Positions 1 through 64,000 of a DNA stretch of 64,000 nucleotides are shown here, one piece after another; positions within the stretch are counted from its first letter, which is position 1, and the number at the start of each line of letters is the position of its first letter. Made by a program: the position numbers and the translations under genes. The notes under the pieces are model-generated. The model was not told the origin of the DNA, searched no databases, and was given only the letters and a program-made list of their open reading frames with translations. Source of the stretch: Acidobacteriota bacterium (GTDB taxonomy: Bacteria > Acidobacteriota > Vicinamibacteria > Vicinamibacterales > UBA2999). The DNA is taken from assembly GCA_963169195.1 (NCBI GenBank), contig CAUJDN010000045.1, positions 1 through 64,000 on the forward strand, given 5' to 3'.

Positions 1-322
1 CGCGGGGCTCGAGCACGCCGGCCCGGACGGCGCCAAGCGCCTCCCGCGCCGCGCCCAGGTCGGCCGGGTCCGCGCTCTCGCGGTACCGCTCGAGGTGCGC
101 GCGCGCCAGGACGACGGCGGCGGCATCCTGTGTGTCCGGGGTTTTCCGGGCCATCGTGGCGGCCTCGATGGCCTGGTCGAACCTCCGCTCGTTGTAGAGC
201 GCCAGGGCCCGGGCCAGATCGGCGCGGTTGGCCTGGACGGGCCCGGCCGTGGTGAGCAGGGCGGCCACGCCGATCGCTGCGCCAAACGCCGCGCGCCGCA
301 GGAAGACGAAGGAGATTGCCAC
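1..322 (-). CDS. N-terminal part of a secreted TPR-like protein, cut by the window edge
   Basis: Reading leftwards from a GTG at 322, the frame stays open to the window edge (107 codons). The first 30 or so residues form a typical signal peptide: a basic FLRRAA patch, then a hydrophobic AAIGVAALLTTAGPVQA segment with a likely cleavage after AQA/VQA. The following residues (RADLARALALYNERRFDQAI, then a second helix pair) have the spacing of a tetratricopeptide repeat. The gene is divergent from pcnB. No good Shine-Dalgarno sequence is visible before the GTG, so the start is uncertain. The function of the full protein cannot be told. Confidence 0.6.
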   Translation of the reverse strand, partial: MAISFVFLRRAAFGAAIGVAALLTTAGPVQANRADLARALALYNERRFDQAIEAATMARKTPDTQDAAAVVLARAHLERYRESADPADLGAAREALGAVRAGVLEPR

Positions 323-351
323 GGGTCCAGAGGGGCATCGTAGCACGCTGG

Positions 352-357
352 TACAAT
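352..357 (+). promoter_or_regulatory. -10 box (TACAAT) of pcnB
   Basis: TACAAT lies 10 nt before the ATG at 368 and there is no Shine-Dalgarno sequence between. This is the same arrangement as at serC, DUF1015, M28, beta-CASP, DinB, M61 and the histidine kinase, and it points to a leaderless or nearly leaderless mRNA. No clear -35 box is seen. Confidence 0.45.
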
Positions 358-367
358 GTCGGGCTGC

Positions 368-1807
368 ATGGCCGCTCCCGTGATCGTGCCCCGCGCCGAG
401 CACTCGATCTCACGCCGAGATATCGACCCGGATGCCCTCAAGGTCCTGTACCGCCTTCGCGACTTCAGCTACACGGCGTACCTGGTGGGAGGCGGCGTGC
501 GCGACCTGTTGCTGGGCCGGTACCCGAAGGACTTCGACGTGGGCACCGATGCCCACCCGTACCAGATCAAGAAGCTGTTCCGGAACTGCTGGATCATCGG
601 CCGCCGGTTCCGCCTGGCTCACGTGCGATTCGGCAACAAGACCATCGAAGTGGCGACCTTCCGGCGGCACGTGGCCGCCGACGAGAGCGTCGAGGGCAGC
701 GACCAGGCCTCGCAGCCCGACCTGACACCGGCCGCGGAACCGCCCGGGGAGGCGAGATCACCCGGAAGTGTGGTCCGCCACGATAACACCTTCGGTACGC
801 CGGAGGAGGACGCCTTCCGCCGGGACTTCACCATCAACGCCCTGTTCTACGACATCGCCACGTTTTCGATCATCGACTACGTGGGCGGGCTCGAGGACCT
901 GCGCCGGCGTGTCATCCGATCCATCGGGGATCCCGTCCAGCGCTTCGAGGAAGACCCGGTCCGGATGCTCCGGGCGGTCTCGTTCGCCTCGCGCCTCGAC
1001 TTCGCGCTGGATCCGCCCATTGTCGACGCCATCCGGCGGCAGCGGCACCTGATGGCGCTGGCGTCCCCGGCGCGGATGATCGAGGAGTACTACAAGATCC
1101 TGCGTTCCGGCGCGGCGGAGCGGACCTTCCGCGGGCTCGCGGAGCATGGCCTGCTGGAGCCCGTGACGCCGGAGTTGCAGAGGCGCGCCGTGCACGAGCC
1201 GCTCTGGGAGTCGCTGCAGGCGCTCGACACGTACCGACAGCGATTCACCGAGACCCCTGCCATGCTGACCAATCCGCTGCTGCTGGGATCGCTCCTGCTG
1301 CCCATTGGCGTGATGCCCCGAGCCCATGATGTGTCGCTCACCGGGTCCGACGTCGAAGGCGAGGGCATGGAGACTGCACCGGACGAGGACATCGCGGCGC
1401 GGCGGCGCCCGCGGGGCCGCTCGTGGGCGGCCGACCGGCGCGAGCGGCGGCCGAAGCCCCCCGTGCTGAAGATCGGCCTGCTGCCCATCGCGCGCCGCGA
1501 CTCGGAGCGGCTGCGCCAGCTCCTCGCGCTCCAGGGACGGCTGCGCGATCTCGAATCGTCCGCGCGGGCGAAACGCGCGTTGACACAGCGGGGGCCGTTC
1601 CAGGATGCGCTGACCTGGCTGGAGATTCACGGCCGCGCGCCGGAGATCGTGGAGCACTGGCGCGGGTTCGTCGAGGCCATGGGCGCGCAGCCGGCGCCAG
1701 CCGGCGAGGGGGACAGCGCTGCGGGGACAGGCGAGGCCCCTCGCCGCCGGCGCCGCCGAGGCGGCCGCCGGCGTGGGGGGCGTCATCGACGCCCGAGGGA
1801 GAGCTGA
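368..1807 (+). CDS. pcnB: Poly(A) polymerase I / tRNA nucleotidyltransferase family
   Basis: Class II nucleotidyltransferase that adds 3' poly(A) tails to RNA, marking it for decay. The N-terminal catalytic domain shows the family signatures: VGGGVRDLLLG (about residue 40) and KDFDVGTDA with the catalytic DxD-like pair (about 55-62). Further on are the RRDFTINALFYD segment, the YVGGLEDL motif and FxEDPVRMLRAVSFASRLDF. An insert of about 35 residues rich in acid and Pro (near 105-135) separates two catalytic segments. The C-terminus ends in a very basic Arg/Gly tail (RRRRRRGGRRRGGRHRR) of the kind often found on bacterial PcnB and fitting RNA binding. ATG 368 is chosen because the ATG at 356 overlaps the -10 box. 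It converges on serC with 3 nt between the stops. Confidence 0.9.
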   Translation: MAAPVIVPRAEHSISRRDIDPDALKVLYRLRDFSYTAYLVGGGVRDLLLGRYPKDFDVGTDAHPYQIKKLFRNCWIIGRRFRLAHVRFGNKTIEVATFRRHVAADESVEGSDQASQPDLTPAAEPPGEARSPGSVVRHDNTFGTPEEDAFRRDFTINALFYDIATFSIIDYVGGLEDLRRRVIRSIGDPVQRFEEDPVRMLRAVSFASRLDFALDPPIVDAIRRQRHLMALASPARMIEEYYKILRSGAAERTFRGLAEHGLLEPVTPELQRRAVHEPLWESLQALDTYRQRFTETPAMLTNPLLLGSLLLPIGVMPRAHDVSLTGSDVEGEGMETAPDEDIAARRRPRGRSWAADRRERRPKPPVLKIGLLPIARRDSERLRQLLALQGRLRDLESSARAKRALTQRGPFQDALTWLEIHGRAPEIVEHWRGFVEAMGAQPAPAGEGDSAAGTGEAPRRRRRRGGRRRGGRHRRPRES

Positions 1808-1810
1808 CGG

Positions 1811-2908
1811 CTAGCCGTTCTTCGCCTCGAACTCCTGCATGAACTGTACGAGCGCGTCCACGCCCTCCTCGGGGAACGCATTGTAGATGGATGCGCGGAT
1901 GCCGCCCACGGAGCGGTGGCCCTTCAGGCCGTCGAGCCCGGCGGCCGTCGCCTCCTTCACGAACTTCTTCTCGAGCTCCTCGGACGGGAGCCGGAAGGTC
2001 ACGTTCATCATCGAGCGGCTGTCCTTCTCGGCGGTGCCGGCATAGAAGCCGCTGAGGTCGATTTCCGCGTAGAGCTTGCCGGCCTTGTGCGCGTTGCGCG
2101 CCGCCATGGCGTCGAGTCCGCCCTGGGCCAGCGCCCACTTCGTCACGAGCCCCATGAGGTAGATGCCGAAGCAGGGTGGCGTGTTGTACATCGAGCCGTT
2201 CTCGGCGTGCACGGCATAGTTGAGCATCGTGTGCAGCGCTTTCGACGAGCGTGACAGCAGGTCCTCGCGGATGATGACCAGCGTGACGCCCGACGGCCCC
2301 AGGTTCTTCTGCGCGCCGGCATAGATGAGGCCGTACTTCGACACGTCGATCGGCCGGCTGAGGATGTCGGACGACGCGTCGGCCACGAGCGGGACGTTCC
2401 CGACCGCAGGCTCGGCCTTCCACTCGGTACCGAACAGCGTGTTGTTCGTCGTGATGTGCACGTAGGCAGCGCTCGGGTCGAGTCTCAGCTCGTCCTGCCG
2501 CGGAATGCGCGAGAAGTTCTCGCTCTCGCTTGAACCTGCGATGTTGATCGGGCCGACGCGCCTGGCCTCCTTCAGGGCTTTCTGGGACCAGCCGCCGGTG
2601 ATGATGTAGTCGGCCGACTGCCCTTCGGCGAGCAGATTGAGCGGGACCATCGAGAACTGCAACGACGCTCCCCCCTGCAGGAAGAGCACCTTGTAGGCCG
2701 ACGGGATGTTGGCGAGAGCCCGGACATCGGCCTCGGCGCGCGCCAGGATACCCTCGAAGGTCTTCGAGCGGTGGCTGACCTCGAGGACCGACATCCCGAC
2801 GTCCGGGAGGGCCACGAGGTCGCGCTGCGCCTCTTCGAGCACGGGCAGCGGGAGTACGGCGGGGCCGGCCGAGAAGTTGAACACACGATGCGCGGAAATG
2901 GTGGGCAT
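1811..2908 (-). CDS. serC: Phosphoserine aminotransferase
   Basis: PLP-dependent class V aminotransferase converting 3-phosphohydroxypyruvate and glutamate to phosphoserine, the second step of serine synthesis (also used for pyridoxal phosphate). At 365 aa it has the usual length. The start VFNFSAGPAVLP is the classic SerC N-terminus. LFLQGGASLQFSMVPLNLL follows, and YAGAQKNLGPSGVTLVIIR carries the PLP-binding lysine. Near the C-terminus are MMNVTFR and GHRSVGGIRASIYNA, the substrate-phosphate region. It lies 48 nt downstream of the DUF1015 gene on the same strand. A separate -10-like TAGACT sits 9 nt before its ATG. Confidence 0.95.
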   Translation of the reverse strand: MPTISAHRVFNFSAGPAVLPLPVLEEAQRDLVALPDVGMSVLEVSHRSKTFEGILARAEADVRALANIPSAYKVLFLQGGASLQFSMVPLNLLAEGQSADYIITGGWSQKALKEARRVGPINIAGSSESENFSRIPRQDELRLDPSAAYVHITTNNTLFGTEWKAEPAVGNVPLVADASSDILSRPIDVSKYGLIYAGAQKNLGPSGVTLVIIREDLLSRSSKALHTMLNYAVHAENGSMYNTPPCFGIYLMGLVTKWALAQGGLDAMAARNAHKAGKLYAEIDLSGFYAGTAEKDSRSMMNVTFRLPSEELEKKFVKEATAAGLDGLKGHRSVGGIRASIYNAFPEEGVDALVQFMQEFEAKNG

Positions 2909-2917
2909 GATGGGTCT

Positions 2918-2923
2918 AGTCTA
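2918..2923 (-). promoter_or_regulatory. -10-like box (TAGACT) of serC
   Basis: On the minus strand TAGACT ends 9 nt before the serC ATG at 2908, in the short gap after the DUF1015 gene. No Shine-Dalgarno sequence lies between, which suits a leaderless internal transcript. Confidence 0.35.
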
Positions 2924-2956
2924 TCGCGCGGTGTCGATGAAGAAATGGTCCCTCTG

Positions 2957-4168
2957 CTAGGCAATCACGTGTGACAGCAGGCCGTCGCGCAGCTTCGGCT
3001 CGAACCACGTGGACTTGGGCGGCATGATGCCGCCGGCGTCGGCGATGCGCATCAGGTCGTCGAGCGATACGGGATACATCGAGAACGCCACGGCGAAGGC
3101 GCCGGAGTCCACGAGCCGCTCGAGCTCGGCGGTGCCGCGGATGCCACCCACGAACTCGATGCGCGTGTCGGTCCGGACGTCCGCGATGCCGAGCAGCGGC
3201 CCGAGCACCTCGCGCTCGAGGATGTCCACGTCGAGCGCGGCCGGCGCGCCGGCACCGGACCGCGCCAGGTCAATCGTGTACCAGCGTCCCGCCACCCGCA
3301 TCGCGGCGAGCCCCTTTCGGCTCGGCGAGGGTGGCCCGCCTTCGCGGACGTCGAGCCTCGCGGCCAGGGCCTCGAGGAACGCCTCGGCGCCATGCCCATG
3401 CAGGTCGCGCACGACGCGGTTGTACGGCAGCACCTGCACCTGGTCGTCGGGGAACGCGACCGCCATCACGCGGTCCCACTCGCCCGCCCCGTCGGCGGCA
3501 CGCGCCTGACGGGCGCGCGCCGCGCTGGCCGCTCGGTGGTGGCCATCGGCGATATACAGGACCGGCACCGCGGTGAATCCACCGACGAGGGCGGCGTGCT
3601 CGGAAGGGGAAACGCGCCACACCTCGTGCCGGACGCCGTCGGGCGCGGTGAAGTCGAACAGCGGAGCCGCCTGGACGACGCGGGCGACGACCGCATCGAT
3701 GGCCCGCGAGGCCTTGTAGGTGAGGAACACGGGCCCGGTCTGCGCCTCGATGGCCAGCATGTGCCGGGTGCGGTCGTCCTCCTTGTCGGGGCGCGTCTTC
3801 TCGTGCTTGCGAATGAGGTTGCGGTCGTACTCGTCCACCGAGAAGCACGCGGCAATGCCGGCCTGGACGTGCGCGCCCATGTGGAGGCGGTAGACGTAGA
3901 AGCTGGGGGCATCCTCCAGCACCAGTGGCGCGGCCTGTTTCAGCGCCGCGAAGTTCGCCACGGCGCGATCGTAGACCTCCGAGCCGTGCGGATCGGTGCC
4001 AGCCGGCAGGTCAATCTCCGGCCGGGACACGTGGAGGAAACTCAGGGGATTGCCGGCCGCCAGCGCGCGCGCTTCGTCCGTGCTGACAACGTCGTAAGGC
4101 ACCGCCGCCACGCGCGCCGCGGCCTCCGGCACCGGCCGCAGCGCGGCAAATGGATAGATGAGGGACAT
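2957..4168 (-). CDS. DUF1015 family protein, serine-pathway partner
   Basis: 403-aa cytosolic protein of the DUF1015 family, widely found beside serA/serC but without an established reaction. Typical features are the N-terminal YPFAALRPVPEAAARVAAVPYDVVSTDEAR, the FLHVSRPEIDL segment, RKHEKTRPDKEDDRTRHM and YIADGHHRAASA; the charged and His-rich motifs suggest a phosphoryl or nucleotide site. The ATG at 4168 is chosen because a perfect TATAAT stands 6 nt upstream and the conserved family N-terminus begins there. The frame stays open about 290 nt further upstream but that part is not protein-like. It is probably the first gene of a DUF1015-serC unit. Confidence 0.85.
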   Translation of the reverse strand: MSLIYPFAALRPVPEAAARVAAVPYDVVSTDEARALAAGNPLSFLHVSRPEIDLPAGTDPHGSEVYDRAVANFAALKQAAPLVLEDAPSFYVYRLHMGAHVQAGIAACFSVDEYDRNLIRKHEKTRPDKEDDRTRHMLAIEAQTGPVFLTYKASRAIDAVVARVVQAAPLFDFTAPDGVRHEVWRVSPSEHAALVGGFTAVPVLYIADGHHRAASAARARQARAADGAGEWDRVMAVAFPDDQVQVLPYNRVVRDLHGHGAEAFLEALAARLDVREGGPPSPSRKGLAAMRVAGRWYTIDLARSGAGAPAALDVDILEREVLGPLLGIADVRTDTRIEFVGGIRGTAELERLVDSGAFAVAFSMYPVSLDDLMRIADAGGIMPPKSTWFEPKLRDGLLSHVIA

Positions 4169-4174
4169 AGGGGG

Positions 4175-4180
4175 ATTATA
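4175..4180 (-). promoter_or_regulatory. -10 box (TATAAT) of the DUF1015 gene
   Basis: A perfect TATAAT on the minus strand with only 6 nt (CCCCCT) to the ATG at 4168. Transcription from it would begin at or next to the start codon. Confidence 0.5.
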
Positions 4181-4203
4181 GGAGGACCGAGCCGGGGCGC
4201 CGA

Positions 4204-4240
4204 GCACCCAGCACCCCTGCACCCAGCACCCCTGCACCCG
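4204..4240. repeat. 15-bp tandem repeat after the outer-membrane protein gene
   Basis: Two full copies of GCACCCAGCACCCCT followed by a partial third, just past the stop of the 4249-4734 gene. It belongs to the group of short 3'-flank repeats seen along the chromosomal part of the window. Confidence 0.7.
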
Positions 4241-4248
4241 AGTGGTGC

Positions 4249-4734
4249 CTACTTGAACGTCCAGCCCACGCCGAACTTCACGTCGGGCGAGTCGATGGCG
4301 CCGATCTTCACCTCGAAGGACAGGCCGTCCTCGTGCTCGGCGCCGAAGACGAAGCTGAAGCCCCCTTCCGTCTCCGAACCATCGCCGCGCCCGCGGCCGT
4401 CGTTGTCCCAGGCGTAGAAGTTGATGGCCGGCCCCCCACCCGCATAGAGGCCCCACGACGACCGTCTGGGGAACTTGTAGACGAACTCCATGTTCAGGGC
4501 CGTGGTCACCAGGTCGTCACCGAGCCCGAGCTCGATGTTCGGCTTGAAGTGCAGGCGGTCGACGAGTGCCGACGTCTCGTAGTGGCCGCCGACGTAGACC
4601 TGGTCGGGATCCACCGAGACTCCGCCCCGCACGCCTGGTCCCTGTGCCGCCGAGGGTGTGGCGCAGGCCATGACCGTCAATACGACGAGTAAGAACTTCA
4701 CGCGAGTAGCCATCCAGGACGGGATTGGCAGCAT
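4249..4734 (-). CDS. Small secreted outer-membrane beta-barrel-like protein
   Basis: 161 aa. The N-terminus (VKFLLVVLTVMACATPSAAQG) is a signal peptide with cleavage after AAQ. The rest alternates Gly/aromatic strands (YVGGHYETSALVDRLHF, FVYKFPRRSSWGLYAGGGPA) and ends in KFGVGWTFK, a terminal aromatic typical of outer-membrane barrels. The ATG at 4734 has a GGAGG six nt upstream, which decides it over the ATG at 4713. No specific function can be assigned. It stands alone between the DUF1015 and M23 genes. Confidence 0.7.
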   Translation of the reverse strand: MLPIPSWMATRVKFLLVVLTVMACATPSAAQGPGVRGGVSVDPDQVYVGGHYETSALVDRLHFKPNIELGLGDDLVTTALNMEFVYKFPRRSSWGLYAGGGPAINFYAWDNDGRGRGDGSETEGGFSFVFGAEHEDGLSFEVKIGAIDSPDVKFGVGWTFK

Positions 4735-4837
4735 AAGGACCCTCCAACGGGGCGGTAGCAGAAGTCGTGCCGGCAGTGGTTGAACCGTGCGGACTGCGGG
4801 CAGACGCCGCGGCTGTCCGGACGGGGACGTGCCGTTT

Positions 4838-6082
4838 CTAGTCGGCGGCGCGGAGGGCCGTGGCCTGAAGCAGACCGAGCAGGCGCGCGCGCGCGCTGAC
4901 GAACGCGGCGAGCTCGACGGCGGGTACCGGCTCGCCCGGCGGCATGTTGCGATGCTCGACGACGGGGTTGACGTAGGCGCCGTTCTTCCGCAGGCCGTAA
5001 TGCAGGTGCGGGCCGGTCGCCAGGCCCGTGGCGCCCACCTTGCCCACGAGGTCGCCCTGCGACACGCGGGTCCCGGCGCGCACGTGCATGGCCGACAGGT
5101 GGAGGTACTCGCTCTCGTAGCCGTTGCTGTGCCTGATGCGCACCGTGCGCCCGCCGCCCCCGGTCCACCCGGCCAGGGTCACGGTGCCGGGCGCCACGGC
5201 CACCACCGGGGCACCGGTCGGGGCCGAGTAGTCCACGCCGTTGTGGGCCCTCGTGTACTTCAGGATGGGATGCCGGCGGGCGGACGAGAACCGTGACGTG
5301 ATGCGCGGCTCGAACTTGAGCGGCGACTTCAGGAAGAACCGCTTCAGCGAGCGGCCCTCCTCGTCGTAGTACGCGGGCCTGCTGCCGTGCGGGGCGTAGC
5401 GGTAGGCCCGCAGCGCGCGGCCGCTCGCCACGAACTCCGCCGCCAGGATGGCGCCGTATCCGGCGAAGGCACCCTCGCGGGTCTTGCGCTCGACGACCAG
5501 GCGGAACTCGTCGCCCGGCTGCAGCTCGGAGGAGAAGTCGAGCTCGCCGGAGAAGACGTCGGCGAGGGCGAGGGCCAGGTCCAGGCGTTCGCCGGCGGCC
5601 TCCAGCGCCTGGGTGAGCGAGGGTGTCTCCCTCGAGATCCGGCCCTCGACGGCATCGACCGTGACCTGCTTGGCGATTGGCTCGATCGCGGCCGTGAACG
5701 AGCGCGACAGGTCGGCCCCGACGCGGAGGCGCTGATCGCCGTCGATCTCGTACTCGAAGCTGCGAACGCGGCCGTCGAGCAGCCGATCCATGACGAAGGG
5801 CTGGCCCACCCGCATGCGCCGCACGTCGAACACGGCCCGCACCGCGGCAATGAGCGCCTGCCGGTCGCCCTCGACGACGTCGTAGCGCGCGAACATGCCG
5901 TCCAGCGTCACGCCGGGCTGGATCGCCCCGGCGATGAGCTCGGAGTCCGCGACGAGCTCGATGTCGGTCGTGCGCCGGGGGCCGGCCGAATCCCCGAAGG
6001 ACTGCGCCTCGGCCAGCTGGCAGGCCGCCGTGCCGCACGCGGCGACACCGAGGAGGAAACCGACGAGTAGACGCTCGCGCAT
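4838..6082 (-). CDS. M23 family metallopeptidase (lysostaphin-like)
   Basis: 414-aa secreted zinc endopeptidase expected to cut peptidoglycan cross-bridges. The start at 6082 (MRERLLVGFLLGVAACGTAACQL) gives a signal peptide, possibly a lipoprotein one (AACQ). A mixed N-terminal region of about 250 residues resembles the accessory domains of OapA/MepM-type M23 proteins. The catalytic domain then begins at ITSRFSSARRHPILK and has HNGVDYSAPTGAPV with the first zinc ligands and GPHLHYGL with the HxH pair. A GWTGGGGRTVRIRHSNGYESEY strand lies between, as in active members. It is followed on the same strand, 79 nt upstream, by the pseudokinase-PEGA gene. Confidence 0.88.
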   Translation of the reverse strand: MRERLLVGFLLGVAACGTAACQLAEAQSFGDSAGPRRTTDIELVADSELIAGAIQPGVTLDGMFARYDVVEGDRQALIAAVRAVFDVRRMRVGQPFVMDRLLDGRVRSFEYEIDGDQRLRVGADLSRSFTAAIEPIAKQVTVDAVEGRISRETPSLTQALEAAGERLDLALALADVFSGELDFSSELQPGDEFRLVVERKTREGAFAGYGAILAAEFVASGRALRAYRYAPHGSRPAYYDEEGRSLKRFFLKSPLKFEPRITSRFSSARRHPILKYTRAHNGVDYSAPTGAPVVAVAPGTVTLAGWTGGGGRTVRIRHSNGYESEYLHLSAMHVRAGTRVSQGDLVGKVGATGLATGPHLHYGLRKNGAYVNPVVEHRNMPPGEPVPAVELAAFVSARARLLGLLQATALRAAD

Positions 6083-6161
6083 CGTGTCAGCAGAGAGAAC
6101 GCGCCATGCTAGCAGCTCGGAACGCGGGGGCGCCAGAGGATTTCTGCACCGCAAGGCCTGG

Positions 6162-7586
6162 TCACCGGCGCGACGGTCCCTTCGAGCTGGGCGCCGGGCG
6201 TTCGACGGCCGGAGGGGCCGCCCTGGCCTCCTGCAGCTCGACGTACTGCGCGGTCTGCATGTTGGCGCGGATCATCAGCGGGATCACCCGCGGCTCGCCG
6301 GTGCCGGCGCGCACCTCGATGACATGAGCGCCCACCGGCAGGGTGAGGGTGAGCGGTGTCGCGCCACGCTCGCGCCCATCGACCACCACGCGCGCCCCGT
6401 CGGGCCGCGAGGTGACCACCAGCTCGCCCTCGCCTTCCACCGGCCCTTCCACCGGGCGCGTCCAGTACCACCCGATGACCGCCGCCTGCATCAGCAGGAC
6501 GCCCACGATCACGGCCGCCCAGAGCGGCCGCAGGCCGAAGACGCGACGCCCGGCATCGACCCCGACACGCGCCGACAGCGGCACCACCTCGGGTGGCCCG
6601 GTATCCCCCAACCCGACGCCCGCCGCCTCCGCGTCAACCCAACTCTCGTGCTTCGAACCTTCGTGCTTCGAACCTTCGTGCTTCGAACCCTCGTGCTTCG
6701 AACCTTCGTGCTTCGAACCTTCGTGCTTCGAACCCTCGTGCCCTGCCCCTCCGTGCTCCTCGCCCCACTGCTCCAGCGCGCCGGTGCCCGTCACGTAGCG
6801 CCGGTTGCTCGCGAGCACCTCTTCGAAGGCAATCTGCGCAGCATGAGGTGAGTCGAAGCCGCTGCCCTCGAGCTGGAGCGCACGCCGCAGCCAGCGTGCG
6901 AAGACGGCGGAGAGCGGGTGGTCCTCGCCGCCGTGGCGTTCGCGGGCAGCCGAGACGAGGGCGGCGAGCTGATTCGGGAACTCGTCGTCTCTCAGCCTGC
7001 GGCCCAGCAGCATCGACAGCGCCACGACGCCCAGCGCCGTCGCATCGCCACGCGGCGTGCAGGTGACGAACCCTTCGGTGGGCGGCGCCGCCACTCGATA
7101 GCGCTGCCAGGCATCCTCCCGAGTCAGCCGGAGCTGGTCGAACGCGGGGCCGAACACGGCGTCGGCGATGACGACCCTGGCCGGCGGCACGATGAACAGG
7201 CGTTCCGGCGCGATGGTGCCGATGGCGTTGTCCTTGTTGTGGCGCGAGAAGAGCGCCACGGCCGGCAACAGCTGCCGCACGAGCGCCACCACGGCGTCGA
7301 TCTCCGGCCGGGCACCGGCGGCGTCGGCCGCATCCAGCAGGTCGGAGAGGCGGCTGCCGCGCGTCGCGTCGGAGACCACGACGAGCTGGTCGATGGCGGG
7401 GCGGTCCACGCGAAGGACGTGGACGTACGATGCGTGGCGCACGGCCGCGAAGCGGGCCACGCGCTCGCCCAGTGCCGTGGCAAAGGCCGTGTGCAGCACG
7501 AGCTCCGGAACCAGTTCCAGGTGCTCGACGGGTTCACCCGTGGCGGCGTCGGTCGCGGCGACGCGGCGCCCAAGCCCATCAGTCAT
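6162..7586 (-). CDS. Pseudokinase-like protein with GSKHE repeats, one membrane segment and a PEGA domain
   Basis: 474 aa. Residues 1 to about 280 have the layout of a protein kinase C-lobe but no catalytic HRD/DFG: FSRHNKDNAIGTIAPERLFIV and a following VVIADAVFG stand where the catalytic and Mg loops would be, so it is probably a pseudokinase. A run of six GSKHE pentapeptides (DNA 6646-6735) leads to a linker and one membrane helix (LWAAVIVGVLLMQAAVIGWYW). The C-terminus is a PEGA domain (GELVVTSRPDGARVVVDGRE, ATPLTLTLPVGAHVIEVR). The likely topology is kinase-like domain in the cytoplasm and PEGA outside. It is divergent from the M28 gene; a minus-strand TACAAT lies at 7616-7621. The kinase-like call is an inference. 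Confidence 0.65.
   Translation of the reverse strand: MTDGLGRRVAATDAATGEPVEHLELVPELVLHTAFATALGERVARFAAVRHASYVHVLRVDRPAIDQLVVVSDATRGSRLSDLLDAADAAGARPEIDAVVALVRQLLPAVALFSRHNKDNAIGTIAPERLFIVPPARVVIADAVFGPAFDQLRLTREDAWQRYRVAAPPTEGFVTCTPRGDATALGVVALSMLLGRRLRDDEFPNQLAALVSAARERHGGEDHPLSAVFARWLRRALQLEGSGFDSPHAAQIAFEEVLASNRRYVTGTGALEQWGEEHGGAGHEGSKHEGSKHEGSKHEGSKHEGSKHEGSKHESWVDAEAAGVGLGDTGPPEVVPLSARVGVDAGRRVFGLRPLWAAVIVGVLLMQAAVIGWYWTRPVEGPVEGEGELVVTSRPDGARVVVDGRERGATPLTLTLPVGAHVIEVRAGTGEPRVIPLMIRANMQTAQYVELQEARAAPPAVERPAPSSKGPSRR
6646..6735 (-). repeat. 15-bp tandem repeat coding for GSKHE
   Basis: Six complete, nearly identical copies of a 15-bp unit (plus-strand TCGTGCTTCGAACCT/C) lie in frame inside the pseudokinase-PEGA gene, adding a charged linker between its cytoplasmic domain and the membrane helix. 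Copy number is expected to vary between strains. Confidence 0.9.
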
Positions 7587-7667
7587 GAGGATTCCGTGCC
7601 AGGGGAGGCGACATCATTGTAATCGGGGACCGAAGCCCGAAACCGGGCGTCGTGCACGGACCTGCAT

Positions 7668-7673
7668 TACACT
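7668..7673 (+). promoter_or_regulatory. -10-like box (TACACT) of the M28 peptidase gene
   Basis: TACACT ends 9 nt before the ATG at 7683, within the 96-nt divergent gap shared with the pseudokinase-PEGA gene. The GAGGAGG further on overlaps the first codons, so either a leaderless start at 7683 or an SD-led start at 7698 is possible. Confidence 0.35.
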
Positions 7674-7682
7674 GCGTCGAGA

Positions 7683-9272
7683 ATGATGAGGAGGCCAATG
7701 GTGTCGAAGCGTTCCACGACGTTGCCGGTCCTGTGCGCCCTGCTGCTGGGCGCGGGTGTGTTGGGTCTGTCGGCCCAGGTCGCTGAGCCGGTCGATCTCG
7801 AAGCCGTCCAGCGCCTCAAGGAGGAGGGCTTCGAGCGCTCCCGGGTGATGGACACCGCCTGGTGGCTGACCGATGTGCACGGTCCGCGGCTCACCAACTC
7901 GCCGCAGTTGCGCGCGGCGGCCGCCTGGGCCGTGACGCGGCTGTCCGAGTGGGGCCTGGCCAACGTGAAACAGGAGCCCTGGGGCCAGGACTTCGGACGC
8001 GGCTGGAGCAACGAGCGCACCGTCGTCCACGTCGTGAAGCCGACGCCGTGGCCGGTGCTGGCGTATGCGCGCGCCTGGACGCCCGGTACGGGCGGACCCG
8101 TCACCGCGGATCTGGTGCTGGCGCCGATCGCCACGGAGGCGGACTTCGACAAGTTCCGTGGGAAGCTGAAGGACCGGATCGTCCTGCTCCAGGAGGCCCG
8201 CGAGGTGGAGCCCCTCTGGGCCGCACCGGCGCGGCGGTTCACCCCGCAGCAGCTCGAGGAGATGCGGGAGCAGCCGGTCGCACCGCCCCGGCCGCAGGGA
8301 AACTTCGCGCAGGCGCAGGCGTTCGCCGTCAAGCGCAACGCCTTCCTGCTCGCCGAGGGAGCGCGAGCCGTGCTCGAGCCCGGGAACGGCCGCGGCGACA
8401 GCGGCAGCGTGCTGACCGCTGGCGGAGGCTCCCGCAATCCCAAGGACCCGCCTGCCCCGACGCAGCTGTCGGTCGCCACCGAGCACTACAACCGGCTGGC
8501 CCGTCTCATTGCGCGCGGCCAGGCCGTCACGATGGAGCTGGACGTGCGCAACACGTTCCACGACGCCGACCTCGGGATGTTCAACATCGTCGCGGAGATC
8601 CCGGGGACCGACAAGGCCGATGAAGTGGTGATGCTCGGCGCGCACTTCGACTCCTGGCACGCGGGGACGGGCGCCGTGGACAACGCCTCGGGGTCGTCCG
8701 TGATGATGGAGGCGATGCGCATCCTCAAGCAGTCGGGCGTGCGCCTGCGCCGCACGGTGCGCCTGGCGCTGTGGACCGGCGAGGAACAGGGCCTCATCGG
8801 CTCGCGCGCCTACGTCAAGGCCCATTTCGGCGACCCGCAGACGATGGGACTCGAGCCGGAGCACGCGAAGCTGGCCGCCTACTTCAACATGGACAACGGC
8901 ACCGGCGCCTATCGCGGCGTCTACCTCCAGGGGAACGAGGCCGTGGCACCCATCTTCCGCGCGTGGATGGCGCCCTTCGAGAACCTGGGAATGACGGATC
9001 TGACCATCCGCAACACGACCGGGACCGACCACCTGGCGTACCACGCCGTCGGCCTGCCGGGCTTCCAGTTCATCCAGGATCCCGTGCAGTACTCCAGCCG
9101 CACGCACCACTCGAACCTCGATGTCTACGACCAGCTGATCGCCGGTGACCTCATGAAGAACGCCGTGATCACGGCGTCGTTCGTGTACCACGCGGCGAAT
9201 CGGGATCAGATGCTGCCACGGCGCGCGCTGCCGAAGCCGCCGAAGCCGGCACCGACGACGCAGCCGAGGTGA
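7683..9272 (+). CDS. Secreted M28 family zinc aminopeptidase/carboxypeptidase
   Basis: 529 aa with an N-terminal signal peptide (VLCALLLGAGVLGLSAQ). A PA-domain-like insert lies in the middle. The di-zinc catalytic core shows all the family ligands: MLGAHFDSWHAGTGAVDNASG (His and Asp ligands), WTGEEQGLIGSRAY (general base and ligand Glu), NMDNGTG, and the C-terminal THHSNLDVYDQL His. It probably removes residues from peptides outside the cell, in line with the many other secreted peptidases nearby. The start at 7683 follows a TACACT box; ATG 7698 is an alternative and leaves the signal peptide intact. It is followed 65 nt later by rmuC on the same strand. Confidence 0.9.
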   Translation: MMRRPMVSKRSTTLPVLCALLLGAGVLGLSAQVAEPVDLEAVQRLKEEGFERSRVMDTAWWLTDVHGPRLTNSPQLRAAAAWAVTRLSEWGLANVKQEPWGQDFGRGWSNERTVVHVVKPTPWPVLAYARAWTPGTGGPVTADLVLAPIATEADFDKFRGKLKDRIVLLQEAREVEPLWAAPARRFTPQQLEEMREQPVAPPRPQGNFAQAQAFAVKRNAFLLAEGARAVLEPGNGRGDSGSVLTAGGGSRNPKDPPAPTQLSVATEHYNRLARLIARGQAVTMELDVRNTFHDADLGMFNIVAEIPGTDKADEVVMLGAHFDSWHAGTGAVDNASGSSVMMEAMRILKQSGVRLRRTVRLALWTGEEQGLIGSRAYVKAHFGDPQTMGLEPEHAKLAAYFNMDNGTGAYRGVYLQGNEAVAPIFRAWMAPFENLGMTDLTIRNTTGTDHLAYHAVGLPGFQFIQDPVQYSSRTHHSNLDVYDQLIAGDLMKNAVITASFVYHAANRDQMLPRRALPKPPKPAPTTQPR

Positions 9273-9337
9273 CCCGGGACCACCAGGCGCACGAAGGGCA
9301 CGAAAGGATCAAGGGTCGCGGAGGCGCCCTTCACTGA

Positions 9338-10666
9338 ATGATGAGTGACACCGTCGGGCTGATGGCAGGGACCAGCCTGGTGGCGCTCGCGCTGGGCGTC
9401 CTCCTCGGGTGGCTGGTGGCGCGGGCGAAGGCCGCGGAGGCAGCCGCGGCGCTCCGCGAGGAGAACGCGCGGCTTGTCTCCGAGGTCTCGCACCGCGACC
9501 GTGTCGTTCCCGAGAAGCTCGCGCTCATCGAGCGGATGGAGGGGCAGCTCCGGGATTCGTTCGAGGCGCTGGCCGCCAGCGCGCTGAACGTCAGCACGCG
9601 GCAGTTCCTCGAGCTGGCGGACCAGAAGATCGGCAACGTCCATCGGACGGCGGCGGCCGATCTCGGCCAGCGGCAGCAGGCGCTCGATGCCCTCGTGGCG
9701 CCCATCCGCGAGACGCTGACGCAGGTGGCGGCCGCGCTGGCCGAGTCGGACCGGCTTCGCGTCCATGACGCGGCCCGCCTGCGCGCCCTGCTCGGCGCCG
9801 TCGGCCAGACGCAGCAGCAGCTGCAGCAGGAGACGCAGACGCTGGTGCGCGCCCTGCGCTCGCCCGGGGTGCGCGGGCGATGGGGCGAGGTGCAGCTCCG
9901 CAAGGTGGTCGAGCTCGCCGGGATGCTCGAGCACTGCGACTTCGAGGAGCAGCCCACCACGACGAGCGATGCCGGCCGCCTCAGGCCGGACCTCATTGTC
10001 AATCTGCCGGGCCACCACACCATCGTCGTGGACGCCAAGGTACCGCTCGAGGCGTTCCTCGACGCGCAGATGGCCACCGACGATGGTGTGCGATCGGGCC
10101 GGCTGGCGGATCACGTGCGTCAGGTGAAGGAGCACGTGACGAAACTCGGGGCCAAGGCCTACTGGGACCAGTTCCCCTCGTCGCCGGACTTCGTCGTCCT
10201 GTTCCTGCCCGCCGAGGCCATCTTCATGGCCGCCCTCGAGCAGGACGCGCACCTCATCGACTACGGCGTGCGGCAGCGCGTGCTCATCGCGAGCCCGCTG
10301 ACGCTGATCGCCCTGCTCAGGACGGCCGCCCTGGGCTGGCGGCAGGAGCGGCTGGCAATCAACTCCGAGGAGATCAGCCGGCTCGGGCGCGAGCTGTACG
10401 ACCGTGCCAGGAGCTTCACCGACCGGCTCGAGACGGTCGGCAACCGGCTCGATGCCACGGTGCGCGCGTTCAACGATGCTGTCGGGGCCTACGACGCGCG
10501 TGTGATGGTGTCGATGCGCAAGTTCAAGGAACTGGGCGCAGCGACGGGCGACGAGATCAAGCCGCCGGCCACGGTGGACACCGCATCCCGGAGGCTGCAG
10601 AGCGCGACGCAGCCGGATCTGCTCGAGCCTGCGGAGCCCCTGCCGGACACGGTAGAGCGCCCGTAG
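9338..10666 (+). CDS. rmuC: DNA recombination protein RmuC
   Basis: 442-aa member of the RmuC family, which limits inversions at short inverted repeats and is thought to be a membrane-anchored nuclease-like protein. A single N-terminal membrane helix (GTSLVALALGVLLGWLVARAK) precedes a coiled coil rich in Ala/Glu/Gln. The conserved core begins at VRALRSPGVRGRWGEVQLRKVVELAGM. It continues with RPDLIVNLPGHHTIVVDAKVPLEAF and DFVVLFLPAEAIFMAAL, then LIASPLTLIALLRTAALGWRQE. The VVDAKVP stretch resembles the PD-(D/E)XK lysine strand. ATG 9338 or the adjacent ATG 9341 could be used. Confidence 0.93.
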   Translation: MMSDTVGLMAGTSLVALALGVLLGWLVARAKAAEAAAALREENARLVSEVSHRDRVVPEKLALIERMEGQLRDSFEALAASALNVSTRQFLELADQKIGNVHRTAAADLGQRQQALDALVAPIRETLTQVAAALAESDRLRVHDAARLRALLGAVGQTQQQLQQETQTLVRALRSPGVRGRWGEVQLRKVVELAGMLEHCDFEEQPTTTSDAGRLRPDLIVNLPGHHTIVVDAKVPLEAFLDAQMATDDGVRSGRLADHVRQVKEHVTKLGAKAYWDQFPSSPDFVVLFLPAEAIFMAALEQDAHLIDYGVRQRVLIASPLTLIALLRTAALGWRQERLAINSEEISRLGRELYDRARSFTDRLETVGNRLDATVRAFNDAVGAYDARVMVSMRKFKELGAATGDEIKPPATVDTASRRLQSATQPDLLEPAEPLPDTVERP

Positions 10667-10685
10667 AGCCGGCCGGGGGACCGGC

Positions 10686-10727
10686 GGGGACAGTCCCCGG
10701 AGACATCTCGTGACAGGGACTGTCCCC
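10686..10727. repeat. Inverted repeat GGGGACAGTCCC / GGGACTGTCCCC after rmuC
   Basis: A 12-bp arm (10686-10697) and its exact complement (10716-10727) enclose an 18-nt loop; each arm is itself nearly palindromic. It could end transcription of rmuC or be a protein site. The same 12-mer recurs at 22948-22959. Confidence 0.7.
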
Positions 10728-10759
10728 AGACTGCCCCGGACAGCCGGGGCGCGCGTGCT

Positions 10760-10781
10760 AGAGTCTTCGGCCGGAGACTCT
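10760..10781 (+). promoter_or_regulatory. Hairpin directly abutting the start codon of the TPR lipoprotein
   Basis: AGAGTCT and AGACTCT form a perfect 7-bp stem around an 8-nt loop, and the ATG (10782) begins at the next base. No Shine-Dalgarno sequence precedes it. TAGAGT inside the left arm also looks like a -10 box, so the element may be a promoter or a structure limiting initiation. Confidence 0.4.
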
Positions 10782-11738
10782 ATGAATCGACTGCTGAGCC
10801 TGATCCTCGTGGCCGCGTGTGCGGCATGCTCACAACCCGCACCGCCGGCCGAGCCGACGCCGGCTGCGCCGCCCGCCCAGCCTGCCCGCACGGCAGAGGC
10901 GACCTCGCTGGCCGGCACGCCGCTGTTCCCGCCCGAAACCATCGGCAACCGCGAGAAGCTCGAGGCCGACCTCGCCCAGGCCGAGAAGGCGCTCGCCGCC
11001 GCGCCGACCGATCCCGAGGCGCTCATCTGGCTGGGGCGCCGCCAGGCGTACCTGTGGCGCTACCAGGACGCCATCGCCACCTTCACCAAGGGCATCGAGC
11101 AGTTCCCCGACAATCCGAAGTTGTACCGCCATCGCGGCCACCGCTACATCTCGACGCGGCAGTTCGACAAGGCCCAGGCCGACTTCGAGAAGGCCGTGTC
11201 GCTGGTCAAGGGTCAGCCCGACGAGGTGGAGCCCGACGGCGCGCCCAATCCAGCCGGCATCCCCCGCAGCACGCTGCAGTTCAACATCTGGTACCACCTC
11301 GCGCTCGCCCACTACCTGCAGGGCCAGTACGATCAGTCCTACAACGCGTGGGCGGAGTGCATGAAGGTGTCGAACAACGACGACTCGATCGTGGCGACGT
11401 CCGACTGGATGTGGATGACCCTGATGCGCCTGGACCGCAAGGCAGAGGCGGCGAAGGTGCTGGAACGCATCACGCCGAAGATGGACATCCTCGAGAACCA
11501 GTCGTACCACCGGCGCCTCCTCATGTACAAGGGCCTCGAGAAGCCCGAGGTGCTGCTCGACACCGCCACGGCCGACGACACGACGGTTGCCACGCAGGGA
11601 TACGGCGTGGGCAACTACTACTTCGTCACCGGTGACACGGCCCGGGCGAAGGCGGTGTTCGAGAAGGTCGTCTCGGGCGGCGGATGGAACGCGTTCGGCT
11701 ACATCGCAGCCGAGGCGGACCTGGCCAGGATGAAGTAG
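10782..11738 (+). CDS. TPR-repeat lipoprotein
   Basis: 318 aa. The start MNRLLSLILVAACAACSQP is a lipoprotein signal with a lipobox ending at Cys14 or Cys17, followed by a Pro/Ala-rich linker. The body contains tandem tetratricopeptide helices, clearest at DPEALIWLGRRQAYLWRYQ, GIEQFPDNPKLYRHRGHRYI and ARAKAVFEKV near the end. Such proteins scaffold others at the inner face of the outer membrane or in the periplasm. No partner is indicated by the context. ATG 10782 is chosen because it creates the lipoprotein signal. An 8-bp tandem repeat follows its stop codon immediately. Confidence 0.82.
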   Translation: MNRLLSLILVAACAACSQPAPPAEPTPAAPPAQPARTAEATSLAGTPLFPPETIGNREKLEADLAQAEKALAAAPTDPEALIWLGRRQAYLWRYQDAIATFTKGIEQFPDNPKLYRHRGHRYISTRQFDKAQADFEKAVSLVKGQPDEVEPDGAPNPAGIPRSTLQFNIWYHLALAHYLQGQYDQSYNAWAECMKVSNNDDSIVATSDWMWMTLMRLDRKAEAAKVLERITPKMDILENQSYHRRLLMYKGLEKPEVLLDTATADDTTVATQGYGVGNYYFVTGDTARAKAVFEKVVSGGGWNAFGYIAAEADLARMK

Positions 11739-11769
11739 GTCCTGGGGTCTTGGGGTCTTGAGGTCTTGA
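11738..11769 (+). repeat. 8-bp tandem repeat GGTCYTGR after the TPR lipoprotein gene
   Basis: Four copies of an 8-bp unit (GGTCCTGG, GGTCTTGG, GGTCTTGA, GGTCTTGA) begin at the last base of the stop codon. Unit length and position match the other 3'-flank arrays. Confidence 0.75.
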
Positions 11770-11792
11770 GAGCGTCGGGACTCGACACGGGG

Positions 11793-11814
11793 CGCCGGGG
11801 CTTCAGCCCCGGCG
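11793..11814. repeat. GC hairpin CGCCGGGGCT-TC-AGCCCCGGCG
   Basis: A perfect 10-bp stem with a two-base centre lies between the TPR lipoprotein stop and the likely start of the D-aminoacylase. It probably ends the upstream transcript or sits in the leader of the next gene. It argues against a start of the aminoacylase upstream of it. Confidence 0.7.
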
Positions 11815-11825
11815 TTGCCAGCCTC

Positions 11826-13397
11826 GTGACGGCAGCCATTCTGCTATCGGCGCCGGCGGGCACGCCTGCGGACCAGGCGCAGCCCGCGTTCGACGTCCTC
11901 ATCACCGGCGGGCGCATTGTCGATGGCAGCGGGTCGCCGTGGTTTTCCGGTGACATCGGCATCGCCGACGGGCGCATCGCGCGGGTCGGGCCGCTGGCGG
12001 GCGCGGCGGCGACACGACGCATCGATGCCTCGGGGCTGATCGTCGCGCCGGGATTCGTCGATCCTCACGCGCACGCGCGCGAGCGGCTCTTCGAACTCCC
12101 GACGGCCGAGGGGTACCTCCTGCAGGGCATCACCACGGTGGTGGACGGCAACGACGGCAGCGCTCCGCTGCCACTCGCCCCTTACCTGGCCAAGGCGGAG
12201 GCCGCCCGCTTCGCGCCCAACCTCGCCCTCTTCGCCGGGCACGGCACGATTCGCGAGCAGGTGATGGGCACGGCCAACCGGCGGGCATCGCCAGGCGAGC
12301 TCGACCAGATGAAGGCGCTGGTGCGCCAGGCCATGCGCGACGGCGCTCTCGGGCTCTCGACGGGACTGGCCTACATCCCCGGCAACTACGCCACCACCGA
12401 CGAGCTGATTGCGCTCTCGGCGGTGACACGAGAACATGGCGGCATCTACGTTTCGCACATGCGTGACGAGGGCGGCGGCGTCCTCGACTCGGTGCGAGAG
12501 ACCATCCGCATCGGGGAGGAGGCACGGATCCCGGCGCAGATCAGCCACCACAAGGTAGGCGGGCGGCGCCAGTTCGGGCAGAGCGTGCAATCGCTCGCGC
12601 TCATCGAGGCGGCCCGCGCGCGCGGCGTGGACGTGACGTTCGACCAGTACCCGTACACCGCGTCCCAGACCGGTCTGAGCCTCATCTTCCCCCGATGGGC
12701 GATGGCCGACGATGGGCTGCACGCGCGGCTCCGCGACCCGAAAGGACGCAGCGAGGTGAAGGGCGGGATGCTCGATTTCATCGACGAGCGATTCGGGGAC
12801 GACCCATCGCGCATCCAGCTGGTGCGCTGCGCGTTCGATCCCTCGCTGTCGGGCAAGACCCTCGCGGACGTGCTGAAGGCCGCGGGCCAGCCGCTCACGC
12901 AGTCGGCGACGGCCGATGCCGTCATCGACCTTCAGCTGAAGGGCGGCTGCAGCGCCATCTTCCATGCGTACGACGAGCCCGACGTCGAGCGCCTGATGCG
13001 GGCGCCATTCGGCATGATCGGATCGGACGGCAGCCTGACCCGGCTGGGCGACGGCGCCCCGCACCCGCGCGCCTTCGGCACCTATCCGCGCGTGCTGGGC
13101 CGCTACGTACGCGAGCGAAGGATTCTCGCGCTCGAGGAAGCCATCCGGAAGATGACGTCGTTCCCGGCCGCACGCCTCGGACTCGTCGACCGCGGACTGC
13201 TGCGCGAGGGCATGGCGGCGGACGTCGCCATCTTCGACGCCGCCGCGATCACCGACCGGTCCACGTTCACCGATCCCCACCACTACCCGGAGGGGGTGCG
13301 CCACGTGCTCGTGAACGGCACGGTGGTCATCGACAGCGGCGCGCACACGGGCGCAAGGCCGGGGCGCGTCCTGAGGGGGCCGGCGGCGGGAAGGTAG
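11826..13397 (+). CDS. N-acyl-D-amino-acid deacylase (amidohydrolase family)
   Basis: 523-aa secreted metal-dependent amidohydrolase of the D-aminoacylase type, removing acyl groups from D-amino acids. The frame is open from 11766 (TTG), but that part encodes the hairpin. GTG 11826 gives a signal peptide (TAAILLSAPAGTPADQ), so it is preferred. Family signatures: DVLITGGRIVDGSGSPWF, then GFVDPHAHARE with the HxH metal pair, GLSTGLAYIPG, SHMRDEGGG, ISHHKVGG with a metal His, FDQYPYT, and GSDGSLTRLG with the catalytic Asp. The tail (EGMAADVAIFD, GVRHVLVNGTVVIDSG) is the usual amidohydrolase beta-sandwich end. Peptidoglycan-derived D-amino acids are plausible substrates. Confidence 0.88.
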   Translation: MTAAILLSAPAGTPADQAQPAFDVLITGGRIVDGSGSPWFSGDIGIADGRIARVGPLAGAAATRRIDASGLIVAPGFVDPHAHARERLFELPTAEGYLLQGITTVVDGNDGSAPLPLAPYLAKAEAARFAPNLALFAGHGTIREQVMGTANRRASPGELDQMKALVRQAMRDGALGLSTGLAYIPGNYATTDELIALSAVTREHGGIYVSHMRDEGGGVLDSVRETIRIGEEARIPAQISHHKVGGRRQFGQSVQSLALIEAARARGVDVTFDQYPYTASQTGLSLIFPRWAMADDGLHARLRDPKGRSEVKGGMLDFIDERFGDDPSRIQLVRCAFDPSLSGKTLADVLKAAGQPLTQSATADAVIDLQLKGGCSAIFHAYDEPDVERLMRAPFGMIGSDGSLTRLGDGAPHPRAFGTYPRVLGRYVRERRILALEEAIRKMTSFPAARLGLVDRGLLREGMAADVAIFDAAAITDRSTFTDPHHYPEGVRHVLVNGTVVIDSGAHTGARPGRVLRGPAAGR

Positions 13398-13527
13398 CGG
13401 GCACGAAGTCACACACGTGGCAAACAGGGGGACTGGGAAGAGGCACGACGAACGCGTGGCCCCTCACCAGAATGACTTCGTGGCGTTCCTCGTGACCTTC
13501 GTGCGCTTCGTGTTCCCGTGACGCGCA
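13398..13527. repeat. Convergent spacer with CACGAAG words facing both genes
   Basis: This 130-nt gap between two convergent stops holds GGGCACGAAGTC near its left end and several complementary CTTCGTG words at 13478-13516. Read in the sense of each neighbouring gene, both sides show CACGAAG. No gene is seen. Confidence 0.6.
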
Positions 13528-14205
13528 TCAGCGGCCGCGGCCGGCCACGGCGGCGATGACAGCGAAGCTGCCGTGGCGCCAGACGATGTCGGTGGTGAAG
13601 CCGGCGAACTGGAGCAGCGTCAGCTCCGCGTCCAGCGGCACGTAGAAGTCCTCGTGCGCCCACGCCCGCAAGAACGACTCGGCCTGGCGCGGTCCATAGC
13701 TCCCCGCCAGATGTGCGTGCCAGGCCTGGCGACCGGCCGCGGCCAGGGCCCCGTTCGAGGCGGGGTGGCAGTCCGCGCTCACGAGGAGGCCGCCGGGCCG
13801 AAGGGCCGCCCGGGCACGCGTGTACAAGGCCTGCTTCGCCCGTCGCCGCTCGATGTGATGGAGCGCGAACGACGCCGTGATGGCGTCGCACCGGGGTATG
13901 GCGGTGCGCACGAAGTTGCCGGCGATCAGCGTCGCGCGATGCCGCGTCAGCCGGCGTGCGGCCATGCCGAGCATCCCTTCGTCCTCGTCGATGCCGACGA
14001 GCTCGACTCCAGGCATCGTCCGGGCCACCCGCGCCGCGAGGGCGCCCGTGCCGGTGCCGAGATCCACCACCTTCGTCACCGGGCGGCCCACCGCGACCAG
14101 CGCCGAGGCCGCAGCGTCGAGCATGGTCTCGTAGTCCGGGATGAACGTGCGGATGCGTGCATCGTATTCGTTCAAGGCAATCTTGAGATGACTCGATACC
14201 GCCAC
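13528..14205 (-). CDS. Class I SAM-dependent methyltransferase
   Basis: 225-aa soluble Rossmann methyltransferase. Motif I is KVVDLGTGTGALAARVA (about residue 38), the ribose-binding acid follows in VELVGIDEDEGML, and motif IV is CDAITASFALHHIERRRAKQAL. RPGGLLVSADCHP closes the fold. The layout resembles UbiE/trans-aconitate-type small-molecule methyltransferases; the substrate is unknown. The start is GTG 14205, supported by an AGGAG seven nt upstream. The open frame continues further upstream through a repeat array but is not protein-like there. It converges on the D-aminoacylase gene. Confidence 0.82.
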   Translation of the reverse strand: MAVSSHLKIALNEYDARIRTFIPDYETMLDAAASALVAVGRPVTKVVDLGTGTGALAARVARTMPGVELVGIDEDEGMLGMAARRLTRHRATLIAGNFVRTAIPRCDAITASFALHHIERRRAKQALYTRARAALRPGGLLVSADCHPASNGALAAAGRQAWHAHLAGSYGPRQAESFLRAWAHEDFYVPLDAELTLLQFAGFTTDIVWRHGSFAVIAAVAGRGR

Positions 14206-14315
14206 GGCCAGGCTCCTGTCACGGGGACACGACGAATGAAAGCGCACGGCAAGCCTTCGGCGCCTTGCCACCGTCATTGCGTCATGGTGAGGGCAGGCAC
14301 ACCCCCTGGCGGGCC

Positions 14316-14594
14316 ATGCTAGCCCACATGGCCGGACAGGGGGCCATCCTCTCGAACGCCCCGGCACGGTCGTCGTTCGGGCGGCGCGTGGACCACGCGA
14401 CCCTTGCGCCGGAGACCAGTCCGGAGGATCTGGCGGCGTACCTCGACCTGATCGTGGTGAAGGGGGTGGAAGGTTCTGGGGTTCGGGGGTTCGGGGGTTC
14501 GGGGGTTCGGGGGTTCGGGGGTTCTGGGGTTCGGGGGTTCGGGGTTCCCTGGTCTTCTGGCGTTCGGGGCACGAGAGGTGTCTGTGCTTTCTGA
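14316..14594 (+). pseudogene. Short open frame running into an 8-bp repeat array, probably a gene remnant
   Basis: About 45 codons from ATG 14316 read like protein (VDHATLAPETSPEDLAAYL, then IVVKGVEG), after which the frame is only the repeat (GSGVRGFG units) to a stop at 14592. The segment is distantly reminiscent of the IDHTLLKPxATxEDI start of deoxyribose-phosphate aldolase, but this is too short to trust. No Shine-Dalgarno sequence is seen. Confidence 0.25.
14472..14548 (+). repeat. 8-bp tandem array TTCGGGGG/TTCTGGGG
   Basis: About nine copies of an 8-bp unit (GGTTCGGG with GGTTCTGG variants). Because 8 is not a multiple of 3, the array is open in all frames and makes a false RGFGGSGV-type repeat protein. 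The same family forms the large arrays at 33.2-33.5 kb. Confidence 0.9.
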
Positions 14595-14599
14595 TCACG

Positions 14600-14900
14600 A
14601 TGCTCGACACCGAGGAGCAGATGCGAAAGGGCATCCGCGACGTGCTGGGGGAATGGGACAAGGAAGACGAGACGATGGCCGCGGTGACGAAGGCGACGAA
14701 CGAAGCGGAGCAACTGAAGCTGATGTGCGGCTGCCCGTCCACCTCACCATCACCGGCGTCGCGCTCGATCGCTGGCTGAAGGACACCGCGCTGGTGCTGG
14801 ATCGCCTCCCGGGCGTTCCAGCCTGGCCCGCATCGCGGATGGCCGCCTGGGCGCCCGCGACGTCGTCTACAGGCGCGCGGCCAGGCCTTACCTCCGCGTG
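14600..14900 (+). pseudogene. Degenerate coding stretch with at least two frame changes
   Basis: From ATG 14600 a frame reads LDTEEQMRKGIRDVLGEWD and stays protein-like to about 14725, with its stop at 14777. A second frame then reads LPVHLTITGVALDRWLKDT (14731 on). A third reads SLARIADGRLGARDVVYRR (about 14820-14880). Each piece looks coding, none is complete, and together they resemble one gene broken by two frameshifts. I do not recognise the family. The end abuts the TonB receptor gene on the other strand. Confidence 0.35.
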
Positions 14901-14924
14901 GACGTGCCTCTTTGCCCTCCGCCG

Positions 14925-17573
14925 TCAGAACGCCCCGACGCTCAGGCCGACGGTGAAGCTGCGGCCGCGCGCCGGCGCGAACTGGAAGTGCTCGCGGTAA
15001 TACCTGTTCGTGAGGTTCTCCACGGCCAAGGTCAACCCGAGGCGCTCGCGCCCGCGCAGGAGACTCGCGCCCCAGGCGACACGCTGCACGACGAACCCGT
15101 CGAGCGACAGAAGATCCTGGGCGATGAGGAAGGGCGAGTCGAGCAGCGCCTGTGCCACGCGCGAGACTTCTCCCTGCGCGCGGACACCGTATTCCACCCA
15201 CCATCGTCCGCTCGGCTCGGTGTAGCGCGCCGCGGCGAACACGCGCGACGGCGTGATGTTGTCGGCGGGCGTGTCGTCCAGGGCCTCGCCGTTGAGCGGA
15301 TTGGTCCCGTCGGTGATGGCGCCGTGCGTGAAGGCCCCGGACGCCGACAGCGTCAGCACGCCACGCCCGAGGACGATGGGCGCGTCAGCCGAGAACTCGA
15401 CGCCCGTGATCCGCACATCGGCGTAATTGGTCGTCTGCGCCAGCGCCTCGCCGGACGGCGAGGTCGCCACGACGAGGTCCTGGGCGATGAAGTCGCGGTA
15501 CTGGTTGACGAAGAAGTACACGCCACCCGACATGCGGCCCGCCGCGAACTTCGCCCCGGTGTCGAAGTTGTTGCCCGTCTCGGGCCTGACCTTCACGTTG
15601 GGGATGATGCTGCCGACCGTGGCGGGGCCGGCGAAGAGCATTTCCTCGAGATTGGGGTGGCGGTAGCTCCGCCCGAAGCGGACGAACGGGCTGATGGCGC
15701 CGCCCTGGTTGGCGACCAGGCCGATGTCACCAGTGATCGACCGCCGCGCGTAGGTCGCGCCACCCGGGTCGGGCAGCGTGGACGGGTCGATGGCCGGCCG
15801 CGCTCCGGCCACGAGTGATGCCACCTCGTAGCCGGGCGTGTTCTCGGTCGTCACGTTGAAGAAGTCACCGCGCAGCCCGGCAACGATCGACACGTTCGGG
15901 CGGATCCGCCACTCGTCCTGCGCGAAGACGGCCACGTCCCTCAAGGCGGCGTTCGGCACGCGCACGGGCTTGGCGACGGAGGGCGGGCCGAGCTGCACGG
16001 GCAGGGGGAGCACCACCGGCGCCGGCCCCCGCGGCCCCATCACGACCTGGCCCACCATCGACGTCGTCGTGGTCGTCGTCCGGCGGTCGCTGCTGCGATC
16101 GCGATAGAAGGTGAAGCCTGTGGTGAGCAGGTGGTTCCGGGCGGGCACGAGCACCGCCTGAAGGTCGACGCCAGGCGTCCAGACGCGCTGCTCGGTGTCG
16201 GAGAGCACGTCCAGGCGCATCACGCTGATGGGGAAGAAGACGGCGGGCGTCGGAGCCGGAAACTGCACCGGCAACAGGTTCCGCAGCAGGCGCTCGGTGC
16301 GCTGGTAGTACGCCGTCAGCGACAGGTTGGCGAGCCAGGGCGTGACGGCCTGCGCCTCGTAGCGCGCCGACACGCGGTCCAGGTTGCTGTGCGGCAGCGA
16401 GGTGGCGTTGAAGAAGTAGGGATCGGCGAAGTCCGGGAAACCGACGTTCTTCATCCGACGGCGCTGGTAACGGATGCGCACCGAGCGCCGATCGCCGACC
16501 TTGACGAGGCTCGAAGCGTTGACGAAGGTCCCGCGTGCCTGGGAGTTGACGATCTCGTTGTCGGTGCGGACGTAGGGTGCGTTGAAGGGGTCGGGAAACG
16601 CCCTGAACCGGAAGCCGAAGTTGTCGTCGATGGTGTCGGTCCGGTCCAGCACGCCGGACTCGAAGAATGGGCGCGTGTCCTCCGCGTCCAGCGTGCCGGC
16701 CCTGTAGTTGCCGTAGTCCTCCGCGCCCGCCTGCACGCGAAGAGCGAAGGCGGGCGACGTCACCCCGACGGTGCCCGTGCCCCGCATGCCGTTCTCGTTC
16801 GAGCTGTAGAAGCCGTTGAAGCCGTACAGGAACTGCGTGTCCGGCGTGAAGGCCGACTCGTTGGTGATGATGTTGATCGTGCCGGCCAGCGCGTCCGAGC
16901 CGTACATCAGCGTGCCGGCGCCGTTGACGACCTCGAGACGGCTGATGGCGTCGGGTGAGATCAGCCCGACCTCGGCGCCCGTGCGCTCGGTGGCCTGGCG
17001 TGCCGTGTTCAGGCGCTCGCCGTCCACGAGGACGAGCAGCCGGGTCGAATCGAGCCCGCGCAGGCGGGGCCGCACGCCGAACGGGCCGTTCCCGACCGGC
17101 GTGATGTTGGCCGCCATCGTGAGGGCGTCGCCCGTGGAGGTCTGGTTGGTCTGCTCGACCGCTGCCTTCGTGATGGTGTCCACGTGCAGCGGGATCTGCT
17201 TCGTGTCGCGCTCGGCGCGCGCGGCCGTCACCACCACAGCCGCCGTCACGGCCCCCACCTCCAGGCTCAACGGCACGTCGAACTGCTGCTCGGCACGCTC
17301 GACGATCACCGTCTGCGCCGCCTCGGAGAAGCCCTCCCGCGCAACGCTGACGATGTAGGTGCCCGGCGTGGGCGCGTCCACCTCGTAGGAGCCGTCGGTT
17401 CCCGTCTCGACCACCACCTCCTGCCGGGTAGCCACATCGCGCAGCACCACGCGAGTACCCGCAACCGGGGCGCCGCTCGTGTCGGTCACGACCCCGCGGA
17501 TGGTGGCGGCCGAGGCCGGCAGGCCCCAGAGCGCCACCATCGCGAACGCCACGAATCCAGTCCGAATCGCCAT
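14925..17573 (-). CDS. TonB-dependent outer-membrane receptor with N-terminal carboxypeptidase-regulatory-like domain
   Basis: 882 aa. After the signal peptide (VAFAMVALWGLPASAA) comes a beta-sandwich domain (TIRGVVTDTSGAPVAGTRVVL, DGSYEVDAPTPGTYIVSV). The plug follows (RPRLRGLDSTRLLVLVDGERLN, then RLEVVNGAGTLMYGSDALAGTINIIT) and then a 22-strand barrel ending in the terminal aromatic FTVGLSVGAF. The plug motif VDGERLN with GSDALAGTINIIT resembles siderophore/heme/cobalamin receptors. The substrate is unknown. The ATG at 17573 is chosen because a GGAG lies eight nt before it; ATGs at 17579 and 17591 are alternatives. The small membrane protein gene at 17647 lies just upstream on the same strand. 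Confidence 0.9.
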   Translation of the reverse strand: MAIRTGFVAFAMVALWGLPASAATIRGVVTDTSGAPVAGTRVVLRDVATRQEVVVETGTDGSYEVDAPTPGTYIVSVAREGFSEAAQTVIVERAEQQFDVPLSLEVGAVTAAVVVTAARAERDTKQIPLHVDTITKAAVEQTNQTSTGDALTMAANITPVGNGPFGVRPRLRGLDSTRLLVLVDGERLNTARQATERTGAEVGLISPDAISRLEVVNGAGTLMYGSDALAGTINIITNESAFTPDTQFLYGFNGFYSSNENGMRGTGTVGVTSPAFALRVQAGAEDYGNYRAGTLDAEDTRPFFESGVLDRTDTIDDNFGFRFRAFPDPFNAPYVRTDNEIVNSQARGTFVNASSLVKVGDRRSVRIRYQRRRMKNVGFPDFADPYFFNATSLPHSNLDRVSARYEAQAVTPWLANLSLTAYYQRTERLLRNLLPVQFPAPTPAVFFPISVMRLDVLSDTEQRVWTPGVDLQAVLVPARNHLLTTGFTFYRDRSSDRRTTTTTTSMVGQVVMGPRGPAPVVLPLPVQLGPPSVAKPVRVPNAALRDVAVFAQDEWRIRPNVSIVAGLRGDFFNVTTENTPGYEVASLVAGARPAIDPSTLPDPGGATYARRSITGDIGLVANQGGAISPFVRFGRSYRHPNLEEMLFAGPATVGSIIPNVKVRPETGNNFDTGAKFAAGRMSGGVYFFVNQYRDFIAQDLVVATSPSGEALAQTTNYADVRITGVEFSADAPIVLGRGVLTLSASGAFTHGAITDGTNPLNGEALDDTPADNITPSRVFAAARYTEPSGRWWVEYGVRAQGEVSRVAQALLDSPFLIAQDLLSLDGFVVQRVAWGASLLRGRERLGLTLAVENLTNRYYREHFQFAPARGRSFTVGLSVGAF

Positions 17574-17646
17574 CGCCATCGCTCCGTACATGACACATTG
17601 CCGTGGGAAAGCACGCACGCGCCGGGCGCACGGAGCGCCGGGCCGT

Positions 17647-18141
17647 CTACGCGCGGACGAGCGAGCGCGCGAGAGGAGGCGGCCTCGGGGGGAAGCGGAG
17701 CGCCCGGCCGGAATCGAGGGTATCGGAGGGCCACGCAGACGCGAGCCACGAGGCGAGCCGCGTGCCCGGCAGGCTGCGGCGGGTCATGGCCGCCAGGACC
17801 AGCAGCCCGAAACCGAGCACGCCGGAAGCTGCGGCCACCTCGACCAGCACCGCCACGGCTTCTGGTAACGCCGGCGACTCCGCGCGCGCCGTCCGGTCCG
17901 CGATCGCGGGACCGTGCAGCAGAGCCACGAGCAGCCAGCGGGTCACCGCTCCGCGCCCCCGGAATAACGGGGCGCCTCGGCGGCCAGGGACCGCCAGGGC
18001 CACAACCAGCGCTGCGGCAACGAGCCACCGAAGGATGAGCGCGGGTTCCGCCAGCTGGCCACCCCACCACTGGCTGCCAAACAGCCACGCGTGGAACAGC
18101 ACGAGCAGGCCGCCCACGGTGGGGACTGCGCGGCGGACCAT
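17647..18141 (-). CDS. Small hypothetical membrane protein
   Basis: 164 aa with four hydrophobic segments: VGGLLVLFHAWLFGSQWW, LRWLVAAALVVALAVPG, a shorter one at VTRWLLVALLHG, and AVAVLVEVAAASGVLGFGLLV. The C-terminus is basic and Pro-rich. I do not recognise the family. The ATG at 18141 has TACAAT eight nt upstream. It lies directly upstream of the TonB receptor on the same strand, so a shared transcript is possible, but there is no sign of a functional link such as ExbB/ExbD motifs. Confidence 0.55.
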   Translation of the reverse strand: MVRRAVPTVGGLLVLFHAWLFGSQWWGGQLAEPALILRWLVAAALVVALAVPGRRGAPLFRGRGAVTRWLLVALLHGPAIADRTARAESPALPEAVAVLVEVAAASGVLGFGLLVLAAMTRRSLPGTRLASWLASAWPSDTLDSGRALRFPPRPPPLARSLVRA

Positions 18142-18149
18142 GAACGGTG

Positions 18150-18155
18150 ATTGTA
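18150..18155 (-). promoter_or_regulatory. -10 box (TACAAT) of the small membrane protein gene
   Basis: Minus-strand TACAAT with 8 nt to the ATG at 18141 and no Shine-Dalgarno sequence; the leaderless pattern of this chromosome. Confidence 0.4.
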
Positions 18156-18180
18156 CTCCGGAGGGTTGAGGGGAGATCAT

Positions 18181-18207
18181 CGGTGCGGACGGGTGCGGAC
18201 GGGTGCG
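18181..18207 (-). repeat. 10-bp tandem repeat after malQ
   Basis: Nearly three copies of GGTGCGGACG lie just past the malQ stop. It is one of the short repeats that mark 3' gene ends in this window. Confidence 0.65.
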
Positions 18208-18218
18208 GCAAAGAGCGA

Positions 18219-19691
18219 CTACCGGCCGGCTGCGCGTGTCAGGGTGCGCAACCGCTCGCGACGGGCGACGCCCTCTGGCCAGGCAGTCCAGGTGTCCACC
18301 GGGCGCGGCACGCGCCACGTCCAGTTCGCGTCGTCGACAACGCTCGGCGTGTTGATGCGATCCGTCCAGCCAAAGACATCCTGCAGCGGGATGAGGGACA
18401 GATACGAGCCGGATGTGAGGAGTTCGCGAACGGCCTGGTCAACGGCTTCGGGGCTCAGCTCCCTGGCCAGCGGGTCGATGTCGTGCGTACCTGTCGTGGC
18501 CACCGAGAGTTCCGGATAGGACGCCGGGTCGACAGGAGGCTGGCCTGGCTGGTCCCAGTGACGCTCCCACCGCATCACCTTGAACCCTGGCACGCCGAGC
18601 GCCGTGATGGAGTCGCGGACGAACGGGGGCACGGTGCCGAGATCCTCGGCCACGACCTCGGCGCCGCTGGCCACGAACACGCCGACCAGCGCCTCTCCGA
18701 GCGCGCGCTGCTGCGCCTCGTCTGCCGGCTCGAAGTGCGGCGGCACCGACCCGTCCAGCGGCCGCAGCCACGCGCGGTAGAGGCCCACCAGGTGATCGAT
18801 GCGGAACCCGTCGAACAGATCCGCGTAGCGGCGGGCGCGCTGCCGCATCCACGCGTAGCGGGTGTCGACGAGCGCCTGCCAGCGCCAGGGCGGCAGGCCC
18901 CAGTCCTGGCCGTCCTTCGCGAAGGCATCCGGCGGGGCCCCCACGGTGGCGTCGAGCCGGAACTGCTCCTGGCGACGCCAGACGTCGGCGCTGTTTCCGC
19001 TGATCATGAACGGCAGGTCGCCGAAGACCCTCGTCGGCCAGGCCAGGCGGCGCGCGTCCGACCACTGCTGGTCGGCCACCCACTGGAGGTACTTCCGGTA
19101 GGCGACCTCGGCCTGGTGGCCGGCTGCCGCCCGCGCCATCACATCGTCGGTTCCGGGTCGAAACGCGGGATCCCACTCCCACCAGGCCCGGTTCCGCTCG
19201 GCCTCGAGGACGGCGCGAAACGCGGCGTACTCGTCCAGCCACCACGCCTCGCGGGCGCAGAAGGCCTCGAACTGCCTGGCACGTGGCGTGCCGCGCGCGA
19301 GCTCGAGATCGACGAATCGCTGCCATGCGCGGCGCAGCCACTTCTGCTTCAGGCGCCGCACCTCGCGGTACATCACCCGCGGTGCTGCCCGCACCTCGTC
19401 CAGGCTGAGGCGATCCTCGAAGTCGAACGCCAGCTCGCCACCGATGGCTTCGAAGTCGGGCAGGGCGGGCAGCGCAATGCAGGTCGGGTCCAGGGCAAAG
19501 GATGTCAGCGCCGAGTACGGCGATCGCTCGCTCTCGGGCAGCTCCAGGATGGGCAGGATCTGGACTACCGCCTGACCGGCATCGGCGGCCCAGCGCGCCA
19601 TCGCCGCAAGATCGCGAAAGTCGCCCACGCCCCAGCTCTTGGAGGTGACGAGCGAGAACAACGGCACGCTGATGCCGCTCGTGCGGGTCAT
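18219..19691 (-). CDS. malQ: 4-alpha-glucanotransferase (amylomaltase, GH77)
   Basis: 490-aa cytosolic enzyme transferring alpha-1,4-glucan segments between maltodextrins and releasing glucose. The start (MTRTSGISVPLFSLVTSKSWGVGDF) is the family N-terminus. Catalytic regions: FDGFRIDHLVGLYRAW with the nucleophile Asp, VVAEDLGTVPPFV with the acid/base Glu, and TTGTHDIDPLA with the transition-state Asp. GFKVMRWERHW is also typical. The ATG (19691) overlaps the aminotransferase stop by 4 nt (ATGA), so the two are translationally coupled. It is the last gene of the operon M49 > HEAT-cyclophilin > aminotransferase > malQ. Confidence 0.93.
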   Translation of the reverse strand: MTRTSGISVPLFSLVTSKSWGVGDFRDLAAMARWAADAGQAVVQILPILELPESERSPYSALTSFALDPTCIALPALPDFEAIGGELAFDFEDRLSLDEVRAAPRVMYREVRRLKQKWLRRAWQRFVDLELARGTPRARQFEAFCAREAWWLDEYAAFRAVLEAERNRAWWEWDPAFRPGTDDVMARAAAGHQAEVAYRKYLQWVADQQWSDARRLAWPTRVFGDLPFMISGNSADVWRRQEQFRLDATVGAPPDAFAKDGQDWGLPPWRWQALVDTRYAWMRQRARRYADLFDGFRIDHLVGLYRAWLRPLDGSVPPHFEPADEAQQRALGEALVGVFVASGAEVVAEDLGTVPPFVRDSITALGVPGFKVMRWERHWDQPGQPPVDPASYPELSVATTGTHDIDPLARELSPEAVDQAVRELLTSGSYLSLIPLQDVFGWTDRINTPSVVDDANWTWRVPRPVDTWTAWPEGVARRERLRTLTRAAGR

Positions 19692-20860
19692 GCCTGATCC
19701 CCGCCGGCGCGCGCCAGCAGCAGGCCGACGCCGCGATCGAAGACCTCGGGTTCGACGATCAGGCTGAGGACCATGAAGGCCTCGCGTGCGAAGTCGAAGA
19801 AGTATCCGGGGTGGACGAGCACGCCGTCCTCGCCGATGAGCCTGGCGATCAGTTCCTGTTCCGTCACCACGGCGGGCACCTGCAACACCGCGGACCACCC
19901 GCCTTCCACGCGCATCCGGGTCACCGCCGGCCAGTTCGCGCAGGCCTCGCCCAGCGCGTGCAGGTTTCTTCGGACCCGCTGGTGAATACGCTCACGAACG
20001 ACCGCGACAGCCGGCAGGAGCGCGGGAGCCGCCACCTGGATGGGTGTCGAGACGGACAAGTAGCTGTCGGCGATGATCTCGAGTGCGTGGAGTGCCTCGC
20101 CGACGCGGGCGGCCGGGCCGCTCCACGCCATCCACCCCAGCTTGACCTGCGGCAACCCGCCGGACTTCGAGAGCCCGCCGAGCGCGCAGGTCGGCACGAG
20201 GTCCTGGCACAGCACCGATACGGCATCGGGCGCGGGCTCGAGCGCGTAATCAGCGAAGACCTCGTCTCCGATGAGCACCAGGTCGCGCGCCGCGCACAGG
20301 TCGGCCAGCGCGGCAAGGTCGTCGCGGTGCAGGAACGACCCGGTCGGGTTGTTCGGCGAGACGACGAGCAGCGCACGGGAACGGGGGGTGAGCGCGCTGG
20401 CGACCGACGGCAGGTCGATGCGCCAGGTCCCGTGGTACTCGAGCTGGTACGGCGCGGTCGCCACGCCTTCCAGGCGAGTGAGGTGATCGAACAGCGGGTA
20501 GCTGGGCTCGGGGACGAGCACGTGATCACCCGGGTCGCAGAGCAGCTTGAAGAGCAGCGCGTAAGCCTCGCTGGTGCTCGCGGTGAGCGCAATCCGCGAC
20601 GGGTCGATGGCCAGTCCCTGCCGGGCGTACTCGCGGGTGACGGCCTCGCGGGCCATGGGAAGCCCGAGCGGCTGGGGATCGTAGGTGAGCGCGGCTGGAT
20701 CCGCGAGCGGCGCGAGCAGGTCGGGCGGGTACGGAATGCCGACGCGCGTGGGATTCGACTCGGTGAGGTCGACGACTGGCGCCCCGGAGGCACGGCGTGC
20801 GGCCACCGCACGCGACACCGCGTTCGGGGCGAGGTCCCGTGGCAGGCGCGAGGAAATCAT
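19688..20860 (-). CDS. PLP-dependent aminotransferase, class I/II
   Basis: 390-aa fold-type I aminotransferase. VVDLTESNPTRVG at the N-terminus, the loop LTASTSEAYALLFKLL, VVSPNNPTGSFL with the PLP-contact Asn, and LIGDEVFADY with the pyridine-nitrogen Asp lead to GGLSKSGGLPQVKLGWM, holding the Schiff-base Lys. The Arg that binds the substrate carboxylate is probably in the C-terminal domain. The substrate is unknown; such proteins include alanine, aspartate and methionine aminotransferases. It is 16 nt downstream of the HEAT-cyclophilin gene and overlaps malQ by 4 nt. Confidence 0.88.
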   Translation of the reverse strand: MISSRLPRDLAPNAVSRAVAARRASGAPVVDLTESNPTRVGIPYPPDLLAPLADPAALTYDPQPLGLPMAREAVTREYARQGLAIDPSRIALTASTSEAYALLFKLLCDPGDHVLVPEPSYPLFDHLTRLEGVATAPYQLEYHGTWRIDLPSVASALTPRSRALLVVSPNNPTGSFLHRDDLAALADLCAARDLVLIGDEVFADYALEPAPDAVSVLCQDLVPTCALGGLSKSGGLPQVKLGWMAWSGPAARVGEALHALEIIADSYLSVSTPIQVAAPALLPAVAVVRERIHQRVRRNLHALGEACANWPAVTRMRVEGGWSAVLQVPAVVTEQELIARLIGEDGVLVHPGYFFDFAREAFMVLSLIVEPEVFDRGVGLLLARAGGDQA

Positions 20861-20876
20861 GCGGGGTGCACGGGCG

Positions 20877-22946
20877 TCACGGCTCCACCACCTCGATGCG
20901 CTCGATGACGTCGCCCTCGAGGATGCCGTCCACCACGTCCATGCCCGACACCACCGCGCCGAACACGGTGTACTGGTGATCCAGGCGCGGCGAGTCCACC
21001 AGGTTCACGAAGAACTGGGCATCGCCGGTGTCGCGCCCGCGGGTCGAGATCCCGACGGTGCCGCGCCGGTGGATGCCCACCTCGTCGCGCATGTAGTGCG
21101 CATCGCCGGCGAACTCGTTGGCGCCGGGGCTCCCGCCCTGGATGACGAAGTTGGGGACCACGCGGTGGAACGTGAGGCCGTTGTAGTAGCCCTCGCCCGC
21201 ACGCCGCGCGATCCGGGCCGCCGAGAGCGGTGCGAAGTCGGGGTCCAGCGAGATGTCGAAGGCGCCGCGCCCCGCCATCGTCACCCGCAGGCGCCGGCCG
21301 CGCAGCGCCTGGACCTCGGCCAGCGTCACGATCGGCGCCTGCAGCGGCCGCGGCGCCGCCGTGCGCGCCTGCCCCGTCCACGCGGTGAGCATCTCGGCCG
21401 CTCGGGCCGCGATGCGCGCGTCGTAGTCGGTGAGGTAGGGCTCGAGATCCGAAGCCCGCGCGCGCGCGTCCAGCGCCTCCAGCCGATTCAGGATGGCCAT
21501 GCGCGGGTCGCGCGAGGTGTCCTTGTTCTGCTTCGTGAGGCGGCCGAGCGCGGCAACCAGGGCGGGCACGGCTGTCGAGGCCGTCGAAGGATCGGTGAAG
21601 GCCCGCGTGGCGGTCAGCACCAGCTGGTGGTCGTCGCTCGCCAGCGCGGAGAGCGCGACGGACACGGCCTCCGGTCGTTTCAACTCGATGAGCGACCCCA
21701 GCGCGGCCTCGCGAACGTTGGGGTGCGCGTCGGTCCCGAGCGTGGCGAGCACTTCCACCGCGGAGAGTACCCCCGCGGCACGCGCCGCGTACATCCGCAC
21801 CTGCCAGGTGGCGTGCGACGCGAAGCGCGGCAGCGCCGTTCCGGCCCGGTCGGCGTCGTGGCGAGCCAGGGCGACCAGCGCGTGCGCGGGCGCATGCCAC
21901 TCGCGCGGACGCTCCGACAGGCCCTCGACGATGGCCGCCAGGTCCGCGGCGGCACTCTCTCCCTCCGGGCAGGGCGTGCCCAGCAGGTCGATGGCCTGCA
22001 GCCTCACGTGCGGGCTGGCGTCCTCGAGGGCCGCACGGATGGGCGCACACGACGTGGGCTGCAGCCGTCGCCCCCAGGCCCGCAGCGCCTCGAGACGCAC
22101 GGGGCCGTCGGGGTCCTTCAACGCCGCGCGCAGCAGCGACTCGCCATCGGCCATCGTCGCGTCGGCGCCGGCGGCAATCGCGCCCAGACGGCGCACTTCG
22201 CTGTCACGATCCGTCAGCGCGCGCTCGATGACCGACGGCGTGGCCTCGCCGGCGGTGACGAGGGCCGCCATGGCCAGCCTCCTGACCCATGCAGACCGCG
22301 CGTCGGCCTGCGGCCGCTGCGCCGTGGCAGACCATCGGAGGCGATCCAGGGTTTGGGGCGCGAGCATCGCCACCTTGCGGCTGACGCGAGCCAGTGCCTC
22401 CAGCCCGCGTACCGCGCCGACAATGGCCGGTGTCTCCGGCTCGGCAAACGACTCGGGCGATGGCAGCTGCTCCACGAGCACCGCCTCGGCGCGCGCCACC
22501 TGCGCCGCGGTGGTGTACGGCAGTCGGCCGAGCGCGGCTGCGAGCTCACCCCACACCTCCCAGAGGCCGGCAACGGCGTCGATGGCCGCGCGCTCGATGA
22601 GCAGATCCTGCACCCGGGCGACCGTCTCGGGCGTCCGGGCCAGCTGCGCCAGCGCCCACGCGGCCTCCGCGCGGATGCCGACGCCGTCACCGAGCGCCGG
22701 CGCCACAGAGCGGATCTGGTCCGGCTGCTCCAGGCGGCCGAGCGCGCGGATGCCGGCACGCCGCTGGGCGCCGCCCGCCATGGCGTTGCGGATCATCTCC
22801 GCGTTCCGCGCATCCTCGCCCTGGATGATCTGCGCCAGCTCGGCCGCCTGCGCCCGGGAGGAAGGGCCGGACTGTGCCACGGCTGCGGCCGGGACCATGG
22901 CCGCGCACACCGGCAAGGTCAGCAGTAGCCACTTTACATTTGTCAC
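20877..22946 (-). CDS. Secreted HEAT-repeat protein with C-terminal cyclophilin domain
   Basis: 689 aa. The start is GTG 22946 (VTNVKWLLLTLPVCAAMVP...VAQ), giving a signal peptide; the GTG overlaps the TGA of the M49 gene by 4 nt (GTGA). Residues about 40-500 are Ala/Arg-rich helix pairs of the HEAT type (HPNVREAALGSLIELKRPE, DGPVRLEALRAWGRR). The last 190 residues are a cyclophilin peptidyl-prolyl isomerase (NGLTFHRVVPNFVIQGGSPG, DTGDAQFFVNLVDSPRLDHQY, VFGAVVSGMDVVDGI). HEAT repeats may hold client proteins for folding in the periplasm. Cyclophilin assignment is firm; the fused architecture is seen directly. Confidence 0.88.
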   Translation of the reverse strand: MTNVKWLLLTLPVCAAMVPAAAVAQSGPSSRAQAAELAQIIQGEDARNAEMIRNAMAGGAQRRAGIRALGRLEQPDQIRSVAPALGDGVGIRAEAAWALAQLARTPETVARVQDLLIERAAIDAVAGLWEVWGELAAALGRLPYTTAAQVARAEAVLVEQLPSPESFAEPETPAIVGAVRGLEALARVSRKVAMLAPQTLDRLRWSATAQRPQADARSAWVRRLAMAALVTAGEATPSVIERALTDRDSEVRRLGAIAAGADATMADGESLLRAALKDPDGPVRLEALRAWGRRLQPTSCAPIRAALEDASPHVRLQAIDLLGTPCPEGESAAADLAAIVEGLSERPREWHAPAHALVALARHDADRAGTALPRFASHATWQVRMYAARAAGVLSAVEVLATLGTDAHPNVREAALGSLIELKRPEAVSVALSALASDDHQLVLTATRAFTDPSTASTAVPALVAALGRLTKQNKDTSRDPRMAILNRLEALDARARASDLEPYLTDYDARIAARAAEMLTAWTGQARTAAPRPLQAPIVTLAEVQALRGRRLRVTMAGRGAFDISLDPDFAPLSAARIARRAGEGYYNGLTFHRVVPNFVIQGGSPGANEFAGDAHYMRDEVGIHRRGTVGISTRGRDTGDAQFFVNLVDSPRLDHQYTVFGAVVSGMDVVDGILEGDVIERIEVVEP

Positions 22947-24886
22947 AGGGACTGTCCCCGATACTCGAGCATCTGTCGGGCCAGGTCGCACGGATAGCTG
23001 ATCGCCACGTCCACGATGTCGCCTGCCTCGTTCCGCACCGGCTCCAGTTTCGGCATGACGAACCCCGTGTACGACGGCAGCTTCAGGCGATCCACGCGCG
23101 CGACCACCTCGTCCCTGAGGGTGGGATCGAAGTGCACGCCGTACTCGTCGAAGAACGCCTTCGCCGCCTCGTAGTCACCCTCCGACTTCATGCGCTGCAC
23201 CTCGCGCAGCAAGGCCGCCACGCCGTCGTGGAACGCGCCCGTGTCGACGACGACGTAGTACGTCTTCCCGTCACGGAGGCGTCGCTCGATGGCACGGGTG
23301 TTGGCCATGAGCCAGTGCACGATGGCCTGGCGGTTGCGCATGTGATCTTCCTCGATCGAGGTCCCCTCGCGCACGCGCCGGAGCTGCACGAGCGCATTCC
23401 GGGCGTAGGCTTCGTATTCGGCGCGCACGATGATGGGCTGCTCGTCGGCCGGCATCAGGCCCAGCGCGACGAGACGGGGATCTGCCACGAAATACAGGGC
23501 GACGAGGTCCGCGCGCGTCTCTTCGAGCGCCGAGTACTGCTCCTTCAGGAGTTCCTGCGGCTGAGCCGTGACGCCGTCCGCCATGCGCCCCGATCCATGG
23601 CCGAGCACCTCGTGGATCTCGGTCGTCAGCTCGCTGGCAAACGGCGCCCAGTCGCGCGCCCGATCGGCCTCCGCGTCGTCCCACGTGAACTCGTGCCGGA
23701 AGCTCTCGGGCTGTGACCTGTCGTAGGCTTCGAGCACGTTCGAGAGGGTGACCGACTTGCTGCCGTACTGCTCGCGGATGCGCTGGTCGTTCGGCAGGTT
23801 CACGCCAATGGGCGTGATGGGGCCCGAATCGCCCACCTCCACCACCACTTCGATGGCCATGGCCGTCACGCCCTGCACGACGGGCTTCCGGTACCGCGCG
23901 TCGATGGGCATGTGATCCTCGAACCACTGCGCGTGCGCCGCCAGCGTCCGGATCTTCCCCGTCTTCTCCGGGTTGCTGTAATAGACGATGCCCTCCCACG
24001 AGCCCTTGATGCCCCGCGCGTCCATGTAGACCTCGATGAAGCCGTTCATCGTGTCCACGGTCGTGTCGTGGTTCTCCACCCAGGCGATGTCGAAGGCCGC
24101 CCGATCGTCCTCGCTGCCGGTCTCGTAGAACCGGACGAGCGTTTCGAGCGCGGCGCGCAAGCCATCCGGCGCCACCGCGGCGGCGTCGCGCAGGTGCCCG
24201 ATGATGCGCACGATCTGGTCATCGTAGCGGCCGCCGACACGGTAGACGTCTTCGAACAGGCGCCCGTCGCGCTTGACGAGGCGCGAGTTCAGCGGGTGAC
24301 GCTCGGTGAACCCGTCGAGGTCGGCCATCGCCACGCCCTCGTACAGGTTGTTCGCGCTGGCCTCGAGGATGTCGCGACCGCCTCCGGGAGTCTTGCTCGT
24401 CACCATGGGATCGAACGCCGGGTCGAAGAACATCGGCGCGAAACGCGCCACCATGCCCTCGGGTGACTCGCCGGGCTGGAGCGGCAGGGCCGCGCCGTTC
24501 GCGTGCGCCCGAGCCACCGCGTCGGCAAAGGCGCCGGGCGCGAGACGCAGCACGAACTTGCGGGCCGTCAGGTTGTTGTAGGGGCCGGTGTTCAGCCAGA
24601 ACAGCTTCGTGTAGCGTGTGATCTCCGCCAGCACGTCCTCAGGTATCCCGTCGGGACGCGTGATGACGGCCTCGAGGATGGCCCGCATCGCCAGGTTGTG
24701 GCGGTAGCGCTGGTCGTAATAGATGTCGCGTCCGGCCAGCGCCGCCTGGTAAAGGTGCCAGACGAGCACCTTCTCGCCGAGCGGCAGCGCGCGGAAGCCG
24801 TCGGCGTACAGCTGCACGACGGCCGCGTCGTCGATCTGCTCCAACAGGTAGGGGCGGGTATCGGGAGTGGTCAGAAGATCGGGCAC
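22943..24886 (-). CDS. Dipeptidyl-peptidase III-like zinc peptidase (family M49)
   Basis: 647 aa without a signal peptide, starting at GTG 24886. The M49 zinc motif is HEVLGHGSG (H-E-x-x-G-H, equivalent to HELLGH in DPP III), with the third ligand in ALEETRADLVALYFV. FWLNTGPYNNLTARKF and TVDTMNGFIEVYMDARG are also family regions. DPP III removes dipeptides from the N-termini of short peptides; a cytosolic role in peptide turnover is likely. It heads the four-gene operon. Its last codons (CGG GGA CAG TCC CTG) are made of the 12-mer palindrome also found after rmuC. Confidence 0.9.
   Translation of the reverse strand: MPDLLTTPDTRPYLLEQIDDAAVVQLYADGFRALPLGEKVLVWHLYQAALAGRDIYYDQRYRHNLAMRAILEAVITRPDGIPEDVLAEITRYTKLFWLNTGPYNNLTARKFVLRLAPGAFADAVARAHANGAALPLQPGESPEGMVARFAPMFFDPAFDPMVTSKTPGGGRDILEASANNLYEGVAMADLDGFTERHPLNSRLVKRDGRLFEDVYRVGGRYDDQIVRIIGHLRDAAAVAPDGLRAALETLVRFYETGSEDDRAAFDIAWVENHDTTVDTMNGFIEVYMDARGIKGSWEGIVYYSNPEKTGKIRTLAAHAQWFEDHMPIDARYRKPVVQGVTAMAIEVVVEVGDSGPITPIGVNLPNDQRIREQYGSKSVTLSNVLEAYDRSQPESFRHEFTWDDAEADRARDWAPFASELTTEIHEVLGHGSGRMADGVTAQPQELLKEQYSALEETRADLVALYFVADPRLVALGLMPADEQPIIVRAEYEAYARNALVQLRRVREGTSIEEDHMRNRQAIVHWLMANTRAIERRLRDGKTYYVVVDTGAFHDGVAALLREVQRMKSEGDYEAAKAFFDEYGVHFDPTLRDEVVARVDRLKLPSYTGFVMPKLEPVRNEAGDIVDVAISYPCDLARQMLEYRGQSL
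22948..22959. repeat. Second copy of the GGGACTGTCCCC palindrome
   Basis: The 12-mer of 10716-10727 recurs here at the M49/HEAT-cyclophilin junction, two bases from the GTG start. The longer match is ACAGGGACTGTCCCC. Confidence 0.7.
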
Positions 24887-24889
24887 GGG

Positions 24890-24928
24890 TACTCAGGTTC
24901 TCAGGGTTCTCGGGTGATCCCCTGACCC
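24890..24928 (-). repeat. 8-bp-type repeat after the beta-CASP gene
   Basis: The gap between the M49 start and the beta-CASP stop is made of GGTTCTCA, GGGTTCTC, GGGTGATC-like 8-bp units followed by CCCCTGACCCC. No other feature is seen. Confidence 0.55.
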
Positions 24929-26317
24929 CTAGATTGCCACGTCCACTTTCTCCAGGTACTCGGGGATGTGGACATTCCACCCGAGTTCCCGCTCGATGCG
25001 TGCCTTCAACGCCACCTGGGCGGGCGGTTCGCCGTGGACGAGGTAGGTGATGCCAGGTGCCTTCGGGAAGGTGCGCAGCCAGCGGATCACCTCGCCGGCG
25101 TCGGCATGCGCGGACATGGCGTTCAGCTTCTCGACCCGCGCGTGCACCGGCACCCATTGGCCGAACATCTTCACCTGGTGCGCCCCCTCGATGAGGTCCC
25201 GGCCGCGCGTGCCGGCAGCCTGGAACCCGACGAAGAGCACGGTGTTCTTCGGATCGGGCAGACCGGCCGCCAGGTGGTGCAGCACCCGCCCGCCAACCGC
25301 CATGCCACTGGCCGAGATGACGATGTACGGGCCCCTGGCGTCCACCACTTGCTGCGATTCCCGGGCCGACCCCACCGGCGAGAAGCGCTCGGTGCAGAAG
25401 GCGCACACCTCACCGCGCGCGGGCCGCGCGTCCTGGTCCAGTTCCGCCGCATGGCGGCGGTAGTACTCGAGCGCCTGCACGGCCATGGGGCTGTCCACGT
25501 AGACAGGCAGGACCGGAATGGCGTTCTCGTCTTCCAGCTTCTTCAGCCAGTAGAGCACTTCCTCGACGCGCCCGATCGAGAAGGATGGGATGATCAACTT
25601 GCCGTTGCGATCCGCGGTCTCTTTGACGATGCGCGCCAGCTCCGCACCGTGGTCCTCGGGGGGATGCGCGCGGTTGCCGTAGGTGGATTCCACCAGGAGC
25701 ACGTCGCACGCGACGCCGGGCGAGGGGTCGGGCAGCACCGGCCGGCCGTAGCGTCCGAGGTCGCCGCCAAAGAGCAGGGTGCCGCCGTCCGCGTGGCTGC
25801 GGCGCACGCGCACGAATGCCGAGCCCAGCAGGTGCCCTGCGTTGATGAACTCGGCCTCGATGCCCGGCGCGACGGGGGCGGGACGGTTGAAGCCGAAGGG
25901 CTGCAACCGGTTGAGCGCCTCGGCCGCGTCGTTCTCGGTGAAGAGCGGCAGGGCGGGCGTGTGCTTCGCGTAGCGCCCCTGGTTGGCCCGCCGGGCGTCC
26001 TCTTCCTGCAGACGCGCGGCATCGGGCAGCACCAGCTTGCAGAGATCCGCCGTTCCCGCCGTGCAGAAGACACGGCCTCCGAAGCCGTGGGACACCAGCC
26101 GCGGCAGCAGGCCCGTGTGGTCGAGGTGCGCGTGCGTCAACACCACCGACTGCACGGATCCCGGGTGCACCGGCAGTTTGGCCCAGTTTCGAAGCCGGAG
26201 CGGCTTCAGTCCCTGGAACATCCCGCAGTCGATGAGGACCCGGTGATGATCGACTTCGAGGAGGTACTGAGAACCGGTGACGGTGCCTGCGGCACCGAGA
26301 AAGGTCAGGGACGCCAT
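24929..26317 (-). CDS. Beta-CASP metallo-beta-lactamase RNase
   Basis: 462 aa. The N-terminus is the metallo-beta-lactamase fold (LTFLGAAGTVTGSQYLLE, VLIDCGMFQG) with the zinc motif VLTHAHLDHTGLLPRL. Further ligands are in NAGHLLGSAF and FGGDLGRYG. The beta-CASP cap (IIPSFSIGRVEEVLYWLKKLE, VDSPMA) and the C-terminal NAMSAHADAGEVIRWL with a late His are as in bacterial homologues of CPSF-73. The expected activity is endo- and/or exonucleolytic RNA cleavage in the cytosol. A TACGAT -10-like box is 9 nt upstream of the ATG. Confidence 0.9.
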   Translation of the reverse strand: MASLTFLGAAGTVTGSQYLLEVDHHRVLIDCGMFQGLKPLRLRNWAKLPVHPGSVQSVVLTHAHLDHTGLLPRLVSHGFGGRVFCTAGTADLCKLVLPDAARLQEEDARRANQGRYAKHTPALPLFTENDAAEALNRLQPFGFNRPAPVAPGIEAEFINAGHLLGSAFVRVRRSHADGGTLLFGGDLGRYGRPVLPDPSPGVACDVLLVESTYGNRAHPPEDHGAELARIVKETADRNGKLIIPSFSIGRVEEVLYWLKKLEDENAIPVLPVYVDSPMAVQALEYYRRHAAELDQDARPARGEVCAFCTERFSPVGSARESQQVVDARGPYIVISASGMAVGGRVLHHLAAGLPDPKNTVLFVGFQAAGTRGRDLIEGAHQVKMFGQWVPVHARVEKLNAMSAHADAGEVIRWLRTFPKAPGITYLVHGEPPAQVALKARIERELGWNVHIPEYLEKVDVAI

Positions 26318-26326
26318 TGGCCACGC

Positions 26327-26332
26327 ATCGTA
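26327..26332 (-). promoter_or_regulatory. -10-like box (TACGAT) of the beta-CASP gene
   Basis: Minus-strand TACGAT with 9 nt to the ATG at 26317 and no Shine-Dalgarno sequence between. Confidence 0.35.
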
Positions 26333-26412
26333 CTAGAATCTGCCGTCCGGGCGGATCGTCAAGACGCCGTCGTCCACGCTCGCCTCGGGGCTGCCCCGCG
26401 CCCCCGCGCTCT

Positions 26413-26898
26413 TCAGGCGCTCTCGAAGACCCCCGTCTGCCGATTCTTGCGCACGCGGTCCCAGGGGAAGGCCATGCCGTTCATGGCCACGTAGACGCCC
26501 GACGGGAGCGCCTGCACGAACGACAGCGCGCTGCCCAGGTTGAAGAGCCCGTCCGAGCTGCCGAAGGCGTACGGGATCATCGCGCCCGTGAGGACGATGG
26601 TCTTCTCGAGCGCGGCCCCGGCAAGCGACCGAGCCGTCTCCACCATCGTGTCCGTCCCGTGGGTAATGACGATGCGCGGCTCGGCGCACTGGCGGCAGTT
26701 CGAGACGATCAGCTGCCGGTCGGCGTCGGTCATGTCGAGGCTGTCGATCATCATCAGCGTGCGGACGCTCACCTCCACGCGCGACCGCCCCAGCGTCAGC
26801 ATCTCGCCCAGGTGCGTGTCCTTGAAGAACAGCCGCCCATGGATCTCGTCGTACTCCTTGTCGAACGTCCCGCCGGTGACGAAAATACGGATCGCCAT
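26413..26898 (-). CDS. Single-domain asparaginase-like protein
   Basis: 161 aa, about half the length of a type I/II L-asparaginase. It carries the N-terminal catalytic-domain motifs only: IRIFVTGGTFDKEYDE with the nucleophile Thr loop, VITHGTDTMVETA with the second catalytic Thr-Asp pair, and KTIVLTGAMIPYAFGSSDGLFNLGSA. The C-terminal domain is missing. Such short forms exist as a separate family, so this is not clearly a truncation; whether it hydrolyses asparagine is unknown. The start MAIRIF at 26898 fits the family; its ATG overlaps the ATG of the divergent YciI-like gene by two bases. Confidence 0.75.
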   Translation of the reverse strand: MAIRIFVTGGTFDKEYDEIHGRLFFKDTHLGEMLTLGRSRVEVSVRTLMMIDSLDMTDADRQLIVSNCRQCAEPRIVITHGTDTMVETARSLAGAALEKTIVLTGAMIPYAFGSSDGLFNLGSALSFVQALPSGVYVAMNGMAFPWDRVRKNRQTGVFESA

Positions 26899-27190
26899 GT
26901 ATGCCATCGCCATTGTGCGCTATCGCCGCCCGCTCGACGAAGTCATCGTGCACCAGGAGCCGCACCGCGCCTACCTGCGGCAGCTGAAAGCCGAGGGGAC
27001 GCTGCTCGCCGCGGGTCCTCAGGATCCCCGCTACGGCGGCCTCTTTCTGCTGAGGGTCCCCGACGAGGACCCTCAGGCGGCCCTCGACCGGATTCGCGAC
27101 GGTGACCCGTTCTACCGGCAGGGCGCCGCGCAGTACGAGATGCTGCCGTGGAACGTCGTCATCGGCCGGGAGGAGCTGGACCGACTGTGA
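26897..27190 (+). CDS. YciI-like protein
   Basis: 97-aa alpha/beta protein of the YCII family, a ferredoxin-like dimer with a conserved His-Asp pair and debated function. Typical features are MYAIAIVRYRRPL, HRAYLRQLKAEGTLLAAGP, GGLFLLRVPDEDPQAAL and DPFYRQGAAQYEMLPW. The ATG at 26897 shares the sequence CATG with the start of the asparaginase-like gene on the other strand. No ribosome binding site is visible for either. Confidence 0.8.
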   Translation: MYAIAIVRYRRPLDEVIVHQEPHRAYLRQLKAEGTLLAAGPQDPRYGGLFLLRVPDEDPQAALDRIRDGDPFYRQGAAQYEMLPWNVVIGREELDRL

Positions 27191-27246
27191 GGTGCGCCCA
27201 TTGGTGATTGCCGACAATCGCCAATCATCGATGGACAGGTCAGCGC

Positions 27247-27348
27247 TCACCTGCGCCGGCGCTGGCGCAGCAGCTCGCCGAGCGTCCACGAGACGAACAC
27301 GACGGCGATGACGGCGACGAGCGCCAGCAGCAGCGGCCGGCCACCCAT
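27247..27348 (-). CDS. 33-aa single-span membrane peptide coupled to the Na+ symporter
   Basis: The peptide is a membrane helix (PLLLALVAVIAVVFVSWTL) followed by a strongly basic tail (RQRRRR). Its ATG shares the A of the symporter stop (TGATG on the minus strand), so it would be translated by reinitiation after the symporter. The small size, hydrophobic core, positive-inside tail and coupling support a real gene. It may be an accessory subunit of the transporter, by analogy with other small transporter partners; this is inference. I know of no named family. Confidence 0.6.
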   Translation of the reverse strand: MGGRPLLLALVAVIAVVFVSWTLGELLRQRRRR

Positions 27349-29060
27349 CAGCGCGACTCCGCGGGGGGCGCGGGTCGCCCGCCTGTCAGGGCGCTGACGA
27401 TCGCACCCGCGACGAACACGGCCAGGGCCCCGATGAGGTTGTGCCAGAGAAAGCCGATGGACGTCGTGGTCGCGACGTAGCCGACCGTGGCCATGCCCGC
27501 CAGGAGGCCGACCGAGGCGCCCGTGCCGTTGGCGCGTGGCCAGCCGATGGCCAGCAGGAACACGCCCAGGATCGACCCGTAGAAGAACGACCCGAAGCGG
27601 TTCACCACCTCGATGAGCGACCCCATCTCCACGGCGTAGATGGCCACGACGGAGGCAAACACCGCCCAGGCGCCCGTGGCCAGCCGCGACACGAGGAGCA
27701 GTGTCCGGTCGTCGGCCGTGCTCCCGCCGCCGAAGCGGCGGTAGAAGTCGATGACGCTGGCCGTCGAGAGCGATGCCAGCTCCGCCGAGATGGTGGACAT
27801 GGCCGCGGCGAAGACGGCTGCCATCAGCAGCCCGACGAGGCCGATGGGCAGGTGGGTCATCACGAAGGTCGGGAACACGTAGTTCACGTCGTTGTAGGTG
27901 CGGTCGCCCGACACCTCGCGCACGAGTGCCACGGCCTCGGCGCGCACCTGCTTCACGCGCTCGTCCGCACTCAGGAACGCCGCCTGCGACAGCGCCCGCG
28001 CCACCGCGTCGCCGCCCCGGTCCATCGCCGCGGCCGCCTCGGCGGCCTGTCGCCGCTCCGCGATCGAAGCGGTGAACCGCTGCTCGAGCGCCGCGTACTC
28101 CGTCGATCGGGCGCTCTCACGCACCCGCCGGTCGTGCACCGGGTTGAAGAGCATGGGCGGCGGCGTGAACAGGTAGAAGAGGAACATGAAGACGCCGATG
28201 ACGAGCACCAGCGCCTGCAGGGGGATCTTCCAGTACGCACTCATCAGCAGCGACGTCCGCGCCTCGTCCACCGACCGTGCCGTCAGGTAGCGCTGCACCT
28301 GGCTCTGGTCGGTGCCGAAGTACGACAGGAAGAGGAACAGCGCGCCGAGCGTGCCCGACCAGAACGTGTAGGTGATGGTCGGGTCCACCCGGAAGTCCAT
28401 CGTCTGGAGGCGGCCGGTGGCGCCGGCGAGGCTGAGGGCCTCGCCGATCCCGACCGACTCGGGAAGCCCCATGACGAGCGCGATCACGGCGGCCAGCAGC
28501 CCGAAGACGATGAGGAACATCTGCTTGACGTCGGTCCACGTGACGGCCTGGACACCGCCGAACATGGTGTAGACCGCGGTGGGCAGGCCGATGAGCAGGC
28601 AGGTGGTGGTGACGTCCACGCCCAGCATCACCGACAGCACGACCGCCGGGGCAGCGATGACGGCGCCGGTCGACATGCCGCGCGACAGCAGGAACAGCAG
28701 GGCCGTCAGGCTCCGGGTCTTCGCGTCGAACCGGCGCTCCAGGTACTCGTAGGCCGTGAACACCCGCGCGTTGTGGAAGAACGGCACGAAGGTCAGCGAC
28801 ACGAGGATCATCGCGATCGGGAGCGCGTAGTAGTACTGCAGCAGGCTCATCCCGAACACGTACCCCTGCCCCGTCGTGCCGATCATGGTGATGGCCGACA
28901 GCTGGGTCGCCATCACCGAGAGCCCGACAGCCCACCACGGAAGGCTCCGGCTCGCGAGGAAATAGCCCTCGATGTCGTGGGACTTCTTCGTCAGCCGCAA
29001 CCCGTCCCAGACGATCCAGGTGAGGTAGGCCGCGATGATCGTCCAGTCGATCCAGTGCAT
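27348..29060 (-). CDS. Sodium:solute symporter (SSS/SLC5 family)
   Basis: 570-aa inner-membrane Na+-coupled transporter of the LeuT-fold SSS family. The N-terminus ([23 protein letters not shown]) leads to [30 protein letters not shown], the unwound first core helix. [18 protein letters not shown] and [23 protein letters not shown] are the other family signatures, the latter holding Na2-site Ser residues. About 14 membrane segments are seen, with a soluble insert of some 100 residues between two of them ([16 protein letters not shown]...). The substrate is not predictable. It lies in the argH operon, flanked by two tiny membrane peptides. Confidence 0.92.
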
Positions 29061-29065
29061 GGGCA

Positions 29066-29086
29066 GGGGTCGGGGATCGGGGATCA
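29066..29086 (-). repeat. GATCCCC/GACCCC repeat between micropeptide and symporter
   Basis: On the minus strand CTGATCCCCGATCCCCGACCCC fills the 23-nt gap between the 30-aa peptide and the symporter start. The same words recur inside the CC-terminated gene at 35.3 kb and near 24.92 kb. Confidence 0.6.
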
Positions 29087-29176
29087 GGAGAACGCGCGCT
29101 GGAAGACGTAGAGCGCGGCCAGGGTCACCACCCAGACGACCAGCACGCGGGCGTAGGCGCGGGACATGTCGCTCAT
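29084..29176 (-). CDS. 30-aa single-span membrane peptide coupled to argH
   Basis: The ATG overlaps the argH stop by four bases (ATGA). After SDMSRAYAR comes one membrane helix ([15 protein letters not shown]) and QRAFS, then TGA, 23 nt before the symporter start. Coupling and hydrophobic profile argue that it is translated. Its place directly before a transporter suggests an accessory membrane subunit. Function is unknown. Confidence 0.6.
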
Positions 29177-30627
29177 AGCGCGTTCACCCGGTCGCGGAGG
29201 AGGCGTTCGGCGTCGATGAGATGGTCGCGGCGGGCCTGCCAGGCGGCGCGGTCGCGCGCGAGGGCGTCGGCCGACTGGCGCAGTGCCCGGAGGGTCTCAC
29301 CGGGCGCAGGGCCACCGTGCGTGGTCCGGACCTCGACGAAATGGCGCGGGCTCATGATGGTCTGCAGATCGGCCTCGGCGTAGGCGAGCGTGTGGCCCAG
29401 GATGGCCTGCGACGCGCTGGCCAGCGCCTCCGACAGGGACGCGGCGGAATCCTCGGTGCGCGCCTTCAGCAGCAGCGCCGCGATGCCGTGCGCGGAGCGG
29501 AACGGCAGCCCGTGATCCCGCACGAGCGTGTCGGCGAGCTCGGTGAGCGTGGTGCCCCCGTCGGCGGCGCGTGCGGCCAGCCGCTCCACGTCGAAGTCCG
29601 CGCCGCGCATCGCCGCGGCGACCAGCGTGACCGCGCGTGCGGCATCGCGGAACATCGAGGCCACGAGCGGCTGCAGGTCGTCCTCCGTGTCCACGATGTC
29701 GCCAAACGGCGTGTTGTGCACGGCCGTCGCGATGGCCTGCGCCTGTCCCACCGCCTTGCTGGCTATCGCGCGCGCGTGCTCCAGGGCCACGGGATTGCGC
29801 TTCTGGGGCATGATGCTGCTGCCCTGCACGAACCCCTCCCCCAGCCGCAGGTAGCCGAACTCCATCGTGCACCACAGGAGCAGGTCCTGGACGACGCGGC
29901 CGAGCCCGATGAGCAGCACGCTGGTGGCCGACACGCTCTCCAGGAGATAGTCGACCGTGGCGATGCTGCCGTAGGTGTTGCCGGTCGGGCCCGAGAACCC
30001 CAGCAACTCGCTCGTGCGGTGCCGGTCGATGGGGAACCCCGTCCCGGTGATGGCGCAGGACCCGAGGGGGCTCAGGTTCGTGGCGTCGTAGGCCGCGGTC
30101 AGCCGTGCCGTGTCGCGCTCCAGCTGCTCGATGACGGCCAGGAGGTAGTGGGCCATGGTCGTCGGCTGCGCGGGCTGCGTGTGCGTGTGGGCGCCGTAGA
30201 CCGTCTCGCGATGCCGCTCGGCCAGGTTGAGGAGCGCCGACCGGAGATCCAGGACCCCCGTCGCCACGGCCGCGATGAACTCCCGCTGCCGGATGCGGTA
30301 CATCGTCATGTCGATATCGTTGCGGCTGCGGGCGGTGTGCAGGCGGCCGGCCACGTCCTCGCCGGCGGCGTTCCTCACGAGGCGCTCGATGAAGAAGAAC
30401 AGGTCCTCGTAGGTGCCGTCGTAGCTGACCTCGCGGACCGTGTCGAGCGAGATGCCGTCCAGCGCCGCCCTGAGCACCCGCGCGTCCTCGCGGGACACGA
30501 TGCCGCACTCGGTCAGCATCACCAGGTGGGCGTAGTGGATGGCCATCAGCGGGGCGAGCAGCAGCTCCTTGGCGTCCTCGAAGTTCTCGTTGAGGACGAT
30601 GGTGACGTATTCGGGTGCGAAGCGCAT
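29173..30627 (-). CDS. argH: Argininosuccinate lyase
   Basis: 484-aa member of the fumarase/aspartase superfamily, splitting argininosuccinate into arginine and fumarate, the last step of arginine synthesis. [18 protein letters not shown] is the ArgH substrate-binding loop, [16 protein letters not shown] carries the catalytic His, and [18 protein letters not shown] is the superfamily signature with the catalytic Ser. Argininosuccinate lyases usually read QKKNPD here; the R and V are unusual, so another lyase of the family is possible but less likely. The ATG at 30627 is chosen by the family N-terminus; a TATACT lies 13 nt upstream. The frame stays open far upstream only because of the repeat arrays. 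Confidence 0.85.
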
Positions 30628-30640
30628 GCGGAGTCCTAGC

Positions 30641-30650
30641 AGTATATAGT
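30641..30650. promoter_or_regulatory. Overlapping divergent -10 boxes of argH and the penicillin acylase gene
   Basis: AGTATATAGT reads TATAGT on the plus strand (30645-30650) and TATACT on the minus strand (30646-30641), 13 nt before the argH ATG. GGGTGCGGGC repeats follow on the plus side. The two promoters must compete for this site. Confidence 0.4.
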
Positions 30651-30699
30651 CCGGGTGCGGGCGGGTGCGGGCAGGCAAGCGAAGGTGGGAGGTGACGTG

Positions 30700-33561
30700 G
30701 TGAACAGGATCACACGGCAGGTGGCGCTCGTGGGAGCGGTCGTCACGCTGGCGCTGTCGGGGCCGACGGCCCTCGACGCGCGATCGGCGGGCCAGTCGCC
30801 GGCCGCCTCGACGCTGGCGGTCGCCGGGCTCGAGCGTGCCGTCGAGATCCGGCGCGATCGGTGGGGCATCAACCACATCTCCGCGCAGACCGAAGCGGAC
30901 CTCTTCTTCGCCCAGGGGTATGCCGCGGCGAAGGACCGGCTGTTCCAGTTCGAGCTCTGGCGCCGGCAGGCCACCGGCACGGTGGCCGAGATCCTCGGGC
31001 GACGCGAGCTGGCGCGCGACCGGGGCACACGGCTGCACATGTTCCGCGGCGATCTGGACGCCGAGCTCAACCACTATCACCCGCGCGGGAAGCTCATCGT
31101 CGAGTCGTTCGTCCGCGGGGTGAACGCGTACATCGCCGAGACCGAGCGCACGCCGTCTCTCCTGCCCCTGGAGTTCAGGATGCTGGGCATCACGCCCGGG
31201 CGATGGACGCCGGCGGTCGTCATCTCGCGGCACCAGAGCCTCACGGCCAACATCACGGATGAGGTGCGCTCCATGCGCGCCCTGAAGACGATGAGCCCCG
31301 AGGCGCTGCGCGAGCTGATGTACTTCCAGGGCGGCGAGCCGGTGTTCGCGCCCGACGCCGCGCTGGATCCGAAGGTCTTCCCCGACAACGTGCTGGAGCT
31401 CTACAGCGCCTTCCGCAGCGCAGTCGAGTTCAGGCCGGAGGACGTGGCGGCCGAGTTCCGCCGCGCCGAGGCCCCGGCGGCCGCGCCGGCGGAGGCGGGC
31501 GAGCCCGACGACGCCTCCATCGACCCGCGCGACATCGGCTCGAACAACTGGGTCGTGAGCGGCGCGCGCACGCAGAGCACGTATCCCATCATGGCCAACG
31601 ACCCGCACCGCGTGCAGGGCGCCCCGTCGCTCCGCTACTGGGTGCACCTGGTCGGTCCCGGATGGAACGTGATTGGCGGCGGCGAGCCCGTGCTGCCCGG
31701 CGTCTCCATCGGCCACAACGAGTACGGCGCGTGGGGCCTCACCATCTTCGGCAACGACAACGAGGACCTCTACGTCTACGACGTGAACCCGGGTAATCCG
31801 AACGAGTATCGCCACCAGGGACGGTGGGAAGCGATGCGGATCGTCGCGGACACCGTCCCGGTGAAGGGCGAGAAGCCGGAAGCCGTGGAACTGAAGTACA
31901 CGCGCCACGGCCCCGTGATCTTCGAAGATCGGGTGAACCGCAAGGCGTACGCCGTTCGCGCGGCATGGATGGAACCGGGCTCGGCGCCGTACCTGGGCAG
32001 CCTCCGCATGAACCAGGCGCGCACGTGGGAGGAGTTCCGCGAGGCGTGCGGCTACAGCCGCATGCCGGCCGAGAACATGGTGTGGGCGGATCGCACCGGC
32101 ACCATCGGCTGGCAGGCGGCGGGCATCCAGCCGCTGCGCCGCAACTGGAGCGGCCTGCTGCCCGTGCCGGGCGACGGGCGCTACGAATGGGACGGCTTTC
32201 TCCCCATCACGGCGCTGCCGCACGAAGTGAACCCCGCGCGCGGCTTCGTGGCGACCGCCAACCATTACCTGTTCCCGAACGACTATCCGTATCCCGAGGC
32301 CCGGCACTACACGTGGGCCGACCCGTATCGGGCGTCGCGCATCACCGAGGTGCTGGGGTCGGGCCGCCTGTTCAGCGTGGCCGAGATGGCGCGGCTGCAG
32401 AACGACGACCTGTCGCTCCCGGCGCGCGCCCTGGTGCCGCTGTTGAAGGACCTGCCGCTGGCGAACGCCGCGTCCGCGAAGGCGCGCGACCAGCTGATGG
32501 CGTGGGACTTCGTGATGGACAGGAGCTCGGTGCCCGCGGGTATCCACGCCATGTGGCAACGGCGCCTGCTCGCCAACCTGCGCGAACGGCTGGTCCCCGA
32601 GGCCGCGCGCGCCGTGCTCGGCCAGGGGGCCGTCTCGCTCAAACGCGCCATCGACTGGCTGTACGCCCCGGACGGCCGCTTCGGCGCGGATCCGACGGCC
32701 GCGCGCGACGCGCTGGTCGCGCGCAGCCTGGACGAGGCTGTAGCCGAACTCACCAAGCGCTTCGGGCCCGACATGGCGAAGTGGCCGTGGGGCCAGGAGG
32801 GCTATCACCACGCCCTGATCCGTCACCCGCTCGCCGCCGCGGTGAACGACGCCACGCGCGCGAAGCTCACCGTCGGCCCGGCGCCGCGCGGCGGCGACGG
32901 CACCACGGTGAGCGCCACGGGCAGCGGCGACAACCAGACCTCCGGCGGCTCGTTCAAGCTGATCGCCGACACCGAGGACTGGGACAATTCGATCGGAATC
33001 AACACGCCCGGTCAGTCGGGGGATCCTGACAACACGTTCTACCGGAACCTGTTCGACCTGTGGGCGAAGGGACGCTACTTTCCCGTCGCATACTCTCGCA
33101 AGAAAGTGGAGTCGGTGACCGAGAGCGTCACCGAGCTGCGCCCGGCGCCGGCGAGCACGCAGCAGCGAGGGGGGGCACGGAGGTTCCGGGGGGTTCGGGG
33201 GTTCGGAGGTTCGGAGGTTCGGAGGTTCGGAGGTTCGGAGGTTCGGAGGTTCGGAGGTTCGGAGGTTCGGAGGTTCGGAGGTTCGGAGGTTCGGAGGTTC
33301 GGAGGTTCGGGGGTTCGGAGGTTCGGAGGTTCGGAGGTTCCGGGGTCTCAAGTTCCCGGGTTCGGGCGTTGCGGTTCTGATGTTCGCACGGCCACAGCGC
33401 CGTGCCCCCAGAACCCCAGAACCCCAGAACCTCAGAACCTCCGAACCCCAGAACCCCCGAACCCGTCGTCTTCGCTCTCGCGACGTGCGGGTCAGCCGCC
33501 CAGGACGCCGGGCTCCCAGGAGGGCTGCACGGTGGCGCCCCACATGTCGCGCGCACCGTAG
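30700..33561 (+). CDS. Penicillin acylase family (Ntn-hydrolase) protein with a repeat-derived C-terminal tail
   Basis: 953 aa from GTG 30700, which has GGAGG seven nt upstream. A signal peptide (VALVGAVVTLALSGPTALDARSAG) is followed by the alpha chain (VEIRRDRWGINHISAQTEADLFFAQGYAAAKDRLFQFE). The autocleavage site is DIGSNNWVVSG, where Ser becomes the N-terminal nucleophile of the beta chain. PHRVQGAPSLRYWVHLVG and PVLPGVSIGHNEYGAWG are the oxyanion region. The enzyme domain ends near VAYSRKKVESVTESVTELR (about 33140). The remaining 140 or so residues are only translated 8-bp repeats (RRFGGSEV units), so the stop codon seems to have been lost into the array. Substrates of such periplasmic acylases include acyl-amides and quorum signals; unknown here. 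Confidence 0.87.
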   Translation: MNRITRQVALVGAVVTLALSGPTALDARSAGQSPAASTLAVAGLERAVEIRRDRWGINHISAQTEADLFFAQGYAAAKDRLFQFELWRRQATGTVAEILGRRELARDRGTRLHMFRGDLDAELNHYHPRGKLIVESFVRGVNAYIAETERTPSLLPLEFRMLGITPGRWTPAVVISRHQSLTANITDEVRSMRALKTMSPEALRELMYFQGGEPVFAPDAALDPKVFPDNVLELYSAFRSAVEFRPEDVAAEFRRAEAPAAAPAEAGEPDDASIDPRDIGSNNWVVSGARTQSTYPIMANDPHRVQGAPSLRYWVHLVGPGWNVIGGGEPVLPGVSIGHNEYGAWGLTIFGNDNEDLYVYDVNPGNPNEYRHQGRWEAMRIVADTVPVKGEKPEAVELKYTRHGPVIFEDRVNRKAYAVRAAWMEPGSAPYLGSLRMNQARTWEEFREACGYSRMPAENMVWADRTGTIGWQAAGIQPLRRNWSGLLPVPGDGRYEWDGFLPITALPHEVNPARGFVATANHYLFPNDYPYPEARHYTWADPYRASRITEVLGSGRLFSVAEMARLQNDDLSLPARALVPLLKDLPLANAASAKARDQLMAWDFVMDRSSVPAGIHAMWQRRLLANLRERLVPEAARAVLGQGAVSLKRAIDWLYAPDGRFGADPTAARDALVARSLDEAVAELTKRFGPDMAKWPWGQEGYHHALIRHPLAAAVNDATRAKLTVGPAPRGGDGTTVSATGSGDNQTSGGSFKLIADTEDWDNSIGINTPGQSGDPDNTFYRNLFDLWAKGRYFPVAYSRKKVESVTESVTELRPAPASTQQRGGARRFRGVRGFGGSEVRRFGGSEVRRFGGSEVRRFGGSEVRRFGGSGVRRFGGSEVPGSQVPGFGRCGSDVRTATAPCPQNPRTPEPQNLRTPEPPNPSSSLSRRAGQPPRTPGSQEGCTVAPHMSRAP
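33182..33345 (+). repeat. 8-bp tandem array TTCGGAGG, left arm of a large inverted repeat
   Basis: About twenty copies of GGTTCGGA/GGTTCGGG in the 3' part of the penicillin acylase frame. The array is open in all frames. Complementary units follow at 33406-33463. Confidence 0.95.
33386..33405. terminator. Hairpin at the turning point between two opposed repeat arrays
   Basis: GCACGGC and GCCGTGC form a perfect 7-bp stem with a 6-nt loop, exactly where the repeat orientation flips. It could stop transcription from both convergent genes; there is no T-run, so this is tentative. Confidence 0.4.
33406..33463 (-). repeat. 8-bp array CCCCAGAA/CCTCCGAA, right arm of the inverted repeat
   Basis: About seven units whose minus-strand reading is GGTTCTGG/GGTTCGGA, the same family as the left array but facing the DinB gene. 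Confidence 0.9.
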
Positions 33562-34082
33562 CGCTCGTACAGGATCATGAGATGGTGCTGGCTGTGCCCG
33601 GCGAGGATCCAGCAGAGGGCCCGGGCCGTGACCGCCATGTCGTTCGCCAGGGCCGAGCGGGCGAGCGCGGCCTCGTCCAGCGAATGGACGAGCGCGAGCG
33701 TCGCCGCGCGGACCGCCAGCAGCTCGTGCACGATGTGCTTGATCGGGCGGTGGTGATGCGGCGCCGCCGCGGCCCACTGGCGCTCGTCGAAGCCGGCCAG
33801 CGGCGTCGTGTCGGCCCGCGCGATGCGCAGCAGGCGATATCCGAACACGCGCTCGGCGTCCGAGATGTGCCCGAGCACCTCCTTCACGCTCCACTTGCCT
33901 TCCTGGTAGCGGAACGAGGCCTTCGCGTCGTTCAGCCCCTCGAACCGCCGGATGTCGGCGCGTTGCGCCTCGAGCGCCGCCAGCGGCCCACTCGCGGGGA
34001 CCCTGTTGATGTAGCCGGCGTAGAAGAACCCGAACTCGTCGGGGTCGGGCAGAGCGATCGGGGGGGCGGGCCGGTGGCGCAT
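33492..34082 (-). CDS. DinB-like four-helix metalloprotein
   Basis: 196 aa of the DinB/YfiT family. SVKEVLGHISDAERVFGYR, HHHRPIKHIVHELLAVRAA and LAGHSQHHLMILYERYG place the three His of the usual metal site (one His per helix, then the HxxHH-like end). Members include thiol transferases (BacA/MST-type) and damage-induced proteins; the role here is unknown. The ATG at 34082 has TAGAGT seven nt upstream, overlapping the stop of the ArsA-type gene. It ends inside the last 70 nt of the convergent penicillin acylase frame. Confidence 0.82.
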   Translation of the reverse strand: MRHRPAPPIALPDPDEFGFFYAGYINRVPASGPLAALEAQRADIRRFEGLNDAKASFRYQEGKWSVKEVLGHISDAERVFGYRLLRIARADTTPLAGFDERQWAAAAPHHHRPIKHIVHELLAVRAATLALVHSLDEAALARSALANDMAVTARALCWILAGHSQHHLMILYERYGARDMWGATVQPSWEPGVLGG

Positions 34083-34089
34083 GACAAGG

Positions 34090-34095
34090 ACTCTA
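34090..34095 (-). promoter_or_regulatory. -10-like box (TAGAGT) of the DinB gene
   Basis: Minus-strand TAGAGT, whose first bases are the stop codon of the ArsA-type ATPase, with 7 nt to the DinB ATG. Confidence 0.35.
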
Positions 34096-35019
34096 TCCGG
34101 GGAACAGGGCGGTCGCAATCGTCCCGAGCGTCTCGAGGCCGTGCACGTCGCGAGGCAGCTGCGGCACCCGCAGGACCGGCACGTCCGTGAAGCGCCGGTC
34201 GATCTCCTCCAGGTAGACGCGCTCCTGAGCCTGGCGGGCCACGAGGAACGGGTCCGCGCTGGCGGTCGGCAGCACGCGGTTCACCACCAGCGCCCCCACG
34301 CGCACCCCCGCCTCGTCCAGCTGCGCCAGTGCGCGCGCCGTCTCCTCGATGGGCAGCCGCTCGGCGAGCAGCACCAGCACGAACGCCGTGACGCGTGGAC
34401 TGACCAGACGCGCGCGGAACTCGCGCAGCCGCGTCAGCCGCTCGGCCAGCGACTCCAGGATGGGGTCGTGCCTGTCGTCCTGCTCCACACCGAGCATCGC
34501 CCGCCTCGAGCGCGACAGGGCGCGAATCCACGCCTCCATCAGCTCGGGCATCCGGATGAGCCGCAGCGTGTGGCCCGTCGGCGCCGTGTCGAAGACCAGC
34601 AGGTCGAACCGGTCGTCCTCCCCCCGGATGAGCGATCCGATGCGGTCGAAGAGCGCCACCTCCTCGGCCGCCGGCATGCTCGCCGCCAGGTCGATCTGAC
34701 GGTACGCCTCCGCGAGGATCCGGTGCCCGAACAGCGACGTGATGCGGTCCTTCACCTCGGCCACGTAGCGGGCCGACTCCCGGGCGGCGTCGATCTCGAC
34801 GGCGTGCAGGCGCGGCCGCACCTCGACGATGTCGGGGCCGATCGGGCGGTCGAAGATGTCCGCCGTGTTGTGCGCGGGATCGGTGGACACCAGGAGCACG
34901 CGCCGTCCCGCGCGGCTCGCCGCCAGCGCGGTGGCGGAGGCGCTCGTGGTCTTCCCCACGCCGCCCTTGCCGCCGAAGAACAGGACCTTCCGATCGAGCA
35001 GGCGCGCCGGGTCCTCCAT
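34093..35019 (-). CDS. ArsA/GET3-type ATPase
   Basis: 308-aa SIMIBI-class ATPase. The deviant Walker A is FFGGKGGVGKTTSASATALAAS; switch I is VSTDPAHNTADIF and switch II is FDTAPTGHTLRLIRMPE. The C-terminal part ends RVPQLPRDVHGLETL, as in single-domain ArsA-like proteins. No arsenite-binding Cys triad is seen, so arsenite efflux is unlikely; handling of a hydrophobic or metal-bound client is more plausible. The ATG (35019) shares its A with the stop of the upstream CC-terminated gene (TGATG), so the pair is translationally coupled. Confidence 0.85.
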   Translation of the reverse strand: MEDPARLLDRKVLFFGGKGGVGKTTSASATALAASRAGRRVLLVSTDPAHNTADIFDRPIGPDIVEVRPRLHAVEIDAARESARYVAEVKDRITSLFGHRILAEAYRQIDLAASMPAAEEVALFDRIGSLIRGEDDRFDLLVFDTAPTGHTLRLIRMPELMEAWIRALSRSRRAMLGVEQDDRHDPILESLAERLTRLREFRARLVSPRVTAFVLVLLAERLPIEETARALAQLDEAGVRVGALVVNRVLPTASADPFLVARQAQERVYLEEIDRRFTDVPVLRVPQLPRDVHGLETLGTIATALFPG

Positions 35020-35342
35020 CAACAGCAGGGCAGGTTGCCGAGCGGCGACCGATCCATCCCCATCCGGCGATGCCACAGGTGGAACTGGTCCAGCAGGTAG
35101 GGGTAGAGGTCGAGCATGTAGAGGGTGGCCGGGTTCGGCAGGCCGACGACTTCCATGTAGCAGAGGAGCAGGAACAGATCGTTCAGCTCGTTGGCCTGCG
35201 CCCGCAGCTCTCGCTCGTAGTGGCTGTACGCGATGCCGTGCACGAAGTCGCGAATGTTCCTGCCGACGGGCACCCGGGGATCATAGACCAAGGGGTCAGG
35301 GATCAGGGGGTCGGGGATCAGGGCCTCGAGGATCGCGGACAT
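35019..35342 (-). CDS. Small CC-terminated protein coupled to the ArsA-type ATPase
   Basis: 107 aa ending GNLPCC-stop. The conserved-looking core is RNIRDFVHGIAYSHYEREL, NELNDLFLLLCYMEVVGLP and LYMLDLYPYLLDQFHLWHRR, amphipathic helices rich in aromatic residues. The terminal Cys-Cys before the stop matches what I recall of the cory-CC-star family, which accompanies ArsA-type ATPases. The N-terminal IPDPLIPDPLVYDP is coded by the GATCCCC/GACCCC repeat, so the true start could lie after it (a GTG at VPVGRN). Its tail Cys pair could bind metal or carry a modification. Confidence 0.7.
   Translation of the reverse strand: MSAILEALIPDPLIPDPLVYDPRVPVGRNIRDFVHGIAYSHYERELRAQANELNDLFLLLCYMEVVGLPNPATLYMLDLYPYLLDQFHLWHRRMGMDRSPLGNLPCC
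35291..35323 (-). repeat. GATCCCC/GACCCC repeat within the CC-terminated gene
   Basis: Two rounds of a roughly 16-bp unit (minus strand CCTGATCCCCGACCCC) lie in or just before the start of the CC-terminated gene. The same words occur after the 30-aa peptide at 29.07 kb. Confidence 0.65.
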
Positions 35343-35413
35343 TGCCACGGTGCTGGTTGGCAGGTGCTGCAGATTCCGCGCACCGCCAGGCACGGATCCC
35401 GGCTTCCTGTTCC

Positions 35414-37984
35414 CTACATGTTCACCCAGTACGTGAACTTGACCAGGAACACGTTGCGGGACGGCGAGCGGAACAGCCCGCCGACGTCGCGGTTGAACTG
35501 GAACGTCCCGTGGTCGCTGACGTCATCGAAGCGGCCCTGCTGCCACACGAGGAAGAGCTGCGAGCCCGGCTTGTACTCCCACCGCAGCACGTTCGTCGTC
35601 CGGAACGAGCGGATGTTGAAGTCGGCCGGGCCCGTGTAGTCGTACGGCCGGTAGCGGTCCGGGTAGCGGGCGGCGCGGCCGTCCACCAGCTCGCGGAACG
35701 TCGAGTAGTCGCCGGCGGACACGAACGGCTCGGCGTAGGTCTGCAGCGACAGATTCGGCGTCATCGTGTAGTTGAAGCGCAGCGTCATCGCCACCGTCTT
35801 CTGATCGATGCGGCCGAACACGTAGTGCCGCGCGCCGTCGGCGTCGTCGACGTTCGAGACCCACTGCGCATCGTCCTCGTTGCGCTCGTAGCGAAGCCCG
35901 GCGGAGAGCGCGAGCGCCGAGGATGGCCGGAGATTGATCGACGGGTTCATGTGGCGCCGCGCCGTGCCCTGGCCGTCCGCCTCGTAGTAGCCGTTGTAGC
36001 TGAAGGAGAGCGCCTTCCGGTGGTCGGTGTTGGCGTAGAACCAGACGCCGCGACTGGCGTTGCCGAGCACGCCGGGCCCGCCGCGAGTGATGCGATCCCG
36101 GAACGGCGCGCTGTTGAGGTTGACGCCCATGCCGACGTTGTACTGGTTGACGAACGTCCAGTGCGTGTTGATGTTCCCGCCCGAGAACAGGCGGTCCCCG
36201 CCGAAGTTCCAGCCCGCCCACTGGTTGACGTTGATGTTCCAGTTGCGGACGAAGCGACCCGGGACGAAGTCGCGGTACTGGAACCAGTTGCTCACCGTGC
36301 GCTCGTCGGCGCGGCGCTGGAAGCCCAGATCGTTGCTGTCGAAGCCGGGGCTCTTGTAGCCGGCGGAGGTGTTGAACCGCGTGCGATCCCCCGCGATCTT
36401 GCCGAACGACACCGACCCGGCATGGCCGCTCAGCGTCGTCGCCAGCGGGTCCACGTCCGTGTAGTCGGAATCCGGCCGCTGGTACGAGTGCACGGCGTTC
36501 TGCTGCAGCCGCGCGATGGCCTCGGGACTGCCGCGCAGGTGGCTCCCCGCCCAGAACCCGGAGATGCTGTACGCGCGCGACAGGCGCCAGTCGTAGTCCA
36601 CGCCACCGGCATACGCGTTGTCCGACAGGAAGCTCACGTCGTTGGTGACCTGCCGGTTGGTGGACGTGAGCATGAAGCCCAGCGCCGACTGGTTGGCGTA
36701 CTCGCGGCGGACGCGAGCGACGCTGTACGACGTCAGCGGCTCCACGCGCTGCAGGCGGCGATCGATGCCGCCGGGCCCGGCGATGACCGCGTCCTCGCGC
36801 ACGGTCACCGCCTGCAGGCCGCCCACCGAGAAGCGCCCGATCCGGCCGGTCAGCTTGGCGGCGCCAAGGATCGTGGCCGTGTCGGGCGAGGTCGAGAACT
36901 CCCCGTCACCGGCGTCGGGCGACCCCTGCGGCGCACGGCCGATGCGGCGCGAATAGAAGAGGCCCGTGCAGTTGCCGTCGTTGCAGTCCATGTTGAAGCG
37001 GAAGGTGCCGGACCCCTCCACGAAGAAGGGCCGCCGCTCGGGAAAGAACGCCTCGAAGGCGTCGAGGTTGACCACCGCCGGGTCCGCCTCCACCTGGCCG
37101 AAATCAGGGTTCACCGTGGCGGTGAGCGTGAGGCCGGGCGTCACCGCGTACTTCAGGTCCAGTCCCAGCGCCCCGCCCGGGTCGGGCGACCTCGCCAGCG
37201 TGTTGCCGGCATCCACGGCGTGCGTGTCGAGCTTGCCCACGGTGTACGGCATCAGCTCGAGCCGCCGGGGCGAGCCGCCCAGCCGTATGCCCTGCAGCTC
37301 GCCGAACTGCGACACGAAGCCGTTCGCGTTGCGGGAGAGCAGCGGCCACGTCGAGATCTCGTTCAGCCGGCCCACCTCGCGAACGATCGCCAAGCCCACG
37401 GGCCCGCCCTCGGTGCCGTTGAAGCGGAGCTGCGAGAAGGGTATGCGGAACTCGGCACGCCATCCCTCCCGGTCCCGCGCCACCTGCACGTCCCACACGG
37501 CGTCCCAGCTGTCGTCGCTCGGCCCGTCGTTGAAGTAGTACCGGTCGCGCTTCACACCGACCGGATTCACGGCGAACTCGTAGGCCGAGCGCCGGTCGAG
37601 GTACGAGTCCACGATGACCTTCACCCAGTCGGACGGCGAGTGCTGATCGCGGCGCGTCAGGATGCCGACGATGCGGTCGGGCTCGGAGTCGAAGGCGCGA
37701 ATGGCGACGTAGAGCGCCGCGCCGTCGAAGGCCACACGCGCCTCGGTGGCGTGGCTGGGCGGCTGCCCTTCCGCAGGCTCACGCTGGATGAAGTCGGTGA
37801 TGCGTCCCGCGCGCTCCCAGGTGCTCTCGTCCATCCGCCCGTCGATGACCATGGGCTCGCCTTCGGCGACCGGCACGGCGGCAGCGCTGGCCACCATCCG
37901 GGCCGCACTTCGGGCAGTGACCGGCACCCAGGCCACGGCCGCCAGCACCGCGATCGGGAGCCACACCCGACGGTCCATCCGCAT
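35414..37984 (-). CDS. DUF5916 outer-membrane protein with N-terminal CBM9-like domain
   Basis: 856 aa. The signal peptide is WLPIAVLAAVAWVPVTARSAA. A CBM9-like beta-sandwich follows (DGRMDESTWERAGRITDFIQ, ATEARVAFDGAALYVAIRAFD, EFRIPFSQLRF). A long C-terminal region of the DUF5916 type then shows barrel-like strands (FFPERRPFFVEGSGTF, RFNMDCNDGNCTGLFYSRRI) and ends FLVKFTYWVNM with a terminal aromatic. Members are common in Acidobacteriota and Bacteroidota; function unknown, possibly glycan or peptide handling at the outer membrane. The start is the ATG at 37984 (alternatively 37978). It is divergent from an AraC-family regulator, which may control it. Confidence 0.85.
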   Translation of the reverse strand: MRMDRRVWLPIAVLAAVAWVPVTARSAARMVASAAAVPVAEGEPMVIDGRMDESTWERAGRITDFIQREPAEGQPPSHATEARVAFDGAALYVAIRAFDSEPDRIVGILTRRDQHSPSDWVKVIVDSYLDRRSAYEFAVNPVGVKRDRYYFNDGPSDDSWDAVWDVQVARDREGWRAEFRIPFSQLRFNGTEGGPVGLAIVREVGRLNEISTWPLLSRNANGFVSQFGELQGIRLGGSPRRLELMPYTVGKLDTHAVDAGNTLARSPDPGGALGLDLKYAVTPGLTLTATVNPDFGQVEADPAVVNLDAFEAFFPERRPFFVEGSGTFRFNMDCNDGNCTGLFYSRRIGRAPQGSPDAGDGEFSTSPDTATILGAAKLTGRIGRFSVGGLQAVTVREDAVIAGPGGIDRRLQRVEPLTSYSVARVRREYANQSALGFMLTSTNRQVTNDVSFLSDNAYAGGVDYDWRLSRAYSISGFWAGSHLRGSPEAIARLQQNAVHSYQRPDSDYTDVDPLATTLSGHAGSVSFGKIAGDRTRFNTSAGYKSPGFDSNDLGFQRRADERTVSNWFQYRDFVPGRFVRNWNINVNQWAGWNFGGDRLFSGGNINTHWTFVNQYNVGMGVNLNSAPFRDRITRGGPGVLGNASRGVWFYANTDHRKALSFSYNGYYEADGQGTARRHMNPSINLRPSSALALSAGLRYERNEDDAQWVSNVDDADGARHYVFGRIDQKTVAMTLRFNYTMTPNLSLQTYAEPFVSAGDYSTFRELVDGRAARYPDRYRPYDYTGPADFNIRSFRTTNVLRWEYKPGSQLFLVWQQGRFDDVSDHGTFQFNRDVGGLFRSPSRNVFLVKFTYWVNM

Positions 37985-38070
37985 GCCACGTGTAGACGGC
38001 GTGGCCGCGCAGTTGGTTGGCTCAAGCCGAAACGGGACCCGGCGATTCTTGCGAGGAAGATTCAAGATAT

Positions 38071-38083
38071 ATTTCAATGAAAT
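38071..38083. promoter_or_regulatory. ATTTCA-A-TGAAAT palindrome at the regulator start
   Basis: A perfect 6+6 palindrome in an AT-rich island within otherwise GC-rich DNA, between the DUF5916 gene and the AraC-family gene and overlapping the regulator's ATG. It is a candidate operator for autoregulation. Confidence 0.4.
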
Positions 38084-38888
38084 GTCTAATTTGAGACCGA
38101 TGGCTGATATCGCGGGTGCACTGTCAAAACACCTGAAAATCAGCCACTTCCCCCCTCTCTCGGCCATCGAGCACGTCCACGACAGGCCGCTGCTGCTGTG
38201 GGCCGACGCGCCGCTGATGGTCCACACCCGCGCCGGCGCCTGGGCCGTTCCCCGGGGACGAATGGTGTGGCTGACGGCATGGACGCGATTTCGGCTTCAG
38301 GCCGAGGTGCCCGTCCACGCCGAGGCCCTGCTCCTGGACCCGGTCAGGGCCCGGGCGGTCACCCGTGCGTCCGCGGTGCTGGGCGATGACGAGGTGCTGG
38401 AGGCGATCGTGCGCCACGCCACGCGACAGACCGCCCTGGAGGCTGGCGCGCCCGGGGACCGACGCCTCTTCGCCGTGCTCCTCGATCGCATCGAGGTCGC
38501 GCGCGGCCTTCCGCTGCTCGTACGGGCGCCGCTGAAGGGGCGCCTGGCGTCGGTCGTCGAGCTGGGCGCGCACGTGGCCGAGGGGCGCGTCCCCTCGGTC
38601 GCGGACCTGGCGTTGTCGATGGGCACGAGTCGAAAGACGGTAGAGCGCGCCTTCGCCCGCGATGTCGGGCTCACCGCGGGGCGCTGGCGTCAGCAGGTGC
38701 GCCTGACGCGCGCCGCCGCACTGCTCTCAGGGGGGCGCCGCGTCGCTGATGTCGCGCGCGAGATTGGCTACCGCTCACCGAGCGCCTTCGTGGCGGCCTT
38801 CCGCAAGGCGATGGGCACGACACCCCGGCGCTTTGCCGGAAGCCCGGGACACGGCAACCGGCCGAGGCCCGGCGACGGGCAGACGTAG
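38082..38888 (+). CDS. AraC-family transcriptional regulator
   Basis: 268 aa. An N-terminal cupin-like sensing region (LMVHTRAGAWAVPRGRMVWLTAW, VPVHAEALLLDP) is followed by two helix-turn-helix units: SVADLALSMGTSRKTVERAFARDVGLTAGRWRQQVRL and RRVADVAREIGYRSPSAFVAAFRKAMGTTPRRF, the latter matching the AraC signature. It is likely to bind the divergent gap shared with the DUF5916 gene. ATG 38082 lies within a palindrome; ATG 38100 is an alternative. No clear ribosome binding site. Confidence 0.9.
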   Translation: MSNLRPMADIAGALSKHLKISHFPPLSAIEHVHDRPLLLWADAPLMVHTRAGAWAVPRGRMVWLTAWTRFRLQAEVPVHAEALLLDPVRARAVTRASAVLGDDEVLEAIVRHATRQTALEAGAPGDRRLFAVLLDRIEVARGLPLLVRAPLKGRLASVVELGAHVAEGRVPSVADLALSMGTSRKTVERAFARDVGLTAGRWRQQVRLTRAAALLSGGRRVADVAREIGYRSPSAFVAAFRKAMGTTPRRFAGSPGHGNRPRPGDGQT

Positions 38889-38926
38889 GAAGTCCGGGAT
38901 CGGACACTGCCGACTCCCGATCGTGT

Positions 38927-40738
38927 CTACTGCCCCTGCCCGAGCCAGGCCAGCACTCGCGCCTTCTGCTGTTCGGTGGCGTCGGCGCGCAGTTCCAGGC
39001 GCCACGGGCGGCCGGCGTCCGCGCCGAGCGTGACGTCGAGCCGGGTCAGCTTGTCGCGTCGTGCCACGAGCAGCTGCACCTTGTCTCCGGGGCGATACTG
39101 CTCCAGCCTCGCCGCCAGGCCATCCGGGCGCACACGCACATCGTCGATGGCGAGGAGCTCGTCGTCCACGTTCAGCCCGCCGTCGAAGGCCGGTGTGCCT
39201 CGGCGCACGCCGGACACGATGAGGCGGCCGTTGTCGGTGCGGGTGGTCGTGCCGAGGAACGCGCGCGCGGCACGCGGATCCACGGGGCGGAACCGCAGGC
39301 CGTAGTATTCCAGGGCCTCGGTGTAGTCGAGCTCGTCGGTGGTTTCCGCGGCCGTGCGGAAGAATGCCTTCAGGTCGATGCCGGCCGCCTCGGCCATCAC
39401 CAGGTAGAACTGCTCGGGCGTGTAGCCCCTGTCGCCGCCGTAGCGCTGCAGCGCGATGCGCATGCCATCGTCGAGCGACCTGGCGCCTTCGGTGGCGTTC
39501 CGGATCTTCGCGTCCAGCAGGAACGCGATGACCGCGCCCTTCGGGTAGTAGTCGATGGACGTGTTCGGCGTGTTCTCGTCGGGGCGGTACTGCTTGATCC
39601 AGGTGTCGTAGGACGCCATGTTCACCGGCGTGACCAGGCGGCCCGGCCGGGTCTGCACGGCCTCGATCTGGTTGGACAGGCCGTCGAAGTACTCGTCCAG
39701 CGTGGAGAGCCCCGCGCGCCGCACCAGGACGTCGGCGTAGTAGTCGGTGAAGCCCTCGGCCACCCAGAGCGTCTTGACGTAGTTCTCGTTCTCGTAGTCG
39801 AACGGCCCGAGCTCGACCGGGCGCAGGCGCTTCACGTTCCAGTTGTGGAAGTACTCGTGGGCGACGAGCGACAGCCAGTTCATGTAGCTGCGGTGCGTGC
39901 GCGTGGTGAAGCGGTTCGACATGGTGAGAAAGCTGTTCCTGTGCTCGAGTCCGCCGCCGGCGTCCACCACCATGTTGATGAAGTAGTAATGCGGGTACAG
40001 CAGCGGGCCCATCGCCCTGCGTCCGGCCTCGACGATCTTCTGCACATCGGCCGCGGCGCGGTCCGCGTCGAAGAGCGAGGGATCGCCCTCGAGCACCAGC
40101 ACGTGTCTCTTGCCTTCCACGGTGAACTCGCGGGTCACCGGGTTGCCGGCGACGATGGGGCTGTCGACGAGCGTGTCGAAGTCCTCCGCGCGGAAGGCGT
40201 GAGGGCTGCCGGCGATGGGCATCAGGGCCGTCGCGGAGCTCGCCCATCCTGCGGGCAGCTCGAGGCGCACCTCGTGCGGGCGGGGCCCGCGCTCGGCCAG
40301 GGTCAGGAAGGTGGGCGCGCCGTTCAGCATGGCGAAGCCGGCCTCCACCCAGTTGTTGCGGACCGTCATCTCGCGCGAGTAGACGCGGTAGCGCAGCGTG
40401 ACCGAGGAGGCGCCGCCCGTCGTGATGCGCCAGCGGTTCTTGCGCGACTTCTCCACGGCGAGCGGCCTGCCGTCGGCGGTCGCGGTCACGGCCTCGACGT
40501 GCCGCTGGTACTCGCGCACCAGGTAGGACCCCGGCGTCCAGACCGCCATGAACACCTCGATGGAGGGCTGGCGGCCCGTCGGATAGACCGCCTCGACGTC
40601 CACGTAATGCGTCTGCGGCGCCGGGAACCGGAGCGTGTAGCGAATGGGTTCCGACGCCTGTGCGTCGAGTGAATCGGCGGTGGTGAGCATCGCGACGAGA
40701 AGGGCGACGGCAAGCGCGACGAAGGCGGTGCGAGCCAT
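38927..40738 (-). CDS. M61 family aminopeptidase with PDZ domain (first copy)
   Basis: 603 aa with a signal peptide (FVALAVALLVAMLTTADSLDAQ). The N-terminal beta domain (IRYTLRFPAPQTHYVDVEAVYP, FMAVWTPGSYLVREYQRHVE) is that of glycyl aminopeptidases. The zinc motif is SLVAHEYFHNWNVKRLRP with the third ligand in WVAEGFTDYYADVL. A C-terminal PDZ domain (VSGVRRGTPAFDGGLNVDDELLAIDDVRV) binds peptide ends. TACAAT stands 6 nt before the ATG. It is in tandem with a second M61 gene upstream on the same strand, 63 nt away; sequence identity between the two is moderate at the motifs. Confidence 0.9.
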   Translation of the reverse strand: MARTAFVALAVALLVAMLTTADSLDAQASEPIRYTLRFPAPQTHYVDVEAVYPTGRQPSIEVFMAVWTPGSYLVREYQRHVEAVTATADGRPLAVEKSRKNRWRITTGGASSVTLRYRVYSREMTVRNNWVEAGFAMLNGAPTFLTLAERGPRPHEVRLELPAGWASSATALMPIAGSPHAFRAEDFDTLVDSPIVAGNPVTREFTVEGKRHVLVLEGDPSLFDADRAAADVQKIVEAGRRAMGPLLYPHYYFINMVVDAGGGLEHRNSFLTMSNRFTTRTHRSYMNWLSLVAHEYFHNWNVKRLRPVELGPFDYENENYVKTLWVAEGFTDYYADVLVRRAGLSTLDEYFDGLSNQIEAVQTRPGRLVTPVNMASYDTWIKQYRPDENTPNTSIDYYPKGAVIAFLLDAKIRNATEGARSLDDGMRIALQRYGGDRGYTPEQFYLVMAEAAGIDLKAFFRTAAETTDELDYTEALEYYGLRFRPVDPRAARAFLGTTTRTDNGRLIVSGVRRGTPAFDGGLNVDDELLAIDDVRVRPDGLAARLEQYRPGDKVQLLVARRDKLTRLDVTLGADAGRPWRLELRADATEQQKARVLAWLGQGQ

Positions 40739-40744
40739 CAGGGT

Positions 40745-40750
40745 ATTGTA
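40745..40750 (-). promoter_or_regulatory. -10 box (TACAAT) of the first M61 gene
   Basis: Minus-strand TACAAT with 6 nt (ACCCTG) to the ATG at 40738. The same spacing occurs at the DUF1015 gene. Confidence 0.5.
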
Positions 40751-40801
40751 GCGGCGAGCCTGCCGTGGCTTCCTTCGTGTTCGTCGTGTTCCCGTGGACC
40801 G

Positions 40802-42763
40802 CTACTGCGCGCCGAGCCAGGCCGCGCGGAAGCGTTTCTGGTCCGGGGAAGGCGCGCTCCCCGTGCTCTCGACGGGCACGATCTCGACGCGCGGGTCCTC
40901 CTCGAGGGTGATGGCGGTGTCCACCTTCTCGCCGCCGCGACGCACGAAGCGGAGGGCCACCCGGTCCCCGGGCTTGTGCCGGGCCAGGATCTCGTCGACC
41001 TGCCCGTCCCGGACGATGTCCGTGCCGCCCAGGCTCACCACGTAATCGTCCTGCGCGACGCCCGCCTTGTAGAGCGGGGACCCGAACGGAACCAGCGTGG
41101 GGACGCGCGCGCCGCCGGCGCCGGCCTGCAGCCGCACGTCACCCATCCACGCCTTGCCTGCCTGGCGCTGCCGCACGACCAGTCCGGCTCGCGCCATCAG
41201 CTTCGCATAGTCCACCAGCTCGCGGCCCAGGACGTAGCGCTCGAAGAACTGCTCCGCGAACTTCGCGTCGCCCGACACCTCTGCCAGGGTGTCCCGCAGA
41301 TCCTGGATGGTGTAGGTGGCCGGCACGATGCCCGGCGTCTTATCGGCGCTTCGTCCGAACTTCCGCCACAGGGCGCGCATGTAGTCGTCGAGCGTGAGCT
41401 TCCCGTCGGTCCGATCCCGCAGGCTCAGGTCGAGGCCCAGCGCGATGGCCTGCCCGTAGGTGTAGTAGGAGATGAACAGGTTCGGCCACGCCGTGCGATC
41501 GATCGACACGGCCGCGTCCACGAACGGCGCCAGGCGGCTCATCTCCACGGCGGATCGGATCTGCCGACCCGGGCTGAACTGCACCGTGTTGACGACGCCC
41601 GCGAAGCCGCCGAGCAGCGATTCGAGGGGCATCAGGCCCGCACGCTCCAGGATGAGGCCGCCGTAGTAGTTGGTGAATCCCTCACCGAACCAGAGCTCGT
41701 CCGACACGTTGGCGGCCTCGAAGTCGAACGGCTCGATGCGCGTCGCCCGGAGGCGTTCCATGTTCCACGCGTGGAAGAACTCGTGCGACACGGTCCCGAG
41801 CATGCCCAGGCGCTGATCCGGATTCCGCAGCGTCCCACGCCTGGACACCACCGTGCTGTTCCGGTGCTCCATCCCGTCGCCATCCACCCACGGCAGGTAA
41901 TCGGCCAGGAACGTGTAGGTTCCCGTGTCGAATCGCGGCATCTCGCCGAACACCTTCGCCGCCTCGCGCACGATCTTCTCGACGTCGCGCGTGTAGGCGT
42001 CCGCGTCCGCATCGGTCCCGTCGTGGTGGAGCGCGATGCGAACGGTCTGATCGTCCACAGCGAAGGTGCGCAGCGTGAAGTCGCTGAACTCCGCCGGGCT
42101 GTCCAGCAGGTAATGGATGTTGGGCGCGGTGAACACGAGGGAATCCGGCGTCGGGAACAGCTGCGTCGCCACGCGCCACGTCCGGCCCGGCGGCTGCACG
42201 AAGGTGACGCGCGCCGGCCGGTCCATCTGCCCGCGCACGAACATCACCGTCGCCGGCATGTTCATGTGGGCATGCGCGGCGTCCACGCTGAGGTACGTCC
42301 CGTCGGTCCGATCGCCGAACACCTTGTAGGTGATGACCACGGTCCCGTCGTGCCCGGAGACGTTCCACTGGTGCAGGTTCGGCCGCACGGGCGCGAGCGC
42401 GCGCCCGCGGCCATCCGTGATCGACACCTCGAACACGTTCTTCGCGAACTCGTGCAGCGCGTAGCGGCCCGGCGACGTGCGGCTCATGCGGATCTCGGCC
42501 GTGTCCGCCGGGAGCCCGCCAAACCGCGCCTCGACCACCATCCACCGGTGCTCGGGTGTCGGGAACGACAGCCGGTACTCGAACGGCACCGCCTGCGCCC
42601 ACGCGGACGAGGCGCACAGGAGGCAGGCCAGAACCAGGATCCACGCCCGGTTCCTGGGCCTCGCGGCTGTGCCGATGGGTGGGCGGCGCGTCGCACCGCA
42701 GGCGGCCGCCGTTCTCGGCGGCCGTGAGACCGATATCTGTGTCATCTGCGTCATCTGCGTCAT
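40802..42763 (-). CDS. M61 family aminopeptidase with PDZ domain (second copy)
   Basis: The open frame has 653 codons. After a basic stretch the signal peptide is WILVLACLLCASSAWAQ, then the M61 beta domain (FEYRLSFPTPEHRWMVVEARF). The zinc motif is GTVSHEFFHAWNMERLRA with WFGEGFTNYYGGLI as third-ligand region. The PDZ domain holds FGSPLYKAGVAQDDYVVSLGG. The first residues MTQMTQMTQ are coded by the 9-bp repeat downstream of the histidine kinase gene, so the real start is probably later, within the next 35 codons; no ribosome binding site decides it. Likely a periplasmic peptidase like its neighbour. Confidence 0.87.
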   Translation of the reverse strand: MTQMTQMTQISVSRPPRTAAACGATRRPPIGTAARPRNRAWILVLACLLCASSAWAQAVPFEYRLSFPTPEHRWMVVEARFGGLPADTAEIRMSRTSPGRYALHEFAKNVFEVSITDGRGRALAPVRPNLHQWNVSGHDGTVVITYKVFGDRTDGTYLSVDAAHAHMNMPATVMFVRGQMDRPARVTFVQPPGRTWRVATQLFPTPDSLVFTAPNIHYLLDSPAEFSDFTLRTFAVDDQTVRIALHHDGTDADADAYTRDVEKIVREAAKVFGEMPRFDTGTYTFLADYLPWVDGDGMEHRNSTVVSRRGTLRNPDQRLGMLGTVSHEFFHAWNMERLRATRIEPFDFEAANVSDELWFGEGFTNYYGGLILERAGLMPLESLLGGFAGVVNTVQFSPGRQIRSAVEMSRLAPFVDAAVSIDRTAWPNLFISYYTYGQAIALGLDLSLRDRTDGKLTLDDYMRALWRKFGRSADKTPGIVPATYTIQDLRDTLAEVSGDAKFAEQFFERYVLGRELVDYAKLMARAGLVVRQRQAGKAWMGDVRLQAGAGGARVPTLVPFGSPLYKAGVAQDDYVVSLGGTDIVRDGQVDEILARHKPGDRVALRFVRRGGEKVDTAITLEEDPRVEIVPVESTGSAPSPDQKRFRAAWLGAQ

Positions 42764-42790
42764 CTGCGGCTCATCTGCGTCATCTGCGCA
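42741..42790 (-). repeat. 9-bp tandem repeat CGCAGATGA after the histidine kinase gene
   Basis: About five copies of the 9-bp unit (plus-strand TCATCTGCG) lie between the histidine kinase stop and the start of the second M61 gene. They overlap the first codons of the M61 frame, where they read as MTQ repeats. Confidence 0.85.
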
Positions 42791-42800
42791 CGATCTGCGT

Positions 42801-44903
42801 TCAGGTCATGCCCGCTTCGCGTTCCTGGAGCACCTCACGGATCTTACGGGCGAGCTCCATCGGCGTGAACGGCTTCTGGAGGAAGGGCTTCCCCTCGTCC
42901 AGCACTCCCGTTCGGACGATGGCGTCGTCCGTGTAGCCCGACACATACAGGACGCGGCTCGCCGGCCGGAGCGCCAGCAGCGCCTCGGCCATGGCCGTGC
43001 CGCTCATGTCGCCCAGGATGACGTCGCAGATGGCCAGGTCGAAGTGCCGCGTGTCGTCGGTGCCGAGCGCGAGGCCCGCGCGGCCCGACGCCGCCTCGGT
43101 GACGGTGTACCCGAGGCGGGTGAGCAGCTCCCTCGTCAGCCGTCGCACCGAGGCATCGTCCTCGACGAGCAGCACGTGCTCGGTACCGCCAGGGAGCTTC
43201 TGGGCCGACGTGTCCGGTTCGGTGGCCGGCTCCTCCTCGGCGCGCGGGAGCAGCACGCGAAACGTCGAGCCGACCCCCATCTCGCTGCTGACCGTGATGG
43301 TCCCTTCCGCCTGCCGGATGATGCCGTAGGCCGTGGAGAGGCCGAGGCCGGTGCCCTTGCCGGCCTCCTTGGTGGTGAAGTACGGCTCGAAGATCCGTGC
43401 GCGGACGCCCGGCGGCATGCCGGTGCCGGTGTCCGACACGACAAGGCCCACGTAGGCCCCCGGGCGCACGCCGAGCTCCACCGCCTCCGCCTCGTCGACC
43501 GTGACGTCCGCCGTCTCCACCGCCAGGCGGCCGCCCTTCGGCATCGCGTCGCGCGCGTTCACGGCCAGGTTCAACACCACCTGCTCGACCTGGCCCGCGT
43601 CCACCCGGACGAACGGCGACACGGCCCTGGACGAGACGGTGAGCTGGATGTCCTCGCCGATCATCCGCCGGAGCATCGGCTCGACCTTCGAGAGCGCCGT
43701 GCTCAGGTCCAGCACCTTCGCCTTCGCGGTCTCCCGCCGACTGAACGACAGCATCTGGCGCGTGAGCTCCGCCGCGCGCAGCGCCGCGCGTTCGACCTCC
43801 TCGGCGTCGGCGCGGCGCGGATCCCGCGGCTCGAGCGATTCCCTCAGGATGTCGGCGTAGCCGATGATGGCCGTCAGCAGGTTGTTGAAGTCGTGCGCGA
43901 TGCCACCGGCGAGGCGGCCCACCGATTCCATCTTCTGCGCGTGGCGCAGCTGCTCCTCGAGCTGCACGCGCTTCTGGCGGATGTCGTCCCGCTCGGCCTT
44001 CATGGCCGCCAGCAGATGGCCGATAGTCGAGGCGAGCAGCAGGTAGACAGCCGTGACGGTTCGCGCCGCCTCGATGGTGAGGCCCCGGAGCGGCCCCAGG
44101 CCGAACACGGCCAGCGCAATCGCCGCCACGGTCATGAGCGCCAGCACCGCCGACGCGCCGCGCGCGCCGAAGCGGAGCCCCGCCCACGCGATCAGCGGCA
44201 GCGCGAGGAGCGCGACGCCGCCCGGGGGCAGCACGCCGGACGGCAAAAGACCGAACGCCAGCAGCGCGAGGACCAGCAGGCCCAGCAACAAGGCCGTGGC
44301 CTCGATGACGCGAAGCGGACTGTTGGGGACCTGACGCGCTTTGAGCCAGGCGAAGACCAGCGGCACGCACATCGCGATGCCGAGCCAGTCGCGCAGCAGC
44401 CAGAGCAGCCAGCCCCAGGCCAGGTCCGTGGTCGGCAGCGTGCCGAGGGCCCAGGCGGCGGTCGTCCCGATGGTGGCGGCGGCGGCCGCGCCAAGGGGAG
44501 CAGCGACGAGGGACAGCCCCAGGGGGTCGCTGAGGCGCTCGAGCCGGTCATCGAACCGGAGCCGCCGAAGCAGCGGCACCACCAGCAGCGTTTCCCCCAC
44601 CGCCGCGAACCCGCCAGTCAGGGCCACGGGCCAGGGGGCGCGGAGCCCGACGACGACGGCGGCGGCGAGGGAGATGCCCGGCAGGACGCGCGGCCCGAGC
44701 AGCCAGACGGCGGCGACGGCCAGGCCGGAGGCGGGCCAGACCGGCGTGGCACTGGATCCCCCGACGAACCGCGGCAGGAGAACGATTTCGCTGAGGAGTA
44801 CGTAACCGAGCGCGGCAGCGGCGTTCTGCAGGACGAGGTGTGGCGTCGAAGTGGCGGACGACCACGCCTGGAACCGGGTTGCGAGGGGTGAACGCGTGGA
44901 CAC
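42801..44903 (-). CDS. Hybrid histidine kinase with MASE1-like membrane domain and receiver
   Basis: 700 aa from GTG 44903. Residues about 25-300 contain eight or so membrane helices of the MASE1 type ([20 protein letters not shown]). A coiled coil leads to the H-box [18 protein letters not shown] with phospho-acceptor His337. The ATPase domain has [14 protein letters not shown] (N-box), [10 protein letters not shown] (G1) and [13 protein letters not shown] (G2). The C-terminal receiver has [11 protein letters not shown], the phospho-Asp in [12 protein letters not shown], and [13 protein letters not shown]. Such NtrB-like hybrid kinases sense membrane or small-molecule signals; no separate output protein is nearby. 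TACGCT lies 9 nt before the GTG. Confidence 0.92.
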
Positions 44904-44912
44904 GCCGGAGCA

Positions 44913-44918
44913 AGCGTA
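44913..44918 (-). promoter_or_regulatory. -10-like box (TACGCT) of the histidine kinase gene
   Basis: Minus-strand TACGCT with 9 nt to the GTG at 44903 and no Shine-Dalgarno sequence between. Confidence 0.3.
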
Positions 44919-45065
44919 ACGGTGAGAACGGGATGGCGCAAGCGGGCAGGGAAGCCGCCCTGCGGGCGTCAGCAGGACCCTCTGCTAGACTGGCGCCCGG
45001 TTCGTTCGCCTGCGCCAGGGTCTGGGAGGGCCGTGAGTGGCTCCGAGGCCGCGGCGTCACCAGAC

Positions 45066-48032
45066 ATGAAGTCCCGACTGATCGTCTTCCTGACCCTGGG
45101 GATCCTGTCAATCGCAGGGGGTGCTCCCGATGCCGGCGTCGTGGCGGCCCGCCAGGCCAGGGCGCCTCGCGACTTCCCTGTACTGGTCCTCGTCGACGCG
45201 TCCAATCCCTTCGGTCGCTACTACGTCGAGATCCTCCGAGCCGAAGGGCTCAACCACGTTGCCGTCCTGGATATCTCGCAGGTGACGGCCTCGACGCTCG
45301 AATCGCACGACGTGGTCCTTCTCGGACACATGCCGCTGACCGAGCCCCAGGTCGAGATGCTCACGGAGTGGGTGAGCGCCGGCGGAAACCTGGTCGCGAT
45401 GCGGCCGGACCCCAGGCTGGCGGGGCTGCTTGGGCTCGGCGACCCGACCGCCACGATTTCGGATGGCTATCTGCTCATCGACACGTCGTCCGGGCCAGGA
45501 GTCGGCCTGGTGGCCCAGTCGATCCAGTTCCACGGCTCCGCCGACTGTCTGCCTCTCCGAGGAGCGCGAGCCATTGCCACCCTGTACCTCGGCACCAGCC
45601 TCGCGTCGTTGTGCCCGGCCGTGACGCTGATGCCCGTGGGTACGGACGGAGGCCACGCGGCGGCCTTTGCCTTCGACCTCGCCCGCTCGATTGTCTACAC
45701 GCGCCAGGGGAATCCAGCATGGTCGGGCCAGGAGCGGGACGGCATCCCCCCGATCCGATCGGATGACCTGTTCGTCGGACGTTCAGACACTCATCCGGCC
45801 GCCGACTGGCTGGACACGGGCCGGATCGCCATCCCGGGGGCCGACGAGCAGCAGCGCCTGCTGGCCAACATGATCATCACGATGAGCCTGGGCCGAACGC
45901 CCCTGCCGCGGTTCTGGTACTTCCCCCGAGGCCACAAGGCCGTCGTCGTCATGACGGGTGACGACCATGGTGTTGGAGCGACGGCGGGCCGGTTCGACGA
46001 TTACAGGGCGAAGAGCCCGGCCGACTGCTCGGTGGCAGACTGGGAGTGCGTTCGCAGCACGTCGTTCATCTACCCGAGTACCCCGCTGACCGACGCACAG
46101 GCCGCCGCGTACACAGCCGATGGTTTCGAAGTGGCGCTGCACGTCAACACGGGCTGCCTGGACTGGACCGCGGACTCGCTCGAAACCAGCTACGCCGACC
46201 AGATCGCCTCGTGGACGTCCCGCTTCCCGAGCCTGCCTGCTCCCGCAACCAGCCGCACGCACTGCGTGGTGTGGAGCGACTACACGACCCAGGCGGAGGT
46301 CGAGTTGAGGCACGGGATCCGCCTCGATACGAACTACTACCACTACCCGGCGGCCTGGGTTGCCGATCGGCCCGGCTTCTTCACCGGGTCCGGCATGCCC
46401 ATGCGCTTTGCCCGCGCCGACGGCACGACCGTCGACGTCTACCAGGCGGCCACGCAGATGACCGACGAGTCCGGCCAGTCGTACCCCGCCACCGTGGAGG
46501 CGCTGCTGGACCTCGCCCTGGGCCCGGAGGGCTACTACGGCGTGTTCACCGCGAACATCCACACGGACCAGGCCGCCTCGGCCGCATCGGACGCGATCAT
46601 CGCCGCGGCGCGGGCGCGAGGAGTGCCCGTGGTATCGGCCCGCCAGATGCTGACCTGGCTCGACGAGCGGGACGGCTCGTCGTTCAGGGCCCTGTCGATG
46701 CGCGGGAGCACGCTGAGCTTTTCCGTGGTGTCACCTGCGGGGAGATCCCGGTCGACGGCGGGGCGTCTTCAGGCCCTGCTGCCCATCGAGGCGGTGGCGG
46801 GCACCTTGTCCGGCCTCACTTTCCGCGGCCGACCCCTAGCCTACGCGACGCAGACGATCAAGGGCATCACCTATGCCGCGTTCGGAGCCAGCCCTGGTGA
46901 CTACACGGCCACCTATGCGGCTGGCGCCCATGCGCTGCCCGGAACCTCGGCCCTCGAGCCCGCGACCGTGATTCCTGGTGGAGAGGCCTTCACGCTCCGG
47001 GTGACCGGGAGCGGCTTCGTGCCAGGCTCGGTGGTCAGATGGAACGGCGCCGACCGGCCGACGACGTTCGCATCGACCGGCCGCCTCGACGCGGAGATTC
47101 CGGCATCCGACGTCGCCACGGGCGCGTCGGTCGCGATCACGGTCTTCAGTCCGCGTCCCGGCGGTGGCGTCTCGAATGCCCTGACGCTCCGCGTCGCGAA
47201 TCCGCTGCCGGCGATTGCGCGGCTCGACCCCGATGGCGTTGCCGAGGGGAGCGGCGACATCCGACTGGCCATCGACGGCGCCGGCTTCGTGCCCGGCAGC
47301 GTTGCACGCTGGAACGGTGAGGACCGTCCAACGGAGTACGTCTCTTCGCGGGCGCTCGCGGCGCGGATTGGCGCATCGGACCTCGCGACCGCAGGCACCG
47401 CCCGGATTGCCGTGCACAACGCCCCGCCTGGCGGCGGCTCGTCGGCGCCGGTCGACTTCGCCGTGCGCTCGCCGAAGGCCCTGCTCGTGGACGACTTCTC
47501 GAGCCCGCTGGCCGACGGGTGGGCGGTTTCCCCGTTCTCGCCGTTGCGCCGCGCCAGTGGCTGGAGCGTGGTCAACCACGTGTATCGCTACGATGGCGGC
47601 GGCCACACCCAGTCGGCTCGCGGTGACGTGAGTTGGAGCGACTATGCGTTCGAGGTGGGCGTGCGCCTGACCGCGCTCGAGGGCTATCCCGGGGGCATCC
47701 GCGGCAGGTTCAATCCGATGACCGGTGCCGGCTATGCGGTCTGGCAGTACCCGGCCAGCGGTCGGATCGTGCTCTACCGCGTCCCCCGCTGGAGCATCGA
47801 CGATGCGGGCCGGACGGAGCTTGGAGCGGCCGAGAAGGTCGCGTTCGACACCGGGTTCCACCGGCTGAGGCTCGTGTTTCGAGGCGCGTCGATCTCGGTG
47901 TATCGAGACGGGAAGCTGATCATCAGCGCAACCGACGAGACGTATGCGACTGGCCTGGTCGCGTTCGACGTCAGCAACCAGGTTGTGGAGTTCGACAACG
48001 TGCTGGTCACGGATCTGCGTTCCCGGAACTAG
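45066..48032 (+). CDS. Large secreted multidomain protein with deacetylase-like and TIG-like domains
   Basis: 988 aa. The signal peptide is LIVFLTLGILSIAGGAPDAGVVA. Residues about 40-200 form a Rossmann-like domain (FPVLVLVDASNPFGRYYVEIL, VLLGHMPLTEPQVEMLTEWV) like that of ThuA/amidotransferase-like proteins. A deacetylase-like barrel follows (AVVVMTGDDHGVG, ADGFEVALHVNTGC); the DDHG may be a metal Asp-Asp-His site. Two TIG/IPT-like Ig domains repeat the phrase GSGFVPGSVVRWNGADRPT and GAGFVPGSVARWNGEDRPT. The end is a concanavalin-like sandwich (LVDDFSSPLADGWAV to VEFDNVLVTDLR). GTG 45033 is an alternative start. A role in surface glycan handling is inferred. Confidence 0.75.
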   Translation: MKSRLIVFLTLGILSIAGGAPDAGVVAARQARAPRDFPVLVLVDASNPFGRYYVEILRAEGLNHVAVLDISQVTASTLESHDVVLLGHMPLTEPQVEMLTEWVSAGGNLVAMRPDPRLAGLLGLGDPTATISDGYLLIDTSSGPGVGLVAQSIQFHGSADCLPLRGARAIATLYLGTSLASLCPAVTLMPVGTDGGHAAAFAFDLARSIVYTRQGNPAWSGQERDGIPPIRSDDLFVGRSDTHPAADWLDTGRIAIPGADEQQRLLANMIITMSLGRTPLPRFWYFPRGHKAVVVMTGDDHGVGATAGRFDDYRAKSPADCSVADWECVRSTSFIYPSTPLTDAQAAAYTADGFEVALHVNTGCLDWTADSLETSYADQIASWTSRFPSLPAPATSRTHCVVWSDYTTQAEVELRHGIRLDTNYYHYPAAWVADRPGFFTGSGMPMRFARADGTTVDVYQAATQMTDESGQSYPATVEALLDLALGPEGYYGVFTANIHTDQAASAASDAIIAAARARGVPVVSARQMLTWLDERDGSSFRALSMRGSTLSFSVVSPAGRSRSTAGRLQALLPIEAVAGTLSGLTFRGRPLAYATQTIKGITYAAFGASPGDYTATYAAGAHALPGTSALEPATVIPGGEAFTLRVTGSGFVPGSVVRWNGADRPTTFASTGRLDAEIPASDVATGASVAITVFSPRPGGGVSNALTLRVANPLPAIARLDPDGVAEGSGDIRLAIDGAGFVPGSVARWNGEDRPTEYVSSRALAARIGASDLATAGTARIAVHNAPPGGGSSAPVDFAVRSPKALLVDDFSSPLADGWAVSPFSPLRRASGWSVVNHVYRYDGGGHTQSARGDVSWSDYAFEVGVRLTALEGYPGGIRGRFNPMTGAGYAVWQYPASGRIVLYRVPRWSIDDAGRTELGAAEKVAFDTGFHRLRLVFRGASISVYRDGKLIISATDETYATGLVAFDVSNQVVEFDNVLVTDLRSRN

Positions 48033-48165
48033 GCGGCGCGCGCGGCGGCCTGGGGGCGTCGGGCGGGAGCGGCGCGGGGGGGAGCGGCCCCCCATCGCGG
48101 CGTGCGAGCATGCGGTGCGGCGACTGGAGGCGCCCGAGCCGTCGGGACCGTGTGGAGCGACGGGG

Positions 48166-48260
48166 TGGCGGTGAGGGAGGGATTCGAACCCTCGGTAGGA
48201 CTTTAAAGGCCCTACAACGGTTTAGCAAACCGCCGCCTTCAGCCTCTCGGCCACCTCACC
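48166..48260 (-). tRNA. tRNA-Ser (anticodon GCU)
   Basis: A class II tRNA on the minus strand, 5' end at 48260. The acceptor GGTGAGG pairs with CCTCACC, the anticodon loop is in GGTTTGCTAAACC (anticodon at 48226-48224), a long variable arm follows, and the T loop is GGTTCGAATCC. Discriminator G and an encoded CCA are at 48169-48166. Accessory DNA begins just beyond its 5' end. Confidence 0.97.
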
Positions 48261-48261
48261 G

Positions 48262-48405
48262 TGTCGAAAACGCTAGGAAATCTGACGATTTCCGTCGAAC
48301 TGCTCAGCTGCTGACCGCTGACTGTGCCCAAAACTGTGCCCAGACTGGGCAAAAGGGCGACCGCCGGATGCACATTCGCTGGCTGACATTATAGCGGTCT
48401 AAGGC
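48262..48405 (-). pseudogene. C-terminal stub of a tyrosine integrase
   Basis: Reading towards the tRNA, ALDRYNVSQR matches the DRYNIVS catalytic-Tyr region of integrases. After one frame change the tail SLGTVLGTVSGQQLS follows, the kind of GTV repeat tail seen on many integrases. That second frame runs on into the 5' end of tRNA-Ser and stops at 48239. The Arg and His motifs are missing. A 7-bp hairpin with loop TGAC (48276-48293) lies inside. This and the rest of the 48261-48592 gap hold nothing else I can identify. Confidence 0.4.
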
Positions 48406-48592
48406 CTCGGCCCAGGCGCCGCCTTTCCGAGCGTCCTCCGCTGGGAGGCGCCGCTCGGGAATCCAACCCCTCCGAAGCGCGGCTCGCTCACCGCCCCGAA
48501 CACTCATCAACCGCAGCGACATCGCTATGCGGCCACGCACCGGGCGATGCTCGGGCCAATGAATCCCGGAGTTTGCGCCACACAATCTCGCA

Positions 48593-49282
48593 TTATGGTA
48601 CCGCTGTTGCGTCAGCCTTGAGCGCCGCCTCCACGAACTCACGACACACTGCGAGATTCTTGGACTTGTCCGCGAGTTCAAGAGACGTACAGGCGTCGAC
48701 AATCTCAGGGCGGACAGTCCGAATCGCCTGCCCAACATTCGATGGCGTAAGCCCGCCAGCGAGCACGACGGGAATCGAAACGCTCCTGACGATTTCCGCA
48801 CAGATGAGCCAATCGTTCGTTCGTCCAGTGCACCCAAATACGTTCGCAGCCGACGGATCGACACAGGTATCGACTGTCAGTGCGCCGGCATAGCGCGCGT
48901 ACTCGACCGCTCTCTCGAGCGACGGTAGTATCGCAGACGAGCCGTTGACCCGCACAGGAACCGACATCATCAATCTTGTGGCCGGAGCGATCTCTTCGGA
49001 AAGCAGCGACATCTCAGCGTCATTTCGATCCGAAGATAGCAGAAGAAAATCCGGTCGCACCATTCTCGCGATCGTCGCCAGCACCTTCCGCTTTCGACTA
49101 TGAATCAAGAGCGTACTGATGCGCCCGGCCTCACGTACCAAGTCGGCGATCTGCGCAGCCAGCACCATCTGCTCTCTGTCTTGTGGGCGGACATCCCATG
49201 CGACATGAGTTGTGCCCATTTCGATAAGTGCCTTCGTTTCACCGAGGGATGGGCGACGGCAATAGATCTGGACTCCCGGCAT
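48593..49282 (-). CDS. TrpF-like (phosphoribosylanthranilate isomerase) barrel protein
   Basis: 229 aa. Features of phosphoribosylanthranilate isomerase are kept: a Cys at residue 8 (VQIYCRRPS, cf. the catalytic Cys of KICGI), the acid strand LTVDTCVD, FGCTGRTNDWLI, PVVLAGGLTPSNVGQAI for phosphate binding and EIVDACTSLEL near the end. There is no trp operon here: the gene is last in a unit after the PRTase-like and MazG-like genes, and its ATG shares a base with the stop of the PRTase-like gene (TGATG). Its substrate is therefore probably another phosphoribosyl compound made by that neighbour (inference). Confidence 0.75.
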   Translation of the reverse strand: MPGVQIYCRRPSLGETKALIEMGTTHVAWDVRPQDREQMVLAAQIADLVREAGRISTLLIHSRKRKVLATIARMVRPDFLLLSSDRNDAEMSLLSEEIAPATRLMMSVPVRVNGSSAILPSLERAVEYARYAGALTVDTCVDPSAANVFGCTGRTNDWLICAEIVRSVSIPVVLAGGLTPSNVGQAIRTVRPEIVDACTSLELADKSKNLAVCREFVEAALKADATAVP

Positions 49283-51312
49283 CAAAACCCCTCGCGCTGG
49301 TACAGTTCCACGGTTGAATTGTTGTGAATGCACTCCAGAATACGTCGACGCGAGAGCGAAAATACTCCGATCGGGTTGGTGTATTCGGCGCGTGACCAAC
49401 TTCGAGCAAACGGCGTCTCCGCAATGTAGCCGCCTATGTGATTCGACAAGAAGTCCGGATCAATGGCCCCGCTTCTCTCCATCAACATTTGTGCGTGCCG
49501 GCGTTCACCGCTATAGCGCGTCACATAGATCCGAATGTCCCCGGCGGAGCGAAGCAAGAGCTCGTCGCGGAGCCGCTCCAACGTGGTTCCCGTCAAGGTA
49601 TTGTCGTCCAGGAGAATTGCGGGGTTGCCGCCAAGGTTCAGCTCATCCTCTGTGTGAACTGGGAAGTGGTACCACGCGACGTTCTTGTGTGGTCCCCGAT
49701 AATGACTCCACACAGCGACATGAAGCAGCCGACGTTGCTGGGATGCTCGCAACGAGCACACGTAGTCGAATACCAGCGGCAGCTCAATCCCTCCCCACCC
49801 GATCCCAACGGCATGAATCGTTGCGTCAGACTGTGCCGCCTCGGAAGCGAGGGCGGCGACTAGCAAGTTCTCGCCAGGATGGTCGGCCTCACGCCAGCGC
49901 CGCACAAGGGATGGGTACGGCGGCGCGTCATGAAGCCCCTTTCCCTCTCGAGCGGCTGAAATGCATTGGCTGCAGTCGTGGAGAAGCCGTCTGACGCTCT
50001 CGCCTTCCGAGCTGATGATAGCCAGCAGCCTTTGCATGGAAGCCTGCATCTCATCGAATCGACGAAGCAGGCACGAGTAGTAACCTCGCACAGCGTGCGA
50101 TAACAAACCGTGAATCCGGGCGTCCTGATTACCCCAGAGGCTTTTGAATCGGGACTCGAACTGACCTATCTGGGTTGGCCCGGTGTGTACAAACAGATAA
50201 AGCTGGAGCGCTGCGCTGCGAACTTGGTCAAAGAATCCGAGTAGCAACTGCCACTCGATATCGTCCTGAGGCCGCCACTCGAACAGCGCCCCGCAGACAG
50301 GACTCCAGCTCTCAGCGAGTTCACCCCACATGCTTTCAAGACGCCAAAAGGCAGAGGCGTTACGCATGTTGACGTAGTACTGTTCCCCACGCAGCAGCAC
50401 CTTAGTCGGCGTGTAGAGGATCCGACGCATGCACGGCCGATCGTCCTGCCAAAAGTCTTGAAGTCGTGCCTGAAAGTAGGGGACCAGCCGGCCATTTGCG
50501 ATCGCTGAACTCCGAGCCCCGGCTTGTCGCCATTCATGCGGTGAGAGGCAAATTGCACCCGAGCGTGGATCAAAAAAGCGGCGCACTCGTGGCTCGTCGA
50601 CGCCCGCGATCTCCTTCAGCAGACGAGACGCCTCCCGTTGGTTTCGCGCGGCGATTTCAGCAACGGCGCTGAACCGATCGAGAATCGACCCGTTGCGGAT
50701 CTCCTGAGCCGTCTCAGCCACATTGATTCGCTCGCCGAAGTGCAACGTTGACAAGAACGTCGTGAGGTCGTCACCCTCACCTCGAAGGTCCGCTGGCAAG
50801 AACGCGACGCCGCCTCCCACATACACTTGCTTCTTCGGAGCGCTCAGCACGGGCGGGGGCACCAGCGGCCTGTCAACGTTAAGGCCGACACGAACTGCCG
50901 CGAACAGGGGAATAAACGGGTCTTCCTCGGAGTGTCCGACCAAGATGATCTGGCTCGGCCGAATTCCATCTTCGCGAAGTCGGGTGAGCAGCCCTTTGCT
51001 GTCGGCCGGGTCCTGCAGCAGATGGACAAGTCTTTTCGGCGTGGACGAATCCGCCGATGGCAAAGATCGCGAATGAAGCCAGTATACGAACACTCCTTTG
51101 TCAGTCAGATTTCTGACGAGACGAGCTACTGCTCCGGATTCCGCCGCCGCTTCGCTGATCACGATTACATGAAGGACCTTGCTGGCAAGGTCACCTAGCC
51201 ATCGGGCTAGTTCAACCTGTCCATCCTTGCGAATCTCGTAGCTAGCTGCTCGGGAGCCAACGCGCTCCGCGTAGCGCTGTACGATCGACTCAAGGTCTTC
51301 CTTCGCCGTCAT
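49282..51312 (-). CDS. 676-aa protein with C-terminal phosphoribosyltransferase motif
   Basis: A PRPP-binding loop is clear at residues about 566-578 (AILLDDNTLTGTTLE), the type I phosphoribosyltransferase signature; HVAVWSHYRGPHKNVAWYHFP just before it fits the same fold. The N-terminal 150 residues look Rossmann-like (VLHVIVISEAAAESGAV, SQIILVGHSEEDPFIPLFAA); the second phrase resembles HAD motif IV but no DxDxT motif I is seen. The middle, some 350 residues, is helical with Trp-rich parts (RLESMWGELAESWSPVCGALFEW) and unknown. Overlaps of 4 nt upstream and 1 nt downstream tie it to the MazG-like and TrpF-like genes. It may synthesise or salvage a ribosyl metabolite. Confidence 0.7.
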   Translation of the reverse strand: MTAKEDLESIVQRYAERVGSRAASYEIRKDGQVELARWLGDLASKVLHVIVISEAAAESGAVARLVRNLTDKGVFVYWLHSRSLPSADSSTPKRLVHLLQDPADSKGLLTRLREDGIRPSQIILVGHSEEDPFIPLFAAVRVGLNVDRPLVPPPVLSAPKKQVYVGGGVAFLPADLRGEGDDLTTFLSTLHFGERINVAETAQEIRNGSILDRFSAVAEIAARNQREASRLLKEIAGVDEPRVRRFFDPRSGAICLSPHEWRQAGARSSAIANGRLVPYFQARLQDFWQDDRPCMRRILYTPTKVLLRGEQYYVNMRNASAFWRLESMWGELAESWSPVCGALFEWRPQDDIEWQLLLGFFDQVRSAALQLYLFVHTGPTQIGQFESRFKSLWGNQDARIHGLLSHAVRGYYSCLLRRFDEMQASMQRLLAIISSEGESVRRLLHDCSQCISAAREGKGLHDAPPYPSLVRRWREADHPGENLLVAALASEAAQSDATIHAVGIGWGGIELPLVFDYVCSLRASQQRRLLHVAVWSHYRGPHKNVAWYHFPVHTEDELNLGGNPAILLDDNTLTGTTLERLRDELLLRSAGDIRIYVTRYSGERRHAQMLMERSGAIDPDFLSNHIGGYIAETPFARSWSRAEYTNPIGVFSLSRRRILECIHNNSTVELYQREGF

Positions 51313-51686
51313 GGCGCCGGATATCGAGCGGCATTCTTCTTCAGTTTGCTGCGAATAACCGCGGGCAGATCAATCTTGTAGCGAGAAGTGAAATTCAGAA
51401 GATAGATTGCGATGTCCGCGAGCTCCTCTTCGATCGGCTCGCGAGTATCGGCCGAGCCAAGGCGCAAAAGTTGCTCTTCTGGCGATTGCCACAAGAAGCA
51501 CGAGACTAGCTCTGCAGCCTCAACTGATAGCGCGGCCGCGAGGGCCGCAGGCGTGTGCGTCGGTCCCCAGTCGCGAGCGCGGTTGAATTCCGCGATCTCG
51601 CGCTCCAGAGCCTCAATCGTCGCTGCTGCTTCTGGGGTTCCTATGCTCGTCGCGTGCGGAGCCGATGAGGGAGACGCGTCGGCCAT
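51309..51686 (-). CDS. MazG-like nucleotide pyrophosphohydrolase
   Basis: 125 aa. LSVEAAELVSCFLW and EPIEEELADIAIYLLNF give the ExxE...ExxD metal motif of all-alpha NTP pyrophosphatases (MazG/dUTPase/RS21-C6 type). The N-terminal 25 residues are low-complexity. The enzyme should convert an NTP or dNTP to NMP and pyrophosphate. Its stop overlaps the ATG of the PRTase-like gene by 4 nt. It is the first enzyme of the three-gene unit; a TTG-started small frame overlaps its 5' end. Confidence 0.78.
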   Translation of the reverse strand: MADASPSSAPHATSIGTPEAAATIEALEREIAEFNRARDWGPTHTPAALAAALSVEAAELVSCFLWQSPEEQLLRLGSADTREPIEEELADIAIYLLNFTSRYKIDLPAVIRSKLKKNAARYPAP

Positions 51687-51867
51687 GCTCGTAACCGTCT
51701 ACGTAGGAGAGGCTCGACGGTCGGCAGGAGAAGCCGTTCATCGCATCCTCGAAACCTCTGTCGTATGCCTCGGCCTCGCTTGTTTGCGATTTCGAGTCGT
51801 AGTGCTTGTGGTCGGCCTTCAGATCCACTGGGCTCTCCGCTTCTTCGGTACGGCCAGAATGGTTCAA
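51613..51867 (-). CDS. Possible small protein resembling ribosome modulation factor
   Basis: 84 aa from a TTG. The segment EAYDRGFEDAMNGFSC...YVDGYEHGRR has the AYxxGxxDAxxG / YxxGYxxG spacing of RMF-like small proteins. It overlaps the first 74 nt of the MazG-like gene in another frame, and no ribosome binding site is seen, so it may be a gene whose end was overrun or just a chance frame. Confidence 0.35.
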   Translation of the reverse strand: MNHSGRTEEAESPVDLKADHKHYDSKSQTSEAEAYDRGFEDAMNGFSCRPSSLSYVDGYEHGRRVSLIGSARDEHRNPRSSSDD

Positions 51868-52115
51868 CCTAGCACGGCTCGGTCGGCAGCCGCAAGCGCC
51901 GTGTCAGGGGACCCGCGCCAACGGCACCCCCGCCATGCGGGAAGGCGCTGTGCCCTCCCGCCCTTTCGCGAAAATGGGTGCAGTCTTCGAGGTTCGCGCT
52001 CCTGAGCTGGCCATCGCCAGGTGCAATGGCGTGTCGGTTCAACACAGTCTACCTATCTCCTGACCCGACGGCCGCTCGGACCGAACGCCCCGGCCGCAGT
52101 CCGCTCGTGCTGCAG

Positions 52116-53276
52116 TCATTGCCCAAGAACGCCGCGCCGCGTTTCCAATCGCCTCCGGGCATCTCGAAGGTCTCCGTCACTCACGATGTTGTAACGGTCG
52201 AACACGCTTCTCGTCTTGTGCCCGGACAGCTTCATCGCCACACGCTCCGGAATCCCGGCCCGGACCATGTTCCGGACAGCCGTCCGCCGAAGGTCGTGCG
52301 GGATGCTGCCCGGCCGGCCGGCGTCGACCCGCGCCCGGCACCAGGCGTGGTAGAAGCCGCTCGGCGCGATTCGCCGCCCGGCCTCGAATACCGGCTCGCC
52401 GACCTGGGTCCGTCCATCGTGGAAGAACACGTGCTGAACGATCATGCCCTTCTCGCGCTGGATTCGGTTCGCTGCCTTCCGCTGGTCGGCGAGTAGCTTC
52501 TTCAGCTCGGGCGTCAGATAGAACACTCGCCCCTCGAGGTTCTTCGTCGTGCCGGGATCCAGTCGGACCTCGCCGGCCTTCAGGTCCACCTGGCGCCACT
52601 CCATCGGCAGGACTTCGCTGTTGATGCGCCACCCGGTGACGTACGCGAACGTGACGACCGGGCGCATGCACGCCGGCAGGTGCTCCAGCATCGCCAGGTA
52701 GTGCTGGTGTTCGAGGAACCCGGCGCGCACGTTGTTCTCCCGCAGCATCGGGAAGTGCGGCTTGTGTGTCAGCTTCCCAGCCTGGATCGCCAAGCTGAAC
52801 ATCCGCTTCAGCGCGGTGAGCTCGCGGTTGATCTCGCCCGCCGACACCGCGCGGCGCTCCTCGGGCGTGTCCGGCGCGACGGCGCTCTTGCCTTTCCGAC
52901 GCTGACGGACGACAGAGCCCTCGGCCTGCCGCTTCGCGACGTAGGCGCGGAGGTCCGCCGTCGTGATGGCGATCATTCGCCGGTTGCCGAAGTACGGCTC
53001 CAAGTGTTTCCGGATTCGCCGTCGCACGTCGTCGAGCGTCTTCTTGCCGTTCATCGAGTAGTCGTTCAGGAGGTCGACGACGGCCTCCTCGAACGTGATG
53101 CGCCCGGCGTCGGGGTCGACGGGGATGCCCTTCACAATGTCGCCTTCGCGCGTCTTCAGCATGCGACGCGCGTCGGCGATGATCGTGGTCTCGGTGCTCT
53201 CACGGATCACGCGCCCGTGCTGCACGTACTTGATCCAGAACTTCTTGGATCCTTTGCGTAGATACACGCTGCCCAC
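52116..53276 (-). CDS. Tyrosine recombinase (integrase)
   Basis: 386 aa starting at GTG 53276 with AGGAGG five nt upstream. An arm-binding-like start (GSVYLRKGSKKFWIKYVQHG) and a SAM-like core-binding domain precede the catalytic domain. Catalytic residues: Arg in YVTGWRINSEVLPMEW, Lys near GTTKNLEGR, HDLRRTAVRNMV (His-x-x-Arg), SGHKTRSVFDRYN (His and nucleophile Tyr). All are present, so it should be active. It cuts and rejoins attachment sites of the element; the excisionase-like gene lies 146 nt upstream on the same strand. Confidence 0.92.
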   Translation of the reverse strand: MGSVYLRKGSKKFWIKYVQHGRVIRESTETTIIADARRMLKTREGDIVKGIPVDPDAGRITFEEAVVDLLNDYSMNGKKTLDDVRRRIRKHLEPYFGNRRMIAITTADLRAYVAKRQAEGSVVRQRRKGKSAVAPDTPEERRAVSAGEINRELTALKRMFSLAIQAGKLTHKPHFPMLRENNVRAGFLEHQHYLAMLEHLPACMRPVVTFAYVTGWRINSEVLPMEWRQVDLKAGEVRLDPGTTKNLEGRVFYLTPELKKLLADQRKAANRIQREKGMIVQHVFFHDGRTQVGEPVFEAGRRIAPSGFYHAWCRARVDAGRPGSIPHDLRRTAVRNMVRAGIPERVAMKLSGHKTRSVFDRYNIVSDGDLRDARRRLETRRGVLGQ

Positions 53277-53380
53277 AGACTCCTCCTTGGGTGGAACAGA
53301 ACAGGGGTTGGACTGGGGTTGGCGTGGCCAACTCGACGCACGGGATGGCGCCGGCGGGCCGGTGGTGGGATGAGGAGTCT
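53277..53380 (-). promoter_or_regulatory. Integrase leader with a complement to its Shine-Dalgarno sequence
   Basis: The integrase mRNA contains GAGGAGTCT (53285-53277), which includes the Shine-Dalgarno core and ends at the start codon. An exact complement, AGACTCCTC, lies upstream at 53380-53372. Pairing of the two would hide the ribosome binding site. A further 7-bp inverted repeat (CTATGGT/ACCATAG, 53379-53385 and 53406-53412) adjoins. Confidence 0.5.
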
Positions 53381-53422
53381 ATGGTAACGCCGTCACTCGC
53401 GTCGCACCATAGGGCGACTGGC

Positions 53423-53704
53423 TCAGTCGATCGGCCCTGGCGCCCGCCGCCGCCGGGACGCGATGAACGCATCCAGGTCGGCGCGGTCGATGAGCACCCG
53501 GCGGAGCGTCTTCCGCCGCCGGCTTCCCGGCCGCGGCGCCAACGGGGGCATGTCCACGGACGGAATCAGGCCCTGGAGCACATAGTCGCGGGCCGTCCAG
53601 AAGCTGCAGCCCAGGTACGCGGCTGCCTGACGCATGCTCAGCAGCCTCGGCCTCTCCGCGTCCGGCGTGTCGGCGGTGGTCGTCTCGATATCGGTGGTCT
53701 GCAT
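53423..53704 (-). CDS. Excisionase-like helix-turn-helix protein
   Basis: 93 aa. LSMRQAAAYLGCSFWTARDYVLQGLIPSV is a MerR/excisionase-type winged helix and RRVLIDRADLDAFIASRRRR is the usual wing and last helix. The ATG at 53704 has AGAGGAGA eight nt upstream. Its place directly before the integrase fits a directionality factor or a repressor of the element. Confidence 0.8.
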   Translation of the reverse strand: MQTTDIETTTADTPDAERPRLLSMRQAAAYLGCSFWTARDYVLQGLIPSVDMPPLAPRPGSRRRKTLRRVLIDRADLDAFIASRRRRAPGPID

Positions 53705-53772
53705 GGTTGCTCTCCTCTGATCGGTGCCCGGCACCGCCCCTCCGCGGGCGGCACCGGGGGTTCCTGACGTTC

Positions 53773-54087
53773 TCACCTCGCCTCCGCGCTCACGTTGTCG
53801 TGGACATGCGTCTCGTACGCGTGCAGGAGCAGGCTCCGGATGTGCTGCTGTGCGCTTGGGTCGTCGATGGCCCGGAGCAGCGCGAAGTTCTTGCGGTCGC
53901 CGTGCACGATGAACTGGCGCGACGGGAACGAGACGCTGAAGCCCGGTCCGTCTCGCCGCTCCCAGATGGCGAAGCCCACGAGCTTCATGCCCGCGAGCTC
54001 GCCGGCGTTGAAGTGGATCTCCGCGTCGGCCAGCTTGCCGGCCGGTCTGCCCTGTTCGTTCAACAGAATCTTGACTTCGATGCTCAT
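53773..54087 (-). CDS. Small protein, paralogue of the 57500-57820 product
   Basis: 104 aa from ATG 54087 with AGGAGG seven nt upstream. The shared core with its paralogue is PAGKLADAE, GMKLVGFAIWERR and FPxRQxxVxGxRxxFALLR. The strand pattern and F-P-S/A-R turn are faintly reminiscent of SpoVG-type proteins, but I cannot assign the family. It lies in the run of small element genes between the primase and the excisionase. Confidence 0.6.
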   Translation of the reverse strand: MSIEVKILLNEQGRPAGKLADAEIHFNAGELAGMKLVGFAIWERRDGPGFSVSFPSRQFIVHGDRKNFALLRAIDDPSAQQHIRSLLLHAYETHVHDNVSAEAR

Positions 54088-54110
54088 GACGGTCCTCCTG
54101 AAGTGGTCGT

Positions 54111-54485
54111 CTACGCGTGGGCGAGTTCGGGCTCGAGCTGCGGGGCGCCGATACGGCTCCACAGCCAGTGCTGCAAGGTGTCCAGGCCGACCAGGACGGG
54201 ATCGGCCGGCGTGAAGAGGTGCTTCGCCTGGCGGTACCGCGCGCGCTGCCAGGCGAGCTCGTTATTGGTCACGAGGACGAGTCGCGCGGGCTCGCGCGCC
54301 CGAGCCGCGTCGAGCGCCACCGGATCGGCCGCCATGCCCGAGACGTCCGAGAGCGGTGCCGCATAGAGCGTGAGCGTCGCTGGTGCATCCAGCGCCGTTG
54401 GTGCCGTGGTGACGAAGGCGTGATACAGCCGCGTCTCGCGTCCGATCGCGACCTCGATGCACGGTGTTCGTGTGCAACGGTCCAT
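54111..54485 (-). CDS. Hypothetical element protein
   Basis: 124 aa, ATG 54485 with AGGAGG five nt upstream. The sequence has a beta-rich first half (ATLTLYAAPLSDVSG) and a helical second half (ELAWQRARYRQAKHLF, LVGLDTLQHWLWSRI). I do not recognise it. It precedes the SpoVG-like paralogue by 23 nt, so the two are probably cotranscribed. Confidence 0.55.
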   Translation of the reverse strand: MDRCTRTPCIEVAIGRETRLYHAFVTTAPTALDAPATLTLYAAPLSDVSGMAADPVALDAARAREPARLVLVTNNELAWQRARYRQAKHLFTPADPVLVGLDTLQHWLWSRIGAPQLEPELAHA

Positions 54486-54534
54486 GGAGTCCTCCTTTCC
54501 ATTCGTGAAGGCATGTCGTCGCTGACTGCGTGCC

Positions 54535-54664
54535 GGCCATCACGCAAGTGCCGTCCCGAGGCGCCCGTGAGGAGCGGTCAAGCCCGCCAGCCCGAAGGGT
54601 CGGAGCGCAGCGAAGAGGCTTGACGGCTCCGAAGGGCGCCCGACAATCGCCGCGCGTGATGGCC
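54535..54664. ncRNA. Nested inverted-repeat element, candidate structured RNA or DNA
   Basis: Three nested pairs of complementary arms: GGCCATCACGC (54535-54545) with GCGTGATGGCC (54654-54664), GGCGCCC (54560-54566) with GGGCGCC (54634-54640), and GAGC-G-GTCAAGCC (54572-54584) with GGCTTGAC-G-GCTC (54617-54629, one G/G mismatch). The apical 32 nt contain CCCGAAGGG. Together they can fold into one 130-nt structure. No coding frame is evident. It lies upstream of the 54485 gene start on the minus strand, within a 440-nt noncoding stretch. Confidence 0.5.
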
Positions 54665-54679
54665 GAGCGGCGTGGAGGC

Positions 54680-54913
54680 GAGACGTGCTCGAAGGCACAC
54701 GTCTCCGTGTCGCGCGTGCGCAGCCGCGCGTTGGGGGCGTTCTGGTCGTAGTGGTCGTGGATCGATCGCGCACCGCACACCTCCGTTGAGCGCCTGGGCT
54801 CGTGGAGCGGAGGCAGCCGCGTGCGCGACCGCAGTCGCGGGCGGGGGCACGTGAGGACCGGAGGCCCTCGCCGTGGGTCAGCGTAAAGCCGTGGGGACCG
54901 GAGTCCCCACGGC
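54680..54913. repeat. Series of further hairpins in the noncoding stretch
   Basis: Next to the nested element are GAGACGTG/CACGTCTC (54680-54705, 10-nt loop), CGCGAC-CGCA-GTCGCG (54824-54839), a weaker GTGAGG/CCTCGC hairpin around ACCGGAGG (about 54851-54872) and a perfect 11-bp hairpin GCCGTGGGGAC-CGGA-GTCCCCACGGC (54888-54913). The last two share the word GGACCGGAG. The final hairpin lies just past the DUF932 stop and may end its transcript. Confidence 0.55.
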
Positions 54914-54926
54914 GGCCATCACCAGG

Positions 54927-56039
54927 TCAGTGGACCGTGGTGAGCAGTCGACTGGCAGCGCGGTCGAGTGCGAACCGAGCGTCCTGCCAGGGCGTGCATT
55001 GACTGAGACGTGTCAGCCCCTGCACGTAGCCCCAGACCGTCCGCGGGTTCGGCTCGTGCTGTTCTGCCAGTCCATAGGCGTCGGATGCCAGCTTCCGCGA
55101 CAACTCGAGTCGCTGGATGGCTGTCTCGACCACCTGCTCGCGGGATGGGCCGAGCTCCTGGGACGTGGCCCGCAGGAGAATCGCCCGGTCGTCCGCGAGC
55201 GTCGCGTCGAGCGTGGTGCTGACGGCGTCGAGCGATGCCGTCCACGCCTCGTGAATCGACGCGCCCACATGCCGCCGCCGCAGGCTGGCGATGTGGCGAA
55301 AGCCCCAGATGATGTGATTTCCGCAGACGGCACGAAAGAGGAACACATCCAGGGTCAGGGCGGCGGCACCAACGTCGCTGTTCCGGAGCATGAACCCCCG
55401 GAACAGACCGGCATGCGACGCGTCGGTCGGGTCGTCGAGATCGCGATTGCCGTCCACCAAGAACAGGAACATGTCTCGATCCCCCAGGTAGGCGCCGGAC
55501 GGCACGCGTTCGGCACCGAAGACGCCGTCCTTGTATCCGAGCGGTAGTTGCCAGGACGGGTGTGCGTCCATGAGATGGAGCACTCGTCTGGCCAGCTCGT
55601 CGTGATGGACGCGCGCGTACCTCGGAGAGGTGATCGCGTGAAGCGTCCACGGGTCGGTGGCATCCGCGAAGAGCTGGTGCTCGCCGCGGTGGCACCGCTG
55701 CAGCCCGAAGTTGATCGCGTCCGCCGCGATCGTCGCGGGCAGCGTTCGGAGGTAGTTCGGCGGCGCGCCGGCGATGCCGGCGAGCTGCTCGAAGCTCCAG
55801 TGCGTCAGGTCCGAGCTGTCTCCGTCGCCCGCTCGTTCGTCGAGAACGAGCGTGTCGGAGTCCTCGGCTCGCACATGCAGTTTCACGGTTTCGGTGATCC
55901 GCTCTTCCGTGCGGCTGCGTCTGGCGCAGGCCGCGTCGAAGAGCTGCTGCACGCTCGCGTAGCGCTCGTCGGGTGGCCGCCTGGCCCATTCCCGATGGGC
56001 GGTGTACGCATTGGCTGTCGATACACGTTGACCGTTCAT
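54927..56039 (-). CDS. DUF932 family phage/plasmid protein
   Basis: 370 aa from ATG 56039, with AAGGAG eight nt upstream. The DUF932 core is GLFRGFMLRNSDVGAAALTLD followed by VFLFRAVCGNHIIWGF. Proteins of this family are common on plasmids, phages and integrative elements, with no proven function. It is followed, past a hairpin, by the noncoding structured stretch. Expression with the unknown 391-aa gene upstream is likely. Confidence 0.8.
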   Translation of the reverse strand: MNGQRVSTANAYTAHREWARRPPDERYASVQQLFDAACARRSRTEERITETVKLHVRAEDSDTLVLDERAGDGDSSDLTHWSFEQLAGIAGAPPNYLRTLPATIAADAINFGLQRCHRGEHQLFADATDPWTLHAITSPRYARVHHDELARRVLHLMDAHPSWQLPLGYKDGVFGAERVPSGAYLGDRDMFLFLVDGNRDLDDPTDASHAGLFRGFMLRNSDVGAAALTLDVFLFRAVCGNHIIWGFRHIASLRRRHVGASIHEAWTASLDAVSTTLDATLADDRAILLRATSQELGPSREQVVETAIQRLELSRKLASDAYGLAEQHEPNPRTVWGYVQGLTRLSQCTPWQDARFALDRAASRLLTTVH

Positions 56040-56164
56040 TGTGGTTGCTCCTTTCTGATGCCCGGAGGGCGAACGAGGGAGGTAGCGCTCCACGCCGCGA
56101 AGCGGGCATGGAGGAGTGGCCGGGATGGCCACGGCGGGAAGCTCTCAGGCGACGTCGACGTCGC

Positions 56165-57340
56165 CTACGCAGTTGCGCAGAGTTCCTCCTTCGTTCGCTC
56201 CGTCGCGGCCGGAGCAACCTCGGGGACGGTGAATTCGCGTCGGACGTTGAGCGCGCCGACCGAGGTGGTCACGAGGAGCGTCGTGGTGCGATGCCGCGGC
56301 GCCCGGGCATCGCCGTTCCAGATCAGCTCGCGCTCGCGGAGATGGACGTTCGCGGCCGGGAGACGTCGGCGCACCCATTGCATCCACTCCCACTGCACCT
56401 GGCTGGCTGTCGTCAGGGGCTTGGTGACCACGCGGTAGCTGCCCCGAGTCACGACGATGGACGGGTGCGCCGGGAGCTGACGGAGGAAGTCCTGCAGCGT
56501 GCGGGCGCCGTTGGAGTCGTACATCGGCAGGGCGCCAAGTGGCGCGAAAGTCGCGTCCGCTACAGCGGCCAGCCATTCGGACTTCGGAAACGCGCCGGCC
56601 GACAGTCGCTCCCGCTGCTCGGGCGTGCCGTGGGTCGCGACCCACCCCTCCATCATGCGACGGCGCTCGGCATTGATCGCCACGTCGCGTTCGCGCTGAA
56701 TGTTGGCTTGGCCATGACGAATGCGCTGGTCGTTCTGGAAGCGGCGGAATGCCTCGAGCGGCACCTGGCGGACGATGGTGGAGCCGGAGTAGGCGTAGAA
56801 GTGAATCGGGCCGCGGGACGTCGCGAGCTGGCACACGCGGGCAGTCGGGGCCGGATGCACGATGGCACGGCGGTTCGGGTCGGCGAGGAACTCGCGGGCC
56901 GTCTGCTCGAGCCATTGGCCGAACGCCTCGCGGCGTGCCACCCTGGACGTCGTCTTCTGGCCGAAGAACCCGCGCTCGAGTTCATGATTGCGAGCGGCCT
57001 CCTGCAGCAACTCGTCCGTCGTTGGCACGTGGTCGAACGTCGGCCGCGCGTCGATGAGCACGATGCGCTGGTCGTCGTTCAGCCGGAATTGCGGGCGAAG
57101 CTTGAGGCGGGCCGACCCGTCCTTCGCGACGTGCACCAGGTGCAGCCGCGTGGACGGCAGGGTGAGGACCACGCGCTGGCTCGCCTGCCCGTTCCCGCCC
57201 TGGAGAAGCGATGCCTTCCGGCCCGCCTCGTCGAGTCGGTACTCGGCGCGCACCTTCAACGTGCGCTGCGGCTCGGAAGCGGGCGTGACCACGTGGAGAG
57301 CGGACTCTGCACGGCTGACGTGTGGCATCGCGGCGTCCAT
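56165..57340 (-). CDS. Hypothetical element protein, 391 aa
   Basis: Starts at ATG 57340 with a GAGGA eight or so nt upstream. The N-terminal third is beta-rich (RTLKVRAEYRLDEAGRK, RLHLVHVAKDGSARLKLRPQF); the middle is charged and helical (FRRFQNDQRIRHGQANIQRE), and the end is Thr/Val-rich (HRTTTLLVTTSVGALNV). I see no catalytic motif, signal peptide or membrane segment and do not recognise the family. It lies between DUF932 and the second SpoVG-like gene. Confidence 0.55.
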   Translation of the reverse strand: MDAAMPHVSRAESALHVVTPASEPQRTLKVRAEYRLDEAGRKASLLQGGNGQASQRVVLTLPSTRLHLVHVAKDGSARLKLRPQFRLNDDQRIVLIDARPTFDHVPTTDELLQEAARNHELERGFFGQKTTSRVARREAFGQWLEQTAREFLADPNRRAIVHPAPTARVCQLATSRGPIHFYAYSGSTIVRQVPLEAFRRFQNDQRIRHGQANIQRERDVAINAERRRMMEGWVATHGTPEQRERLSAGAFPKSEWLAAVADATFAPLGALPMYDSNGARTLQDFLRQLPAHPSIVVTRGSYRVVTKPLTTASQVQWEWMQWVRRRLPAANVHLRERELIWNGDARAPRHRTTTLLVTTSVGALNVRREFTVPEVAPAATERTKEELCATA

Positions 57341-57388
57341 CGCATTTCCTCATCGCGCCTGTGGCGCGGGCCGGTTCGGTTCACAGTT

Positions 57389-57400
57389 CGCCGACTATGG
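57389..57400. repeat. CGCCGACTATGG, copy 1
   Basis: This 12-mer recurs exactly at 58018-58029; both copies lie in gaps upstream of small element genes on the minus strand. The CTATGG core also makes up the inverted repeat between excisionase and integrase. Confidence 0.5.
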
Positions 57401-57402
57401 TG

Positions 57403-57444
57403 GCGGCCCCACCCGGGCCGGACCGGCGTCGGGTGGGGTGCCGC
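57403..57444. terminator. Strong GC hairpin after the 57500-57820 gene
   Basis: CCCCACCC (57407-57414) and GGGTGGGG (57431-57438) pair perfectly, extended by GCGGC/GCCGC across one bulged T. It lies in the 159-nt gap between two minus-strand genes and has no T-run, so it may be a terminator or a leader structure of the 391-aa gene. Confidence 0.4.
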
Positions 57445-57499
57445 TGTGACTCCCGAGCGGAGAGTCGAGGACCGACCGCCCGTTTGGCACGAGGTTCGA

Positions 57500-57820
57500 T
57501 CAGGACGCAGCCTCCTGGCCCGAGTAGGCCTCGAGGATGGCGTCCCTGATCGCCTCCTGCGCGCTCACGTCCCCGTTCGCGGGACGCAGCAACGCGAAGC
57601 TCCGACGTTCTCCATTGACGGAGTACTGTCGGGCTGGGAACGTGACGTTGCGCCCTCCAGCACGTCGTTCCCAGATGGCGAAGCCGACCAGCTTCATGCC
57701 GGTGAACGGGCCGGCGCCGGCTTCGAAGATCACCTCCGCGTCGGCGAGCTTGCCAGCGGGCGTGCTCGACGTGTTTGGAAGGATCCGGACAGACATCAAC
57801 TCTGTCTTCTGCTTGGACAT
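57500..57820 (-). CDS. Small protein, paralogue of the 53773-54087 product
   Basis: 106 aa from ATG 57820 with AGGAGG five nt upstream. It shares PAGKLADAE, GMKLVGFAIWERR and the FPARQ/FALLR phrase with its paralogue, but has a GAGPFT insert and a different C-terminus (AQEAIRDAILEAYSG). Two diverged copies 3.5 kb apart suggest either heteromer partners or separate regulation. Family unknown. Confidence 0.6.
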   Translation of the reverse strand: MSKQKTELMSVRILPNTSSTPAGKLADAEVIFEAGAGPFTGMKLVGFAIWERRAGGRNVTFPARQYSVNGERRSFALLRPANGDVSAQEAIRDAILEAYSGQEAAS

Positions 57821-58017
57821 ATGTCCTCCTGATGGGGCAGGCCGAGGATCGGTGATCGACGGCGGTGCCGAGTTCGCAGCCTTGCGGCTGGCGAACGAGG
57901 GTGGGACGCACGGCCCGGTGGGCGCGTACGTGGTGACGGGTTGGCCGTCTACGTACCCTGCAGAGCGCAGGATTCGGCGGAAACCTTCTTAGCGGAGCTG
58001 AGACGGGAAAGACCGCG

Positions 58018-58029
58018 CGCCGACTATGG
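58018..58029. repeat. CGCCGACTATGG, copy 2
   Basis: Second exact copy of the 12-mer at 57389-57400, here 14 nt past the primase stop in the 223-nt gap before the small paralogue gene. Confidence 0.5.
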
Positions 58030-58043
58030 CGGGATGGGGCGGG

Positions 58044-59033
58044 CTACAGCATGCCGCCGATGGGCTCGCGACCGTTGCGACGGGCGCTGCGGAGCTTCTC
58101 GCGGAGCTCGCGCTCCGTCCACGGCGGCTGGCACCGGGCGTTCCACTCGGAGAGCACGGCGAGTGCTTGGTCGTCGGCGAGGGCGAAGCCGCGGACGAGG
58201 CGGCAGCAGGTCTGGAAGGTGTGGAGGTCCCCGTGTTGCCCGGCGACTGCCGGGGGGACGCGTGACAGGTAAGCCCGTGCACGTTCGGCTGGGCTGCAGT
58301 AACTCTCGAAGAGCTCCTTGGCCGCAACCGACTCCGGCCGGGCTCGTTCGGTATCGTCAAGACAAAGGAACTCGCGCGGCGTGTAGATGTGCTTTGCGTC
58401 TCGGTACTCGACCCACACTTGGAACGGCTCAGGGTACTTGTAGTTCCAAAACCCTGGAAGCCGTGTCATCTGGGCGACTGAGGTCGCTGCAGGATCCCCC
58501 CCGATGTCACGCGCGAGGCGCTTCTGGACACGCTCTACCACGGCGGCATCGAAACCACGCACGCGCCATAGCACGTGCACGCGGTTGAGCGAAGTGTGCA
58601 CTACGTAGCTTGGCTCGGGGAAGGACGACCGCCCTTCCAGGCTCGCTAGGACTGTTCGGGCGTCTCGGTCGACATCGAGGAAAACGTGGCGAACCGCCAC
58701 GACGTTCGCACTGCTTCGCGACCGGGCTCCGCTGGCGAGTGCGTTCACCCCGGCGAACACGGCGTGTCGCGCAGCATTCCGGTCACGCAACCACTCTTGC
58801 ACCCCCTCGCTGCAAGCCCACGCCACGGAGCCGACGCGTTGCGCGACGTCGCCTGTGTCGCCTCCCTTTATGAGAAGGCCCGTCCAATCGCCTGACTCGA
58901 GACAACATTGGAGGAATCTCCGGGCTTCGTCGCTTCGTGCGGGGCAGGTCATAGCCTGCCCGCAACAGCGCAGGAATGTGGCAAAAGCTTGCGCACGACA
59001 CAGCGGATTGGTTGTCGTCGCGTGCGCCGACAT
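58044..59033 (-). CDS. RepB-type plasmid primase
   Basis: 329 aa from ATG 59033 (an open frame continues upstream but is not protein-like). FLDVDRDARTVLASL carries the catalytic Asp pair of the archaeo-eukaryotic primase fold, then SYVVHTSLNRVHVLWRVRGFD and AQMTRLPGFWNYKY, which are the RepB primase family signatures. The C-terminal helical domain (QTCCRLVRGFALADDQALAVL, WTERELREKLRSARR) is the usual primase end. It points to self-initiated replication of the element, as in integrated plasmids. Its first gene neighbour in the other direction is the Argonaute system. Confidence 0.82.
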   Translation of the reverse strand: MSAHATTTNPLCRAQAFATFLRCCGQAMTCPARSDEARRFLQCCLESGDWTGLLIKGGDTGDVAQRVGSVAWACSEGVQEWLRDRNAARHAVFAGVNALASGARSRSSANVVAVRHVFLDVDRDARTVLASLEGRSSFPEPSYVVHTSLNRVHVLWRVRGFDAAVVERVQKRLARDIGGDPAATSVAQMTRLPGFWNYKYPEPFQVWVEYRDAKHIYTPREFLCLDDTERARPESVAAKELFESYCSPAERARAYLSRVPPAVAGQHGDLHTFQTCCRLVRGFALADDQALAVLSEWNARCQPPWTERELREKLRSARRNGREPIGGML

Positions 59034-59224
59034 GGACGTGATTTCTTGCGATCGGCTGGCGGATGCGGCGGTGGAGCGCGTTCCCCGACGAGCTCGGGTT
59101 GCCGGCGGACTAGTACTCGCACTGTAGGAGGTGGTCGCCCACCGCGGATCAACGCCGCTTCCGCCGAATCGCATTCGCTATTCATTCGTTCCCTGCTACG
59201 CTGGGTTGTCCTATCGACTACGCC

Positions 59225-60583
59225 ATGGCATCCCGACGCGGCTCCCGGCGCCCGAAGACGATTTCCGCCACCGGCGTCACCGGCCAGAAGGGCATCAACC
59301 TAATCGAACGCGTTGTCCTGGAAATGGAGTCGCGCTGGACGCCCAGCGGCCCGAACGAAGTCGGCATCGACGGCTACATCGAGCTATTTGATCCAGCGAG
59401 CCGTAAGGCTCTCGGCCTGACACTCGCCGCGCAAAGCAAGGTCGTCAACGCAATCGTCGACTCCGGTCCCACGTTCGACTATCGCTGCGAACCTGCTGAT
59501 GTGGAGTACTGGCTGAGCGGAAACACGCCGGTGATCCTCGTTGTTTCCGCAACAGCCGGCAGCGAAGCCTATTGGGTGTCCGTCAAGGATCACTTCAGGG
59601 GTTGGACTCCAACTGCTTCCACGACTGTCACGTTCACAAAAGCGAAACAGCGCTTCACCAAGCATTCACTTGCGGATTTGATCAAGGTTGGCGCGCCTCG
59701 CGGCGGGCTGCATCTGTCGCCTGCCCGCAAGACCGAGAAACTGCATACGAACCTGCTGCGAGTGGACGCTTTTCCCGAACGTCTGCATCTGGCGCGCACT
59801 GACTGCCGCTGGCCGAGCGACGTCTGGCCTCTCCTGCGCAAAGGAAAGCGCAACCCGGACTCGGGCTGGGTGCTCCGGGACAAAGCGATCTTGTCCTTCG
59901 ACGACCTGAGTGATGAGCTATGGTCGGAAGTCTGCCAGGAAGGCACCGTCGAGAGTTTCCTGTCGACCGATTGGTCTGAATCCAACGATCCCGATCGCCA
60001 GCGGACCTTCGTCCAACTCCTCAATCAGGCCTTGCGCGCGCAGCTCTGGCCCGAGGTGCGCTACTGGCCGAAGGAAGGGTGCTTTGCCATGACGGGCAAG
60101 CCGCGCAAGATTGCCTATGGCTCGTTGCGCCGCAAGAGCCGCATCACCGTTGTCTCGCAGTTCTCGAAGACGGCCGACGACGGACGCGTTTTTGAGTGGC
60201 GCCGGCACATGGCGTTCCGCGGCTACTTTCGTCAACTCGAGGGCGAGTGGTTTCTGGAAATCACGCCGACCTATCGCTTCACTCGTGATGGATTCGAGCT
60301 CGACATGTTCCACGAGAACCGTCTCAAGGGCATCAAGCAGCTTGAGGGCAACCGCGCCGTTCTGAGCTGCGTCTTGTTCTGGGCCGATTACCTGCGGCCG
60401 CGAACGGACCTCTTCGCGGGCCACGCGCCACCGCTCCGCTTCGGTGAACTGGCGGTTCTCGATTGCCCTGTGGGCATCGATGACAAGCGCTGGCTGTCCG
60501 ATGATCCAGATTTCGGCCAGCAGGCGGCACAGGAGGCGGCGGCGGTCGATGTGCCTGACCTCGAGGACCTGTTTAGCCAATGA
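59225..60583 (+). CDS. DUF4365 (DREN) nuclease-APAZ effector of a short Argonaute system
   Basis: 452 aa. Residues 20-140 form a PD-(D/E)XK-type DUF4365 nuclease domain: INLIERVVLEME (Glu28), NEVGIDGYIEL (Asp49) and LTLAAQSKVV (Gln70-x-Lys72), so the catalytic set is intact. The rest, about residues 150-450, is the APAZ region that binds the Argonaute and replaces its N/PAZ side (HTNLLRVDAFPERLHLA, RITVVSQFSKT, WFLEITPTYRFTRDG). The stop overlaps the pAgo ATG (ATGA). Known SPARDA systems use such a nuclease, switched on by guide-directed recognition of invader DNA, to degrade nucleic acids and kill the cell. No ribosome binding site is visible at ATG 59225. Confidence 0.85.
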   Translation: MASRRGSRRPKTISATGVTGQKGINLIERVVLEMESRWTPSGPNEVGIDGYIELFDPASRKALGLTLAAQSKVVNAIVDSGPTFDYRCEPADVEYWLSGNTPVILVVSATAGSEAYWVSVKDHFRGWTPTASTTVTFTKAKQRFTKHSLADLIKVGAPRGGLHLSPARKTEKLHTNLLRVDAFPERLHLARTDCRWPSDVWPLLRKGKRNPDSGWVLRDKAILSFDDLSDELWSEVCQEGTVESFLSTDWSESNDPDRQRTFVQLLNQALRAQLWPEVRYWPKEGCFAMTGKPRKIAYGSLRRKSRITVVSQFSKTADDGRVFEWRRHMAFRGYFRQLEGEWFLEITPTYRFTRDGFELDMFHENRLKGIKQLEGNRAVLSCVLFWADYLRPRTDLFAGHAPPLRFGELAVLDCPVGIDDKRWLSDDPDFGQQAAQEAAAVDVPDLEDLFSQ

Positions 60584-62058
60584 AGCTGACATTCTTCAAG
60601 GAACCGGAACTGGAGTTTGGCGGCGGCGGAACGCATGTTGACATGCGTTACGGCCTTGCGCAGTACGGACCACTGGATATCGGCGACACGAAGGCGCCAA
60701 CGCAGCTTCGCCTCGGTCTCATCGGTACCGACGAGACTATTAGTGCGATGCGCCAGTGGCTTGAGCGGTGCGAGCCCGGAATCGAGCGCAAGGCGAGCAA
60801 GCTCGTCAACCTGTTCCCGAGTTTCCCAGGCTTTACGAACGACGTCGCGTTCCGCTCGTCGCTTGTGTTTCACGATCGCTGGTGCGCGCCAATTCGTCAG
60901 CGCGAGATTGACGCCGTCATCGCCCACAGCGACGGCGACGAGACCGTGCGGCAGTCGGTCGCGATGTTCGTCGACCGCGCCGGTGATCTCGTCGAGCAGG
61001 GCGGCCCGATGGTTCTGGTTTGCCTGCCGCCGCACGACCTTCTCGCGGCCGTCGACGAACGGCGTGGCCCGCCGGACCTAGATGCACAGGAGATCGATGA
61101 GGGGTCAGAATCGGGCGATGGACATTTGCCCCCAACGATTGACTTCCACGATCTTCTTAAGGCTGAGGGAATGCGTTTGACCGTACCGTTCCAGATGGTC
61201 CGGCCGAAGACCTATGGAGGCGCGCAAGGAAAGACGAAACAGTGGGGCAAGAAGAAGAAGACGAGCACGCCGCTTCAGGACGAGGCGACGCGCGCCTGGA
61301 ACATTCATACCGCCCTCTACTACAAGGCCGGAGGCATTCCGTGGCGGCTACTGCGCGATGCCGCAGAGCTGACCACCTGCTTCGTTGGCATCAGCTTTTA
61401 TCGCACCTTGGACAAGGCTCGGCTGCTGACGAGCGTTGCCCAAGTGTTCAACGAGCGCGGCGAAGGCGTCATCGTCAAGGGCGCACAGGCTCAGCTCGAC
61501 AAGGACGACAAGACGCCGCATCTGTCCTCGGCCGACGCGCACGCCTTGCTGAAACAGGCGATTAGCGTCTACCGGCGCGAGCACAGGACAAGCCCGGCGC
61601 GCATCGTGGTGCACAAAACCTCACGAGTCCTGCTGGAGGAGGCCGAGGGCTTCAACGCGGCCGCCAGGGAGCAGGCGATCGACACCGTTGAGATCCTAAC
61701 AGTGCGTCGCTCCTTCTCGCGCGCGTTTCGCGAAGGTACCTATCCGCCACTGCGCGGGACTCTGATCGAGCTTCAGAAGGCGAGCGGGTTGCTTTACCTC
61801 AAGGGCAGCGTGGATTTCTTCCGCACGTACCCCGGGATGTACGTGCCCCGTCCGCTAGAGTTCAACGTTCACTGCGCCGAAACGCCGCTACCGCAGCTCG
61901 CCGGCGAGATGTTGGCCCTATCCAAATTGAACTGGAACAACACGCAGTTCGACGGCGGCGAGCCGATTACCGTCCGGGCCGCGCGGCGCGTGGGCGACAT
62001 CCTCAAGTGCGTTGCCAACAACGGACCGGTCCAGCCGACGTTCCGCTTCTTTATGTGA
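60580..62058 (+). CDS. Short prokaryotic Argonaute (MID-PIWI)
   Basis: 492 aa. The N-terminus LTFFKEPELEFGGGGTHVDMRYGLAQYGPLDI is the standard start of short pAgos. A MID-like half follows (MVLVCLPPHDLLAAVDE), then the PIWI half: TTCFVGISFYRTLD, RIVVHKTSRVLLEEAEGF, SGLLYLKGSVDFFRTYPGMYVPRPLEF and LALSKLNWNNTQFDGGEPITVRAARRVGDIL. The catalytic DEDX tetrad of long Argonautes is not apparent, as is normal for this class, so target cleavage falls to the partner. It forms a complex with the product of the overlapping upstream gene. Between its stop and the next gene, convergent, are 191 nt without an identified feature. Confidence 0.9.
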   Translation: MKLTFFKEPELEFGGGGTHVDMRYGLAQYGPLDIGDTKAPTQLRLGLIGTDETISAMRQWLERCEPGIERKASKLVNLFPSFPGFTNDVAFRSSLVFHDRWCAPIRQREIDAVIAHSDGDETVRQSVAMFVDRAGDLVEQGGPMVLVCLPPHDLLAAVDERRGPPDLDAQEIDEGSESGDGHLPPTIDFHDLLKAEGMRLTVPFQMVRPKTYGGAQGKTKQWGKKKKTSTPLQDEATRAWNIHTALYYKAGGIPWRLLRDAAELTTCFVGISFYRTLDKARLLTSVAQVFNERGEGVIVKGAQAQLDKDDKTPHLSSADAHALLKQAISVYRREHRTSPARIVVHKTSRVLLEEAEGFNAAAREQAIDTVEILTVRRSFSRAFREGTYPPLRGTLIELQKASGLLYLKGSVDFFRTYPGMYVPRPLEFNVHCAETPLPQLAGEMLALSKLNWNNTQFDGGEPITVRAARRVGDILKCVANNGPVQPTFRFFM

Positions 62059-62249
62059 TGCAAGTGTATGTCCCTGGCTACTTCGGTCTCTTGATGATTG
62101 AAGCCGCCGTCGCGATTTGAGCTGTGGCCGCCTCGAGTCCCGCGCCGCCCAGGACCCTCGATGCCTCGCTGGATCGTGCATCGCGGACAGACGTTCCGGG
62201 AAGCGTTGGTCCAGCGTTTCCTGTAGTCATGCCCGTAGGGTGGCGCGTT

Positions 62250-63203
62250 CTACCAGAGCTCCGTCGGCCTTCGCTCCTTGCCCTTCACCTTTGGCTCGTA
62301 GAGGATCCGAGCGTTCTCCTCGGCCTCCTCTTTCGTGCGGCCGACGGCATCTCGAATCACGTGGACCCTGCGCGCCCGAGCCGTCTTCGGCCATGGGCGG
62401 CAGACCCACAACCGGCCGTTCTCCTCCGCCTTGAAGTCAAACTCCTCCAGCCGTGGCCACGCGTCGCTGTACGGACAGGGTTCTTCCTCAAAGCCATCGG
62501 CCGTTAGCAAGCCGCACGCGAATCGCTCGTAAGTGACGATGGCGTGGTGCTCTGGATAATCCTGAGCACTTGCGGACACCAGCTCAGCATCACAGTGAGG
62601 GCAGTGGTACCTGGCGCGCTCTTCCTCAACGACCTGCAGGCGCTCCTCAAGTGCTTGAATCCGGTCGAGATGCGGGACCGTAAGGGCCGCCACGACGTCA
62701 ACAGGTTCCATGTTGAAATCCACCGGGATCTCAATCAGTCTTCCTCGGTCTGCTCCAAACCATGTCGCTCCCCGTCGGGCGTCTCCGATCACGCTCGCTC
62801 GGCTCTCGACGATGTTGAAGATGAATCCTTCCGGCTCTCCCGCCTCGCTCGATATGGTCTTGAGATCTACGACCCTTGACTCGCGCCTGCCTTTGACGTA
62901 CCGCTTCATCGCTGCGAGAACGCGACCGATTCGTTCCTGGTAGGCTTCCGATCTCGCATCGCCAGAGATCTCCAAGGCAGCCAACCAGCCACGCGCGGTC
63001 AAGCGATATTGGCCGCCGCGCACACAGTCGACATACCCTCCTCGCGCGAGTTCCTCCCATGTCGTCCGGAGGATACCGTCGGCGAACGGTGGCTCAGCGA
63101 TGTCGAACAGGGTGGTGTCAATCGCTTGATCTCCCAAGCCATTCAACATCAGCGCGAAGGCTTGCCGCTGGTTGTCTTCTCGCTCGTGCCGTCCAGTCGT
63201 CAC
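62250..63203 (-). CDS. Unknown protein with winged-helix-like start and zinc ribbon
   Basis: 317 aa from GTG 63203. The first 80 residues look like a winged helix (TTWEELARGGYVDCVRGGQYRLTARGWLAAL). A middle part follows (EPEGFIFNIVESRASVIGDARRG), then a coiled coil (DRIQALEERLQVVEEERARY). A zinc ribbon has YHCPHCDAELVSA and, about 40 residues on, FACGLL...EPCPY as the other Cys pair. I do not recognise the family. It converges on the Argonaute gene and could be part of the same accessory block; no evidence ties it to defence. Confidence 0.6.
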   Translation of the reverse strand: MTTGRHEREDNQRQAFALMLNGLGDQAIDTTLFDIAEPPFADGILRTTWEELARGGYVDCVRGGQYRLTARGWLAALEISGDARSEAYQERIGRVLAAMKRYVKGRRESRVVDLKTISSEAGEPEGFIFNIVESRASVIGDARRGATWFGADRGRLIEIPVDFNMEPVDVVAALTVPHLDRIQALEERLQVVEEERARYHCPHCDAELVSASAQDYPEHHAIVTYERFACGLLTADGFEEEPCPYSDAWPRLEEFDFKAEENGRLWVCRPWPKTARARRVHVIRDAVGRTKEEAEENARILYEPKVKGKERRPTELW

Positions 63204-63384
63204 CGAAATATCCTAACCTTGGAGTCATTGCGGTCCTTCACCAGCCCAGCGCAACACAGAGGTGTCCGGTCTGTCGGCAAGGGCGACCGTGACGGCCGGC
63301 AAGACCCAGCCAGCCAGGGCGGGACCCGGCTCGTGCGCCGGCGAGGTGGAACGATTGGGTTCGTCCGTCCCCCAGAGCGTTGAC

Positions 63385-63861
63385 TCAGTTCTTCGTCAAC
63401 ACGACTCGTCCAGAGAACGCCGACGGACAATCAGTTCCCGTGAAGTCGGCCTCAATCCGCGTCGCCTGAGCGTCCCCAACGCTCCCGAACGTGCCACGAC
63501 AACCACGTGGCGAGTTGAACTCCCCGTGCGTGCTGATCTGCGTCGGCGGCGCATTGCTCGGCGACAGCGCCGTAACGCCTGTCGTCTCCATCGTCAGCCA
63601 CGGATGCGTCGAGCGTATCGTCGCGGTCAGCGACTGCATGTTCGTATCCGGGACCACCTGAAACGTCCAGGTCATCTCTCCGGACGTCGGCGGCGGTGGG
63701 TTCGGCGAGCGCGGGTCCACCTGGATGGTCACGGTGCCGCGCCACGTCCCGACGAGGAACGAGGTCGGTCCGGATGGCCCGGTCGGTGTCGCCTCGCGCC
63801 CGCAGGCCGATAGTGCGCACACCGCGACGCACGCCGCGGCGGACACCGGGAGTCTGGTCAT
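63385..63861 (-). CDS. Small lipoprotein of unknown function
   Basis: 158 aa. The signal SAAACVAVCALSACGREA has a lipobox (LSAC). The mature part is beta-rich (FLVGTWRGTVTIQVDPRS, EMTWTFQVVPDTN, STHGEFNSPRGCRGTFG) with a Cys pair late in the chain that may form a disulfide. The ATG overlaps the stop of the upstream gene by 4 nt (ATGA). Lipoproteins with WRGTVT-type starts are frequent in Acidobacteriota; no function is known. Confidence 0.72.
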   Translation of the reverse strand: MTRLPVSAAACVAVCALSACGREATPTGPSGPTSFLVGTWRGTVTIQVDPRSPNPPPPTSGEMTWTFQVVPDTNMQSLTATIRSTHPWLTMETTGVTALSPSNAPPTQISTHGEFNSPRGCRGTFGSVGDAQATRIEADFTGTDCPSAFSGRVVLTKN

Positions 63862-64000
63862 GCCATCGCCCCTTCCGGGGTCGCAACCTCGGGGAGCCAG
63901 GGTTCGACGATGAACCGATCCTGGTGTGCATCGTAACCCCGGACGTGAGCAACCTGTGTCACCGTTCTGCGGCCATCGACGCGGGCCAGGTGGACGACGA
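63858..64000 (-). CDS. C-terminal end of a possible secretion/conjugation ATPase-like protein
   Basis: The last 47 codons of a gene that enters from the right edge, ending TGA at 63858. VVHLARVDGRRTVTQVAHVRGYD followed by RFIVEPW resembles the C-terminal strand pair of type II/IV secretion ATPases (CpaF, TrbB, VirB11 kin: VVxLxRxxGxRxVTxIxEVxG). Too short to be sure. The overlap with the lipoprotein start suggests an operon. Confidence 0.4.
   Translation of the reverse strand, partial: VVHLARVDGRRTVTQVAHVRGYDAHQDRFIVEPWLPEVATPEGAMA

Follow-up and report, generated by a model that had tools for sequence, protein, structure and literature searches.

Organization of the locus

Three genes on the minus strand of the window (the whole stretch of 64,000 nucleotides that was analysed) form an operon. 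They encode a MazG-like protein (51686-51309), a protein of 676 residues (51312-49282) and a TrpF-like protein (49282-48593). Their order, strand and coordinates, and their overlaps of 4 and 1 nt, were as a sequence-only reading of this DNA had given them. The stop codon of the MazG-like gene and the start codon of the second gene share ATGA, and the stop codon of the second gene and the ATG of the TrpF-like gene share TGATG. The features of the locus are as follows.

48166 to 48260, minus strand: tRNA-Ser(gct), flanking the operon (tRNA prediction)
48593 to 49282, minus strand: TrpF-like protein, phosphoribosylanthranilate isomerase (PRAI)-like TIM barrel, 229 aa from the ATG (PF00697; outside the canonical TrpF clade)
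48677 to 48874, minus strand: C-terminal TrpF-like motifs VDT (position of the catalytic Asp), GCTGRTNDW, GGLTPSN and VDACTSLE (alignment)
49282 to 51312, minus strand: 676-aa protein, comprising an unclassified N-domain (residues 1 to about 190), a helical core (about 200-460) and a putative PRTase domain (about 466-676) (homologues L055 and L071-L075; PF00156 E 4e-4 in relatives)
49486 to 49524, minus strand: VTRYSGERRHAQM, conserved R...R..Q motif after the PRPP loop (R599, R605 and Q608 invariant)
49579 to 49614, minus strand: PRPP-binding loop LLDDNTLTGTTL, residues 567-578 of the 676-aa protein (D569, D570, N571, G575 and T577 invariant in the family alignment)
49777 to 49794, minus strand: GGIELP, family motif at the position of the PRTase PPi loop (G507, G508, E510, L511 and P512 invariant)
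49867 to 49893, minus strand: READHPGEN, R-E-x-D...E-N motif closing the helical core (invariant in the family alignment)
51309 to 51686, minus strand: MazG-like, all-alpha NTP pyrophosphohydrolase of the dCTP pyrophosphatase 1 type, 125 aa (PF12643, PDB dCTP pyrophosphatase 1, motifs)
51613 to 51828, minus strand: possible small first gene, uncertain, GTG start, 71 aa, AYDRGFEDAMNG...GYEHGRR (ORF only)
52116 to 53276, minus strand: intact tyrosine integrase of the neighbouring element (PF00589, E 4e-17)
59225 to 62058: short pAgo and nuclease/APAZ pair

The possible 71-aa gene overlaps the MazG-like gene by 74 nt, and no relative of it was found in plasmids. The three main reading frames are not chance ones, since the first and third products match PF12643 and PF00697 above the cut-offs and true homologues exist for the 676-aa protein (see below).

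The GC3 of the three operon genes was 0.62-0.65, compared with 0.92 for the neighbouring histidine-kinase gene, the one gene used as the host-type reference, and 0.87 for the adjoining integrase. With this foreign composition the operon is horizontally acquired, as had been claimed. Since its GC3 is unlike that of both the histidine-kinase gene and the integrase, it came from elsewhere, and probably not together with that tyrosine integrase.

The sequence-only reading had also placed the operon in an integration hotspot beside a tRNA-Ser and an integrase stub, next to an element with a defence system. The tRNA-Ser(gct) does lie 0.3 kb downstream of the operon, an intact tyrosine integrase is present, and the pAgo pair is nearby. 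The 'stub' by the tRNA, however, is a DRYNV-like scrap that did not reach significance (E 2.2), and the GC3 of the integrase/pAgo element differs from that of the operon. When an att-like direct repeat of the tRNA-Ser or around the element was looked for, none was found, and the tRNA was consequently rejected as an att site.

The MazG-like protein

The first product had been taken for a MazG-like NTP pyrophosphohydrolase, and profile searches agreed with this: it matched PF12643 with E 3.5e-11 (43.6 bits against a cut-off of 27), and its nearest PDB entry was dCTP pyrophosphatase 1 (E 2e-15). The motifs EAAE (residues 56-59), EEELAD (86-91) and KLKKNAARYP (114-123) are intact and fit the motif set ExxE...EExxD...KxxxNxxRYP. 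The protein shares length, fold family and all catalytic motifs with the dCTP pyrophosphatase 1/MazG-like proteins of PF12643, and differs from them in its operon setting. Being of the DCTPP1 type, it may be a plain house-cleaning enzyme.

The TrpF-like protein

The third product matched PF00697 with 33.8 bits, above the cut-off. In common with canonical TrpF (PRAI) it has the homology of the TIM barrel, the catalytic Asp (VDT) and the GGLTPxN phosphate loop, here GGLTPSN. To that extent the catalytic features of phosphoribosylanthranilate isomerase are kept, as had been proposed. The proposal is weakened for the Cys and for the SSG loop. Where TrpF has VK[IV]CG, the window protein has VQIYC, in which the Cys comes one residue later and aligns only with a one-residue insertion, so that the catalytic Cys is either shifted by a single position or missing; DACTSLE stands in place of DVSSGVE, and TNDW is present. 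In the phylogenetic tree, the canonical TrpF clade (100/99) excluded the window protein (AU p 0.034), which was placed on a long branch (3.1), weakly beside other non-trp TrpF-like proteins and apart from a Upp-linked clade. Given this very long branch and the displaced or lost Cys, the protein may be inactive as an isomerase. Among 193 genomes of its class no orthologue was found, the matches being to canonical or other TrpF proteins.

The genome's own TrpF is encoded with trpC and trpB in a trp operon elsewhere (contig C32). The TrpF-like gene is therefore apart from the trp genes, in agreement with the sequence-only reading, and is not for tryptophan synthesis.

In other genomes, non-trp TrpF-like genes adjoin sugar ABC transporters. 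Pairs of a TrpF-like gene and upp were found outside trp operons in Agrobacterium vitis, Corynebacterium aurimucosum and Streptomyces lavendulae. The S. lavendulae pair adjoins a PRPP synthetase gene and a pseudouridine-phosphate-glycosidase-like gene, and that of C. aurimucosum sits in a pigment cluster resembling that for indigoidine synthesis (PMC2830990). In these pairs (A. vitis, C. aurimucosum and S. lavendulae plasmids), as in the window, a TrpF-like barrel without a clear Cys stands by a PRTase. They differ from the window in that the PRTase is uracil PRTase (Upp), the TrpF-like proteins form a clade of their own, and the setting is a biosynthetic cluster in at least two of them.

These pairs raise the alternative of specialised metabolism, in which the operon would make or detoxify a nucleoside-like compound (e.g., a C- or N-nucleoside antimetabolite) and the MazG-like enzyme would remove toxic triphosphates. 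The C. aurimucosum pigment cluster and the S. lavendulae cluster with PRPP synthetase are in its favour, together with the self-resistance that the Upp protein MinD confers in minimycin synthesis (PMC8724604) and the house-cleaning nature of DCTPP1-type pyrophosphatases. However, no gene for an NRPS, a glycosidase, a transporter or a PRPP synthetase lies next to the operon, the window PRTase is not a Upp, and the TrpF-like protein falls outside the Upp-linked clade. We consider this alternative rather unlikely.

Domains and PRPP loop of the 676-aa protein

The clear PRPP-binding loop that had been reported for the 676-aa protein was confirmed as LLDDNTLTGTTL. It conforms to the 13-residue PRPP loop of type I PRTases (hhhhDDxxxTGxT), with D569, D570, G575 and T577 invariant in 7 sequences. 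The motif pattern matched once in the window, compared with 0 of 100 shuffles. Both this loop and GGxELP are invariant in the 7 divergent sequences of the family.

Searches of Pfam, NCBIfam, PADLOC and PHROGs gave no profile match to the protein; a match to a housekeeping family, which would have spoken against the sequence-only reading, was not found. PF00156 scored below the cut-off against the window PRTase domain alone (E 0.17) and matched two of the relatives, with a best E of 4e-4. The only PDB sequence matches of this domain were four hypoxanthine PRTases, all sub-threshold (E 0.26-1.2), and a profile search of the PDB returned nothing significant. AlphaFold2 models of the full protein from the single sequence (pLDDT 36) and of the PRTase domain with one homologue (pLDDT 31) were too poor to use. 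Hence the putative PRTase fold rests on sequence only; the protein most likely has PRTase activity.

The sequence-only reading had asked for the N-terminal fold to be settled by profile and structure comparison. Homologues were obtained for the helical core and the PRTase domain, and the N-domain stayed unclassified. By eye, this domain of about 190 aa resembled a HAD domain without its acids; the assignment was rejected, as its hhalign score was below that of 24 of 30 shuffles.

Homologues of the 676-aa protein

Single-sequence searches with the 676-aa protein returned nothing in 59 relatives, 396 genomes of the phylum, plasmids, phages and viral contigs, and neither did an exact-peptide scan of genome contigs. 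Relatives were also sought across genome contigs with a nucleotide pattern for the PRPP loop (hhDDN[TSA]xTGxTh). This gave 24 stretches. A true homologue is encoded by one of them, L055, which comes from a MAG of the Erysipelotrichaceae (blastp E 1e-24, 22% over 508 aa). The homology was also seen with phmmer (E about 1e-19) and hhalign (98.9% over 389 columns). In viral contigs the motif patterns gave chance matches only, in proteins of the phage structural type.

Homologues were present in 8 of 150 genomes of the family of L055 (Erysipelotrichaceae-type). Six of these eight loci have a usable gene (L055 and L071-L075), and in the other two a C-terminal remnant adjoins PfkB-SIS or lies close to it. 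The family profile found no true homologue in 398 Pseudomonadota genomes; a single match there, in an open frame of 643 aa, covered the HAD part of the profile only and was discarded. There was likewise no homologue in the phylum to which a Lacrimispora genome belongs (388 genomes). The family is rare outside the Erysipelotrichaceae-type genomes.

In the family alignment, the helical core, marked by RG..YY and R-E-x-D...E-N, precedes the PRTase domain, the signature of which is GGxELP, DDNxx(T/S)GxT and R.....R..Q. Five of the six relatives have an N-terminal HAD phosphatase domain with DIDGT, and L075 has a short other domain. The window protein shares the helical core and the PRTase domain with these L055-type HAD-PRTases; their N-terminal HAD domain was not detected in it by hhalign against shuffles.

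Neighbours of the homologues

In L055 and L071-L074, the gene is preceded by a WYL regulator and, L074 excepted, by a small HAD gene. A PfkB-SIS fusion follows directly or a few genes on, the L055 sequence covering the PfkB part of the fusion only. Some loci also have DHH, APH or NUDIX genes, and serine recombinases and WYL regulators adjoin some homologues. For these HAD-PRTase/PfkB-SIS clusters no description was found. They have in common with the window the helical core, the PRTase domain and the co-direction with phospho-sugar enzymes. They differ in carrying the HAD domain where the window protein has another N-domain, and in their partners, which do not include MazG or TrpF-like genes. 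The common theme of the homologue loci is enzymes predicted to act on phosphorylated sugars and nucleotides. By its sequence, the 676-aa protein defines a new family of putative PRTases with exchangeable partners, absent from the four databases searched.

The sequence-only reading had made its proposal depend on MazG-like and TrpF-like genes accompanying the homologues, and this expectation failed: neither gene was found in any of the eight other loci, even at E up to 10. The trio of MazG, PRTase and TrpF-like genes was seen once only, in the window, and the data do not support a conserved three-gene module.

Alternatively, the three genes could be accidental neighbours, that is, cargo of an island in which each is a house-cleaning or catabolic gene, or the PRTase is decaying. 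Besides the homologues that lack the other two genes, the high divergence of the TrpF-like protein and of the N-terminal parts and the short PRTase remnants in two relatives would fit this explanation. Against it are the overlaps of 4 and 1 nt and a common GC3 unlike that of both neighbours; moreover, all frames are open, and the MazG and PRTase motifs are intact. We regard chance neighbourhood as very unlikely.

Comparison with known systems

An undescribed stress or defence module had been suggested for this operon. As an anti-phage or stress module, it would make a nucleotide-like signal, or deplete PRPP or NTPs on infection, as proposed for Ter PRTases. The PRTases and HAD enzymes of Ter clusters are proposed to make a nucleotide-like signal (PMC7824862), and MazG-type domains are among predicted defence proteins (PMC13092281). 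The foreign composition, the adjoining integrase and pAgo system, and the WYL regulators and serine recombinases by some homologues are also consistent with such a module. On the other hand, PADLOC matched none of the three operon proteins and neither of two relatives, and genes for a sensor, a nuclease, a membrane protein or a toxin are absent from the operon. The integrase/pAgo element is unlike the operon in GC3, and most neighbours of the homologues are chromosomal genes for metabolism. Phage defence, although conceivable, is unsupported, and we hold a defence or stress module to be an improbable reading.

The resemblance to the Ter PRTase/HAD genes lies in the idea of a PRTase and accessory enzymes that would yield a nucleotide-like compound. 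The operon has no Ter gene and no match to a Ter PRTase profile, and no Ter profile was found in the neighbours that were scanned. PRTase-CE (PF24390) and the retron III-A PRTase likewise occur in a mobile setting, there with other partners (SIS-HAD, PfkB and NADAR). The 676-aa protein matched neither PF24390 nor the PADLOC PRTase_III-A profile, unlike a Rhizobium protein (L060), which does match.

Proposed function

With about even confidence, we propose that the operon is a horizontally acquired, co-translated set of enzymes for a PRPP-dependent metabolite. Such a pathway is favoured by the invariance of the PRPP loop and GGxELP, the hypoxanthine PRTase matches, the phospho-sugar and nucleotide enzymes beside the homologues, the TrpF-like and upp pairs elsewhere, the MazG motifs, the gene overlaps and the location of the genome's own TrpF elsewhere. 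Counting against it are the single occurrence of the trio, the poor structure models, the unclassified N-domain, the divergence of the TrpF-like protein with its displaced or lost Cys, and the possible house-cleaning role of the MazG-like enzyme. In the proposed pathway, the 676-aa protein would move the 5-phosphoribosyl group from PRPP onto a base or an amine. The TrpF-like barrel would bind the resulting phosphoribosyl adduct through the phosphate and rearrange or process it, and the MazG-like enzyme would release PPi from an NTP, or from a triphosphate intermediate, and leave the monophosphate. The steps may follow another order, and the product might serve as a signal, an antimetabolite, a cofactor or a modified nucleotide.

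Enzymes of these three kinds work one after another in histidine synthesis as HisG, HisE and HisA, with HisG and HisE coming from other superfamily branches or having analogous folds. The logic of the operon would thus mirror that of histidine and tryptophan synthesis (a PRTase, an all-alpha pyrophosphohydrolase and an isomerase of the HisA/TrpF fold) outside those pathways.

More tentatively, and with a low probability, the undescribed PRTase family may be the core of a mix-and-match pathway, with HAD and PfkB-SIS partners in some bacteria and MazG and TrpF-like partners in others, that makes a ribose-phosphate-derived signal or antimetabolite for stress or conflict.

The family can be recognized by a usable signature (RE.D...EN, GGxELP, DDNxxTGxT and R...R..Q) and has two partner sets, each of which predicts PRPP chemistry. 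The operon also draws attention to TrpF-like barrels that may work with PRTases outside tryptophan synthesis. If the product is indeed a signal or an antimetabolite, it would represent new chemistry for PRTase-based systems that have so far been inferred from genomes only.

Neighbourhood of the operon

One further ORF was considered as part of the operon, and two other features lie in the neighbouring DNA of the window:

51613-51828 (-), candidate 71-aa ORF with a GTG start and GGAG upstream, overlapping the start of the MazG-like gene
53773-54162 and 57500-57820 (-), two small ORFs of unknown family in the integrase element
59225-62058, short prokaryotic Argonaute (class I) and DUF4365-type nuclease/APAZ partner

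The 71-aa ORF could be a fourth gene of the operon. The two small ORFs are related, sharing 61-nt and 51-nt repeats that are ~80% alike. The Argonaute and its partner are a defence pair of known kind.

TrpF-like proteins at other loci

TrpF-like genes are paired with a uracil PRTase gene on Agrobacterium, Corynebacterium, and Streptomyces plasmids, where the pair is conserved outside trp operons:

L079:3731-5107
L080:3824-5154
L082:5001-6446

In these TrpF-like proteins, Ala replaces the catalytic Cys (VQVAG). At three Rhizobiaceae loci (L026, L077, L078), a VQIY-type TrpF-like gene adjoins a regulator gene of the MurR/RpiR type and genes for a sugar ABC transporter; its product, annotated as PRAI, is probably not a PRA isomerase. 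A second paralogue type was found in the window's class (L004, L008, L014, L015, L016, L020), with VK[IV]CC instead of VK[IV]CG and HDW instead of FDW. In the tree, these paralogues and a Sphingomonas plasmid gene formed their own clade.

PRTase gene sets at other loci

L060:1758-9251 and L061:1258-8789, PRTase-CE gene set, Rhizobium/Sinorhizobium plasmids
L075:6796-10849, divergent homologue of the 676-aa protein with partner genes

The rhizobial set is conserved, comprising PRTase-CE (PF24390; retron III-A PRTase according to PADLOC), a P-loop ATPase, a triple-CARF protein, a SIS-HAD fusion, a PfkB kinase, and a convergently oriented NADAR gene. Its SIS, PfkB, and HAD components recall the ADP-heptose pathway. 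No description of this set was found in the literature searched.

The L075 homologue (568 aa) lacks the HAD domain. Its partners are a small, free-standing HAD, acetyltransferases of the GNAT and CAT types, and a 234-aa unclassified protein, which by visual inspection looks like a nucleotidyltransferase. This locus is a third partner set for the PRTase family.
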